This document shows, in pieces, positions 1-44,264 of a stretch of DNA of 44,264 nt. Numbering within the stretch: the stretch's first letter is position 1; each line of letters opens with the position of its first letter. The stretch comes from Bacteroidota bacterium (GTDB taxonomy: Bacteria; Bacteroidota; Bacteroidia; B-17B0; Aurantibacillaceae). The notes beneath the pieces were generated by a model. That model was given only the letters and a program-made list of their open reading frames with translations. It searched no databases and was not told where the DNA came from. Position numbers and translations under genes: made by a program. The stretch is from NCBI GenBank assembly GCA_013816895.1, contig JACDDR010000004.1, forward strand, positions 1 to 44,264, written 5' to 3'.

Positions 1-252
1 GTTATTATGAGCTACTATATAAGAAATTGGTTCAGCTTCAATATCTATACCTTCTCCGAAATAATCTTTAGCCTTTTTAAATATTTGCTCTTTATTGTTT
101 TCGAAATCCTTTCGTTCGTCCGTAAGTTCTTCCCATTTCGGCGTGTAATCACGGAATTGAGTTTTGTTAGCACAATACATTTCTTTTACTATTTGCTTCA
201 CAGAAAGTGGCATGGGCACTACTATTGTGTTTTTAATGTTCAACAATTTCAT
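1..252 (-). CDS. Partial hypothetical protein coupled to the transposase gene (3' end outside window)
   Basis: An open frame of 84 codons runs from an ATG at 252 to the window edge without a stop, so its C-terminus lies outside. It begins MKLLNIKNTIVVPMPLSVKQ and is rich in Lys and Glu. I do not recognise a family. The ATG overlaps the TGA of the transposase gene as ATGA (249-252), and a purine-rich AGGAGG sits 6 bases upstream of the start, which suggests translational coupling. Such a strong Shine-Dalgarno-like sequence is uncommon in Bacteroidota. The coupling suggests the two products are made together, for example as a transposase accessory or passenger protein; that role is inference. 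Confidence 0.6.
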   Translation of the reverse strand, partial: MKLLNIKNTIVVPMPLSVKQIVKEMYCANKTQFRDYTPKWEELTDERKDFENNKEQIFKKAKDYFGEGIDIEAEPISYIVAHNN

Positions 253-1220
253 AGAAACCTCCTCCCTCTAAAATTTTTTCGCTCCTTAATTTCAGCATTT
301 GAAAGGCTGTCAAGAAATGTTTCCATCATTTTTGTGTCATCATGTCTATGGTTGAATCTAAAAACCAATTCATCAACGTAACCTTGAACGTGTTTTGCTG
401 AAACAAAGCGGTAAAATCGGTGCATAGTTTTTAAAAAGGAATTAAAGTTTTCACAACGGTTAGTACTTGCAATTCCTAACACCCATTGACCATTTCTTTT
501 TCCTACTGAAGGGTGTTTAACAGAAAAGTGTTTATATTCCATTCCCTCGTCTATTAGTTTTCGGTAAGCTATGTTTCCATCTGTCAGAATTGTTCCACCT
601 CTCGGAACATGTTTTACGACAAAGCTTCGAAGGGTTGAATCTATTTTGAGTACGACTTTTGCAATTACATGGCCTGTTTCCCGACAAGCCAAAACCGCTA
701 CTGGTGAAGTTCTTTCTTTATTTCCGGAACCCTGGCCAGCATCTTTTCCGAACCCCCCCGTTCCAGTTTTTGGAAATACTTCATCGCATTCTACAAATTC
801 TCCAGCAATGGTTTTTGGGTTGAGTTCCTTTAGCGCAGTTCTTATCTTAAAAAGCATATATAAGGCTGTTTTCACACTAACGTTTAGCCTTTTTTCGAGC
901 TTTTTTGAAGTTATACCAAAAGAGTTATCAAAAACTTGTTGAAGCGTGTAAAACCAATACTCAATAGGAATATTACTTGCTTCGAATATTGTACCTGAAT
1001 ACAGCGTCAATACTGAATAACAATTACGGCACATGTATTCGTTTCGGTTTTGGCGAGGACGGTAAACGTCTCTTACTTTTCTCGAACAGCCTGGACACTT
1101 ACAATCTTCCGTTGTACGGGCCATAAAAATTACTTCGTTGCATTTATCGCGAGTTCCGAAATCGCCCTGAGTATTAATAACCTGCGGAACTTTTCTGTTT
1201 TCATTTTTTTGACTTTCCAT
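249..1220 (-). CDS. IS1595/ISXO2-like DDE transposase
   Basis: This is a transposase of the ISXO2-like group. Numbered from the Met at 1220, an N-terminal zinc ribbon has CxxC pairs at Cys42/45 and Cys64/67. An RNase H-like catalytic domain follows with Asp146 (in ECDEVF), Asp214 (in LTDG), Glu257 and Lys264 (E-x6-K), so the DDE(K) set looks intact. A longer frame starts at 1310, but its extra 30 residues are of AT-rich, non-protein-like composition, while the 1220 start retains the conserved lead-in to the zinc ribbon. The gene sits in a tight same-strand array: 115 bases after the preceding gene (25 if the 1310 start is used), and overlapping the next gene by ATGA. That leaves no obvious room for terminal inverted repeats on either side, so it may be a domesticated transposase or one gene of a larger element. 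Family assignment is firm; mobility is uncertain. Confidence 0.88.
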   Translation of the reverse strand: MESQKNENRKVPQVINTQGDFGTRDKCNEVIFMARTTEDCKCPGCSRKVRDVYRPRQNRNEYMCRNCYSVLTLYSGTIFEASNIPIEYWFYTLQQVFDNSFGITSKKLEKRLNVSVKTALYMLFKIRTALKELNPKTIAGEFVECDEVFPKTGTGGFGKDAGQGSGNKERTSPVAVLACRETGHVIAKVVLKIDSTLRSFVVKHVPRGGTILTDGNIAYRKLIDEGMEYKHFSVKHPSVGKRNGQWVLGIASTNRCENFNSFLKTMHRFYRFVSAKHVQGYVDELVFRFNHRHDDTKMMETFLDSLSNAEIKERKNFRGRRFL

Positions 1221-1335
1221 TGTTTTAATTTTTAAGTTTATGAATTTTATTTTTATCTGTTCCCAGTGGAAACAAATGCCTCGTAAAATGTTCTGTTTTT
1301 TATATTTCATTTTTATATTTTTTAAGGTGAATATA

Positions 1336-2103
1336 TTATTGTGAAATATTTAGCCCGAACCCTATAAATTTATGTCCGTCATATTTACTGCGTGGGTCAC
1401 GGGACGGAATTATATATTTCTCATCTTCAATCATCCATTCAACTAAGCCGTAATATTTAGGTCTTGTATTTTTTGGAAGTGGCAATGTGTAGTATTTATC
1501 TGCTCCCGCAGTACTGTAATTTTTTCGAAGAGCCACTTCTTCGTTTGTGCCTATAATTTGACGCTCTTCAACATGCTCTTTGAATGCTATTAGCCATGGA
1601 ACGCACCAGAAAGTTCCAACGAGGTTGTGCATTAACTCAACTTCTTTTCTTGCACGTTCACTCTCATTACTTATTAGAGCGTAGCTTAAGAGCGTCTGTT
1701 TAAACTCGTTTGTTACTTCGGGGAAAGTATAACGCGCGCGTTTCCTGCCGCCATTTTTTGTCTTTTCAGTAAGTACGGTTCTTTGCAACATCTCTTCCTC
1801 TTCCTCTATTTCCTCATGAATGTCTGCGTCCTCCATATAGTGTTCATATACTTCACTCTGTGAATTTTCCATTTTTAAAAGCTCTTCTTTAACGAAGTTT
1901 TCAGGCTCTTCAATTTTTGAAGAGGAGTTGTCCGTTTCACAATTATTTTCTTTTTCGGTTTCATCAGGAATATTCTGCTGCGCTTCTATTCCAAGAAAAA
2001 GCTTAAAATAGGAATCCAATTGTTTTCTTTCTATGAAGTCTAACACTTCATAAATGCTATTTAATTTCTGGCGGCCATCTGGCAAATTGTGTAATGTTTT
2101 CAT
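1336..2103 (-). CDS. Acidic protein with probable C-terminal winged-helix domain
   Basis: A 255-residue protein with no family I can name. Residues 40-110 are strongly acidic and probably disordered, with a run of Glu near 98-104. A basic patch (GGRKRAR) lies at 118-124. A predicted globular C-terminal part contains KYYGLVEWM at about 216-224. A tyrosine-glycine-leucine-x-glutamate-tryptophan ending is typical of the last strand of some winged-helix domains, so DNA binding is plausible but inferred. The gene at 4268-4942 shares the MKTL start, the acidic middle and the YGLxEW ending, so the two look like diverged paralogues flanking the nuclease gene. A purine-rich AAAGGA lies 5 bases before the ATG. 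No TAnnTTTG promoter is visible in the 206 bases upstream. Confidence 0.7.
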   Translation of the reverse strand: MKTLHNLPDGRQKLNSIYEVLDFIERKQLDSYFKLFLGIEAQQNIPDETEKENNCETDNSSSKIEEPENFVKEELLKMENSQSEVYEHYMEDADIHEEIEEEEEMLQRTVLTEKTKNGGRKRARYTFPEVTNEFKQTLLSYALISNESERARKEVELMHNLVGTFWCVPWLIAFKEHVEERQIIGTNEEVALRKNYSTAGADKYYTLPLPKNTRPKYYGLVEWMIEDEKYIIPSRDPRSKYDGHKFIGFGLNISQ

Positions 2104-2203
2104 GTTTTCCTTTTTGTTGGTTTATGTCAGAGCCTACGAAAAGTTTTTAAACTTCATTACACTTGCATCCAGAAAAGTTACATTTTGAGGAGACTGCATA
2201 TAT

Positions 2204-2215
2204 AATTAGCTAATT
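2204..2215. promoter_or_regulatory. 12-base perfect palindrome, possible operator
   Basis: AATTAGCTAATT is a perfect palindrome in the 206-base gap between the genes at 1336-2103 and 2310-2735, 89 bases upstream of the former's ATG. The gap otherwise shows only AT-rich sequence without a recognisable promoter. An operator role is inference, and AT-rich DNA yields such palindromes by chance. Confidence 0.25.
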
Positions 2216-2309
2216 CATTTCAATATGTTTATTTTTATCCATAATAATTGCGACGAAATTATTTTATTTTAAAAACGTTGGTATACTTATTATTTACTTT
2301 TCTTTAGAA

Positions 2310-2735
2310 TCAATTCTTGGTCATCCTCCACTTAATGAACCACAGTATATTCGCACCAACTTCCCATGGGTCGGCTTCAAAGCCCAAAAAAACTCCACCG
2401 TATAAATAGGGTCTTTGACCATTTATTTTAAACAGATGTTCAAACTCTTGTTGGTTTATGCCGAAATATTTTTTTACGCTGATGAGAATTGAGCTTCTAC
2501 TTCCTCTTAGGCGGGGTTGGAATTCAGTAAACTCCCAGTCGATAGGAAAAAATATTGGCAGCATAAAAAATGGCCAAAAAAACAGTGGACGAAAATTTTT
2601 TCGGGCACGATGATAGCGCCGCTCTACTTGATTTTCCGAAAAGTTAAGGACCTCTGCTTTTTTTGCCTCCAACAAATAATGTCCTAATTCCCCTAAACGT
2701 ATTAAAGGCGGAACTATAGTTCTATTCCCTTTCAT
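2310..2735 (-). CDS. Hypothetical protein coupled to the DUF2779 nuclease gene
   Basis: A 141-residue protein of unknown function. The frame is open to an ATG at 2777, but the ATG at 2735 overlaps the nuclease stop codon as ATGA (2732-2735) and has AAAGGA 7 bases upstream, so I chose it. The protein begins MKGNRTIVPPLIRLGELGHY and carries a basic stretch (ERRYHRARKNFR). A short hydrophobic segment rich in Pro and Phe (PLFFWPFFMLPIFFPI) at about residues 54-69 could be a membrane anchor or re-entrant loop. The C-terminus is aromatic-rich (GANILWFIKWRM). Tight coupling to the nuclease suggests it works with that enzyme, for example as a partner or membrane tether; that is inference. Confidence 0.62.
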   Translation of the reverse strand: MKGNRTIVPPLIRLGELGHYLLEAKKAEVLNFSENQVERRYHRARKNFRPLFFWPFFMLPIFFPIDWEFTEFQPRLRGSRSSILISVKKYFGINQQEFEHLFKINGQRPYLYGGVFLGFEADPWEVGANILWFIKWRMTKN

Positions 2736-4195
2736 ATAAAATCCTTTAATACTTTTAGAATGCAAACCATTGCCCATGTATCCAGTTTACAATATTCCAG
2801 GAGTTGTTCTCGTTTCTCCTTTGCTTCAACAGTATCTAATTTTTTTAATTGTTCGAAAGTAACCGAAGCAGAAGCGCCGTCGCGTATATCGAGATTTTTA
2901 TATGATAATTCCGGTACAAGAACAGGTAATACATTTTTAATAGAATATGAGCCCTTCATTGCATGATGGTAATAATGCCTATCTCGAAAAACAACCATCA
3001 AATCCTTTGTCCGGCTGATGCGATTATAAATTTCTTCCTGGTATTTCGGAAATTGAACTGCCAATTCCTTCATTCGTCCGATTTCAAATGCCATATTATA
3101 AGTTACTATTGTTCCGACCCCTTCCGTATCTTTTAAAAGTTGCCTAAGTAATTGCAGTCGGAAATCTTTATGCGGATCTGCAAGAAACTCAAGATGGTTA
3201 ACATCACCCTCAGCAGATTGAATGTGAAGGGAATATTGAAATGTGATTTGCTGGTAAGGTTTGGTCTTCGGAAATCTTGGAATTGCGGGCTGAATTGATT
3301 CAAAATCGAGAAAGTACAACGGATAATCTAAAGTTGATACAAATCCTTGTATTTTTTCCTTATCCACAACATGACTTTTTTCAAGAGCCATTCGAACTTG
3401 CATTTGTTGATTGTGATTCAGTTTAGTCGTAGATGGAATGTCTTCAAGTTGGATGATGCCTACTTCGTACAGCTCGAATTTTTTCTTCTTGGTTAGACGG
3501 GCGATATCAAAAATTGAATCACTGGGAATGTGCTTCCAACAATGTTTTCGAAAATCACACGTAAAAGGCTTATCACAATGCAATCCGATATTTTTATCCG
3601 GTGGAATTACTTTTTCAAGCATATCTTTCATTTCTTTAATTCCACGAGGAATATCTTCCTGCATATTCAATACACTTTGAAGGACATCCTCAGTTTTAAA
3701 CAGTTTAGTGACCGAAAGATTTTTACCTCTGACGTATTCATTATTTAAATACATTAAATAGACTTCGTCCGGTGGGTATCCGGCTTCCTTCATTATAAAA
3801 TATTGGAAAGCCACATCTATAATTTGAACATCTGTACATTTGGTTGAAGACTTTACCTCGTATAATATTCTCTTTTTATCGTTGATAAGAATATCTGTAC
3901 GGCAATAACCTGAAGATGAGCCGAAGCTTGCCTGGTATAACACTTTTTCTCCGAATGCCAATGCTATTTGCGTATTTTGAATTACCTGCCTTGTTGAAGT
4001 TGTATCTATACTCATGTCCTTTCCGTCAGGAAAAAGAGTACGGGCAACTGCTTCAACTTCGTGACCTATGTCGAATAGGTTTTGTTTCTGCGGAGTCATG
4101 TCTTCTGCCAGTTCCGGATAAAACCACGCATAGAACAAGGCTTTGTGACAGATAAGGCCTCTGATAAAGGCGGATTTCGATAAATGTATTTTCAT
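2732..4195 (-). CDS. DUF2779 protein: RecB/Cas4-like nuclease fused to DEDDy exonuclease
   Basis: A 487-residue protein matching the DUF2779 layout. Numbered from the Met at 4195, the N-terminal half has a PD-(D/E)xK core (Asp101 in RTDIL; Glu113 and Lys115 in YEVKSS). It also has four cysteines at 16, 207, 213 and 219, arranged like the iron-sulfur cluster ligands of Cas4 and AddB nucleases. The C-terminal half has the DEDDy exonuclease signature: Asp297/Glu299 (LDFES), Glu371 (YNMAFE), Asp398 and Tyr468-x3-Asp472 (YCKLD). It should therefore be a DNA-processing enzyme with two nuclease sites; the natural substrate is unknown. The 4195 start is preferred over the ATG at 4228 because homologous N-termini begin close to KIHLSKSAF. 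The gene lies 72 bases after the acidic winged-helix-like gene and overlaps the next gene by ATGA, so the three probably form an operon. Confidence 0.88.
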   Translation of the reverse strand: MKIHLSKSAFIRGLICHKALFYAWFYPELAEDMTPQKQNLFDIGHEVEAVARTLFPDGKDMSIDTTSTRQVIQNTQIALAFGEKVLYQASFGSSSGYCRTDILINDKKRILYEVKSSTKCTDVQIIDVAFQYFIMKEAGYPPDEVYLMYLNNEYVRGKNLSVTKLFKTEDVLQSVLNMQEDIPRGIKEMKDMLEKVIPPDKNIGLHCDKPFTCDFRKHCWKHIPSDSIFDIARLTKKKKFELYEVGIIQLEDIPSTTKLNHNQQMQVRMALEKSHVVDKEKIQGFVSTLDYPLYFLDFESIQPAIPRFPKTKPYQQITFQYSLHIQSAEGDVNHLEFLADPHKDFRLQLLRQLLKDTEGVGTIVTYNMAFEIGRMKELAVQFPKYQEEIYNRISRTKDLMVVFRDRHYYHHAMKGSYSIKNVLPVLVPELSYKNLDIRDGASASVTFEQLKKLDTVEAKEKREQLLEYCKLDTWAMVCILKVLKDFI

Positions 4196-4267
4196 CTTAA
4201 TATTTTTAAGGCAATAGAATTCCAGCACGGTGAAATCCCTGCAATGCCGATTTATAGTAATAATTAA

Positions 4268-4942
4268 TTATTGGATGCCATTCCAGGAAATGCGAACGCG
4301 CCGAAGGTCATCTACCGACATACCACGAAGGTACTCGGGCTTGGGTCCGAAGCCGGGCTTAATGTTCATTGTCTTTGTATCAACCCACTCACGCAAGCCA
4401 TAAAATACCAGTCGCCGGTTGTCGTTTATCTTTACACTAACAAGTGCTTTAGTATGGACCCAGTTGTGGAGTTTCTGTCGGAAACTTTTAAGTGTTTCGC
4501 GTGAGGCTGGTCCTTCCAGCGTTTCGATTTTGGACTGCATTTCTCTTAGAGGACAGAACCAAGGGTTTTTATGACAGAGATAAAGGATTTTTTCAAGTGG
4601 TTTGGCATGCAGTGGATAATCTGAAGTGGCGGCTAAATCCACAGGTGGCTGATGATTTTGCAGAGACATAGCTGTAGTACTGTCTAAAGGTGTTTGCATA
4701 GCAACAGAACTTTCATTAGAAAATGATGTACCTTGATTCTTAGATGACCCATATTTTTCTTCCATCTCTTCTTCCTCTTCCTCAAAGAGGTCAGGTTCAT
4801 CGTCAGGGAAAGGATTTACAGTTCTTTCTGTTTCTTCGACTAAAGCCGTAGCTTCTTCTTCCTGCAGTTCATTCTGTAGGAAGGAAATCAGCAATGAAAG
4901 AGTGTTTTTCATAAGCTGAGGGTTCTGATTAAGTGTTTTCAT
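4268..4942 (-). CDS. Acidic protein with probable C-terminal winged-helix domain (paralogue of the 1336-2103 product)
   Basis: A 224-residue protein and the first gene of the left block. It starts MKTLNQNPQL and has a Glu-rich acidic segment at 25-63 that includes a run of seven Glu. A Ser/Thr/Gln-rich linker to about 105 follows. The compact C-terminal domain (about 113-190) has the helix-helix-wing look of a winged helix and ends in FYGLREWV (180-187). The same acidic middle and YGLxEW ending occur in the product of 1336-2103. DNA binding, perhaps regulatory or nuclease-recruiting, is inferred. Directly upstream of the ATG is a hairpin (4943-4980) whose right arm abuts the start codon, so translation may be controlled. 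No named family is recognised. Confidence 0.72.
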   Translation of the reverse strand: MKTLNQNPQLMKNTLSLLISFLQNELQEEEATALVEETERTVNPFPDDEPDLFEEEEEEMEEKYGSSKNQGTSFSNESSVAMQTPLDSTTAMSLQNHQPPVDLAATSDYPLHAKPLEKILYLCHKNPWFCPLREMQSKIETLEGPASRETLKSFRQKLHNWVHTKALVSVKINDNRRLVFYGLREWVDTKTMNIKPGFGPKPEYLRGMSVDDLRRVRISWNGIQ

Positions 4943-4980
4943 AACCTTGGGTTTTAATTCACCCAGAGGTTATCAAGGTT
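4943..4980 (-). promoter_or_regulatory. Leader hairpin abutting the start codon
   Basis: Read on the minus strand, AACCTT (4980-4975) can pair with AAGGTT (4948-4943), and GGGT (4964-4961 complement) with ACCC (4952-4949) around an 8-base loop; there is an asymmetric bulge between the stems. The AAGG that might serve as a ribosome site lies in the stem and touches the ATG at 4942. This could be a translational control element or a protein-binding dyad. Function is inferred. Confidence 0.35.
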
Positions 4981-5000
4981 TGGACCGGCCCATGTCCAAA
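4979..5000. repeat. 7-base inverted repeat TTTGGAC/GTCCAAA
   Basis: TTTGGAC (4979-4985) and GTCCAAA (4994-5000) flank an 8-base spacer, 37 bases upstream of the first gene of the left block. It could be an operator for that gene. The rest of the 4943-5227 gap holds no convincing gene; a 70-codon plus-strand frame there lacks protein-like features. Confidence 0.35.
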
Positions 5001-5168
5001 ATAACATATATCAAAGCGAAGTCTTCAGTTCTTTACTGGAAAGGAATTACGCGAAAAAATGTCTTAAATGAATTTATTCGTTGGAAGGAAAATTCTTCGA
5101 TAGTACTATGGATTATAATGGTCCTTCTGGAAACGATTACTTTTAGTTCCTATTTATAAAACTTTTAG

Positions 5169-5220
5169 CCGGGGAATTAAATGGATGGACCGGGGAATAA
5201 CCGGGGAGCCTGCTCCCCGG
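5169..5220. repeat. CCGGGGA repeat cluster with terminal hairpin
   Basis: CCGGGGA occurs at 5169-5175, 5190-5196 and 5201-5207. The last copy forms a perfect 9-base-arm inverted repeat with 5212-5220 (CCGGGGAGC-CT-GCTCCCCGG). It lies just beyond the stop codon of the secreted-protein gene at 5228, so the hairpin may be its terminator, although no T-run follows on that strand. The cluster also marks the boundary between the accessory block and ordinary genes, so it might be an element end. Confidence 0.5.
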
Positions 5221-5227
5221 ATTATTA

Positions 5228-5794
5228 TTACCAATTTATTTGATGTGCTCGAAAATATGAACTAAGTGGCTGCACGCCAAAGGCCTTGATTAAATCTTTA
5301 AGCTTTCCATCCTTATAATCCGACAAAGCACTTTTATCTTCGAAACCGACAATTTTCCATTGGCCTTTCACCTTTTTCGCAATTAACAATGGAGAGGTGC
5401 CTCCTTGTGTTGTATAATTTGAAACTCCTGCAGTTTCTTTATCAATGTAAAATACTGTGGCTTTATCAGCGACATTCAATTTTTTTGACAGTTCCGCTTC
5501 AATTTTATTTTTTTTTCCAGCATCTTCTTTTAATTGTTTTATCGAAGACTTAAGAAAGGGCATATCATTCTCTTCTGAAGGATTTATGTAATTTACCAAC
5601 CCGTTGGCTTCTTCAAACTTTCCGGCCTTCAAAAGTTTAAGATATTTAATTATAACATTTCCGGGGCACACCGGGCATTTATTGTTTGCTTGTAGTTGAA
5701 CCTGATTTTTTTCAATTACTTGCAGTGAGTCCACTGTTTGTGCATTTAAATAAATTGATGTAAAAGCGCAAACGAATACGAATATTGTTTTCAT
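5228..5794 (-). CDS. Secreted protein, DUF4878/NTF2-like fold suspected
   Basis: A 188-residue exported protein with a clear signal peptide (MKTIFVFVCAFTSIYLNAQ, cleavage near residue 19). The mature part has a CPVCPGN motif around residue 40, then a helical segment about a repeated task unit (YLKLLKAGKFEEANGLV), followed by a beta-rich half ending LIAKKVKGQWKIVGFED. Helices followed by strands with a final KGQWKIVGF-type strand resemble DUF4878/SnoaL-like (NTF2 fold) lipoproteins, but the match is by eye only. The CxxC could bind metal or form a disulfide. It lies 26 bases downstream of the T9SS protein gene on the same strand, so the two may be cotranscribed. Confidence 0.75.
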   Translation of the reverse strand: MKTIFVFVCAFTSIYLNAQTVDSLQVIEKNQVQLQANNKCPVCPGNVIIKYLKLLKAGKFEEANGLVNYINPSEENDMPFLKSSIKQLKEDAGKKNKIEAELSKKLNVADKATVFYIDKETAGVSNYTTQGGTSPLLIAKKVKGQWKIVGFEDKSALSDYKDGKLKDLIKAFGVQPLSSYFRAHQINW

Positions 5795-5820
5795 GTAAGG
5801 GTTGTTCTTTAATTAATTGT

Positions 5821-6984
5821 TTAGTTTAATACCACAATTCTTTTGCAATTGCCATCTTCAGTTCTAAAGACGTATACCCCGTTAGGCAGATTTAATGTGT
5901 TTATCGATGTTTTACTTGAATTGATTGTCCCCGTCAACATAATTTTCCCGACACGGTCTATTAGATAAAATTCTTTTCCTAAGTACGTTTCAGGTAATTC
6001 CAGATTACAAATGCCGGAAACAGGATTCGGATAAATAACAATCTTGTTTGTTGCTGCTTGTTCCTCAATTCCAGTACATGGGTTTACATTAATAGAAAAG
6101 GTTCTTGTATCGGTACATCCTCCCCCGATTGATGCGGTAACGGTATACATTGTAGTAAGGGTTGGGGAAACCGATATAGAAGCAGTTGTGGCACCGGTGT
6201 TCCAAGAGTAACCTGACGCACCTGAAGCGGTAAGTACAGCGGAGCTTCCGGCACATATCGTAGAAGAACTGGCAGAAATAGAAAATAGTTCTGAAGTATA
6301 TAGCTTTTTGACTTCACATGCCGATAATGCCCGCGACCAAATGGCAATATCATCAACCTTTCCATCCCAATACATCCATTCACTAAACTGAGTTTGTGTT
6401 GTTAATCGTCCGATATTGAATGTTGAAGTTTGAGTATTATATGTGTAGGTTCCCATAGCCGCAGAAACTCCATCAACATAAAGGGTATTTGTGCCTGCAC
6501 CATTATAAACCATGGCGAGATGATGCCACGCTCCATTGTTAATTGTTAGCGTACTGTTGAAGCTTCCACAAGAATTTGCAGACCATGCCTTACCTACATT
6601 TGTCATTCCGACTAAAACCACATCGTTACAAGCGGATGTAACGCCGTATTCAAATGCACATTTAGACAAACCAGTCGAGGAAGTAGTAACCCATAAGGAA
6701 ATTGTTCTCGGGCTGTTTCCCATTGGAAAGTTCAATCCGGTGCCGGTAATTAAATCAGAAGAACCATTAAATAAATAAGCAGAGTTTGTATTGCCATATC
6801 TATCAGCTATTAGCGTGGCACCATTGACCGTACCATTATTCCCATTTCCACTGCCGTCATTAGCATTTCCAGTAAATGGCCACCATGCAACTAAACTTGT
6901 TGTAGGAATATAAGATGGAATTACTTGTGCTACTATCCTTGAAGTTAATAGACAAATGAGAAATAAGTGTAGAGTTTTTTTCAT
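5821..6984 (-). CDS. Secreted LamG-domain protein with T9SS type A sorting domain
   Basis: A 387-residue cell-surface or secreted protein. Residues 1-19 are a signal peptide. Residues about 30-225 form a concanavalin A-like LamG/laminin-G_3 lectin domain (LVAWWPFTGNANDGSGNGNNG, GAWHHLAMVYNGAGTNTLYVDG, WDGKVDDIAIWSRALS). Residues 230-300 form an Ig-like repeat (SSTICAGSSAVLTASG). The last 75 residues are a type IX secretion sorting domain (VIYPNPVSG, NLPNGVYVFRTEDG). It is exported across the inner membrane by Sec, then across the outer membrane by T9SS, and is likely an adhesin or glycan binder. The ligand is unknown. No catalytic domain is visible. Confidence 0.93.
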   Translation of the reverse strand: MKKTLHLFLICLLTSRIVAQVIPSYIPTTSLVAWWPFTGNANDGSGNGNNGTVNGATLIADRYGNTNSAYLFNGSSDLITGTGLNFPMGNSPRTISLWVTTSSTGLSKCAFEYGVTSACNDVVLVGMTNVGKAWSANSCGSFNSTLTINNGAWHHLAMVYNGAGTNTLYVDGVSAAMGTYTYNTQTSTFNIGRLTTQTQFSEWMYWDGKVDDIAIWSRALSACEVKKLYTSELFSISASSSTICAGSSAVLTASGASGYSWNTGATTASISVSPTLTTMYTVTASIGGGCTDTRTFSINVNPCTGIEEQAATNKIVIYPNPVSGICNLELPETYLGKEFYLIDRVGKIMLTGTINSSKTSINTLNLPNGVYVFRTEDGNCKRIVVLN

Positions 6985-7114
6985 ATGATATTTTTACCAT
7001 TAGTAACATGCATTTATAAAAGGTAACCGATAATTTATAAAAATTCTCTTAAAATGCTGAAAAACAGTTTAATAAAAATTTAATTTTCAATTAATATCTT
7101 CTTATAATTGTGTT

Positions 7115-7663
7115 GTGGCAGAAAGCAATTATACCGCTCAATATTTTCTTACTCTTTATAAACTCCATCGTGATGAATTTATAAGCTGGAGTCAAAAGAC
7201 GTATGATTGTTCTATAGAAGAAGCAAAAGATGCGTTTCAGGAAGCCATGGTGGATTTATACGCAGACATTACGGAGCATAACTCATTTAAAGGTCAGAGT
7301 AGTATTAAAACCTATCTTTTTAGTATTGGCCGAAATAAGTTATTAAATGCTCTAAGGAAATCATCCCGCACGGTTACCTTTAGCAACATTGATGTTACTA
7401 AGGTTATGGAACCAAATGAAGATAGCATCAATGATGAGCATTCAAATACGCATAATGAAGAATTTATCCGGAAATATTTAAACCTACAATGCGAAGATTG
7501 CCAAAGGGTATTACGTTCTTTTTATATGGAAGGAAAGGATATGGCTACGATTGCATCGGAAATGGGATATAAGAACTCCGACGTAGCGAAAAAGAAAAAG
7601 TATGAGTGTTTCAAAAAGTTCGCGCAAGTGATGAAAAATAATGTGAAAACCTTTGTATTGTAA
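7115..7663 (+). CDS. ECF-type RNA polymerase sigma factor
   Basis: A 182-residue sigma-70 family factor of the extracytoplasmic-function type. Region 2 spans about residues 20-85 (AKDAFQEAMVDLYADI, then the SSIKTYLFSIGRNKLLNALRK promoter-melting segment). Region 4 spans about 120-170 (CQRVLRSFYMEGKDMATIASEMGY, a helix-turn-helix). The start is a GTG at 7115; no in-frame ATG precedes region 2. Its stop overlaps the ATG of the membrane TPR gene (TAATG, 7661-7665), so the two are translationally coupled. Together with the converging CHAT protease gene this looks like a regulatory module. Its target promoters are unknown. Confidence 0.9.
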   Translation: MAESNYTAQYFLTLYKLHRDEFISWSQKTYDCSIEEAKDAFQEAMVDLYADITEHNSFKGQSSIKTYLFSIGRNKLLNALRKSSRTVTFSNIDVTKVMEPNEDSINDEHSNTHNEEFIRKYLNLQCEDCQRVLRSFYMEGKDMATIASEMGYKNSDVAKKKKYECFKKFAQVMKNNVKTFVL

Positions 7664-8385
7664 TGAGCGCGGACTTTAATTCTTTTGAGGAAATGGAAGC
7701 GTATTACGCTGGCACATTGAGCCAGGAGGAAATAAGCGCCTTCGAAGCTCGGCTTGCTATTGATAGCCAATTGTGGGAAGAGTATGAAGAATATAAAAAA
7801 ATAAGAACGGGTTTTAAAAAGGCTGCTCTTGCTGATTTCCGCAAACAGCTTCAGAAAACAGATATAGAACTTGACAGTAAACCCAATAAAAGCCTATGGA
7901 AGCGAATATATCTTCCAATGGCTGCTGCTATTTTTCTGCTCGCTGGCCTTTTCTTTCTATTTAGAAATAATGACCCGCTTAAAAAGTACGAGCCAGAGGA
8001 AATAGGCCTAACTTCCACCTTGTCGGCCAGCAACACGTCAAATTTAGCTGAAGCAAATACGCTTTTTCGCAAAAAAGAATACAGCAAATCATTTAACGCA
8101 TATAAACAGCTTCCGGAATCTGATACTACAAATTACTTTATGGCCGTTTGTGCATTCAGACTCGGACAATTTGAAACTGCGGAACAACATTTTGAATCTG
8201 TTGCGAAGAACAACAACTCTGTGTTTTCTGAAAAAGCAGATTACTGGCTTGCTATTACATTTTATAAGCTAAATGAAAAGGAAAGGGTAAAGGAACGATT
8301 GGAGAGAATAATGAATAATCCTACACATGCTTATGGTGCAAAAGCAAAAGAGCTTTACACTAAACTTTACGGTAACGGCGAGTAA
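7663..8385 (+). CDS. Membrane TPR protein, probable anti-sigma partner
   Basis: A 240-residue single-pass membrane protein. The N-terminal 85 residues are cytoplasmic, soluble and rich in Glu (FEEMEAYYAGTLSQEEISAFE), resembling the zinc-free anti-sigma N-domains found beside ECF factors. A transmembrane helix lies at about 86-102 (YLPMAAAIFLLAGLFFLF). The periplasmic part carries TPR-like helices (AEANTLFRKKEYSKSFNAY, FMAVCAFRLGQFETAEQHF, KADYWLAITFYKLNEKERV). It is coupled to the ECF sigma gene by TAATG. I infer that it holds the sigma factor at the membrane and senses an envelope partner through the TPRs. Its 3' end overlaps the converging CHAT gene by 26 bases. Confidence 0.85.
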   Translation: MSADFNSFEEMEAYYAGTLSQEEISAFEARLAIDSQLWEEYEEYKKIRTGFKKAALADFRKQLQKTDIELDSKPNKSLWKRIYLPMAAAIFLLAGLFFLFRNNDPLKKYEPEEIGLTSTLSASNTSNLAEANTLFRKKEYSKSFNAYKQLPESDTTNYFMAVCAFRLGQFETAEQHFESVAKNNNSVFSEKADYWLAITFYKLNEKERVKERLERIMNNPTHAYGAKAKELYTKLYGNGE

Positions 8386-10702
8386 AAAAGAAAACCGGAA
8401 TCAAAGCAAGCGAATACCATAAATAACCAAAAGGAGAGTTTTGTGGTGTTAACCCAAGCCTTTCGTCTTTTCCGTAAAGCACAACACCCGACCAAAAATA
8501 GGGATGCGCTTCTTCCGAGGTCTCAGCATCTTGAATATACTTTCGTTTAGCCTGTACAAGAGCGATGTTTACCGGATCGGTTTCAGAACTTTCATAGAAT
8601 GATTCGAGAATTTTTGAAGACGAAAGGTCATCTACTTTCCAAAGAGTGGATATAGATGTGTAAGAACCTGAACGTAACAGCATCCTCGGAAAACTGATAT
8701 TACCTTCACCCACTTCATACTTCCCTTTTCCGCTCTCACAACTCATTAATACACAAAGGTCACAGTTAATTTTTAAATTCTGAAGCTCACCTATTGAAAT
8801 CATCTTTGAATAGGAAGTATCAAGGAAAATTCCGGAATTCGTTTCATTGCCATTAAATACACCGTGGGAGGATATCTGAAGTACCTTTGCATTAACGTTT
8901 AGCTGTTCAGAGGTCTTCATCTCAGTACCACAATACTTTGATAAAATCCTATTAGTGGCCTCAGCAGTAAATGGCATTGATATATTTGATTTAAAAGGGG
9001 AGAATGCAATAAAATCAGTAGCGTGGCTGACAACTTTATTGCCTAACCATCGCGCGCTTAAAGCATAAGAAACATCATAATTATTAATCAAATATGGAAG
9101 CGTTCTGAATTCCATTTTGTCGGATGAAGTTGTTAGCAAGCACTCGAAAGGTATTGTTGTTAGCTCATCATGGGGGATAATTTTAACCTCATTAGTAGCA
9201 TCAATATATTTTTCCGCAGGCTTGAAAAGTAATTGATACAATTTTGAAGCAGCCGAAACGTAATTTGCATTTTCACGCTTAGATATTGATTCGTAAAGTT
9301 TTTTTGATAATGAATACATTTCAGGAGTTACAGCTACCCTTATTGCGTTTAATGTATTATTAGACACAATAAATATCACGCCTCGATTCCCCGTATTATA
9401 ATATTCGATAAGTGCTTTTTTACCAAGTACGTTTTTGATTTCCTGAATGGTATTTAATTGATGGCTCTTGTCAGCTCGGGCAACTCCGGAGTATTTTGAT
9501 TTATCTGAATAAAGAAATGACTTCTCAAGGTAAGAAACATCCGAAGTTTTCTCATAAAGAGCCAGAGAGCTGAACACCGCATATTGAAAAGGAACTTGGG
9601 CGTAAATACTCAGAACACGGTGTACCTCATGAGTTCGGTAAGAGTTCAGTATTTCATCCCAAACTTTAATTGCTAATTCCGAAGTGTTCAAAATTGTAAT
9701 AAGGTCTTCTTTTGATTGATTTCTCTTTGCCGCTTCCATGTACTCACACCTCTTGTTTAATAAAACCATTAACTGATGTAGGTTGGATGACTTGATACTT
9801 TCAGGAGTTTTCATTCCTGCTCTGAAAGTAAAATTGTTCTCGAGACAGTTTATTGCGGTATCGAGAAAAAGAATTATTCTATCTATAGAATCATTCCGAT
9901 ATCCATACTGATAAAGCAAGGCTATGGTATAGTAGCAATCGCTTAGTTTAGGGTGTTTAGCTCCGAACGTGCGTTTTAATATAATTGAGACTCGACTATA
10001 AAATTCATTCGCTTTCTGAAATTCAAAATTGAAATCTATGTCATCCTGCTTTTTCTGCCATACCACATCGGTATAGGTATTTCCAATTTGCTGAAAAATT
10101 TCGGCTTTTTGATAAGGCTCTGTGCTACATAAAAGCGCCTTGTTAAACCAATATCGGGCGGAATCATAATACCTATAAGGTTCACGCTTTACTTCACGCC
10201 CATAAACCTTGAGAGCATACGCGTAATTCCTATAAATATCGCGAGGGTTGACTGTTTTTTTATCGGTAGCGTATTTATAAATATCCAAAGCCTTTTTATT
10301 AAAGAAACAAGCAGAATCGAAAACACGCTTAAAGCTGAAATACTTGCCAATGCAGGAATAAATTTCGGCGGTTTTTGCACTATGTTCTCCAAAAAGCGAG
10401 CGATTCAAGTCAAGCGATAAGCGATGTAAACGTCCTGCTTCTTCGATATCCGAGAGCTGATAATAATAGTCGCCCGCTACAAGATATGTTTGTGCCTGCA
10501 GAGGCGATGATAGTGCGGACGCCTTTTTTAGATTGTCTGATATTAATATCTCCGCGCTTGCCGCATTACCAAGAACTAAAAGTTGCTTTATTTTGTGATT
10601 ATTCTCAGAAACAACTTTTTCGGCATATTTATCAATAGCCCGGCAGATGGCGGAATGCATCATCAGGACGCTGAACAGAAATATGAAGATATATTTAGTC
10701 AA
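8360..10702 (-). CDS. CHAT-domain (caspase-like) protease with TPR repeats, membrane-anchored
   Basis: A large protein with helical TPR-type repeats over about residues 30-450. A C-terminal CHAT peptidase domain of the caspase superfamily follows (about 470-745), with catalytic His613 in SSHG and Cys655 in LMSCESG. A C-terminal membrane helix (YLWYSLALIPVFFF) with a basic tail ends the protein. Numbering is from a TTG at 10702. The frame extends to an ATG at 10789, but the extra 29 residues are Cys-rich and unnatural. The 10702 start gives a clean signal peptide (TKYIFIFLFSVLMMHSAICRA) and lies just below a good promoter. This predicts a periplasmic protease tethered to the inner membrane. 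It converges on and overlaps the sigma/TPR pair by 26 bases. Substrate unknown; a self-digestion or envelope-stress role is inference. Confidence 0.88.
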   Translation of the reverse strand: MTKYIFIFLFSVLMMHSAICRAIDKYAEKVVSENNHKIKQLLVLGNAASAEILISDNLKKASALSSPLQAQTYLVAGDYYYQLSDIEEAGRLHRLSLDLNRSLFGEHSAKTAEIYSCIGKYFSFKRVFDSACFFNKKALDIYKYATDKKTVNPRDIYRNYAYALKVYGREVKREPYRYYDSARYWFNKALLCSTEPYQKAEIFQQIGNTYTDVVWQKKQDDIDFNFEFQKANEFYSRVSIILKRTFGAKHPKLSDCYYTIALLYQYGYRNDSIDRIILFLDTAINCLENNFTFRAGMKTPESIKSSNLHQLMVLLNKRCEYMEAAKRNQSKEDLITILNTSELAIKVWDEILNSYRTHEVHRVLSIYAQVPFQYAVFSSLALYEKTSDVSYLEKSFLYSDKSKYSGVARADKSHQLNTIQEIKNVLGKKALIEYYNTGNRGVIFIVSNNTLNAIRVAVTPEMYSLSKKLYESISKRENANYVSAASKLYQLLFKPAEKYIDATNEVKIIPHDELTTIPFECLLTTSSDKMEFRTLPYLINNYDVSYALSARWLGNKVVSHATDFIAFSPFKSNISMPFTAEATNRILSKYCGTEMKTSEQLNVNAKVLQISSHGVFNGNETNSGIFLDTSYSKMISIGELQNLKINCDLCVLMSCESGKGKYEVGEGNISFPRMLLRSGSYTSISTLWKVDDLSSSKILESFYESSETDPVNIALVQAKRKYIQDAETSEEAHPYFWSGVVLYGKDERLGLTPQNSPFGYLWYSLALIPVFFFTRRYRKV

Positions 10703-10710
10703 AGTATTAG

Positions 10711-10743
10711 CAAATATAATACTTTGTCTAAAACGCGGACAAA
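10711..10743 (-). promoter_or_regulatory. Bacteroidota promoter for the CHAT gene
   Basis: On the minus strand a -33 TTTG (10743-10740) is followed, after 21 bases, by a -7 TATATTTG (10718-10711), fitting TTTG-N(17-23)-TAnnTTTG. Transcription would start near 10705, only a few bases before the proposed TTG start at 10702, suggesting a nearly leaderless message. Confidence 0.6.
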
Positions 10744-10750
10744 GAAAGGT

Positions 10751-10857
10751 TTGACATGCCGAACATGGACATTGACAAAACCTTGACAAATGACATTACA
10801 TATCCTGACAAAACTTATTACGTACTTTGATAAAATCAGGAGCAAACTTTGATAAAA
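10751..10857. repeat. Phased TTGAYAAAA repeat array
   Basis: Six copies of a motif near TTGAYAAAA start at 10751, 10772, 10783, 10805, 10827 and 10849, with spacings of 21, 11, 22, 22 and 22 bases. These are one or two turns of the DNA helix. The first copy is TTGACAT, the middle copies are (T/C)TGACAAA, and the last two are TTGATAAAA. The array lies directly upstream of the CHAT gene promoter and just beyond the stop of the small lipoprotein gene. The phasing suggests cooperative binding of a regulator on one DNA face; that reading is inferred. Confidence 0.7.
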
Positions 10858-10859
10858 AC

Positions 10860-11156
10860 TTACAATAGACAAAAAAATGTTTGACGGATGTGCACATCAG
10901 TTAAAGTCGCCAAATGTTTGTAGTAAAGCCGTTCGTCCACTGTTCCCTTACTTTCTTTGTCGCCTGGCAATTCAATAAATTCAGTTTCATGATTTCCTTT
11001 CCCTAATAGCTCAATAATGTCGGAGGATGTTGATTTCTGAAACTGGAATTCGTGTTTTTTGCCATTTACATTAAGAACGACTTTTTTTCTTGATTTCTCG
11101 CATGAGATAATTGACAACGTCAGAATAATTAAAATAGCTGTGATTATAGTTTTCAT
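10860..11156 (-). CDS. Small putative lipoprotein
   Basis: A 98-residue protein with a lipoprotein signal peptide (MKTIITAILIILTLSIISC, lipobox LSIISC, Cys19). The mature chain is short and polar (KVVLNVNGKKHEFQFQK, IIELLGKGNHETEFIEL). The family is not recognised. It sits alone between purH and the CHAT gene on the same strand as both; the phased repeat array begins right after its stop. Association with the CHAT protease is possible but not shown. Confidence 0.6.
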   Translation of the reverse strand: MKTIITAILIILTLSIISCEKSRKKVVLNVNGKKHEFQFQKSTSSDIIELLGKGNHETEFIELPGDKESKGTVDERLYYKHLATLTDVHIRQTFFCLL

Positions 11157-11306
11157 GTCTGGTTAAATTCCGCCTAACTCTCAAATTGTCGCCTAAACAA
11201 ATATTTGCAAATGCTTAAACGCGTCTCCGCTAAACCAAAGATAAAAGAAAATACAATTCTCAAAAAAGCGTTCAGATGTACGGACCAGGATTTTACCAGA
11301 AAACAA

Positions 11307-12833
11307 TTAATGTTTAAAGTGCCTCACCCCCGTCATCACCATGCTTAAACCATGAGCGTTGCAATACTCGATACTGTCTTTATCTTTTATTGATCCTCCG
11401 GGCTGAATAACAGCGGTAATGCCTGCCTTACCCGCCAGTTCAACGCAATCGGGAAAAGGAAAAAACGCATCGCTGGCCATAACTGCTCCTTTAAGATCAA
11501 AACCAAAACTAAGCGCTTTGTTGATAGCTTGCTTTAAGGCGTCAACACGCGAAGTTTGTCCGGTGCCGCTTGCAAGCAACTGACCGTTTTTTGCAAACAC
11601 AATGGTATTTGATTTAGTATGTTTAACCAGTTTGTTGGCAAATAATAGATCCTTTATTTCCGAAGCTGTAGGAACCTTTGTAGTCGCCGGTTTCAGGTCC
11701 GCCTCTATTTCTGTTTTAAGATCTTTATCCTGTTCAATCACACCATTCAATAAAGTTCGGAACGATTTTTTACTGAGCTCTACTTTATTCTGAATTAAAA
11801 TAATACGGTTGGGTTTTGACTTCAACATCGCAAGCGCGTCTTCATCATAGGCCGGAGCAATAACCACTTCGCAAAATAATTTATTTATTTCTGTAGCAGT
11901 GGCAAGGTCTATTTTTCTGTTTCCAATTAATATTCCCCCGAAGGCAGATACAGGATCTCCTGCCAGAGCATCCACGTAAGCCTGGTGAATGGTATCGCGT
12001 GAAGCAACTCCGCAGGCGTTATTGTGTTTTAAAATAGCAAACGTTGGTTCAGTAAAATCCGACATTAAAGCAACTCCGGCATCTACGTCCAGCAAGTTGT
12101 TATAGGAAAGTTCTTTGCCGGCAAGCTTGGTAAACATTTTGTCAAGATCCCCGTAAAATACTCCTTGCTGATGCGGATTCTCTCCGTAACGTAATATCTG
12201 CGCCTGCTGAATGCTTTGTTTAAACTGAGGAATATTTTCTGTCTGGTTAAAATAATTAAAAATGGCGCTGTCGTAATGCGAGGATGTTGCGAACGCTTTG
12301 CCTGCGAATTTTTTCCGGTCTGAAAGATCTGTGTTTCCTTTTTTTGTTTCCAGTAACGAAAGCAGTTCTGAATAATCATTCCGCGAAGAAACTATTACCA
12401 CATCGTTGAAATTTTTAGCTGCCGCACGGATAAGGGAAATTCCTCCTATATCAATTTTCTCAATAATGTCCTGTTCTTTTGCGCCACTGGCAACCGTTTC
12501 CTCAAAGGGATACAGATCAACAATCACCAGATCAATATCCGGAATGTTGTGCTGTGACTTCTCCTTTATATCCGATTCATTTTCGCGCCTGTTTAAAATT
12601 CCTCCAAAAATAGCAGGGTGTAAGGTCTTTACGCGGCCACCGAATATTTCGGGATAAGAGGTAACAGAATCAACCGCCGTCACCGGAATATTTAATTTCT
12701 CGATAAAGGATAAGGTTCCGCCGGTACTGTATAATTTTACACCAAGGCTGTAGAGTTTTTTAATAATTGGCTCTAAATTATCTTTGTAGTAAACAGAAAT
12801 TAAAGCGCTTTTAATAGTTTTTGAATTGCTCAT
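11307..12833 (-). CDS. purH: Bifunctional AICAR formyltransferase / IMP cyclohydrolase (PurH)
   Basis: A 508-residue enzyme of the last two steps of purine synthesis: formylation of AICAR with 10-formyl-tetrahydrofolate, then ring closure to IMP. The N-terminal IMP cyclohydrolase domain (MGS-like fold) has KLYSTGGTLSFI and the signature SYPEIFGGRVKTLHPAIFGG at about 60-80. The formyltransferase domain has LRYGENPHQQG, the catalytic KHNNACG and SDAFFPFPDCVELAG. Length is normal for the family. It appears monocistronic: the upstream gap of 157 bases separates it from a divergent DUF72 gene, and a 150-base gap follows. No clear terminator is visible. The cytoplasmic assignment is secure. Confidence 0.98.
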   Translation of the reverse strand: MSNSKTIKSALISVYYKDNLEPIIKKLYSLGVKLYSTGGTLSFIEKLNIPVTAVDSVTSYPEIFGGRVKTLHPAIFGGILNRRENESDIKEKSQHNIPDIDLVIVDLYPFEETVASGAKEQDIIEKIDIGGISLIRAAAKNFNDVVIVSSRNDYSELLSLLETKKGNTDLSDRKKFAGKAFATSSHYDSAIFNYFNQTENIPQFKQSIQQAQILRYGENPHQQGVFYGDLDKMFTKLAGKELSYNNLLDVDAGVALMSDFTEPTFAILKHNNACGVASRDTIHQAYVDALAGDPVSAFGGILIGNRKIDLATATEINKLFCEVVIAPAYDEDALAMLKSKPNRIILIQNKVELSKKSFRTLLNGVIEQDKDLKTEIEADLKPATTKVPTASEIKDLLFANKLVKHTKSNTIVFAKNGQLLASGTGQTSRVDALKQAINKALSFGFDLKGAVMASDAFFPFPDCVELAGKAGITAVIQPGGSIKDKDSIEYCNAHGLSMVMTGVRHFKH

Positions 12834-12951
12834 TTTTTAAAATAAAGGCTAAAGATAGAGTAAGATTCTATTAAAAGCGAGGCTGTTACCTTTTTGTGCA
12901 AATCTAAATTTAAGCGTGGCGCACCCTTCGCAAGGCTGAATGACATCGTCT

Positions 12952-12959
12952 TAATTTTG
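12952..12959 (+). promoter_or_regulatory. -7 promoter element TAATTTTG
   Basis: TAATTTTG matches TAnnTTTG and lies 31 bases before the ATG of the DUF72 gene. No matching -33 TTTG is seen at the expected distance, so this is a tentative promoter. Confidence 0.4.
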
Positions 12960-12990
12960 TTCCTTGCGTTCTTATTCTTAATTTTCTTGC

Positions 12991-13896
12991 ATGGATTACG
13001 GAAAAGTAGAAGAAAAACTGTTGGACGCGATTGACCTATCGTTACCTAAAGACCACAAGCAAACCGCAGAAGTACTTTCAAAACAAAAGCCATCAGCAAA
13101 GCCGCTGATACATGTGGGACTAGCAAAGTGGGGCATTCCGCAATGGGTGGGAAAATTATATCCAAAGAAAACAAAAGCCACGGATTTTCTTGAAGAATAC
13201 GGAAAGCAGTTTAATTGCATAGAGTTTAACGCTATTTTTTACAAGCTTCCGGACATGAAGCAGGTAAAGCTTTGGAAGAGCAAGGTGAATAAAGATTTTA
13301 AATTTTGTCCGAAATTTCACGCCGGCTTAACACACATTAAACGCTTAAAAGATTTTCGAATAGAGCTCGATAAATTTCTTGAAGTAGCGCATGAGCTCGA
13401 TAATAATTTAGGTCCTGTATTTTTAATGCCGCATCCTCAGATGGGTGAAAAAAGTCTTGAAACCATACAGGTATTTCTGGAAAGTCTGCCCAAAGAGTTG
13501 GATGTATTTACAGAATTCAGGCATAAGGAATACATGGATAAAAAATTAATGGATGCTATGTATCCCTGGATGCAAAAGAAAAAAGTAGGCTCCATTATAA
13601 CCGATACTGCCGGCGTTCGCGAAGGAGTGCACATGAGGTTAACAACGCCTGAAGCCTTTATACGTTTTGTTGGAAACAGTTTACATAAAAGTGACTACAC
13701 CCGAATTGATGACTGGGTGAAGCGTCTGAAGCAATGGCATGAGAAAGGTCTGAAAGAATCCTATTTTTTTATGCACATGCATGATGAGCGTTATTCGCCC
13801 GAGCTGAGCAAATATTTAATTGAACAGTTAAATAAAAAATGTGACGCGGGTATTAAAGTCCCGGCATTTTACAACGATGACAAAAAATTATTTTAG
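12991..13896 (+). CDS. DUF72 (YecE-like) family protein
   Basis: A 301-residue protein of the DUF72 family, a TIM-barrel-like fold of unknown biochemical role that is widespread in bacteria. Recognisable blocks are HVGLAKWGIPQWVGKLYP near residue 42-59, FNCIEFNAIFYKLP (the usual CVEVNSTFY-like segment), FKFCPKFHAGLTHIKRL, FTEFRHKEYM and FIRFVGN. Its typical start is a glycine strand followed by a conserved Trp. The 3' end overlaps the converging polymerase gene by 9 bases. Divergent from purH. Function cannot be stated beyond the family. Confidence 0.92.
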   Translation: MDYGKVEEKLLDAIDLSLPKDHKQTAEVLSKQKPSAKPLIHVGLAKWGIPQWVGKLYPKKTKATDFLEEYGKQFNCIEFNAIFYKLPDMKQVKLWKSKVNKDFKFCPKFHAGLTHIKRLKDFRIELDKFLEVAHELDNNLGPVFLMPHPQMGEKSLETIQVFLESLPKELDVFTEFRHKEYMDKKLMDAMYPWMQKKKVGSIITDTAGVREGVHMRLTTPEAFIRFVGNSLHKSDYTRIDDWVKRLKQWHEKGLKESYFFMHMHDERYSPELSKYLIEQLNKKCDAGIKVPAFYNDDKKLF

Positions 13897-16800
13897 CCCG
13901 GATCTATTTTTTGAGCGCGTCTGCCTTACAGGAAAAGTATTTTCATTCACATCATCTTTATTTAAAGTTGTTAAGCGGTAAGAATATTCCACCTCGATAT
14001 AAATAAAATCAAACTCTTCCACTACTCTGCCGATAAGGCGATAGCAGCCCGGACCAATAAGCGGGTAAGCCCTTGCTGATGGGGGAAAATGGACGGTATC
14101 CACCCAATATCCTTCTTTATCAAGAAACGTTCCGAAGTACATGCGTTCGCCTTTACTCGTGGAAGTGTTTTTAGCAGTAACGAGGTAAGCTTCAATTTCA
14201 ATTGTTTTTCCAATAAAACTACGGAGGTCCTTTGCAAGAAGATCGTCTTTAGGATTGACTTTCAAAAGATCGAAAGGAGAACATAATGCAAACCCCAGTA
14301 ATTCTATTTCGTCGAATGCATCATCAATCCAGGAGTCCTCGAGCTTTGGCAATTTATATTCCTGTGGTTTTACATCAAACAGTTCGGTGTGCTCGCGGGT
14401 TTGTTTTAATGGGTTCACAAGCATATGGACTTCCCACATGAGCTCTTTTTTATTTTTGCCTGTGAAAGCAAACGCGCCAACTTTAATCAGCAACCGGATT
14501 TGTTCCACTGATAATTTTACCCTTTTTACAAAATCGTATAAATCTTTGTACAGTCCATGCAGTTGTCTTTCATCCATTAACTGCTCAATGCTGGTTTTTT
14601 CCAATTCCCCGATCATGGCAAGGCCCAAGTAAATATCTTTTCCTTTTATGCGGCTCAAATCATCGCTATTATTTATACAGGGCGGAAAAATATTAGCTCC
14701 GTGCATTCGTGCTTCGTGAACATACAATTCAGTACGATAAAATCCCCCGCCATTGTTCAGGGTAGCTACCATGTATTCGAGCGGATAATGCGCTTTCAGG
14801 TAAAGGGCCTGGAAACTTTCAACTGCATAGCTGGCCGAATGTCCTTTTGAAAAAGCGAAGTTGGCGAAGCTTTCTATTTGTACCCAGATATTATTTATGG
14901 TATCGTAAGGATAGCCTTTCCCGTAACAGTTATTGAAAAACTTTTCTTTTACCTTATGGAACTCATTCCGTTGTTTGAATTTCCAGCTCATCCCGCGACG
15001 GAGATAATCTGCTTCGGCTAAAGTTAAGCCAGCAAAAATATGCGCTATTTTTATAACGTCTTCCTGATATACCATTACCCCATAGGTTTCCTTGAGAAGC
15101 TCGTAAAGTTCGGGAAGAGCGGCTCTTGCTTGATCTCTTTTATTTTCGTTGCGGTAACGCAGAATATATTCGCGCATCATCCCGCTTTTTGAAACACCTG
15201 GACGAATAATAGAACTGGCAGCCACCAGGCGCAGGTAATCATCGGCCTGCAACTTGGCAAGCAACATACGCATGGCCGGTGATTCTACATAAAAACAGCC
15301 GATGCATTTTCCAACTCGCAATATTTTTTTTACTTCTTCATCACTTGTAAATTTTTTAATGTCGTGAATGTCAATTTCAATGTCCTGGTTTTCTTTAACA
15401 AGCTCAAGCGCATCTTTTATTTTGCCAAGGCCGCGCTGACTCAAAATATCGAATTTAAATAATCCGATGTCTTCGGCTTCGAGCATACTGAACTGTGTTG
15501 TGGGATAGCCTTTCGGCGGCATAAAGGTGGCGCTGTAGGCGGTGATGGGCTCCTGGGAAATTAAAATTCCACTGGAGTGAATGCTGAGGTGCCGCGGAAA
15601 ACCTTGAATTAGTGTGCTGTAATTTATCACCAGCTGTCCTATCTGGTCGGCATCATTAATATTACTTATGTTTTGTAATTTATCTATTTCGTGTGCAGGC
15701 AAACCAAACACTTTTCCTAGTTCGCGGCGTACCGAATCATGTTTAAATGTGGAGTAAGTAGAAAGCAAGGCCACTCTTTTAGTTTCCTTTCCCTGCTTGT
15801 CTTTTCCAAACGTATCAAAAATATAACGCGTTACATCATCCCTGTCGGTCCATGAAAAATCAATATCAAAATCGGGAGCATTGGTTCTGAATTCATTTAT
15901 AAACCTTTCGAAATAAAGATCAAGTTCAATGGGATCAACACCCGTTATTTTCAAAAGATAAGCCACCAAGCTGTTGGCGCCGCTTCCACGTCCAACGTAA
16001 TAATAATTTTTATGTCGAGCGTATGTTATAATATCCCAGTTCAGCAAAAAATAAGACGCAAAATTCATCTTCCCTATTACTTCAAGTTCTTTTTCAAGAC
16101 GGTCGATCACAACTTTTCCGGGAGTTCCTGTATATCGCGATTTTAGCCCTTCATAGGCCAACCGTTTTAAAAGCTGAAGGTCGCCATTCACACTATCGGT
16201 ATAATGTTTTAAGTTTTTATGTTCCAGCTTTCCGAACTTAAACTCCACGTGGCATTGACTTAATATATTCTCCGTGTTTTTAATTGCCTGCGGATAGGAT
16301 GAAAACAGCGAGTACAACTTTTCCTTTTCCGGCACGATTTCATCTGCCGAGGTTTGTTCATTTTGCGGAAGCATGCTTAACAACACATTTTTATCAATAG
16401 CGCGAAGGAGGCGGTGCGCGTTAAAATGTTTTTTGTGCGAAAAGGTAACCGACTGAAATACCACCAGTTTATGCGCATAGTGTTTAGCGGGAGAGAAAGG
16501 AAAATTCGGCAACTCTTTCGCCGAAATGCCGATGAATTCATTTTCCATTAGAGGCCAGCCTTTGTAACTTCTAAAGGGATACACTACATACGCGTTGTTA
16601 AATTGCGGTGCTCGTGTTTCAAAATCTGTTCCCGTATGCAGGTGCTGCGAAAGATGTTCGTTGAGTTCTTTATATCCTTCATTATTCTGGGCGATGCCTG
16701 TGTATTGCTGGTTAATTCCATTCCTGAAATCAATTCCGGGAATAACTTTTAACTTGCGCTGCGGTGTGTCTCCCGATGTAAGGCGCAGGGCATCGAGCAC

Positions 16801-16929
16801 AGCAGAAGTGTTGTTGATGTCGGAAATAACAAGTGAATCGTATCCTTTTTGTTCGGTTTCGTCAAAGAGCTGCTCAGGGGATAAGGTCCCGTAACAAAAA
16901 CTGTAATATGTGTGGCAGTTAAGTAACAT
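13888..16929 (-). CDS. DNA polymerase III alpha subunit homologue, DnaE2-like
   Basis: A 1013-residue C-family DNA polymerase, shorter than replicative DnaE (about 1160). Order of domains: PHP-like N-terminus (1-200), palm with catalytic PDFDIDF Asp pair near 352-357, third Asp near 491 (FKFDIL), fingers with SKSGMMREYILRYR and YQEDV, HhH region about 770, OB-fold at 880-980 (IEIEAYLVTAKN). The PHP site is degenerate: NCHTYYSF lacks the first His of HxH, and the usual TDH block is SDI, so proofreading is unlikely. With dinB just upstream and a GIY-YIG protein between, I infer an error-prone or translesion polymerase. The ATG at 16929 sits inside a small hairpin (16927-16949). Confidence 0.9.
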   Translation of the reverse strand: MLLNCHTYYSFCYGTLSPEQLFDETEQKGYDSLVISDINNTSAVLDALRLTSGDTPQRKLKVIPGIDFRNGINQQYTGIAQNNEGYKELNEHLSQHLHTGTDFETRAPQFNNAYVVYPFRSYKGWPLMENEFIGISAKELPNFPFSPAKHYAHKLVVFQSVTFSHKKHFNAHRLLRAIDKNVLLSMLPQNEQTSADEIVPEKEKLYSLFSSYPQAIKNTENILSQCHVEFKFGKLEHKNLKHYTDSVNGDLQLLKRLAYEGLKSRYTGTPGKVVIDRLEKELEVIGKMNFASYFLLNWDIITYARHKNYYYVGRGSGANSLVAYLLKITGVDPIELDLYFERFINEFRTNAPDFDIDFSWTDRDDVTRYIFDTFGKDKQGKETKRVALLSTYSTFKHDSVRRELGKVFGLPAHEIDKLQNISNINDADQIGQLVINYSTLIQGFPRHLSIHSSGILISQEPITAYSATFMPPKGYPTTQFSMLEAEDIGLFKFDILSQRGLGKIKDALELVKENQDIEIDIHDIKKFTSDEEVKKILRVGKCIGCFYVESPAMRMLLAKLQADDYLRLVAASSIIRPGVSKSGMMREYILRYRNENKRDQARAALPELYELLKETYGVMVYQEDVIKIAHIFAGLTLAEADYLRRGMSWKFKQRNEFHKVKEKFFNNCYGKGYPYDTINNIWVQIESFANFAFSKGHSASYAVESFQALYLKAHYPLEYMVATLNNGGGFYRTELYVHEARMHGANIFPPCINNSDDLSRIKGKDIYLGLAMIGELEKTSIEQLMDERQLHGLYKDLYDFVKRVKLSVEQIRLLIKVGAFAFTGKNKKELMWEVHMLVNPLKQTREHTELFDVKPQEYKLPKLEDSWIDDAFDEIELLGFALCSPFDLLKVNPKDDLLAKDLRSFIGKTIEIEAYLVTAKNTSTSKGERMYFGTFLDKEGYWVDTVHFPPSARAYPLIGPGCYRLIGRVVEEFDFIYIEVEYSYRLTTLNKDDVNENTFPVRQTRSKNRSGLK

Positions 16930-16949
16930 CCTTCGCTCCGCTCAGGATG
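16927..16949 (-). promoter_or_regulatory. Hairpin spanning the polymerase start codon
   Basis: CATCCT and AGGATG (6-base arms, 11-base loop) pair across the polymerase start. The ATG lies in the 3' arm on the minus strand. The loop CGCTCCGCTC resembles the GAGCGnAG repeat units at 17351-17448, so this may be a stray copy of that repeat. A role in translation is inferred. Confidence 0.35.
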
Positions 16950-17331
16950 TTGAACTTGAAAAAATACTATTATTGATCGTTGTTTCTTGTTGAGAAATAA
17001 TTCCCATCGGCTTTAGGCGTTCCGCATAATTTTTGCAATGCGTTTCATTCTGGCATTCCGACAATGTTTTAAGCAAATCCAGGTTGCCCTCTATCAGCGC
17101 TTCCTTTTTTTTCCTTGTCCACCCTTTTAATTTGTTTTCCCATTTATTGGCTTCATAATAGGAATCAAAAGTCTTACTCCATGCAAGCATTAATGGGCGT
17201 TTGTTAAAAGTGTATGCGTTGGGATATACTCCCGTCGCGTGTTCATGGATACGCCTCTCAATGTTATTTGTTATACCTACATAAAAGGAGCCATCAGAAC
17301 ATTTTAAAATATATACAACTAACTGTTTCAT
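16942..17331 (-). CDS. GIY-YIG domain protein
   Basis: A 129-residue protein with an N-terminal GIY-YIG nuclease-like domain (residues about 3-80): VVYILKCSDGSFYVGITNNIERRIHEH holds the VYI...YVG pair and the catalytic-type Arg, and EANKWENKLKGWTRKKKEALIEG holds the Glu/Lys helix. This is the UvrC-N-like single-domain form common in bacterial chromosomes. The C-terminal 35 residues are polar and probably disordered. It lies 12 bases upstream of the polymerase gene on the same strand, so cotranscription is likely. Whether it cleaves DNA in repair is inferred from context. Confidence 0.85.
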   Translation of the reverse strand: MKQLVVYILKCSDGSFYVGITNNIERRIHEHATGVYPNAYTFNKRPLMLAWSKTFDSYYEANKWENKLKGWTRKKKEALIEGNLDLLKTLSECQNETHCKNYAERLKPMGIISQQETTINNSIFSSSTS

Positions 17332-17350
17332 TTTTTTATTTCCTTAGCCG

Positions 17351-17448
17351 GGTGAGCCGAGTCGAACCCGCCGGGCGAAGCCGAACCGGTAAGCGTAGCG
17401 AGGTTAAGTGCTGAGCGCAGCCAAGCCGAGTGGTGAGCGCAGTTGAAG
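17351..17448. repeat. Degenerate 22-base tandem repeat (GGTGAGCGnAGYCGAA)
   Basis: Five related units start at about 17351, 17373, 17388, 17410 and 17432, with spacings of 22, 15, 22 and 22 bases. Typical units are GGTGAGCCGAGTCGAA and GGTGAGCGCAGTTGAA. The block is far richer in G+C than its surroundings and fills the gap between dinB and the GIY-YIG gene. Short GAGCGnAGTCGAAG-type repeats recur between genes in many Bacteroidota; this looks like a small cluster of them. Function unknown. Confidence 0.7.
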
Positions 17449-17450
17449 CA

Positions 17451-18623
17451 CTATTTAAACAAACTCGTCTCCCGTTTCTCAAGATCCACCCCTGCCGCCC
17501 TCATTACTGCAGTGCTGCCAAAACGGTTACGAAGTTTATCAATGGCCTGGTATAATTGTATCTGCTCACTCATGTCATTAAACAAATCGAACTGGTAAGT
17601 ACCCTGAATTAAATGACTGAAACGGATTCCGATTAAACGAATCAACATTCGTTTCTGATGAAGTTTTCCAAAGAGCTCCTTTATTTTTTCTATCAGCGTT
17701 TCATCCATCGCGGTATAAGGAATCCGCATCTGCATGGTATAGGTGTTAAAATCGGAATACCTGATCTTTACCGTTACGCAGGAGGTTAATTTTTCTTCTT
17801 CTCTTAACTGATACGTTAACTTCTCCGTCATGCTTATCAGCACGCGTTTTAAATGCGCCACATCAATGGTGTCTTTTTCAAATGTACATTCGGTTGAAAT
17901 GGATTTACGTTCGTTATAAGGCTCAACCGGAGAGGTATCAATTCCGTTTGCTTTTTTCCAGAGCGACGTACCATTATCGCCCAGCACTTGCTGCATCAGC
18001 TGCACCGGCATGTCCTGCACTGTCTTTACCTTTTCAACACCCATGCTGCGAAGCAACTGGTAAGTTTTTTCTCCAACCATGGGGATTTTGCGGATGGACA
18101 AAGGACCAAGAAACTCTTTTTCCGTTCCGTAATTAATCTGCATTTGCCCGTTAGGTTTGGCCTGCCCGGTTCCTATTTTTGAAACCGTTTTGTTGGTAGA
18201 AAGCGCGAATGAAATAGGAAGGTTGGTTTCCCTCATGATCTTCTGCCTGAGCTCGCCTGCCAGCTTGTAACAACCAAAGTAACGGTCCATCCCGGTTAGA
18301 TCAATGTAAAACTCGTCGATGGATGTTTTTTCGTATAACGGCACACTTTCTTTTATTATATCCGTAACCGTATTAGAAAAATAACTGTATTGCTCGTGAT
18401 CACCTTTCACCACAATGGCCTCTGGGCACAACTGCCTCGCCATTTTCATAGGCATGGCTGAATGAATGCCAAAAGTTCGCGCTTCGTAACTGCAGGAAGC
18501 AACTACCCCTCTGTCGCTGGCTCCTCCTACTAATACAGGTTTCCCGATTAATTGCGGATTGAGCCTCCGTTCTACCGAAACAAAAAAGCTGTCCAGATCC
18601 ATGTGCACCACATTTCGTTCCAT
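17451..18623 (-). CDS. dinB: DNA polymerase IV (Y-family)
   Basis: A 390-residue Y-family translesion polymerase. The palm begins with HMDLDSFFVSVE (Asp9, Asp11), followed by SYEARTFGIHSAMP, and the YEKTSIDEFYIDLTG block supplies the second catalytic Asp-Glu near 102-103. Helix-hairpin-helix segments (RKIPMVGEKTYQLL) are followed by the little-finger domain (CVTVKIRYSDF, LIGIRFSHL). The C-terminus (LRNRFGSTAVMRAAGV) is as in Bacteroidota DinB; no beta-clamp motif was sought in detail. The gene is upstream of the GIY-YIG and DnaE-like genes on the same strand; the three probably form a damage-tolerance cluster. No LexA box was recognised upstream. Confidence 0.96.
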   Translation of the reverse strand: MERNVVHMDLDSFFVSVERRLNPQLIGKPVLVGGASDRGVVASCSYEARTFGIHSAMPMKMARQLCPEAIVVKGDHEQYSYFSNTVTDIIKESVPLYEKTSIDEFYIDLTGMDRYFGCYKLAGELRQKIMRETNLPISFALSTNKTVSKIGTGQAKPNGQMQINYGTEKEFLGPLSIRKIPMVGEKTYQLLRSMGVEKVKTVQDMPVQLMQQVLGDNGTSLWKKANGIDTSPVEPYNERKSISTECTFEKDTIDVAHLKRVLISMTEKLTYQLREEEKLTSCVTVKIRYSDFNTYTMQMRIPYTAMDETLIEKIKELFGKLHQKRMLIRLIGIRFSHLIQGTYQFDLFNDMSEQIQLYQAIDKLRNRFGSTAVMRAAGVDLEKRETSLFK

Positions 18624-18794
18624 TGCTTAAAGTTACTGAGGTTTAAGGCCTGGCCTTGCTACCAATTGTAGTATTGCAAAAAGAAAGAAATCAAAATGAG
18701 TTTTAATATTTGGACAAAATTCTTTTTCACATCGGTATTAATAATAAATATACAGATGCTACAAACCATGGCAAGCTTCGCAGAAAACCTGCTC

Positions 18795-18802
18795 TACCTT
18801 TG
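18795..18802 (+). promoter_or_regulatory. -7 promoter element TACCTTTG
   Basis: TACCTTTG matches TAnnTTTG exactly and lies 12 bases before the ATG at 18815, implying a very short leader. No good -33 TTTG is seen. It supports the 18815 start over upstream ATGs in the same frame. Confidence 0.5.
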
Positions 18803-18814
18803 CGGGGTAAACGA

Positions 18815-19027
18815 ATGGAAGCAAAAGAAATATTACAGGATGTCATTAGCAAAAAGCCCCGATGCGTTTATGCGCCTTCAGCCAAGAAATATTTGAATGA
18901 TAACGTGAAAGGCTCCTACCTGGTAGCAAAAATGTATGACGATATTTTATTGTACCCGGAGGCTTCGCGCGAGGTGTTTGGTACCGATACCTGTTTTAAG
19001 ATAATTGAGTTTTGCCGGCAGAATTAA
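18815..19027 (+). CDS. Small conserved-looking hypothetical protein
   Basis: A 70-residue cytoplasmic protein starting MEAKEILQDVISKKPRCVYA. The frame is open to an ATG at 18710, but the TACCTTTG promoter at 18795 and the protein-like composition starting at MEAKE favour 18815. It is helix-rich and contains a Cys near residue 17 and another near the C-terminus (CFKIIEFCRQN). No family is recognised. It is flanked by dinB (divergent) and an MFS gene (convergent), so it is a single-gene unit. Confidence 0.65.
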   Translation: MEAKEILQDVISKKPRCVYAPSAKKYLNDNVKGSYLVAKMYDDILLYPEASREVFGTDTCFKIIEFCRQN

Positions 19028-19063
19028 ATCTCCGCGACTTTATAGCAATAAGTTCAACATTAT

Positions 19064-20287
19064 TTAATGCACTTTATACGTATGTGTTTTTACACTTCGG
19101 TAAATTACCCAACCCGCAATCAGGATAAGCAAAGCACTTAACGCGAAGGCTGCGCCGGGAAAGAAAACTGTAGCTGCTGGTTTTGAGAACTGATAAAACA
19201 AATTGGTCATGATAAGCGGACTGGCAATTGCGCTCACACTCATTAACGCGGTAAATACACCCTGTATCTCTCCCTGTTCATTGTCCGGCACCTGGTTGGC
19301 GATGAGTCCCTGTATTGCAGGACCACAAAGGCCGCCAAGGCAATACGGAATAAGAGAAACATACATCATCCAGCTATGCGTTGCAATTGAAAACAAGGCA
19401 AGACCAATGGCATAAAAGAATATTCCGTAGAAAATAGATTTTACCTGTCCGAATTTTGGGATGAACCACCGGATTAAACCTCCCTGCACCAGCGAAATTA
19501 ATACGCCAACAAACGCAAGCGAATAACCGATCTCGGCGCTCGACCAATCGAATTTTAAAATATTATAATAACCCCAAATGGTTTCAATTGTTTTTCCGGC
19601 GATGTATAAAATAAGCAGGCCTGCAATAAGACCAATGATTTTTGGGTAGCGCCTCAAATTATAAAATGTTCCTAATGGATTAGCACGTTTCCAATCGAAA
19701 GTTCGGCGGTTGGATTTAGCCAGTGATTCCGGAATAAAAAATAAACCGTAAAAGAAGTTAAGCAGCGATAAAATGCCTGCAGCAAAGAATGGCGCACGCA
19801 GGTTAACGTTACTAAGTAATCCCCCGATCAAAGGACCAATAATAAATCCCACACCAAATGCCACACCAATTAAACCAAAATTCTGTGCGCGTTTTTCAGG
19901 GGTGCTGATATCGGCAATATAAGCACCAGCCGTAGTAAAGCTTGCTCCGCCAACTCCCGCAATCAGGCGGCCAACAATAAGCCACTCGATGTTGGGAGCA
20001 AAGGCCAGTAAAAAATAATCGAGGCCAAGTCCTAATAAAGAAATAAGTAAGATCGGGCGCCTGCCGTACCTGTCGCTTAAGCCACCGAGCACGGGCGAAA
20101 AAATAAACTGCATAATAGCATACAGCACAAGAAGCCAACCGCCAACGAGACTAGCCTGCGCGATGTTATTGCCGGTTAATTCTTCCACCAGTTTTGGGAC
20201 GATTGGAATTATAATACCGAAGCCAATACAATCAATAAGAATAGTGGTAAAAATAAAACCGAGAGAAGCATTCTTTGATTTTAGCAT
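19064..20287 (-). CDS. MFS transporter, TetA/TCR-like drug-efflux family
   Basis: A 407-residue inner-membrane protein with about 12 transmembrane helices. Helix 1 (FIFTTILIDCIGFGIIIPIVPKL) and the loop 2-3 motif GGLSDRYGRRPIL match the TetA/TCR subfamily of major facilitator proton antiporters. The motif C-like GVAFGVGFIIGPLIGG in helix 5 marks an exporter. The closest look is to tetracycline-resistance-type transporters, but many such genes in Bacteroidota are of unknown substrate, so drug specificity is not claimed. Its stop lies 37 bases from the converging small gene. No regulator gene is adjacent. Confidence 0.93.
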   Translation of the reverse strand: MLKSKNASLGFIFTTILIDCIGFGIIIPIVPKLVEELTGNNIAQASLVGGWLLVLYAIMQFIFSPVLGGLSDRYGRRPILLISLLGLGLDYFLLAFAPNIEWLIVGRLIAGVGGASFTTAGAYIADISTPEKRAQNFGLIGVAFGVGFIIGPLIGGLLSNVNLRAPFFAAGILSLLNFFYGLFFIPESLAKSNRRTFDWKRANPLGTFYNLRRYPKIIGLIAGLLILYIAGKTIETIWGYYNILKFDWSSAEIGYSLAFVGVLISLVQGGLIRWFIPKFGQVKSIFYGIFFYAIGLALFSIATHSWMMYVSLIPYCLGGLCGPAIQGLIANQVPDNEQGEIQGVFTALMSVSAIASPLIMTNLFYQFSKPAATVFFPGAAFALSALLILIAGWVIYRSVKTHTYKVH

Positions 20288-20350
20288 GAAGGTAAAGATG
20301 CTAAAATTGCTGGAAAAAACCAGCTGGAAATTAGAACGGACTTTGTGGGT

Positions 20351-20971
20351 TTAAGCCCCAACAGCCTTCTTCTTCTTTTTAGACTTTTTGGCTGCGCCCT
20401 TTTCGGGTTCTTTTAGCGCTGCAGAATCCACAGGCATTACTGTAATAGTGGAAGGGGGCGGTGGCGGAGGAAATTTCGCCAGTCTTTTTTGTTTTTCCTG
20501 GTTGATCGCGCGATCTGTCTCTAAGGCTTGTTTCTGAGCCGGGTTAAGATAACCTATAATTGTTTCATAAAAAGTGTTTTGTGCGGATCTTAATCCCCGA
20601 TACGCATCGTCTTTATTAACGTTAACGGCTTTTGAATCAATATAGGTACGGGCCTGGGTTTCGGCTGCGCGGCGGTCCTTACCCGCTACCATCCAAACGT
20701 CCTGTTGTGATTTTGTGAGGTTAAATCTCTCTGCCGCCATTTTTACCTCTTCCTCTAAGGTAGGAGCCTCGTACACACTTTTATAGTCCATAATTAAGGT
20801 TTCATTGGACTCGGGTAAAGGCGAAAACGTGGAAGAGGATGGCGCAATGGTTGAAGAGGTCGCTGTAACGTTCGTAACAGTTCCCTGAGGATTGGTTATG
20901 GTCGGGCCATTCTGCGCGTTTGCAGCCTGGATAATTAAAAGTGCCGGGATGATAAAAAACTTAAGTTGCAT
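20351..20971 (-). CDS. Secreted hypothetical protein with Pro-rich and Lys-rich tail
   Basis: A 206-residue exported protein starting MQLKFFIIPALLIIQAANAQ, a clear signal peptide; the frame extends to an ATG at 21001, but those ten residues precede the signal and are unlikely. The mature protein has a Thr/Ser/Pro-rich N-terminal linker (to about 60) and a helical central domain (LEEEVKMAAERFNLTKSQQD, TFYETIIGYLNPAQKQALET) that resembles a Spy/LTXXQ-type helical periplasmic protein. A poly-Pro segment (KFPPPPPPST) and a Lys tract (KKSKKKKK) end it. Function unknown; the LTXXQ resemblance is weak and by eye. Confidence 0.72.
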   Translation of the reverse strand: MQLKFFIIPALLIIQAANAQNGPTITNPQGTVTNVTATSSTIAPSSSTFSPLPESNETLIMDYKSVYEAPTLEEEVKMAAERFNLTKSQQDVWMVAGKDRRAAETQARTYIDSKAVNVNKDDAYRGLRSAQNTFYETIIGYLNPAQKQALETDRAINQEKQKRLAKFPPPPPPSTITVMPVDSAALKEPEKGAAKKSKKKKKAVGA

Positions 20972-21049
20972 AGGTTTAGTATAAAATATACCGAAGACCA
21001 CACAAAAGCTGTGCCACGCGACCAGACCCCTTAGTTACGCATAGCCACA

Positions 21050-21081
21050 TTTGGCTTTGCAAAGTCACTTTCGTACTTTTA
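21050..21081 (+). promoter_or_regulatory. Promoter of the SRPBCC gene
   Basis: TTTG (21050-21053) and TACTTTTA (21074-21081; one mismatch to TAnnTTTG) are 20 bases apart. The ATG is at 21102, giving a leader of about 15 bases. Confidence 0.45.
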
Positions 21082-21101
21082 ACAACACTAAACAAAAAAA
21101 T

Positions 21102-21551
21102 ATGGCAGGTAACACGGTAAAATTACACAGGATTTTAAAGGCAAGCCCCGAAAAAGTATTCCGGGCATTTTCTGATGGTCACGCACTTTCGACATGGATT
21201 CCACCATACGGATTTTTAGGAACTGTTCATCATTATGATTTTCGTAACGATGGGACCTATAAAATGTCGTTCACTAATTTCTCCACGGGCACCAGCCAGT
21301 CTTTTGGGGGGAAGTTTTTAGAGATCAGGCAAAACGAATTCATAAAGCACACCGATGCATTCGATGACGCTAACCTGCCGGGAGAAATGATCACCTCAAT
21401 AACCCTAAGAAAAGTTTTATGCGGCACCGAGCTTGAAATTGTTCAGGAGGGCATTCCTTCTGTTATCCCGGTAGAAATGTGTTACCTGGGCTGGCAGGAA
21501 TCGCTTGAGAAACTTGCTAAATTAGTGGAGCCGGTTATTCCGGATGCGTAG
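21102..21551 (+). CDS. SRPBCC (AHSA1/START-like) domain protein
   Basis: A 149-residue cytoplasmic protein of the SRPBCC superfamily, AHSA1-like group. It opens with VKLHRILKASPEKVFRAFSD and STWIPPYGFLGTVHHYDFRNDGTYKMSF, and closes with ELEIVQEGIPSVIPVEMCYLGWQESLEKLAKLVE, the long C-terminal helix over the ligand cavity. The frame is open to 21051, but the Met at 21102 matches the family start and follows a promoter. A ligand-binding or polyketide-cyclase-like role is possible; no substrate can be named. Confidence 0.9.
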   Translation: MAGNTVKLHRILKASPEKVFRAFSDGHALSTWIPPYGFLGTVHHYDFRNDGTYKMSFTNFSTGTSQSFGGKFLEIRQNEFIKHTDAFDDANLPGEMITSITLRKVLCGTELEIVQEGIPSVIPVEMCYLGWQESLEKLAKLVEPVIPDA

Positions 21552-21591
21552 TGACAAAGAGGTTTTCTTTTGATGATAAAGGGGTGGTATT

Positions 21592-22272
21592 TCAAAACTC
21601 GAACTTATACCCTACCCCTTTAACCGTTTTAAAGTAATCTTCGCCAAGCTTTTCGCGCAGCTTGCGGATATGAACATCTATTGTTCTGTCACCCACCACT
21701 ACTTCATCGCCCCACACCTGCTCTAGAATATATTCGCGCGTAAAAACCTTTCCAGGCTTACTGCTTAACAAGGAAAATAAACGGAATTCTTTTTTGGGTA
21801 AATTAATTTCTTCTTCGCCTTTAAATACCATGTGTTTTTCTTTATCAATACGAATATTACCAAAGGCCATGTTTGATTCGGAATTGGCAGTAGCTTGCAA
21901 TCGGCGTAACAAGGCTTTGATCCTGCTTATGAAAACCCTGGGCTTAATTGGTTTGGTGATATAATCATCAGCGCCAACTTCAAATCCTGCGATCTGAGTA
22001 TAATCTTCGCTGCGCGCTGTTAGAAACGCAATCAGCACATCCTGTAATCCCTTTTGTTCGCGGATCTCGCGGCAGGTTTCAATGCCATCCATATCAGGCA
22101 TCATCACATCCAGTACAATTAAATTCGGCACTTCTTTTTTCGCGATCTCAACCGCGTCGCGACCATTAGCAGCTGTAAGAATATTGTAACCCTCTTTTTT
22201 TAAATTATAACTTAAAAACTCGAGAATATCGGGCTCATCGTCAACCAGTAATATTTTAATATTCGAACTCAT
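21592..22272 (-). CDS. OmpR/PhoB-family response regulator
   Basis: A 226-residue two-component regulator. The receiver domain (1-120) has the acidic pocket (ILLVDDEPD), the phosphoacceptor Asp in LIVLDVMMPDMDG (about Asp55), the Thr in AFLTAR and the Lys in DYITKPIKP. The winged-helix output domain (130-226) ends ERTIDVHIRKLREKLG...TVKGVGYKFEF-like (here GDRTIDVHIRKLREKL). No histidine kinase gene is adjacent, unlike the usual phoB-phoR pair. It is divergent from the TonB receptor gene, with TTAAG direct repeats in the 162-base gap, which suggests it may control that gene and itself; PhoB-like specificity is inferred. Confidence 0.93.
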   Translation of the reverse strand: MSSNIKILLVDDEPDILEFLSYNLKKEGYNILTAANGRDAVEIAKKEVPNLIVLDVMMPDMDGIETCREIREQKGLQDVLIAFLTARSEDYTQIAGFEVGADDYITKPIKPRVFISRIKALLRRLQATANSESNMAFGNIRIDKEKHMVFKGEEEINLPKKEFRLFSLLSSKPGKVFTREYILEQVWGDEVVVGDRTIDVHIRKLREKLGEDYFKTVKGVGYKFEF

Positions 22273-22291
22273 AAGATGTTTTAGAACACGC

Positions 22292-22390
22292 TAAAGTTAA
22301 GCATCCTGGCCACCTTTAAAGTTAAGCAATTATTAAGAATTTTCTTAAAAAGAACAATTAAGATAAGCTTTTGGTAACATGGTATTTAAG
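22292..22390. promoter_or_regulatory. TTAAG direct-repeat array, candidate response-regulator sites
   Basis: TTAAG occurs at 22297, 22322, 22333, 22358 and 22386 (starts). Copies 22322 and 22333 are 11 bases apart, the spacing of paired half-sites for PhoB-type regulators. TAAAGTTAAGCA is repeated exactly at 22292-22303 and 22317-22328, and TTAAGAATTTTCTTAA (22333-22348) is palindromic. The array lies between the divergent response regulator and TonB receptor genes. Binding is inferred. Confidence 0.45.
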
Positions 22391-22434
22391 CACGGGTAAT
22401 TTGGTTTGCGTTTTTTTGTAAGTAAATAAAGTAC

Positions 22435-25335
22435 ATGTTTAAACTATCATCTCTTCTTATCATCTTACTCCTTAGCTCTATTGGTTATTCTCAAAACGGA
22501 AGAATTTCAGGAACTATCCTGGATTCAAAAACCGGTGAAACCCTGCCTGGCGCAACAGTATTGATAGAAGGCACGCATAAAGGTGCGCAGGCTGATTTTG
22601 ACGGAAAGTTTTCAATCAACAATGTATCGGAAGGAAAAGTAAATATCCTGGTAAGTTATATTTCCTACACCACCAAAAAGATAACTGATGTAACGGTTAA
22701 GTCGAATGACGTAACGGAAATAAATGTAAAACTAGACGCTTCTTCTTCCCAGGACCTTTCAGAAGTAGAAGTGGTTGTTACTTTGAATAAAGAAAACAAT
22801 ACCGCACTTGTGCTCCAGCAAAAAAATAATTCAAGTGTGAGCGACGGCATAAGCGCTGAAACCATCCGTCGCTCGCCAGACAGGAATACAAGTGACGTAC
22901 TAAAACGCGTGAGCGGTGTTACCATACAGGACGACAAGTTTGTAATTGTGCGCGGGCTTAACGAAAGGTACAACGCCAGTTACCTTAACGGGGCGCCGCT
23001 TCCCAGTACCGAACCAGACAGAAAAGCATTTGCCTTTAATCTGTTTCCCGCTAATATGCTCGATAATATCGTAGTGAACAAAACGGCCACGCCCGACATG
23101 CCCTCAGAGTTCGCGGGAGGAATTGTGCAGGTGAACACAAAGAGTATTCCGGAAAAAAATTTCCTGTCCTTTACAATTGGTGGGGGGTATAATACCATTA
23201 CTACCGGTAAAGAAAAAATCACCTATGCGGGAGGAAAACTGGATAAATTTGGTTTTGATGATGGCTCCCGCGATCTTTCAGCCGACGTACCTGTGTTTAA
23301 GGACAAGGCGTTGTGGATAGCATCACCGGACCAGGCCAGAGTTGCAACCTATTTTAAAAATGACTGGGCTACAAGTGCAACTAAATTTAAACCGAACACG
23401 AATTTCCAATTAGCGGCGGGATACACTATTAAAAGAAAAGAAAAAAATTTTTTTGGGATCATCTTCAGTCTTGGTTACAACAGCAATCAGAGTTTTTATC
23501 ATAACGACCGAACAGAATACGATGTCATCAGTATTACAGGAAATAACACTTCACAACCGCAGGTAGATCAATCAAGTTTAAATAAAGTTTATCAAACACA
23601 AACCTCAACAGGAGCCTTGCTTAATTTAGCGTTTAAATTAAATGATAATAACGCAATTAGTCTCAAGAATCTTGCTACAGGCTCTGCCGACAATACTTTC
23701 ATTCAAGCTATAAATACTTTTACATTAGGTGCGCCGGGTATAATCAATAAAAACGATGCGCGTTATTTTACCGCAAACAAAATTCTATCCTCACAGCTTA
23801 ATGGAGAACATTTTATTCCAAAAGCAAAAATTAAAATTAATTGGACCGGCGGCTTAAGCATCATCCAAAGAACTGTTCCAAACTTACGTTTTATGTCATA
23901 TACAAAAAACGAAAACTTTTTACCCTATGATCCTTCCGAAGGCCCTAATTTAAAAGACACCATGTGGAGAGCCGATATTTCCTCGTCTACGGGGCCAAAT
24001 TACTCAGGGTTCAGGGTGTATTCAAAGCTGAATGAAACCATCAGAAGCGGAAAGGTGGATATCTCAAGACTGTTTAAGTTATCGGAAAAAGTGAAATTGG
24101 ATGTTAAAGCAGGAGGCTTAATGCAATATCGTGAAAGACAATACAACATCAGGCAGTTTGGAGTAGACCAGTTTCAATGGCAGGCCCAGGGCGTTTACAA
24201 AAACGACAGCTTATTGTATTTGCCTGAAGGAGAAATTTTCGCGCAGCAAAACATGAGTGTAACACCTTTGCATACCGGTGGATTTAAACAAATAGAGTAC
24301 ACTAAGACAACCGATAACTATTATGGAGAGTCTTATTTATCTGCCGGCTATTTAATGGGTGAATTAAAAGTGTCAGACAAATTACGCGTGATTACAGGAG
24401 CGCGCTATGAAAATTATCTCCAAAAAATTATTATTAAGGAGCGCTTCTTTGATTCGGTGTATGTTAACAGCAGGGTGAAAGATTTACTCCCATCAATAAA
24501 TGTGATTTATAACATTACCGAAAAGGTGGGTCTTCGCCTTGTTTATTATAAGACACTGAACAGGCCCGAATTCAGAGAGCTAGCAGTCACCAACTGGTAT
24601 GAGCCTGAATCCCGCTTATCGCTTGCGGGAAATTCATCTTTAATCCGATGTTATATCCGCAATTATGACGCCCGCTTTGAGTATTACCCAGGAAAAGGGC
24701 AACTGTTTACCGTAACCGGTTTTTACAAATATTTTAATTCGCCTATTGAACGATACATGTTACCGGGAAGTGAAAACCAGATTTATTATAACAACGCTCC
24801 CTTTGCAAACGTTTATGGAAGCGAACTGGAATACAGGATAAATGTGGGATCTATTCTTAAAAAAGATTCGGTAAAATTTTTGAATAAGTTAAACCTGTTC
24901 TCAAATCTTGCGCTGATAAAATCAATCGTAAACGTAGCTGGCCTCAACAGCGCAGTTAAAGAAACAAGAACAATGCAGGGCCAATCGCCTTACATTATTA
25001 ACTCCGGCATTTCATACACTGACACTAAAAACGCTTTTAGCATTACTACCATCGTTAACAGAATAGGCGAGCGCATCTATATTGTGGGCAATGATCAGAT
25101 GCCAAACCGATGGGAAAACGCGAGAACAGTGTTGGACTTACAACTCTCGAAATCCTTTCTTAAGAATAAACTCGAATTGCGCTTTAATATAAAAGACCTC
25201 TTACATCAGAACAGCATTATTTATTATAAAGGGAATGATAGAAAAAGCAATGCCTATAACAAAGAAAAAGATTTCGTAAACTTTAACCGAACCTTTGGCA
25301 GCACTTATTCTTTTGTGATCAGTTATCGTTTTTAG
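22435..25335 (+). CDS. TonB-dependent receptor with carboxypeptidase-regulatory-like domain
   Basis: A 966-residue outer-membrane receptor. Signal peptide at 1-19 (LSSLLIILLLSSIGYSQ), carboxypeptidase-regulatory-like (CarboxypepD_reg) domain at about 22-100 (GRISGTILDSKTGETLPGAT), plug domain at about 130-260 (SDVLKRVSGVTIQDDKFVIVRGLNERYNASYLNG...), then a long beta-barrel with a C-terminal Phe (FVISYRF). It imports a ligand using TonB energy. The substrate is unknown. The divergent PhoB-like regulator and the following T9SS protein make a phosphate-responsive locus plausible, but the sequence does not prove this. No SusD partner follows, so it is not a typical polysaccharide-utilisation pair. 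Confidence 0.95.
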   Translation: MFKLSSLLIILLLSSIGYSQNGRISGTILDSKTGETLPGATVLIEGTHKGAQADFDGKFSINNVSEGKVNILVSYISYTTKKITDVTVKSNDVTEINVKLDASSSQDLSEVEVVVTLNKENNTALVLQQKNNSSVSDGISAETIRRSPDRNTSDVLKRVSGVTIQDDKFVIVRGLNERYNASYLNGAPLPSTEPDRKAFAFNLFPANMLDNIVVNKTATPDMPSEFAGGIVQVNTKSIPEKNFLSFTIGGGYNTITTGKEKITYAGGKLDKFGFDDGSRDLSADVPVFKDKALWIASPDQARVATYFKNDWATSATKFKPNTNFQLAAGYTIKRKEKNFFGIIFSLGYNSNQSFYHNDRTEYDVISITGNNTSQPQVDQSSLNKVYQTQTSTGALLNLAFKLNDNNAISLKNLATGSADNTFIQAINTFTLGAPGIINKNDARYFTANKILSSQLNGEHFIPKAKIKINWTGGLSIIQRTVPNLRFMSYTKNENFLPYDPSEGPNLKDTMWRADISSSTGPNYSGFRVYSKLNETIRSGKVDISRLFKLSEKVKLDVKAGGLMQYRERQYNIRQFGVDQFQWQAQGVYKNDSLLYLPEGEIFAQQNMSVTPLHTGGFKQIEYTKTTDNYYGESYLSAGYLMGELKVSDKLRVITGARYENYLQKIIIKERFFDSVYVNSRVKDLLPSINVIYNITEKVGLRLVYYKTLNRPEFRELAVTNWYEPESRLSLAGNSSLIRCYIRNYDARFEYYPGKGQLFTVTGFYKYFNSPIERYMLPGSENQIYYNNAPFANVYGSELEYRINVGSILKKDSVKFLNKLNLFSNLALIKSIVNVAGLNSAVKETRTMQGQSPYIINSGISYTDTKNAFSITTIVNRIGERIYIVGNDQMPNRWENARTVLDLQLSKSFLKNKLELRFNIKDLLHQNSIIYYKGNDRKSNAYNKEKDFVNFNRTFGSTYSFVISYRF

Positions 25336-25409
25336 TGTACTTAACATTCAAGTAACCTAAAATTGAGTTAATGATAAGCTTCACTTAATCCTCAGAACAC
25401 ATCAACCAA

Positions 25410-25417
25410 ATACATTT
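25410..25417 (+). promoter_or_regulatory. -7 promoter element TACATTTG
   Basis: TACATTTG matches TAnnTTTG and lies 25 bases before the T9SS protein's ATG. No -33 TTTG is seen. Upstream, TTAAC (25341-25345) and GTAAC (25352-25356) are 11 bases apart, echoing the TTAAG spacing before the receptor gene. This suggests an activator-dependent promoter (inference). Confidence 0.5.
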
Positions 25418-25442
25418 GCATCATAATATATAAGACAAAAAA

Positions 25443-27107
25443 ATGAAAAAAAATTTACTCACTGCCTTGGCAGCATTAACCCTGGGAATTAGCGTTGCAC
25501 AATCTCCTTTCTTCCAGTCAACCACTTACCGCGGCGCTTTTGCACCGGCACCAACAAATATGTGGACAGACAACTGGACCGAGTGGGATCCACAAAACAA
25601 AGTTTATCCTGCGCCAACGATAACCGTTACAGGTAACATTACAACAAATACAACGTGGTCTTCAGGTCAAACTGTACTTTTATCATCACAATGCTTCGTT
25701 AAAAATAACGCAGTGTTAACCATTCAGCCAGGTGTTACTGTTTTAGGTGATAAAGCCGTAACAGGTGCATGCTTACTCGTTGAAACAGGTTCACAGTTAA
25801 TCGCTAACGGTACCGCTAATCAACCCATCGTATTTACATCCAACCAGGCTCCGGGCTTAAGAGGTTTAGGTGATTGGGGCGGAATAATACTTTGTGGCTT
25901 AGCTACAAATAATTGTCCTGCCGGAACAGGCACTCTTACCAATGCAGCCGGTACAAATTACATTGAAGGCTTTCCGGTTTCATCTGACGTTATTTATGGC
26001 GGATCAAATGATAACGATAATTCAGGTTCTTTAAAATATGTTCGCATTGAGTTTGGCGGATATGTTTATCAGCCGAACAAAGAGATTAACGGTTTAACCC
26101 TGGGTTCGGTTGGACGTGGCACGACGATTGATTATGTACAATGTTCTTTTACTAATGACGACTCTTTTGAGTGGTTTGGCGGAGCAGTCAATTGCAGTCA
26201 CTTAGTGGCATACAGAGGCCTTGATGACGATTTTGATACCGACTTTGGCTACCATGGAAATGTTCAGTTTTGCCTTGGCGTACGTGATCCGCAAATTTCT
26301 GATAACCCTACTATTTCAACTTCAGAAGGTTTTGAATCAGATAATGACCCAAATGGTACAACTGCTACCCCATTAACATCCGCTATTTTTTCGAACGTTA
26401 CTGATATAGGGCCATTACGCGGTGTTTTAACTGCTACCTATTCAAGTGGCTTCAGAAGAGGAGCGCGTATTCGTCGTAACTCAAACCTGAAAATTTACAA
26501 TTCAATTTTAATGGATCATGCTACGCGCGGAGTATATGTTGATGGTTCGGCTTGCGAAACCAACGCAAATTCAGGTGGTCTGAAGTTCATGAATAATATT
26601 GTTGCCGGTTATGGACAGCGCGCTACAGAAACAGGAACATTTGGAATAATTTCTCCAAATGCTAATTCATGGGTCGCTACACAAGGTAATGATACACTCA
26701 AAACTACTGCAGGGATACTGGTAACGCCTTATAACTATACCTCACCGGATTATCGTCCTGCGGGTGGCGGAATAGCAGCCTCGGGCGCAAGCTTTACAGA
26801 TACGCCAATCGCTGCCATAACAGGATTAAAAGATCTTGCAAAAGAAACTTCTGTACTAGGGATTTTTCCTAATCCGGCTTCTGACTTTGCAACACTGTTC
26901 ATTAGCTCAAACGCAACTACTTCTGTTAATGTTTCGGTGCTTGATGTAACCGGTAAAATGGTTTTAACAGTATCTGCGGCATTACAATTAAATGCAGGAG
27001 CAAATAACGTTACAATTGCTACAGCGAATTTATTGCCGGGCATGTATTTTGTAGTTATTCAGAGTAACTCGGGGAAAGAAACTATTAAGTTGATTGTTAC
27101 AAAATAA
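25443..27107 (+). CDS. Secreted beta-helix-like protein with T9SS type A sorting domain
   Basis: A 554-residue secreted protein. Signal peptide at 1-19. Central region (about 55-410) has repeated short strands with phrases such as KNNAVLTIQPGVTVLGDKA, LIANGTANQPIVFTSNQ and LKIYNSILMDHATRGVYVDG, typical of right-handed parallel beta-helix folds. Acidic, aromatic loops (DDSFEWFGG, RGLDDDFDTDFGYHG) could bind metal. A T9SS sorting domain occupies the last 80 residues (LGIFPNPASDFATLFIS, NLLPGMYFVVIQSNSGK). It follows the TonB receptor by 107 bases and may work with it, for example as a surface ligand-binding partner. The substrate is unknown. Confidence 0.9.
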   Translation: MKKNLLTALAALTLGISVAQSPFFQSTTYRGAFAPAPTNMWTDNWTEWDPQNKVYPAPTITVTGNITTNTTWSSGQTVLLSSQCFVKNNAVLTIQPGVTVLGDKAVTGACLLVETGSQLIANGTANQPIVFTSNQAPGLRGLGDWGGIILCGLATNNCPAGTGTLTNAAGTNYIEGFPVSSDVIYGGSNDNDNSGSLKYVRIEFGGYVYQPNKEINGLTLGSVGRGTTIDYVQCSFTNDDSFEWFGGAVNCSHLVAYRGLDDDFDTDFGYHGNVQFCLGVRDPQISDNPTISTSEGFESDNDPNGTTATPLTSAIFSNVTDIGPLRGVLTATYSSGFRRGARIRRNSNLKIYNSILMDHATRGVYVDGSACETNANSGGLKFMNNIVAGYGQRATETGTFGIISPNANSWVATQGNDTLKTTAGILVTPYNYTSPDYRPAGGGIAASGASFTDTPIAAITGLKDLAKETSVLGIFPNPASDFATLFISSNATTSVNVSVLDVTGKMVLTVSAALQLNAGANNVTIATANLLPGMYFVVIQSNSGKETIKLIVTK

Positions 27108-27124
27108 TTTAAACACATCTTACC

Positions 27125-27166
27125 AGCGTCCGCCTCGATCTATTATCCTGGCGGCGCTTTTGTTTT
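27125..27166 (+). terminator. Intrinsic terminator after the T9SS protein gene
   Basis: AGCGTCCGCC (27125-27134) pairs with GGCGGCGCT (27150-27158) with a single bulged T, followed by TTTGTTTT. The next gene's ATG is right after it at 27167. Confidence 0.6.
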
Positions 27167-27562
27167 ATGACAGAGCGTAAAATATTGTTTGCCTTAAAGA
27201 AATCGCGGCAGTGTGCCGGGAAAGGCTATTACATGGAGTCTCTCCTGAAACTTTATCATTTAAACACAGGAATATTACGTTTTGTTTCTGACAAGCTTCA
27301 TGTGGCAAACGATGCCTCTATGAAGCCCGGAGAACTGGTAGAAAAGCTCCTGATAGAAATCGAAAAACGCCCCGATATAAAATCCGTTATTGCCAAAAAA
27401 AATCTTAAGTCTGTAAGACCCTGGTTTGAAAAGATGGATGCGTTCTTTAAAACCATAAAACGCAAAGAACCTTCCAATACAAAAACATTACAGGCGGAAT
27501 CGGAACAGGTACTGGCTGTTTTGAAAATGGCGGCGACTAAACTATTAATCAGCGGATCCTGA
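27167..27562 (+). CDS. Hypothetical helical protein
   Basis: A 131-residue, basic, all-helical protein beginning MTERKILFALKKSRQCAGKG. It has repeated amphipathic helices (GYYMESLLKLYHLNTGILRF, LVEKLLIEIEKRPDIKSV, ESEQVLAVLKMAATKLL) and no signal peptide or membrane segment. I do not recognise the family. It lies after a terminator and 98 bases before the SpoIIE phosphatase, same strand. The start ATG follows the terminator T-run directly, so its promoter must lie within the end of the preceding region. Confidence 0.65.
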   Translation: MTERKILFALKKSRQCAGKGYYMESLLKLYHLNTGILRFVSDKLHVANDASMKPGELVEKLLIEIEKRPDIKSVIAKKNLKSVRPWFEKMDAFFKTIKRKEPSNTKTLQAESEQVLAVLKMAATKLLISGS

Positions 27563-27660
27563 GTTTCTATCCGGTATTTTTGAATGCTTATCTGAATTAA
27601 CAATGTCATAATTTTTGCTTCTCGTTTACATCATTTGCGTTAAGTTACTTTGTGGAAAAT

Positions 27661-28500
27661 ATGGAACAGGAAAGTTTACTGGATGAAATTCCCTACAAAG
27701 AATTAAAAGGAGCGTATCACCAGCTTGAAAAGAAAAACAAAGATTTGCTGGATGGTTTGTATTACGCAGCGTTCGTGCAACAGGGTCTTTTGCCCCAGGC
27801 GCGGCACTTCAAAAAGTTAAAGCAACCTTATTTTGTTTATTATAATCCTCTTCAGATTATTGGAGGGGATTTTTTCTGGATAGGAAAAAAGGAAGACTGG
27901 AACCTTTATGCGGTGGGAGACTGCACCGGGCACGGAGTAAGCGGGGCCATGCTTTCCGCACTTGCCATCGGATTTCTTAATTATGTGATTTATTCCAAAC
28001 AGTTCGAAAGCGTTGGAGCCATATTAAATGAAATAGATAAAAAGTGGATAGAAACGTTTAATCACTTTGAAGACGACGATGTTAATAATGACTGGATGGA
28101 ACTTTCGCTCATTGCATATAATCCCACCAGCCAACAACTTCATTTTGCAGGGGCGGGCGGAAGCTTTTTGTTTTCAGACCACGATCATAACATCCGCCGC
28201 ATCAGGGGGAATGCATATCCCATTGGCGGATGGCAGATGGAAAGCAACAGGCGATTTGATACCCGGATAATGAGTGTTACGCCAGGGTCAAAAATTTATC
28301 TGTACTCTGATGGATTTAAAGACCAATTCGGAGGTGCGGACAATAAGCGGATGGGGTCGCAGCGGTTCCAGCAAATGCTCACCTCAGGTAATTTTCTCAA
28401 CTCCGCGGATCAAAAAGAATTAATCGAAAATCAGTTTAACGCCTGGAGGAATAGTACTGAACAAACAGATGATGTTTGCCTGTTAAGAATAGATTTATAA
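27661..28500 (+). CDS. SpoIIE-type PP2C serine/threonine phosphatase
   Basis: A 279-residue cytoplasmic phosphatase. A short N-terminal coiled coil (YKELKGAYHQLEKKNKDLLDGLYYAA) leads into the PP2C/SpoIIE domain with the metal-binding IIGGDFFW and GDCTGHGVSGAMLSALA. Further conserved blocks are AGAGGSFL, LYSDGFKDQFGG and the closing DDVCLLRIDL. This class dephosphorylates anti-anti-sigma or similar regulators. The frame allows a GTG at 27652; ATG 27661 is chosen because a TTACTTTG (one short of TAnnTTTG) ends at 27653. No anti-sigma-antagonist gene is adjacent, so its target is unknown. Contrast the TPR proteins at 37662-40678, which carry the linker but not this domain. Confidence 0.9.
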   Translation: MEQESLLDEIPYKELKGAYHQLEKKNKDLLDGLYYAAFVQQGLLPQARHFKKLKQPYFVYYNPLQIIGGDFFWIGKKEDWNLYAVGDCTGHGVSGAMLSALAIGFLNYVIYSKQFESVGAILNEIDKKWIETFNHFEDDDVNNDWMELSLIAYNPTSQQLHFAGAGGSFLFSDHDHNIRRIRGNAYPIGGWQMESNRRFDTRIMSVTPGSKIYLYSDGFKDQFGGADNKRMGSQRFQQMLTSGNFLNSADQKELIENQFNAWRNSTEQTDDVCLLRIDL

Positions 28501-28564
28501 CTTAATGTTTAAATAACCCAGGCTTGGCACTAGGTTAAAGTGCGATGACAACCTTTATGGCTCA

Positions 28565-29242
28565 ATGACCCAGCCCGCCGGAATAGTTTTTATAGATAAC
28601 TCTATCCATAAAATATTAAAAAGCATTGACGGGTTAAAAACTCATTTTGAAACAATAAACGTTTTTACAAATGAAAAAGACGCATTTGATTATATCTATA
28701 GGTCTGAGGTTGATCTTGTTCTTTTAAACTTAGACTTAATTTCAAACGATGCTGTAGGTGTAACCAATGAATTGAAAAAAAATGTTCCGAAGTCGAACCC
28801 CTTCATAGTTGTATATTCAGATAAACAAGAGGATTATATACAGGAAATGGTTCTTAATTCGGGAGCCGATTCCTTTATTAATTTTCATAGCAAGCCTGCC
28901 ATTCTTTATCTATTTATAAAAAATCTATTGCGCAGGAAATTTAAAATAGCAGCGTTAAAGAAAAAATCATTTATTATTGATAACGATCGCTTTCTTATTT
29001 ACCATAAAGGCGCGCCCCTTCAATTTACATTGAAAGAGTTCCGGGTTATCGAATTATTATTCAGTAACACCGATAAAATTTTTAGCAAGCCCGAAATAGC
29101 AGCGGCAGTTTGGCACGACGAAAAAATAGCTGAAAAAAGAACTATTGACGTTCACATCTATAATATCCGGCAGTTGCTTGGGAAAAAAATCATACAATCC
29201 CAAAAAGGAAAAGGCTACAGAATAAATAAAAAATATCTTTAA
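28565..29242 (+). CDS. OmpR-like regulator with non-phosphorylatable receiver
   Basis: A 225-residue protein with a receiver-like domain (1-120) and an OmpR-type winged helix (about 130-225: LQFTLKEFRVIELLFSN, EKRTIDVHIYNIRQLLGKK, QSQKGKGYRINKKYL). The phosphoacceptor Asp position is Asn55 (DLVLLNLDL), and the second acidic-pocket residue is Asn12 (FIDNS). Ser85 and Lys110 are kept. So it is probably a pseudo-receiver acting without phosphorylation, perhaps by binding a ligand or partner; Asp57 as an alternative site is unlikely. It lies 64 bases after the SpoIIE phosphatase on the same strand, which may link it to that pathway. No kinase is adjacent. Confidence 0.85.
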   Translation: MTQPAGIVFIDNSIHKILKSIDGLKTHFETINVFTNEKDAFDYIYRSEVDLVLLNLDLISNDAVGVTNELKKNVPKSNPFIVVYSDKQEDYIQEMVLNSGADSFINFHSKPAILYLFIKNLLRRKFKIAALKKKSFIIDNDRFLIYHKGAPLQFTLKEFRVIELLFSNTDKIFSKPEIAAAVWHDEKIAEKRTIDVHIYNIRQLLGKKIIQSQKGKGYRINKKYL

Positions 29243-29248
29243 GGGAGA

Positions 29249-29710
29249 TTAATTGGAAACGCTGTAATTCTTGGTATTTGAAACTATACCGGATTCATCC
29301 CAGCTTGTCCATATACCGGTTTTTTCTCCATCCTGGTATTTCATTTCGAAGCGAATTTTACCATTATCATCGAACACCTGCCATATTCCTGCTTTTTTAC
29401 CAAGCGAATAAAATGCAGTGGCTGTTATAACTCCGTTTTCGTTATAGCGAATCCATTTCTGATCTTTTTTTCCGCCTGTAAAATTTCCTGATTCCATAAG
29501 ATTTCCCGAAGCATAAAAATAATTAGCCGGGCCTTCTATGACACCATTTCTCACGCTCAGCTCTGATTTCACTTTGTCTTTCTGAACAGTAAGAACGCCG
29601 TTAAACAAATCACCCTCAGAATTAACGTATAACCCTATGTCATTTAAATTCTGAGCCATTGATAAACGGCAGGTAAGGATGAAGACGAATATTAGAATTG
29701 GCATTTTCAT
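29249..29710 (-). CDS. Exported MORN-repeat protein
   Basis: A 153-residue protein with a signal peptide (MKMPILIFVFILTCRLSMAQ) and about four MORN_2-type repeats of some 23 residues: NYFYASGNLMESGNFTGGKK, WIRYNENGVITATAFYSLGKK, WQVFDDNGKIRFEMKYQDGEK and WTSWDESGIVSNTKNYS. Such repeats form flat beta structures and occur in Bacteroidota proteins named YwqK-like antitoxins, often without evidence of a toxin; no toxin is adjacent. Periplasmic or surface location is expected. Function is unknown. It converges with the pseudo-receiver gene, six bases apart. Confidence 0.85.
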   Translation of the reverse strand: MKMPILIFVFILTCRLSMAQNLNDIGLYVNSEGDLFNGVLTVQKDKVKSELSVRNGVIEGPANYFYASGNLMESGNFTGGKKDQKWIRYNENGVITATAFYSLGKKAGIWQVFDDNGKIRFEMKYQDGEKTGIWTSWDESGIVSNTKNYSVSN

Positions 29711-29864
29711 TTCTTTTTTTAAACCGGCGCTTGGTATTCATCCGATTCTAAAATAAAGATACAACATTCATAAACCCGTAATGTTAAGGAAATAAAAACT
29801 TAACAATTACTTTACTTACGGAATTGTAGAATAGCTGCGGGGTCCGCACTAGTAAGGCTGGGAG

Positions 29865-30182
29865 CTATAAAGGCTTAAGAAGAATTTCCGAAAACAAAGA
29901 AAGCGTGTTGGATTTAGTTTCCAGCGGCATATACCCTATGCTTTCGATAAGGATAGAATAAGATTTATCTCTTTTTATTGCCAGTTTAAAAGTTCCTGAA
30001 AGATCAGTGTAAAAGCTTTCATTCGTTTCTTTAATGGTTATTTTAACCGCCGGGATTTCCTCACCCTGCTGGTTATAAACCTTCCCTGTAAGGGTCTTAT
30101 ATCCGACCTTCTCTTTTTCTTTATTACCCGCAAAGGACAGGGTGTTGCAAAAAACAAGAAGGATAAAAATCAGGCGTTTCAT
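29865..30182 (-). CDS. Exported carboxypeptidase-regulatory-like domain protein
   Basis: A 105-residue exported protein consisting of a signal peptide (MKRLIFILLVFCNTLSFAG) and one CarboxypepD_reg-like beta-sandwich (TLTGKVYNQQGEEIPAVKITI, FYTDLSGTFKLAIK, ESIGYMPLETKS). The frame is open to an ATG at 30203, but the signal peptide starts at the Met at 30182. The same fold begins TonB receptors; here it stands alone, so a cell-envelope binding role is likely but unproven. The 154-base gap on its downstream side shows only AT-rich sequence without a recognised signal. Confidence 0.82.
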   Translation of the reverse strand: MKRLIFILLVFCNTLSFAGNKEKEKVGYKTLTGKVYNQQGEEIPAVKITIKETNESFYTDLSGTFKLAIKRDKSYSILIESIGYMPLETKSNTLSLFSEILLKPL

Positions 30183-30238
30183 TGCATAAAGATAGCAATG
30201 CAAGGTGTCGGCAATTTTACGTCGGTATTACCAAATCG

Positions 30239-30880
30239 TTATTTAAGAACATCCGGGTTAAGGATGATGGGATCGTAACCAACTTTATATTTGAACTCGA
30301 TTATTATTTTATCGCCGTCTTTTAATTTCTTGTCGCTGTTAATTAATCCCAGGTCAATTAAATCTATTTCAAAAATATCCGAAGAAATATTTGTTGTGAT
30401 TGGAGTGCCATTTACAAGAACTTCGCTTACAGAACAGCCTTTACCATTTGGCAACATGGGATTACATATAAATACATTCTGCCACCTGAAAACACCCTCA
30501 ATCGATAAAGATGTTTCTTCGTTTTTTACAATGCTCTTAGGATTAATAAGCGCGCCAGGATTGATCAATGTTGGGATGGTTAACTTGCTGCCGGTTTTAT
30601 AATACATTTCAATTTTTACATTCTCATGCACCTTCAACTTGAACAAACTTAGATCCACCTGGAAAATATCAGCGTTTATTTTATCGGTGGTTATCTGGCC
30701 ATTTACTTTTACACCGGTAACACAAAAACCAATTCCATCAGGTCCATAAGGATTTTTTACAAAAATATTTTTTCCTTGATAAAGGCCTTCAATTGTCATG
30801 GTTTGCGTAACAGGCTTTTCCTGGGCAGATAACTGAAAAGAGAATGCTAAGAAAATAAGAAAAGATAGAACTGTTTTCAT
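30239..30880 (-). CDS. Exported protein with internally duplicated domain
   Basis: A 213-residue exported protein (signal peptide MKTVLSFLIFLAFSFQLSAQ). The mature part is an imperfect tandem duplication of about 85 residues. Repeat 1 has TIEGLYQGKNIFVKNPYG, GVKVNGQITTDKINADIFQV and KIEMYYKTG; repeat 2 has SIEGVFRWQNVFICNPMLPN, VLVNGTPITTNISSDIFEID and IIEFKYKVG. Each has a conserved pattern (N-[IV]-F-[VI]-x-N-P; F-x-[VI]-D-L). The family is not recognised by name; the repeat suggests beta-sandwich modules in the periplasm or on the surface. It is followed by the carboxypeptidase-regulatory-like gene 56 bases away, same strand. Confidence 0.78.
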   Translation of the reverse strand: MKTVLSFLIFLAFSFQLSAQEKPVTQTMTIEGLYQGKNIFVKNPYGPDGIGFCVTGVKVNGQITTDKINADIFQVDLSLFKLKVHENVKIEMYYKTGSKLTIPTLINPGALINPKSIVKNEETSLSIEGVFRWQNVFICNPMLPNGKGCSVSEVLVNGTPITTNISSDIFEIDLIDLGLINSDKKLKDGDKIIIEFKYKVGYDPIILNPDVLK

Positions 30881-30922
30881 GGGAGTATTAAGTATTACAA
30901 GTAAATATAGATATTTTCTTTT

Positions 30923-31498
30923 CTAATCCTTAATTTTTAAAGTTCTTAAGGTAACAGAATATCTTACCTGTTTCATTTTATCAATGGAGTGCTCCCAGTC
31001 TTCACGCGCTTCATTTTGCATAACGTATAATGACCGGCGTTTCACAGGAAATGAAAGGATGGATTCTCTGGTCTGTATTACTTTATCGTATGGCCTGAGT
31101 TTAAATTTGCAATCTGCCAATAAAGAAATTCCCGCTATGAGTTTGAAGGGTGGCGCGTCGCGGTGCCAGTTAATCACGGAGCCTTCGGGATATTCAGTAA
31201 CCAACAGCTCGGTAAATTCATGCTCATCAATATTTAAAGTGGAAGCAATTTTTTCTAAAAGAAAATTAAATCCAGGTGGTATAGGTTTTCCTTTTGAAAT
31301 GCTGCGGTTATCAAAATGATAATCATAGCCATAACTTGCTACCTTTCGTTTAGCTTCATAACCTCTGAAAATAAAAGTCTGGAGGGAAAGAGAACGGATA
31401 ACTTCAAGTAATTTTAACTCTTCGTTTTCTGTAATAAAATTTTCGGTATAGCTAAAGCCCGGTGGGAAATCAGGCTCGATTGGAAACAAAGTGTTCAT
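30923..31498 (-). CDS. AlkB-like 2-oxoglutarate/Fe(II) dioxygenase
   Basis: A 191-residue AlkB-family oxygenase. The double-stranded beta-helix holds the iron triad His-x-Asp in INWHRDAPPF and the distal His in WEHSI, and the 2-oxoglutarate Arg lies in QVRYSVTLRT. FELLVTEYPEGSVI-like text (TELLVTEYPEGSVI) and SLYVMQNEAREDW fit the short bacterial AlkB type. It should demethylate alkylated bases in nucleic acid by oxidation; RNA or protein substrates are possible. Start ATG at 31498. It appears to be a single gene, divergent from the M42 peptidase. No Ada box was recognised. Confidence 0.92.
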   Translation of the reverse strand: MNTLFPIEPDFPPGFSYTENFITENEELKLLEVIRSLSLQTFIFRGYEAKRKVASYGYDYHFDNRSISKGKPIPPGFNFLLEKIASTLNIDEHEFTELLVTEYPEGSVINWHRDAPPFKLIAGISLLADCKFKLRPYDKVIQTRESILSFPVKRRSLYVMQNEAREDWEHSIDKMKQVRYSVTLRTLKIKD

Positions 31499-31616
31499 AA
31501 AGAACTGCGCTTAAAAAACGTGCCACACTGGATTTTCTATTCTATCGTAATTCCAGCATTTTATCTTTTAATTTCCGTTTTTTTTGTGTTAATTTAAGCT
31601 GGATAAATTCTATTAT

Positions 31617-32714
31617 ATGGCTAAAAACAAACAAAAATCTATTTTAAACTCCGGTTCTACTAAGTTTTTATACGAATACCTTAACAATACATCACCTACG
31701 GGTTTTGAAAGCAGCGGACAAAAAATATGGCTCAATTACCTTAAGCCTTACATTGATGAACATTTTGTAGATACCTATGGAACGGCTGTAGGCGTTATTA
31801 ATCCGAAAGCTCCCTATAAAGTAGTGATAGAGGCGCATGCCGACGAGATCAGCTGGTTTATACATTACATTACCAAAGACGGGTTTATTTATTTATGCCG
31901 CAATGGCGGAAGTGATCACCAGATTGCGCCGTCAAAGCGTGTAAACATTCATACCGATAAAGGAATTGTAAAGGCCGTATTCGGATGGCCCGCCATTCAT
32001 GTACGCGAGCCGGGCCGCGAGGAAACTCCAACCTTAAAAAATATTTTCCTTGACCTGGGCTGCAAAAACGAAAAGGAAGTTGCAGACCTCGGTGTTCACG
32101 TAGGTTGTGTGGTAACGTATGAAGACGAACTGATGGAACTCAATAACCGCTACTACACGGGAAGAGCCCTGGATAACAGGATTGGCGGCTTCATGATCGC
32201 GGAAGTAGCACGTTTGCTAAAAGAAAGAAAAGATAAATTACCTTTTGGTTTATATATTGTTAACGCAGTTCAGGAAGAAGTAGGGTTACACGGGGCAGAG
32301 ATGATTGCACGAAGGATAAAACCAAATGTTGCGATTATAACAGATGTATGCCACGATACACAAACACCCATGATGAACAAAATTGCAAGTGGTGATCTCA
32401 GTTGCGGTAAAGGTCCGGTGCTCAGTTACGCGCCGGCCGTTCAGAACAATTTGCTTAAGCTGATCATTGATGCTGCCAATAAAGAAAAGATTCCGTTTCA
32501 GCGTTTGGCAGCAGCAAGAGCCACGGGAACCGATACTGATGCCTTCGCGTATTCGATGGAAGGTATTGCCTCCGCGCTTATTTCCCTTCCGCTGCGTTAT
32601 ATGCATACAACCGTGGAGAGCGTTAATAAACAAGATGTGGAAGAAGTAATTAAGCTGATTTACGCTACATTAAAAACTATTAAAAACAACCAGGATTTCA
32701 GGTACATAAAGTAA
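31617..32714 (+). CDS. M42-family metallo-aminopeptidase
   Basis: A 365-residue cytoplasmic peptidase of the M42 family (glutamyl aminopeptidase/tetrahedral TET type). Metal ligands and catalytic residues are visible: His in IEAHADEISWF, Asp in GRALDNRIGG, Glu-Glu in VQEEVGLHGA, Asp in ITDVCHDT and His in MHTTVES. The start TSPTGFESSGQKIWLNYL is typical, and length matches. It probably forms a dodecamer that trims peptides from proteasome-like or other proteases. It stands alone; an inverted repeat (32718-32772) follows its stop and may act as terminator. Confidence 0.95.
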   Translation: MAKNKQKSILNSGSTKFLYEYLNNTSPTGFESSGQKIWLNYLKPYIDEHFVDTYGTAVGVINPKAPYKVVIEAHADEISWFIHYITKDGFIYLCRNGGSDHQIAPSKRVNIHTDKGIVKAVFGWPAIHVREPGREETPTLKNIFLDLGCKNEKEVADLGVHVGCVVTYEDELMELNNRYYTGRALDNRIGGFMIAEVARLLKERKDKLPFGLYIVNAVQEEVGLHGAEMIARRIKPNVAIITDVCHDTQTPMMNKIASGDLSCGKGPVLSYAPAVQNNLLKLIIDAANKEKIPFQRLAAARATGTDTDAFAYSMEGIASALISLPLRYMHTTVESVNKQDVEEVIKLIYATLKTIKNNQDFRYIK

Positions 32715-32717
32715 TTG

Positions 32718-32772
32718 TTGAATTTTAGAGTGAAAGAATTTTAGAATGCTTTTTTTAAAATCTAAAATTCAA
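32718..32772. terminator. 12-base inverted repeat, possible terminator
   Basis: TTGAATTTTAGA (32718-32729) is the perfect reverse complement of 32761-32772 (TCTAAAATTCAA). GAATTTTAGA also occurs a second time at 32736-32745, so alternative pairing is possible. A run of T (32750-32757) lies in the loop. It sits between the M42 and GH3 genes; the absence of a T-run after the 3' arm makes a terminator only possible. Confidence 0.4.
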
Positions 32773-32801
32773 AAACTAAATCACACAAAAACTAAATAAG
32801 A

Positions 32802-34331
32802 ATGGCCATTATAGGTTCCATCATAAAACAGGTGATCTCGGTAAGAAGTAAAATTCCTGCCCGGCGGAACGCTTATAAACAACAGATCCGTCAGTTACGC
32901 AAGCTTTTGCTTAAAGCACAATTTACCGAATTCGGAAAAAAATATCTTTTCCATGAATTGGTTTTACTTGAAGATCCTATCAAAATTTTTCAGAATGCTG
33001 TTCCCATGCACGATTATCAAAGCATTTTCGATGGATGGTGGTACCGTGCTCTGCAAGGTGAAAAAAACATCTGCTGGCCGGGTAAAATAAAATACTTCGC
33101 GTTAAGCAGCGGAACATCCGAGGCTGCCAGTAAACATATTCCGGTTACAAAGGATATGATCAAGGCTATTCAGAAAGGAACATTCAGACAGATTTTATCT
33201 ACGAGGCATTTTAATTTTACCAAAGAACAATTTGAAACAGAAATTCTGTTTGTTGGCGGAAGTACCAATTTAAATTACAACGGAACTTTTTTTAGCGGCG
33301 ACCTCAGCGGAATTACCACAGGCACACAACCGCGCTGGTTTCAGAACTTTACTTTGCCGGGGCCTGATATCCGCTCACAAACCGTTTGGGAAGATAAACT
33401 GCAGGATATCGTAAACAACGCGAAGAGCTGGAACGTAGGATTTATTTGCGGCGTACCTGCCTGGATCCAGATTTTGTTTGAACGTATTATTAAACATTAT
33501 AACGTAAACACCATTCATGATGTGTGGCCTAACCTCACCGTTTTTGTTCATGGAGGAGTGGCCATTCATCCCTATAAAACAAGTATTGACGCGCTTTGCA
33601 GTAAGCCATTGATTTATCTCGATACTTACATGGCCTCCGAAGGATTTATTGCTTACCAGGAAAGACCGAATTCGCAACAGGCCATGAAGCTTCTTACGGA
33701 CAATAAAATGTTCTTTGAATTCATTCCTTTTAACGAAGATAATTTTGATGCTGATGGAAATGTGAAAGCAAACGCAAAAGCATTAACCATAACTGAAGTG
33801 GAACTGGATAAAGACTACGCCCTTTTGATTACCAATTGTGCCGGAGCCTGGCGATACCTTATTGGCGACACCATAAAGTTTACCGATTTAAAACGTTGTG
33901 AAGTAATTGTAACCGGTCGCACCAAACATTTTTTAAGTCTTTGCGGCGAACATTTAAGCGTTGACAATATGAACCGCGCAGTGAAGCTTACCGGCGAAGA
34001 AATGGATATTGCAATCAACGAATACTGTGTTACCGGCATACCTTACCAGGGAATGTTTGCCCATCACTGGTATGTTGGCGTGGATAAACCGGTGGACGAT
34101 AAAATGCTTATTACAAAAATAGACACGCATTTAAAAGAACTGAATGACGATTATATTACCGAAAGAAAACACGCATTAAAAGATGTGCTTGTTACCGTAC
34201 TGCCCAACCAGGCTTTTATTGACTTCCTGGCCAGTAAAAACAAGCTTGGGGGTCAAAGCAAATTTCCGCGCGTGATGAAGGGAAAACAACTTACCGACTG
34301 GCTTGCATTTTTGGATAACTATAAAAAATAA
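32802..34331 (+). CDS. GH3 auxin-responsive promoter family protein (acyl-adenylating)
   Basis: A 509-residue protein of the GH3 family, whose plant members conjugate amino acids to acyl acids via adenylation. It has the ATP-binding P-loop-like KYFALSSGTSEAASKHIPVT (about residues 101-120), the YMASEGFIAYQ motif and the hinge/C-terminal domain (YLIGDTIKFTDLKRCEVIVTGRTKHFLSLCGEHLS). Bacterial members have unknown natural substrates. Length is usual. It is followed by a LysE-family gene whose longest frame overlaps its last 29 bases; together with DUF493 and the epimerase this is a same-strand run. Confidence 0.92.
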   Translation: MAIIGSIIKQVISVRSKIPARRNAYKQQIRQLRKLLLKAQFTEFGKKYLFHELVLLEDPIKIFQNAVPMHDYQSIFDGWWYRALQGEKNICWPGKIKYFALSSGTSEAASKHIPVTKDMIKAIQKGTFRQILSTRHFNFTKEQFETEILFVGGSTNLNYNGTFFSGDLSGITTGTQPRWFQNFTLPGPDIRSQTVWEDKLQDIVNNAKSWNVGFICGVPAWIQILFERIIKHYNVNTIHDVWPNLTVFVHGGVAIHPYKTSIDALCSKPLIYLDTYMASEGFIAYQERPNSQQAMKLLTDNKMFFEFIPFNEDNFDADGNVKANAKALTITEVELDKDYALLITNCAGAWRYLIGDTIKFTDLKRCEVIVTGRTKHFLSLCGEHLSVDNMNRAVKLTGEEMDIAINEYCVTGIPYQGMFAHHWYVGVDKPVDDKMLITKIDTHLKELNDDYITERKHALKDVLVTVLPNQAFIDFLASKNKLGGQSKFPRVMKGKQLTDWLAFLDNYKK

Positions 34332-34335
34332 AAAT

Positions 34336-34977
34336 TTGATATTAAGCCTGATATCTCAAACACTTGTTATTGTTATATTCCTAACATTTTCATTCGGTCC
34401 GGCTTTTTTTGCCTTGATCAACGCGGGCATCAAGCATGGCTATAAATCAGGCTCCATACTGGCTACGGGCGTAGTGTTAAGTGATTTTGTTCTTTGTCTT
34501 TTAATTATTGTGCTGGTGCATTACGGCGCCACCAATTTTATTACCGATGAAAAAAGCCAGCGGTTCATGGGCATCATTGCCGGGATTCTGCTTATTGTTT
34601 TTGGGGCTTTGTATTTTAAAAAGGCGCCGGTTTCAAAAAAGGATGAGGAAGTTGATATTTATGTGCCCTCTGCAAGAGCAATGCTTTTAAAAGGTTTCTT
34701 TTTAAATATTCTGAATCCGGCAGTATGGCTTATCTGGCTGGGCAACGTAACAGCGGTAAGCAAAACGCTGCACTATTCGATGGTAAGCATGATTATTTAT
34801 TTTGGAATCACATTGGGATTAACCCTGCTGGTTGAACTCGCTAAAGTTAGCGTGGCGGGCAAGCTCAAAAAAATTCTTACCGATAAAATAATGCACAACG
34901 TAAACATTATCACCGGAGTTTTATTGATTATCTTTGGAGTCGTATTGATTTATAACCACTATTTTGAAAGCACATGA
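34336..34977 (+). CDS. LysE-family translocator
   Basis: A roughly 213-residue inner-membrane exporter of the LysE/RhtB family with about six helices. Typical features are FSFGPAFFALINAGIKHGYKSG near the N-terminus, ILLIVFGALYF, and LNPAVWLIWLGNV in helix 4. The frame starts with an ATG at 34303 inside the GH3 gene; a TTG at 34336, five bases after the GH3 stop, gives a more usual LysE N-terminus, so I chose it, but the ATG cannot be ruled out. Substrate unknown; amino acids or small amines are typical for the family. It overlaps DUF493 by ATGA. Confidence 0.85.
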   Translation: MILSLISQTLVIVIFLTFSFGPAFFALINAGIKHGYKSGSILATGVVLSDFVLCLLIIVLVHYGATNFITDEKSQRFMGIIAGILLIVFGALYFKKAPVSKKDEEVDIYVPSARAMLLKGFFLNILNPAVWLIWLGNVTAVSKTLHYSMVSMIIYFGITLGLTLLVELAKVSVAGKLKKILTDKIMHNVNIITGVLLIIFGVVLIYNHYFEST

Positions 34978-35246
34978 CGCCGGAAGAACTGGAGAACTTT
35001 AAACAAAAATTAATAGAAACAACAAGCTTTCCCAGCGTATACATGTTCAAGTTCATCGTGGAAAGTAACAACCGCAAAATTGCTCTTGTTGAAAATTTAT
35101 TTGAGCCGGAGGCCGATCTTCATACCAAGGAAAGCGGCACGGGCAAATACACCAGCATTACCGCCAAACAAGTGGTAATGAATGTTGATGAGGTAATCGA
35201 AGTCTATAAAAAAGCGGCACTCGTACCGGGCATTATTTTTTTATAA
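34974..35246 (+). CDS. DUF493 family protein
   Basis: A 90-residue protein of the DUF493 (YbeD-like) family, with SFPSVYMFKFIVESNNRKIALVENLF and the closing strand LVPGIIFL. The ferredoxin-like ACT-type fold suggests a regulatory or ligand-binding role, none established. Its ATG overlaps the LysE stop (ATGA, 34974-34977) and it ends 7 bases before the epimerase gene, so it belongs to this operon. Confidence 0.88.
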   Translation: MTPEELENFKQKLIETTSFPSVYMFKFIVESNNRKIALVENLFEPEADLHTKESGTGKYTSITAKQVVMNVDEVIEVYKKAALVPGIIFL

Positions 35247-35253
35247 CACGGTT

Positions 35254-36120
35254 ATGCAGGTACAACTCACATCCGCTTCCTTAAGTGTTCTTATAAACCG
35301 AAAAGGCGCAGAACTCTCCAGTATCAAAAATAACAACGGTATCGAATATTTATGGCAGGCTGATCCTTCGGTATGGGCCCGCCACGCACCTATTTTATTC
35401 CCCATTGTCGGGAAACTGAAAGATAATTGCCTTTACTACAAAGAACAAAAATACGAACTGCTTCAGCACGGCTTTGCCAGAGATATGGACTTTGAATTAA
35501 TTTCCTCCAATGAATATTCCTGCACCTATCAGCTAAAACCCACTGTCGAAACAAAGCAAAAATTCCCTTTCGATTTTATCTTCGAAATTTCATACACTTT
35601 AGAGGGAAACGCACTTCTTACAAGCTATCACGTTAAAAATGACTCGAAGGAAAAAATGTTCTTTTCTGTAGGTGCCCACCCTGCCTTTAATTGTCCATTA
35701 TTGCACGGAGAAAAATTTGAAGATTATGCGCTTCAGTTTGAAAGTGATTCATTTGAACAAACGCTGTTACGCGATGGGCTGTTGTCAGATGAAAAAAAAC
35801 AGTTGCATTTAAATAATCATACACTTCCCTTAACGACTCGCCTTTTTGATGAAGACGCTCTTGTATTTGAGAACAAACAAATCTCCAAAATTACCCTGCG
35901 ATCTAAAACCGCGGCTCATGCTGTAATTATGGAGTGTAAAGACTGGCCTTTTTTTGGAATCTGGTCTAAAAAAGGAGGCGATCGGTTTGTTTGTCTGGAG
36001 CCCTGGTACGGTGTAGCGGACGGAGTAGGCTCTACTCAAAAGATAGATGAGAAGAAAGGCATTTTAGCTCTTGAAGCAGGTGAGGAATTCACTTGCTCTT
36101 TTTCCTGCGTATTCCTTTAA
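35254..36120 (+). CDS. Aldose 1-epimerase family protein
   Basis: A 288-residue protein of the galactose mutarotase-like (LacX/YihR-type) group. It has KGAELSSIKNNNGIEYLWQADPSVWARHAPILFP at the start, HGFARDMDFEL, VGAHPAFNCPL with the catalytic-type His, and CLEPWYGVADG with the catalytic Glu. It interconverts anomers of sugars or sugar phosphates in the cytoplasm; the substrate is not known. It is the last gene of the same-strand run that begins at 32802. Confidence 0.93.
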   Translation: MQVQLTSASLSVLINRKGAELSSIKNNNGIEYLWQADPSVWARHAPILFPIVGKLKDNCLYYKEQKYELLQHGFARDMDFELISSNEYSCTYQLKPTVETKQKFPFDFIFEISYTLEGNALLTSYHVKNDSKEKMFFSVGAHPAFNCPLLHGEKFEDYALQFESDSFEQTLLRDGLLSDEKKQLHLNNHTLPLTTRLFDEDALVFENKQISKITLRSKTAAHAVIMECKDWPFFGIWSKKGGDRFVCLEPWYGVADGVGSTQKIDEKKGILALEAGEEFTCSFSCVFL

Positions 36121-36180
36121 GAGATTGTTAATTTCTCGCTTTCAAAGCGTTAAAATACCCATTAATCGCTAAAATTTTCT

Positions 36181-36188
36181 TATTTTTG
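36181..36188 (+). promoter_or_regulatory. -7 promoter element TATTTTTG
   Basis: TATTTTTG matches TAnnTTTG and would give a leader of about 60 bases before the trigger factor ATG at 36256. The leader contains a GC-rich GGCCCCCCGGGC segment (about 36212-36223) that can fold on itself. No -33 TTTG is evident. Confidence 0.45.
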
Positions 36189-36255
36189 CCCCTCTAAAAA
36201 TGGCAATAGCTGGCCCCCCGGGCTGTTCCCGTATTATAAAATAAAAAAACAAAAA

Positions 36256-37599
36256 ATGAACATGAATATTACCAAGCACGATATTGACAGCTTGAATGCC
36301 GAAATTAAGATTAATGTTACGCCCGCTGATTACGAAGAACGCGTAAACGAAGCAATTAAAAAAGTTCAGCGTCAGGCCTCGATGCCAGGATTCAGGCCAG
36401 GAAAAATTCCAAACGGACTTATTAAAAAACAATATGGTACTAAGATAATGGCAGACGAAATCAACAAATTGTTGAACGACGCTATCTATAAATACATTGA
36501 AGAAAATAAAATTGATATTTTAGGCAATCCGCTTCCTAAAGACCAGGCTTCTGTTGACTTCGAAAAACAAAAAGAATTTGAATTTATTTACCAGATAGGT
36601 CTTGCACCACAATTTAATGTTAACCTCGACAGCAAACACACCTTTACTTTTAAAACGGTAAAAGTGGATGAAGATCTGGTTGAGAAATATGTAAAGGATG
36701 TTCGCCGCAATTATGGCAAGCCGGTTAACCCTGAGATAGCAGGAGAAAAAGATGTTGTGTTTGTTGACATTAATGAACTGGACGAAAACGGCGATATTAA
36801 AGCAGGTGGAATTTACAAAAGCACAAGCGTAAGCGCAGAGCGCATAAAGAATGAAAGTGGTAAAGCAAAAATTCTTGGCGCTAAAAAAGAAGATAAGATC
36901 ATAGTAAATATAGACGAGCTTTATGATACCGCTCTTGATAAAAGCGTGTCGCTTGGTATGGATAAAGAAGCGGCTGAGCAAGTTCACTGTAACCTTCAAC
37001 TAACGGTTAAAAACATTGCCCGCCTTGAAGATGCTGACCTTAACCAGGAGTTATTTGATAAAGTTTACGGCGAAGGAAAGGTTACAACTGAAGAAGAGTT
37101 CAGGACTAAAATAAAGGAGGAGCTTGCTTTAATGTTTAATGCGGATTCAGAACGCTTTTTGAAAACAGAAGTAGAAAAACAACTGGTAGATAAATTAAAT
37201 CTTCAGTTACCGGACGAATTTTTAAAGCGCTGGTTAATGGCGGTTAACGAAAAGCCCGTAACTCAGGAAGAACTTGAAAAAGATTATCCAAACTATTCCA
37301 AAGCAATGCAATGGCGTTTAATTGAAAACAAGATCATTAAGGACAATGAAATAAAAGTTGAGCCTGAGGAAGCAAAAGAAGAGGCCAAAATGTTCATCCG
37401 CGGCGAATACGCGCGTTATGGGCAGGCTGCGCAGGACGAGGATATAGAAAAAATTGCTAAAGACCTTTTAAGCAAAGAAAAAGAAGCTCAGAAAATATTT
37501 GAAAATCTTTTCAGTAAAAAAGTGCTTAATCTCATCAAAGAAAAATGCACACTGCAAACAAAAGAATTAAGTTACGACGAGTTCTTTAAGAATAATTAA
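36256..37599 (+). CDS. tig: Trigger factor (ribosome-associated chaperone)
   Basis: A 447-residue chaperone that binds nascent chains at the ribosome exit tunnel. The N-terminal ribosome-binding domain contains the signature GFRPGKIPNGLIKKQYG (about 35-51). The middle PPIase-type segment is divergent (VDINELDENGDIKAGG). The C-terminal arms carry LNLQLPDEFLKRWLM and the helical KVLNLIKEKCTLQTKEL. Length is typical for Bacteroidota. Promoter TATTTTTG upstream, strong terminator downstream (37604-37633), so it is monocistronic. In many relatives a clpP gene follows; none is seen here. Confidence 0.96.
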   Translation: MNMNITKHDIDSLNAEIKINVTPADYEERVNEAIKKVQRQASMPGFRPGKIPNGLIKKQYGTKIMADEINKLLNDAIYKYIEENKIDILGNPLPKDQASVDFEKQKEFEFIYQIGLAPQFNVNLDSKHTFTFKTVKVDEDLVEKYVKDVRRNYGKPVNPEIAGEKDVVFVDINELDENGDIKAGGIYKSTSVSAERIKNESGKAKILGAKKEDKIIVNIDELYDTALDKSVSLGMDKEAAEQVHCNLQLTVKNIARLEDADLNQELFDKVYGEGKVTTEEEFRTKIKEELALMFNADSERFLKTEVEKQLVDKLNLQLPDEFLKRWLMAVNEKPVTQEELEKDYPNYSKAMQWRLIENKIIKDNEIKVEPEEAKEEAKMFIRGEYARYGQAAQDEDIEKIAKDLLSKEKEAQKIFENLFSKKVLNLIKEKCTLQTKELSYDEFFKNN

Positions 37600-37603
37600 A
37601 ACT

Positions 37604-37633
37604 AAAACCCCGACAGAAATGCCGGGGTTTTTT
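37604..37633 (+). terminator. Strong intrinsic terminator of tig
   Basis: AAAACCCCG (37604-37612) pairs with CGGGGTTTT (37623-37631) across a 10-base loop, followed by further T residues. The A-rich left arm means it can also end transcription arriving from the minus-strand TPR gene. Confidence 0.88.
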
Positions 37634-37661
37634 GTTTGAATACGGACTACAAATTCAATTT

Positions 37662-39086
37662 TTATCCTAACCGGGTCAGGTTTCTGCTAATGTATTTTTC
37701 GCTGGTCAGCAGGGCACTTTGGATCCGCTTCGCATAGCGTATAGAATCCAGAATTTCTTTTTGTTTTTGTTCTACCATTTCTTTTTGTCTTTCAACTTCT
37801 TTCTTTTGAAGTTTAATCAATTCGTTTATTTTTTTCTTCTGCCTGAAGCCGCGTAAAACAAATGCCGAAAACACAAGCACTAAAAATAATCCACAGAGTA
37901 CCGCCGCCAGAATGATCTTCCTGTTTTGTTTTTCTTTATCGCGTTCTGCCCTACTTACGGCATCTTTTTTTTCCTGTTCCGCCGCAACCACCGCTTTTTT
38001 CTTTTCAAACTCGTAATCCATTTCGGTTCTCATACTTTTCTTCTTATTATCCTCGCTGAAAATAAAATCCTTTGCCTCAATATACTTTATATAATGTTCT
38101 TTAGCCTGTTTCCAATCCCCTTTCTTTGTATAGAGTTCGCTTAGAAATTGTTCCTGATCCTTAATCACGTCGAAGGCTTTCATTTCGCGTGAAAGAGTTA
38201 AAGCCTTTTGCAGATAAAACTCCGCCAACTCCAATCCCTTTCTTTTTTCTCCCGGAGGAGCCGCCAGCTCTGGAACGTCATAATACAACTTCCCAATGTT
38301 ACCATAAGCAATAGTCATGTAATTTAAGTTTTGAAGTTCTTCTGCCATTTTCAGATACCTGAAATAATAATCGATTACTTTCTTAAATAAACTATCGCGT
38401 TCTAAAGAGTTAGCTTTTAAATATACTGCCTTCTCATAATATAAGGCGCCAATATTGCCGAGCCAGGCTGCGCTGTTGTTTTTATTATTTAACTCTTCAT
38501 TTAATTTTAAAGCCATCAAATAATAATCCATTGCCTTGTCTAAATTGCCCTGAAGTTTATATACATTGCCTATGTTTCCGATAACACCCGACAGAAGATT
38601 CTTATTATTTAACTCTCTGACTATTTTTAACATACGCATATTGTATTGCAGGGCTTTACTGTAATCTCCCTGTTTACAATAAACTGCTGCAATATTGCCA
38701 AGTGAAGACGCGACGCCTTTTTTATTACTTCTCTGTTCTTGTATTTCGAGCGAAGAAAAATGATTTTGCAGGGCTTCCGGGTAATTTCCCTGGTGATAAT
38801 TTATATTTCCCAAGGTGTTGAAGGCGTTCGCAATTCCTTTTTTGAAATTAAGGGATATTGAAAGTTGTTTTTCGAGATTGCAATACGCCACAGCATTCTC
38901 AAAATCTCCCGCAACATCTAATTCTCTAGCCAAAACATCGAGATGTTTAGTCTTGATCGTATCTTCCTTATCGGATCGGAGAATTTTTTTTAATGAATCG
39001 ATCTTTGAATTTTGGGAAAACAAACTGCACGTCACGTTAATTAAAACAAAAACCAATATCCAACAATATTTTATTCTCACACTCAT
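37662..39086 (-). CDS. Membrane TPR protein ending in a SpoIIE-type linker without the phosphatase domain
   Basis: A 474-residue protein with signal/anchor (WILVFVLINVTCSLFSQ) and at least seven TPR-type repeats of about 40 residues (SLGNIAAVYCKQGDYSKALQYN, VIGNIGNVYKLQGNLDKAM). A coiled coil and a transmembrane helix at about 392-415 follow, then a short cytoplasmic helical linker (EILDSIRYAKRIQSALLTSEKYI). In many Bacteroidota sensors that linker leads straight into a SpoIIE phosphatase domain; here the chain stops after it. Start ATG at 39086 (the GTG at 39089 overlaps the preceding stop). It is the paralogue of the next gene upstream. Confidence 0.85.
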   Translation of the reverse strand: MSVRIKYCWILVFVLINVTCSLFSQNSKIDSLKKILRSDKEDTIKTKHLDVLARELDVAGDFENAVAYCNLEKQLSISLNFKKGIANAFNTLGNINYHQGNYPEALQNHFSSLEIQEQRSNKKGVASSLGNIAAVYCKQGDYSKALQYNMRMLKIVRELNNKNLLSGVIGNIGNVYKLQGNLDKAMDYYLMALKLNEELNNKNNSAAWLGNIGALYYEKAVYLKANSLERDSLFKKVIDYYFRYLKMAEELQNLNYMTIAYGNIGKLYYDVPELAAPPGEKRKGLELAEFYLQKALTLSREMKAFDVIKDQEQFLSELYTKKGDWKQAKEHYIKYIEAKDFIFSEDNKKKSMRTEMDYEFEKKKAVVAAEQEKKDAVSRAERDKEKQNRKIILAAVLCGLFLVLVFSAFVLRGFRQKKKINELIKLQKKEVERQKEMVEQKQKEILDSIRYAKRIQSALLTSEKYISRNLTRLG

Positions 39087-39088
39087 CA

Positions 39089-40678
39089 CTAGCCTTTCAA
39101 TTGGCGTTGCAGGTTTCTATTAATATACGTTTCACTGGTTAATAAAGCGGATTGTATTCTTTTCGCATAATGAATGGAATCCAGGATTTCTTTTTGTTTT
39201 TGCTCAACCATTTCTTTTTGCTTTTCCACTTCAAGTTTTTGCAATGTAATGACATGGTTTGATTTTTTCTTTTGAGTATACGCTCTTAACAGGATAATAG
39301 CGAACCCTATCATAAGCCCCAAACACGCTAAAACAGAAATCAAAATTATCTTATGTTGTTGTTTCTCTTTTTCCTGTTTCGCTTTTGCAACGGCCTCCTT
39401 TTTTTCATGCTCTAATCTCGCGATCGCTTCCTTTTTTTCAAATTCAAAATTCATTTCGGCACGCATGCTTTTCTTTCTGTTTTCAGTATTAAAAAGCGAA
39501 TCTCTCACATTAATATATTTCTTTATATGTTCAAAAGCAAGTTGATGCTTGTTCATTTTTGAGTACAATACACTCAAATGATGTTCGGCTATTTTTATAA
39601 AATTTAAAGCGCCGATCTTTGTATGAATAGCAAGCCCTTTAAGTAAATATTCCTCGGCCTTTTTTAATTTGCTGTTCCCCAAAGGAGATCGCTCCGCGCT
39701 TTCCAGGTAAATTACGCCAATGTTGTTGAAATTATTTCCTATAGCTATTTTATTGTGTATTTCTTCATTGAGTTTTAAAGCTTTGAAATTATTATCAAGC
39801 GCATTATTAAATAGTTCTGTTTTTTTAACGGGGTTCTTTTCGGCCAGAGCTTGTGATTTATATATGATCGCCGTATTGCTTAAATACAAAGCAATAGCAC
39901 TTTTATTGTTTAGTACTTCCTGCATTTTCAATCCCTTAGAATAGTACTCCAATGCCTTCGGAAATTTTCCCTCCATGGCAAGGCTCACATTTCCTTTTTC
40001 CATCGCCAGTGACCCTTCCTGAGCGAATACATTGCCGATGCCGCCATAACACCTTTCAATTCCTTCATTATCGCCCATCGCTTCATACATTTTTAACGCC
40101 TTCAAACTATATTCACGGGCTTTATCAAAATTACCCTGATTTAAAAAAGCAAGACCAATGTTTGCAAGATGTCTTGCTACCTCTTCTTTGTCTTTTAATT
40201 CCTCCGCCATTTTAAGGGCTTTGAAATAGTATTCAAGAGCTTTCGGATAATCGCTTTGATTCTTGTATACAATGCCAATATTACCAAGGATTGCAGAAAT
40301 ACCACTTTTATCTTTTATTTTAGTGTAGGTTTCGAGCGCGCTTAAAAGATAATTCAGTGCTTCAGCATAATTTCCTTTTAAACGATTACACACTCCAAGT
40401 CCGCGTTTAGAAGTAGCTATTCCTTTTTCCCATTTTAAATTTTCGGCCAGTGCAAGCGCCTGACTGCTGATAATAATAGCCGTATCCACATTATTCGTTT
40501 TAAGTTCCCAGGCCAGATCATTAAGTGCTTTCACCTTGCCTGTGTCGGACGTCTGCGTTCTTAAAGCCTTGAACAGAGCATCTTTTTTATTTTTTTGAGA
40601 ATAAAGGGATGAAAGAGGAATAAAGAGTACAATCAGAATTAATGTACGGTAAAATTTATATGGCAATACCGTTTTCAT
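39089..40678 (-). CDS. Membrane TPR protein ending in a SpoIIE-type linker (paralogue)
   Basis: A 529-residue paralogue of the 37662-39086 product. Signal peptide (RTLILIVLFIPLSSLYSQ), eight or more TPR repeats (GLGVCNRLKGNYAEALNY, LGNIGIVYKNQSDYPKALEY, IGNNFNNIGVIYLESAE), a charged coiled coil (EKKEAIARLEHEKKEA) and a transmembrane helix at about 444-468. The cytoplasmic linker ILDSIHYAKRIQSALLTSETYI is nearly identical to that of its neighbour. No phosphatase domain follows. It probably senses periplasmic partners through the TPRs. Its stop (39089-39091) is two bases before the next ATG, so the two are likely coexpressed. Confidence 0.85.
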   Translation of the reverse strand: MKTVLPYKFYRTLILIVLFIPLSSLYSQKNKKDALFKALRTQTSDTGKVKALNDLAWELKTNNVDTAIIISSQALALAENLKWEKGIATSKRGLGVCNRLKGNYAEALNYLLSALETYTKIKDKSGISAILGNIGIVYKNQSDYPKALEYYFKALKMAEELKDKEEVARHLANIGLAFLNQGNFDKAREYSLKALKMYEAMGDNEGIERCYGGIGNVFAQEGSLAMEKGNVSLAMEGKFPKALEYYSKGLKMQEVLNNKSAIALYLSNTAIIYKSQALAEKNPVKKTELFNNALDNNFKALKLNEEIHNKIAIGNNFNNIGVIYLESAERSPLGNSKLKKAEEYLLKGLAIHTKIGALNFIKIAEHHLSVLYSKMNKHQLAFEHIKKYINVRDSLFNTENRKKSMRAEMNFEFEKKEAIARLEHEKKEAVAKAKQEKEKQQHKIILISVLACLGLMIGFAIILLRAYTQKKKSNHVITLQKLEVEKQKEMVEQKQKEILDSIHYAKRIQSALLTSETYINRNLQRQLKG

Positions 40679-40771
40679 TTTATTCTGAATCTAATTATGC
40701 AGGATCTAACTACAAATTATCAATATAAGTTTACGCATTTAAATTGAAAAAAGAAAAATGGGCAGTAATCT

Positions 40772-42157
40772 TTATCCGTTAGCCCTGAACAGCCAGCCGC
40801 TCGGGTCCATTGTCTTTTGGCCTTTCCAGATCTGGAAATTGATCGAGTTTTTTCCGTCTTCTTCGTTATACAAAACGTTTCCGATAATTTGCTTTACTGT
40901 AATTTTCTGTCCCTTCTTTACATGCACCTCATCAAGGTTGCTGTAAACACTGAAATACTCTCCGTGTTTAATGATTACTAATTTACCGCCTGTAGGGGCA
41001 ACCGCAATGCCTGTTACCTCACCTTCAAACACCGCGCGGACCATAGTTCCCTTGTTAGCACATATTTCAACCCCGTTATTGGAGATCATAAAGCCTTTAA
41101 TCGCAGGATGCTCGTGCTCTCCGTATGTTTCACAAATAATACCCTTTCCAACGGGCCATGGTAACTTTCCGCGGTTGTTCGCGAAATCTGCACTCAACGC
41201 TTCAGCTTCCTCGCTCATTTCAGGAATTACAACAGCGTCTACTTTTGTTTTTGTGATGTTTGTATTCGTATTGTTGTTATCAGGAGGCGTTTTTGTTTTT
41301 TTGGTATTTTCCTTCAACTTTTTTTCCTTTGCTTCTTTAGCCTTCTTTGACGCAATAGCGTCTGCCTCCGCTTTGGCCCGCGCCTCTTCCATTTTCTTTT
41401 TTATTTCGTCGGCAATTAACTTTTTAATAGCCATTTGTAACTGCACTGTTTCCTGTTTCTTTTTTTCAAGTTCAGATTTTAACTGTTTTTCTTTTTGCTG
41501 TAACTCCGTTAGTACTTGCTCATGCTCTGTTTTTTCTTTACTGAGGCTTTGTTTTTCAACTTCTTCTGTTCCGAGCAAAACGTTTTTTTCGTGACGCTGA
41601 CTTTTCAGTTCGTTTAAATTGGCCAGCAATAATCCCTGTGTATTTATAATTTCTCCCGCCTGCTTTTTTCTGAAATCGGAATATTGCTGGAAATATTTTA
41701 AGCGGGAATAAGCCTGGTTAAAGCTGGAGGAAGCAAACACAAACATCAGCTTGCCGTAAGAATCCTGGTTGCGCTGCGCAAATAAAATCATGCGCGCATA
41801 ATCACCTTTAAGTTTTTCGAGATTGCTTTTTAAAATCTTCGACTTATTTTCATTCGTCTTGATCTCTTTGTTTAATTCACTGAGCTCAGCGTTAATGGTA
41901 TTGATAAGATCCTGGCGTTTTTCCAGTTTCATGTTAATGTTTACAAGAGCCCCTAACGATGAACGTTTGTTAGCTTTTGTTTCATTTAACATGGAATTAA
42001 TTTCGTTGATCTCCTCGGTGATCCGTTTCTTTTTGTTTTCGAGATCTTTTTTTGATTTGCTGGACGACTGGCTGAAAACGGTATTGTTGAATGCAAAAAA
42101 GCAAAGCAGGAGTACAAGTACTTTACTTAGGTTTTTTTTGTATTTGCATAAGGTCAT
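40772..42157 (-). CDS. EnvC-like murein hydrolase activator (degenerate M23)
   Basis: A 461-residue exported protein: signal peptide (LVLLLCFFAFNNTVFSQ), long coiled coil (about 33-275: KSKKDLENKKKRITEEINEI...), an Ala/Lys linker and a C-terminal LytM/M23-like domain (about 345-461: LPWPVGKGIICETYGEHEHP, NNGVEICANKGTMVRAV). The zinc site is degraded: NNGVEI has Glu for the Asp, the HxH strand reads KHGEYFSVYSNL, and the last block is NFQIW rather than HFEIR. So it should not cleave peptidoglycan itself but activate amidases during division, as EnvC does. It overlaps the DUF4292 gene by 35 bases. Confidence 0.92.
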   Translation of the reverse strand: MTLCKYKKNLSKVLVLLLCFFAFNNTVFSQSSSKSKKDLENKKKRITEEINEINSMLNETKANKRSSLGALVNINMKLEKRQDLINTINAELSELNKEIKTNENKSKILKSNLEKLKGDYARMILFAQRNQDSYGKLMFVFASSSFNQAYSRLKYFQQYSDFRKKQAGEIINTQGLLLANLNELKSQRHEKNVLLGTEEVEKQSLSKEKTEHEQVLTELQQKEKQLKSELEKKKQETVQLQMAIKKLIADEIKKKMEEARAKAEADAIASKKAKEAKEKKLKENTKKTKTPPDNNNTNTNITKTKVDAVVIPEMSEEAEALSADFANNRGKLPWPVGKGIICETYGEHEHPAIKGFMISNNGVEICANKGTMVRAVFEGEVTGIAVAPTGGKLVIIKHGEYFSVYSNLDEVHVKKGQKITVKQIIGNVLYNEEDGKNSINFQIWKGQKTMDPSGWLFRANG

Positions 42158-43025
42158 ATTTTGCCGGTATGTTTAAATCCAGTTTTTGAGGGGTGTTTTT
42201 CTCAATACGAACATACTCAATTTTAACCCTTGCTTTCTTCTCAGCCTGTATATCAATATCAACAAGGTATGGTGCATAAACACTGTCCTTTTGGGTAAAA
42301 TTACGGTAATCGGCCGTGAAACTGCGGTTCGTGGAAGGATCAATAAATTCATTCTTTATGATCTTGAAATTATCGGGGTTTAACGTAATCGTTTGAAGCG
42401 CTTTCTTCAGGTCGCTATCGCCCTGTTTGATCTTTCTTAACCTTCGTTTACGTTCGGTACTAAGAAGATAATGGCAATTCTGTCTGTCGGTTACAGGTTT
42501 TAACTTATTTTCTTCATCGTGGAACTCAGCACTGTTACCAAACAACACCGCCTGAAGCACATCGTAATCCAGATCAGCATTTAAAAGGTCGTTAATGTAG
42601 TTGAAATCGCCAACGAAATAGTTTTTGTGAATATAGTCTACAAATTTCACCGAATCTTTTGTAATCAATACCTTGGCCACCTGCAAGCCAAGAAGATATT
42701 GAATGGAGATTAAAATGGCGCTGTCTTTCCTTATTTTCAAACGGATATCAAAATTTTCATCTTTGCCATCGATGGTGGATTCTACATTTGCCTTGGCAGC
42801 GATCCAGGTAAAATTAAATTCGTTTTCGTGAATGTATTTGGTAAGTGCCTTGGAGTTTTTATAATCCAGGCGGCACCTGCCACTCAGGGTATCCGCCCCG
42901 ACAGGGTTCAACACATTATTTTCAGTTTTCTGCATTTTTTTCTTGTGCTTGCATGCAGTTAATACCGAGAGCACGATCAAAAAAGTGAAAAACATTTTTA
43001 TATGTGAATTGAAAATCTTAACCAT
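42123..43025 (-). CDS. DUF4292 lipoprotein
   Basis: A 300-residue lipoprotein (signal MFFTFLIVLSVLTAC from about Met11, lipobox LTAC) of the DUF4292 family found throughout Bacteroidota. It has an N-terminal helical segment, then a beta-rich domain with FDIRLKIRKDSAILISIQYLLGLQVAKVLITKDSVKFVD and LVDIDIQAEKKARVKIEYVRIE. The strand-rich LolA/LolB-like look suggests lipid or lipoprotein handling in the outer membrane, but that is inference. It is sandwiched between a TPR gene (8-base overlap) and the EnvC-like gene (35-base overlap), an arrangement I associate with the phylum, so it belongs to an envelope operon. Confidence 0.9.
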   Translation of the reverse strand: MVKIFNSHIKMFFTFLIVLSVLTACKHKKKMQKTENNVLNPVGADTLSGRCRLDYKNSKALTKYIHENEFNFTWIAAKANVESTIDGKDENFDIRLKIRKDSAILISIQYLLGLQVAKVLITKDSVKFVDYIHKNYFVGDFNYINDLLNADLDYDVLQAVLFGNSAEFHDEENKLKPVTDRQNCHYLLSTERKRRLRKIKQGDSDLKKALQTITLNPDNFKIIKNEFIDPSTNRSFTADYRNFTQKDSVYAPYLVDIDIQAEKKARVKIEYVRIEKNTPQKLDLNIPAKYDLMQIQKKPK

Positions 43026-44264
43026 CCAGTTTTTTTTCTTTTATTTTTTTAAGAAGCGCTTCGGAGCTGCCGCCTGCTGCTTTTGCATTTTCCCATTGTT
43101 TAACCGCTTCATTTACTTTATTGAGTTTATACAGTACATCGCCGTAATGCTCCAGGATATTAGCGTCTTTCCCCATCCGCGATGCGTTGCCAAGCCATTC
43201 TTCCGCCTCGGCGTACTTTTTTTCCTGGAAAAGGATCCATCCATAAGTATCCATGTATTTGCGGTTACCCGGCTGCAGTTCATTTGATTTTTTAGAAAGT
43301 TTTTCTGCCTTTTCCAGATTTTCTTTCCGCAGCGATAAAAAATAAGAATATTGGTTAAGCACAAAAGTATTATCGGAATCAATCTTTAAAGCATCTTCGT
43401 AAGCCTTATCTGATTTTTCATATTCTTTTGTATAGTTGTAGGCATCGCCCAACGCAGAATAAAAATCAAGCATTTGTGATTTATTATCTACCACGAACTC
43501 AAGCCCATCCTTTAATGCCTGAGCGGCCTTTGAATATTTTTTAAGCTGGATGTTTGCAAGCCCGTTGTAAAAATAAACCGAGGGCTGACTTGGAAAAAAT
43601 TCCATCGCTTTTGCACTGTGCTTCTCCAGCGAATCGTAGCGCGACAATTCATAATCCACTTTTATGAGTTGTTCCCAGGTTCTGTAATTTCCTTTTTCAC
43701 TGGCCGCAGCCTTACCATAATACTCTGCAGCCTCTTTAAATTTTTTATTCATGACAAGGTAGTCGGCATAAAGCGAGTTGGCTTCGGGAGCGCCCGGGTG
43801 CACTTTTATCATGATTTTAGCCAGCTCGTATCCATTATCATGATAAGCCTGGATATCTGCTTTCTTATAAAACGAAATGAGTATGCTTTCCTTGGTAATT
43901 ACATCAAGGTCCGGATTTTCAAAGGCTTTTTTCAGGTATTCGAAGGCTTCTTCCATCTTCCCCTGCCCGCTGTAATAATCATGCAGCGCCAGGTTCACAA
44001 CAGGGTTGTTAGGTTCAATCACCAGTATTTTATCGTACATGGCGCGCGCTTTTTCAAGTTCATTCTGCTCAATGTAAAAATCTGCGAGATAGGAATAAAA
44101 ACGGGGCTCAAGCGGGTTAGAGGCCGACAACCGTAATAATTCTGTTTCCGCATCCCTGTATCGCTTTTCATTTTTAAAAAGTCGGGTTTTGTTCAGGATG
44201 ATCTGTTCGTTAATGCCATATTGCTTTTCGAGTGCTTCGTAAATTTTAAGTGATTTATCAAAGT
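43018..44264 (-). CDS. TPR protein, 5' end outside window
   Basis: An open frame of more than 410 residues that runs to the window edge; the reading frame is open from 44262 down, so the N-terminus lies beyond. It is built of TPR repeats (FYSYLADFYIEQNELEKARAMYDKILVIEPNN, AALKDGLEF-type segments, and YGDVLYKLNKVNEAVKQWENAK near the C-terminus). Its position first in the operon with DUF4292 and EnvC-like genes suggests an outer-membrane-linked scaffold role. A TTG at 44130 is not the true start. Confidence 0.9.
   Translation of the reverse strand, partial: FDKSLKIYEALEKQYGINEQIILNKTRLFKNEKRYRDAETELLRLSASNPLEPRFYSYLADFYIEQNELEKARAMYDKILVIEPNNPVVNLALHDYYSGQGKMEEAFEYLKKAFENPDLDVITKESILISFYKKADIQAYHDNGYELAKIMIKVHPGAPEANSLYADYLVMNKKFKEAAEYYGKAAASEKGNYRTWEQLIKVDYELSRYDSLEKHSAKAMEFFPSQPSVYFYNGLANIQLKKYSKAAQALKDGLEFVVDNKSQMLDFYSALGDAYNYTKEYEKSDKAYEDALKIDSDNTFVLNQYSYFLSLRKENLEKAEKLSKKSNELQPGNRKYMDTYGWILFQEKKYAEAEEWLGNASRMGKDANILEHYGDVLYKLNKVNEAVKQWENAKAAGGSSEALLKKIKEKKLDG

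What the first reader, a model, noticed from the sequence alone, without database searches (positions are those of the whole stretch)
1..5220. Nuclease/winged-helix/transposase block
Six same-strand genes join a DUF2779 protein with both a PD-(D/E)xK/iron-sulfur nuclease and a DEDDy exonuclease, two acidic winged-helix-like paralogues, a small coupled protein, an intact ISXO2-type transposase and a further coupled ORF. Motifs are seen directly; that they act as one unit (mobile element, anti-phage or DNA-processing system) is inference. No known defence system I can name has this exact make-up.
Basis: partly seen in the sequence, partly recalled or inferred. Interest (0 to 1): 0.65.

Follow-up and report, generated by a model that had tools for sequence, protein, structure and literature searches.

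The report
Conserved transposase-nuclease operon in Bacteroidota islands
A rare, undescribed set of genes, combining a transposase that shows no sign of jumping with a two-headed DNA nuclease, a DNA-binding protein and a small protein of unknown fold, travels together between distant Bacteroidota and is most likely an anti-virus or foreign-DNA-handling system, though no function has been shown.

Summary
The block is real and is a unit. A diverged copy with the same gene order lies elsewhere in the same genome (DUF2779, small protein, winged-helix protein, IS1595 transposase). Two genomes of another family carry the same four families in one operon. Of 395 class genomes, exactly the three with a close winged-helix match have the full set; it is absent from close relatives. 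It is not ordinary core sequence.

The transposase does not look like an insertion sequence: single copy, no terminal inverted repeats, genes abutting or overlapping. All four block copies keep the catalytic D-D-E. In two variant loci the whole DDE domain is gone, but zinc ribbon, HTH and a C-terminal tail survive. One second DUF2779 lost both active sites but kept its Fe-S cysteines. The small protein (no Pfam, PDB or viral-structure match) also sits beside IS1380 transposases, tyrosine recombinases and DUF2130 nucleases.

Best reading: an exapted-transposase plus nuclease system, probably defence (about 0.5). Context supports defence; nothing proves it.

The parts
4268..4942 (-). Winged-helix (HARE-HTH-like) protein, 224 aa; coiled N-terminus, acidic linker, C-terminal winged helix ending FYGLREWV
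   Evidence: Profile built from it and three other members finds only block genomes plus one distant protein. AlphaFold model has winged-helix order at 115-183 (pLDDT 80-89); best PDB hits are the RNA polymerase delta-subunit HARE-HTH domain, but weak (E 0.17-0.9)
2732..4228 (-). DUF2779 protein, 498 aa (probable ATG start near 4195): Fe-S PD-(D/E)xK (Cas4-like) nuclease plus DEDD 3'-5' exonuclease; all active-site residues kept
   Evidence: PF11074 6.4e-44, Cas4 PADLOC 3.4e-07; residues C28, D-ExK, C219/C225/C231-type cysteines, DFE, YNxxFE, D, YCxxD in alignment
2310..2777 (-). Small protein family (155 aa as listed, probably 141 aa from about 2735), new fold family, common partner in all variant loci
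   Evidence: 44% identical to the C87 copy; profile finds it in 6 of 36 genomes of the second family; no Pfam family, no PDB or BFVD fold match, model pLDDT 79
1336..2103 (-). Acidic 255-aa protein with a YYGLVEWM segment; position equals that of the winged-helix gene in the C87 copy, homology not shown
   Evidence: No Pfam/NCBIfam/PADLOC hit; E 0.85 to the winged-helix family profile; no homologue in 59 relatives
249..1310 (-). IS1595-family transposase, 353 aa, zinc ribbon and D-D-E intact, single copy, no inverted repeats; probable start inside the listed ORF
   Evidence: NF033547 1.8e-32; residues; own-genome search finds only a 32% copy (C87) and a distant one; inverted-repeat test
1..252 (-). 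ORF of at least 84 aa, ATGA overlap with the transposase, cut off by the contig end
   Evidence: no family match

Best explanation
The block is one copy of a rare, horizontally spread operon in which an IS1595-type transposase has stopped being an insertion sequence and has become a subunit of a multi-protein DNA-processing system. The transposase's zinc ribbon/HTH and the winged-helix protein would bind DNA, the small protein would link the parts through the transposase's C-terminal tail, and the DUF2779 nuclease (Cas4-like endo/exonuclease plus DEDD 3'-5' exonuclease) would cut and degrade the bound DNA. The DDE site would nick or join DNA in the forms that keep it. The likeliest use is defence against phages or other mobile DNA. 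Shown: conserved composition, operon organisation, patchy accessory distribution, retained active sites, loss of the DDE domain with retention of binding parts in variants, insertion of one copy into an otherwise conserved site. Inferred: that the proteins form a complex, what DNA they recognise, the role of the tail and of the small protein, and the defence function.
For: Unit: same order DUF2779 > small > winged helix > IS1595 in the window (with an extra winged-helix gene upstream) and in G000:C87, although the copies share only 70, 44, about 34 and 30% identity (the window's third position is held by the unproved 255-aa protein). In G382 (L054) and G226 (L161), order winged helix > IS1595 > DUF2779 > about 70-aa ORF > small > XRE regulator, with two further flanking genes shared. 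The winged-helix family is in 3 of 395 class genomes at strong scores, all three with the block. Block transposases and active block DUF2779s each fall together in trees, with the same pairing window+C87 and G382+G226 (support modest: 66/31 and SH-aLRT 81). Not an insertion sequence: no inverted repeats above shuffled expectation round transposase, block or island, single copy, abutting or overlapping genes. Exaptation: in L053 and L055 the DDE domain is missing but zinc ribbon, HTH and tail [LF]P[PS]L remain; this tail is in 5 of 6 block or variant proteins and in 0 of 31 other IS1595 proteins. Defence context: the G382 copy lies in a 14.8-kb accessory island absent at the same site in 6 of 6 relatives read; both the G382 and the G226 surroundings hold an Abi_alpha gene (3e-24, 4.6e-24), with SymE or HNH genes; L160 lies near genes matching PADLOC candidates PDC-M30/M41.
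Against: No functional data. Only four full loci in three genomes are known. The window and C87 copies show no defence genes close by. Genomic islands also carry mobile-element and conflict genes that are not defence. Retention of D-D-E in all four full copies would also fit a still mobile element. The window copy is cut by a contig end.
Confidence: 0.5

Rival explanations
1. A self-mobile element: the IS1595 transposase moves the block and the other genes are passengers or transposition accessories, as in passenger-carrying IS1595 elements.
For: Catalytic residues kept in four diverged transposases; patchy distribution and a clean empty site in relatives; small-family genes sit next to other recombinases (IS1380-type, tyrosine, serine at C87).
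Against: No inverted repeats round the transposase, the block or the G382 island; single copy in the window's genome apart from a 32% relative; different position of the transposase inside the operon in different loci; two variants without the DDE domain.
Confidence: 0.2
2. Cargo or regulatory module of larger islands moved by other recombinases (the serine recombinase beside C87, tyrosine integrases beside L052/L156/L159); the operon serves island maintenance, for example excision control or incompatibility with related islands.
For: Serine recombinase directly beside the truncated DUF2779 at C87, next to era; tyrosine integrases with a conserved 116-118-aa partner beside small-family genes; XRE regulators nearby.
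Against: No recombinase other than the IS1595 one is shared by the full blocks; the G382 island carries no integrase that I recognised.
Confidence: 0.17
3. Chance neighbourhood: unrelated accessory genes that happen to be side by side at a contig end.
For: DUF2779 alone is widespread and usually stands without these partners: none of 80 other DUF2779 loci has the winged-helix or small gene except G382.
Against: The same families recur together in four loci, in genomes of two families, in operons with overlapping or abutting genes.
Confidence: 0.03
4. DNA capture: Cas4-like plus DEDD nuclease trims foreign DNA fragments and the DDE enzyme inserts them, in the manner of CRISPR spacer acquisition.
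For: The two nuclease types used to trim spacers (Cas4; DnaQ-like DEDD, PMC10284694) are fused in DUF2779 and encoded next to an integrase with an intact active site.
Against: No array, no repeated insertions and no fixed receiving site seen; variants lack the DDE domain; IS1595 transposases normally act on inverted-repeat ends.
Confidence: 0.05

Closest known systems
IS1595 (ISXO2-like) family insertion sequences, including those with passenger genes
   Same: Transposase with zinc ribbon, HTH and D-D-E domain over the family cut-off
   Different: No inverted repeats, single copy, embedded in a conserved operon, block-specific C-terminal tail, DDE-less variants
DUF2779 proteins (RNase H-like family F.17 with DUF83/Cas4-like nuclease; PMC3985635)
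   Same: Both domains and all catalytic residues in three block copies
   Different: Usually a stand-alone gene; here in an operon with a transposase, and in one locus doubled by a version without active-site residues
HARE-HTH winged-helix domains (RNA polymerase delta subunit; modification-dependent restriction enzymes)
   Same: Winged-helix order in the model; weak best matches to delta-subunit N-domains
   Different: No Pfam match; free-standing protein with coiled N-terminus
CRISPR adaptation modules (Cas1 from casposase transposons, Cas4/DnaQ trimmers; PMC8987985, PMC10284694)
   Same: A transposase-like enzyme encoded with Cas4-like and DEDD nucleases
   Different: Different integrase family, no array, no Cas proteins

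Membership tests
IS1595 insertion sequence | Family transposase with D-D-E/N and zinc ribbon | tested here: met
   NF033547 113 bits against a cut-off of 75; residues aligned
IS1595 insertion sequence | Terminal inverted repeats flanking the element | tested here: not met
   No match above shuffled expectation round the transposase (window, L054, L161), the blocks in L054 and L161, or the G382 island; the window block's outer end is missing
IS1595 insertion sequence | Target-site duplication | tested here: inconclusive
   Only the G382 island ends were examined; no direct repeat above chance, and exact ends unknown
DUF2779 / Cas4-DEDD nuclease | Fe-S PD-(D/E)xK N-half and DEDD C-half with active-site residues | tested here: met
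HARE-HTH family | Sequence-profile match or confident structural match | tested here: inconclusive
   No Pfam match; best structural hits are HARE-HTH domains but E 0.17-0.9
Known anti-phage system | Match to a described system's gene set | tested here: not met
   PADLOC: only Cas4-like hits for DUF2779 and a marginal AbiEi one; no paper found
Anti-phage system (in general) | Protection against phage | not testable with these tools
   Needs a plaque or plasmid-entry test
CRISPR-like adaptation | Array or recurrent insertions at a fixed site | not tested
   No dedicated search for insertions; none noticed in the loci read

The most novel reading that the evidence does not exclude
A modular immune or DNA-capture system of Bacteroidota, unlike any described, in which a small protein of new fold couples interchangeable recombinases (IS1595, IS1380, tyrosine) to interchangeable nucleases (DUF2779, DUF2130), with active and dead versions of both kinds of enzyme.
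Probability: 0.25. Interest if true: 0.88.

Novelty: new variant of a known kind. Interest (0 to 1): 0.62.

Why it matters
If the reading is right, this is another case of a DDE transposase taken over as a working part of a defence or DNA-processing system, with intermediates preserved (DDE intact; DDE lost but binding parts kept; nuclease active and dead). It gives a testable route to the function of two large unexplained families, DUF2779 and DUF2130, and adds a protein family with no known fold relative as the shared partner of several recombinase types.

Tried and rejected
Single-sequence DUF2779 scan of 84,980 genomes found no relative because the peptide patterns were too specific; the alignment scan worked. 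Small protein: no fold match in PDB or viral structures, no PDB sequence match; the Pfam Sigma70_r4_2 hit (0.0049, below cut-off, one of ten members) was rejected. Plasmids, phages and IMG/VR hold no relative of the small protein, nor plasmids of the winged-helix protein, so I found no plasmid or phage carrier. Wider phylum sampling gave no new good member. G131, whose transposase is nearest to the block ones in the tree, has tandem IS1595 genes but none of the partners: rejected as a member. G178's winged-helix relative stands near a type IIG restriction enzyme without the block. I first read the SMC-like gene triad beside the G382 island as a Wadjet-like defence system; it is core sequence present in all six relatives read, so it is not counted as defence context.

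Full report
What is in the window. The six ORFs are on the minus strand as described. The window begins at base 1 of contig C38 (73,753 bases) of a 4.09-Mb, 197-contig genome, so the last ORF (252-1) is cut by the assembly and anything beyond it is unseen. DUF2779 (4228-2732) has the PF11074 domain (6.4e-44) and a Cas4-like N-half, and keeps the N-terminal Cys, the D and ExK, the three C-side Cys, and the DEDD residues. That DUF2779 joins a DUF83/PD-(D/E)xK-like and an RNase H-like 3'-5' exonuclease domain is already in the literature (PMC3985635). The transposase is over the IS1595 family cut-off. Junctions: DUF2779/small and transposase/last ORF each overlap by ATGA in the window (if the small protein starts at Met15); DUF2779/small at C87 and transposase/DUF2779 at L161 abut as TAATG.

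It is a unit. In the same genome, contig C87 (L026) carries DUF2779 (only the DEDD half, 70% identical), small protein (44%), winged-helix protein (34% over 80 residues to the 224-aa window protein) and IS1595 transposase (30%), in this order and on one strand. After the transposase there begins a second DUF2779 that runs into the contig end and continues, in frame and over a 9-base overlap, on contig C129. The join is inference from the overlap and from the complementary halves. A serine recombinase and era lie on the other side. In the first sample of 59 relatives (36 of the same genus) neither the 224-aa nor the 255-aa protein occurs, whereas an ordinary, about 30% identical DUF2779 stands in nearly all of them.

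Other genomes. The small-protein profile found further members in 395 class genomes. Two genomes of another family carry the whole set: G382 (L054; the public record is 'Bacteroidetes bacterium isolate RYN_274', L058) and G226 (L161), with order winged helix > IS1595 > DUF2779 > about 70-aa ORF > small protein > XRE regulator, plus two more shared flanking genes. The winged-helix profile gives strong scores in 3 of 395 class genomes and all three have the block. Of 80 other DUF2779 loci from all over bacteria and archaea, only the G382 record has the partners. In trees the active block DUF2779s (SH-aLRT 81) and the block transposases (66/31; 99/98 with one further relative) lie together and pair the same way, window with C87 and G382 with G226. 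This is consistent with inheritance as a unit; the support is modest.

It is accessory. In G382 the block lies in about 14.8 kb between an mtaB-like gene and a STAS-like gene; in six relatives read at the same place the two flanks are adjacent or nearly so. In the family of G226 the small protein is in 6 of 36 genomes.

Not an insertion sequence. No inverted repeat above shuffled expectation surrounds the transposase, the block or the G382 island. The window's transposase has no near copy in its genome. In L053 and L055, loci with small-family genes but without DUF2779, the homologous protein is only 171 or 202 aa: zinc ribbon and HTH are kept, the DDE domain is missing, and the C-terminal tail remains. 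That tail, [LF]P[PS]L, is in C87, G382, G226, L053 and L055, not in the window copy, and in none of 31 other IS1595 proteins. The catalytic D, D and E are intact in all four full blocks. The two facts together suggest a protein whose binding parts are needed in every form and whose catalytic part is needed in some.

Active and dead nuclease. The second DUF2779 at C87/C129 has lost ExK and most DEDD residues but kept the cysteines. Its reading frame is open over both contigs, so it looks like a kept pseudoenzyme and not a wreck, subject to the contig join.

A wider family of loci. The small protein also stands directly upstream of IS1380-type transposases (L157, L158, L160; also in L053), and near tyrosine integrases with a conserved 116-118-aa partner (L052, L159; an integrase fragment in L156), several of them with a DUF2130 nuclease-like protein, often with XRE regulators and with up to four small-protein paralogues in a row. 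It has no Pfam family, and a fairly confident model (pLDDT 79) has no match in PDB or viral models.

Function. Context favours defence: Abi_alpha genes near both G382 and G226 blocks, SymE and HNH genes, PADLOC candidate genes near L160. It is context only. The best-supported reading is a complex in which transposase-derived and winged-helix domains bind DNA and DUF2779 degrades it. A self-mobile element, an island-maintenance module and a DNA-capture system remain open, in that order.

The 255-aa protein is not shown to be a paralogue of the 224-aa one; earlier profile hits to it came from profiles that included it. The winged helix itself is supported for the 224-aa protein by the model only. 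Acidity is not a family trait.

Limits. Four full loci, three genomes, draft assemblies; samples of about 400 genomes per group; no experiment. Novelty is judged against Pfam, NCBIfam, PADLOC 2.0.0 and open-access papers only.

Noticed in passing
L026 10443-10892 and L028 5821-4706: Second DUF2779 split over two contigs, with both nuclease active sites lost but Fe-S cysteines kept.
   Followed up: partly
L026 6077-7447: Serine recombinase with its start codon next to the truncated DUF2779 and its end near era; the N-half of that DUF2779 was not found elsewhere in the genome, so an insertion or deletion at this spot is likely.
   Followed up: no
L157 1138-3108, L158 5915-7747, L160 5644-7442: Small-family gene directly upstream of an IS1380-type transposase on the same strand in three separate loci, each with 27-91 bases between.
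   Followed up: partly
L052 7331-10444, L156 682-3346: Three or four small-family paralogues in a row with a DUF2130 gene between them and a divergent XRE regulator.
   Followed up: partly
L055 2040-2696: 218-aa protein between the DDE-less IS1595 relative and DUF2130 that looks by eye like a degenerate DEDD domain; no Pfam match.
   Followed up: no
window 5228-5794 and L053 8396-9580: The secreted protein just upstream of the window block has a homologue beside the small-family cluster of L053; may be chance or cargo.
   Followed up: no
L242 8444-10484: Two tandem, unlike IS1595 transposase genes in G131, inside a stretch of small unknown genes and an XRE regulator, without the block's partners.
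   Followed up: partly
NZ_CP104379.1 25412-26887 and 29 other plasmid records: DUF2779 relatives (about 40% identity) on plasmids, mostly of Arcobacter/Aliarcobacter; neighbours not examined.
   Followed up: no
window 8360-10789: 809-aa ORF with tetratricopeptide-like N-part and a C-part that looks like a CHAT protease domain by eye, convergent to a sigma-factor-like/TPR gene pair at 7115-8385.
   Followed up: no
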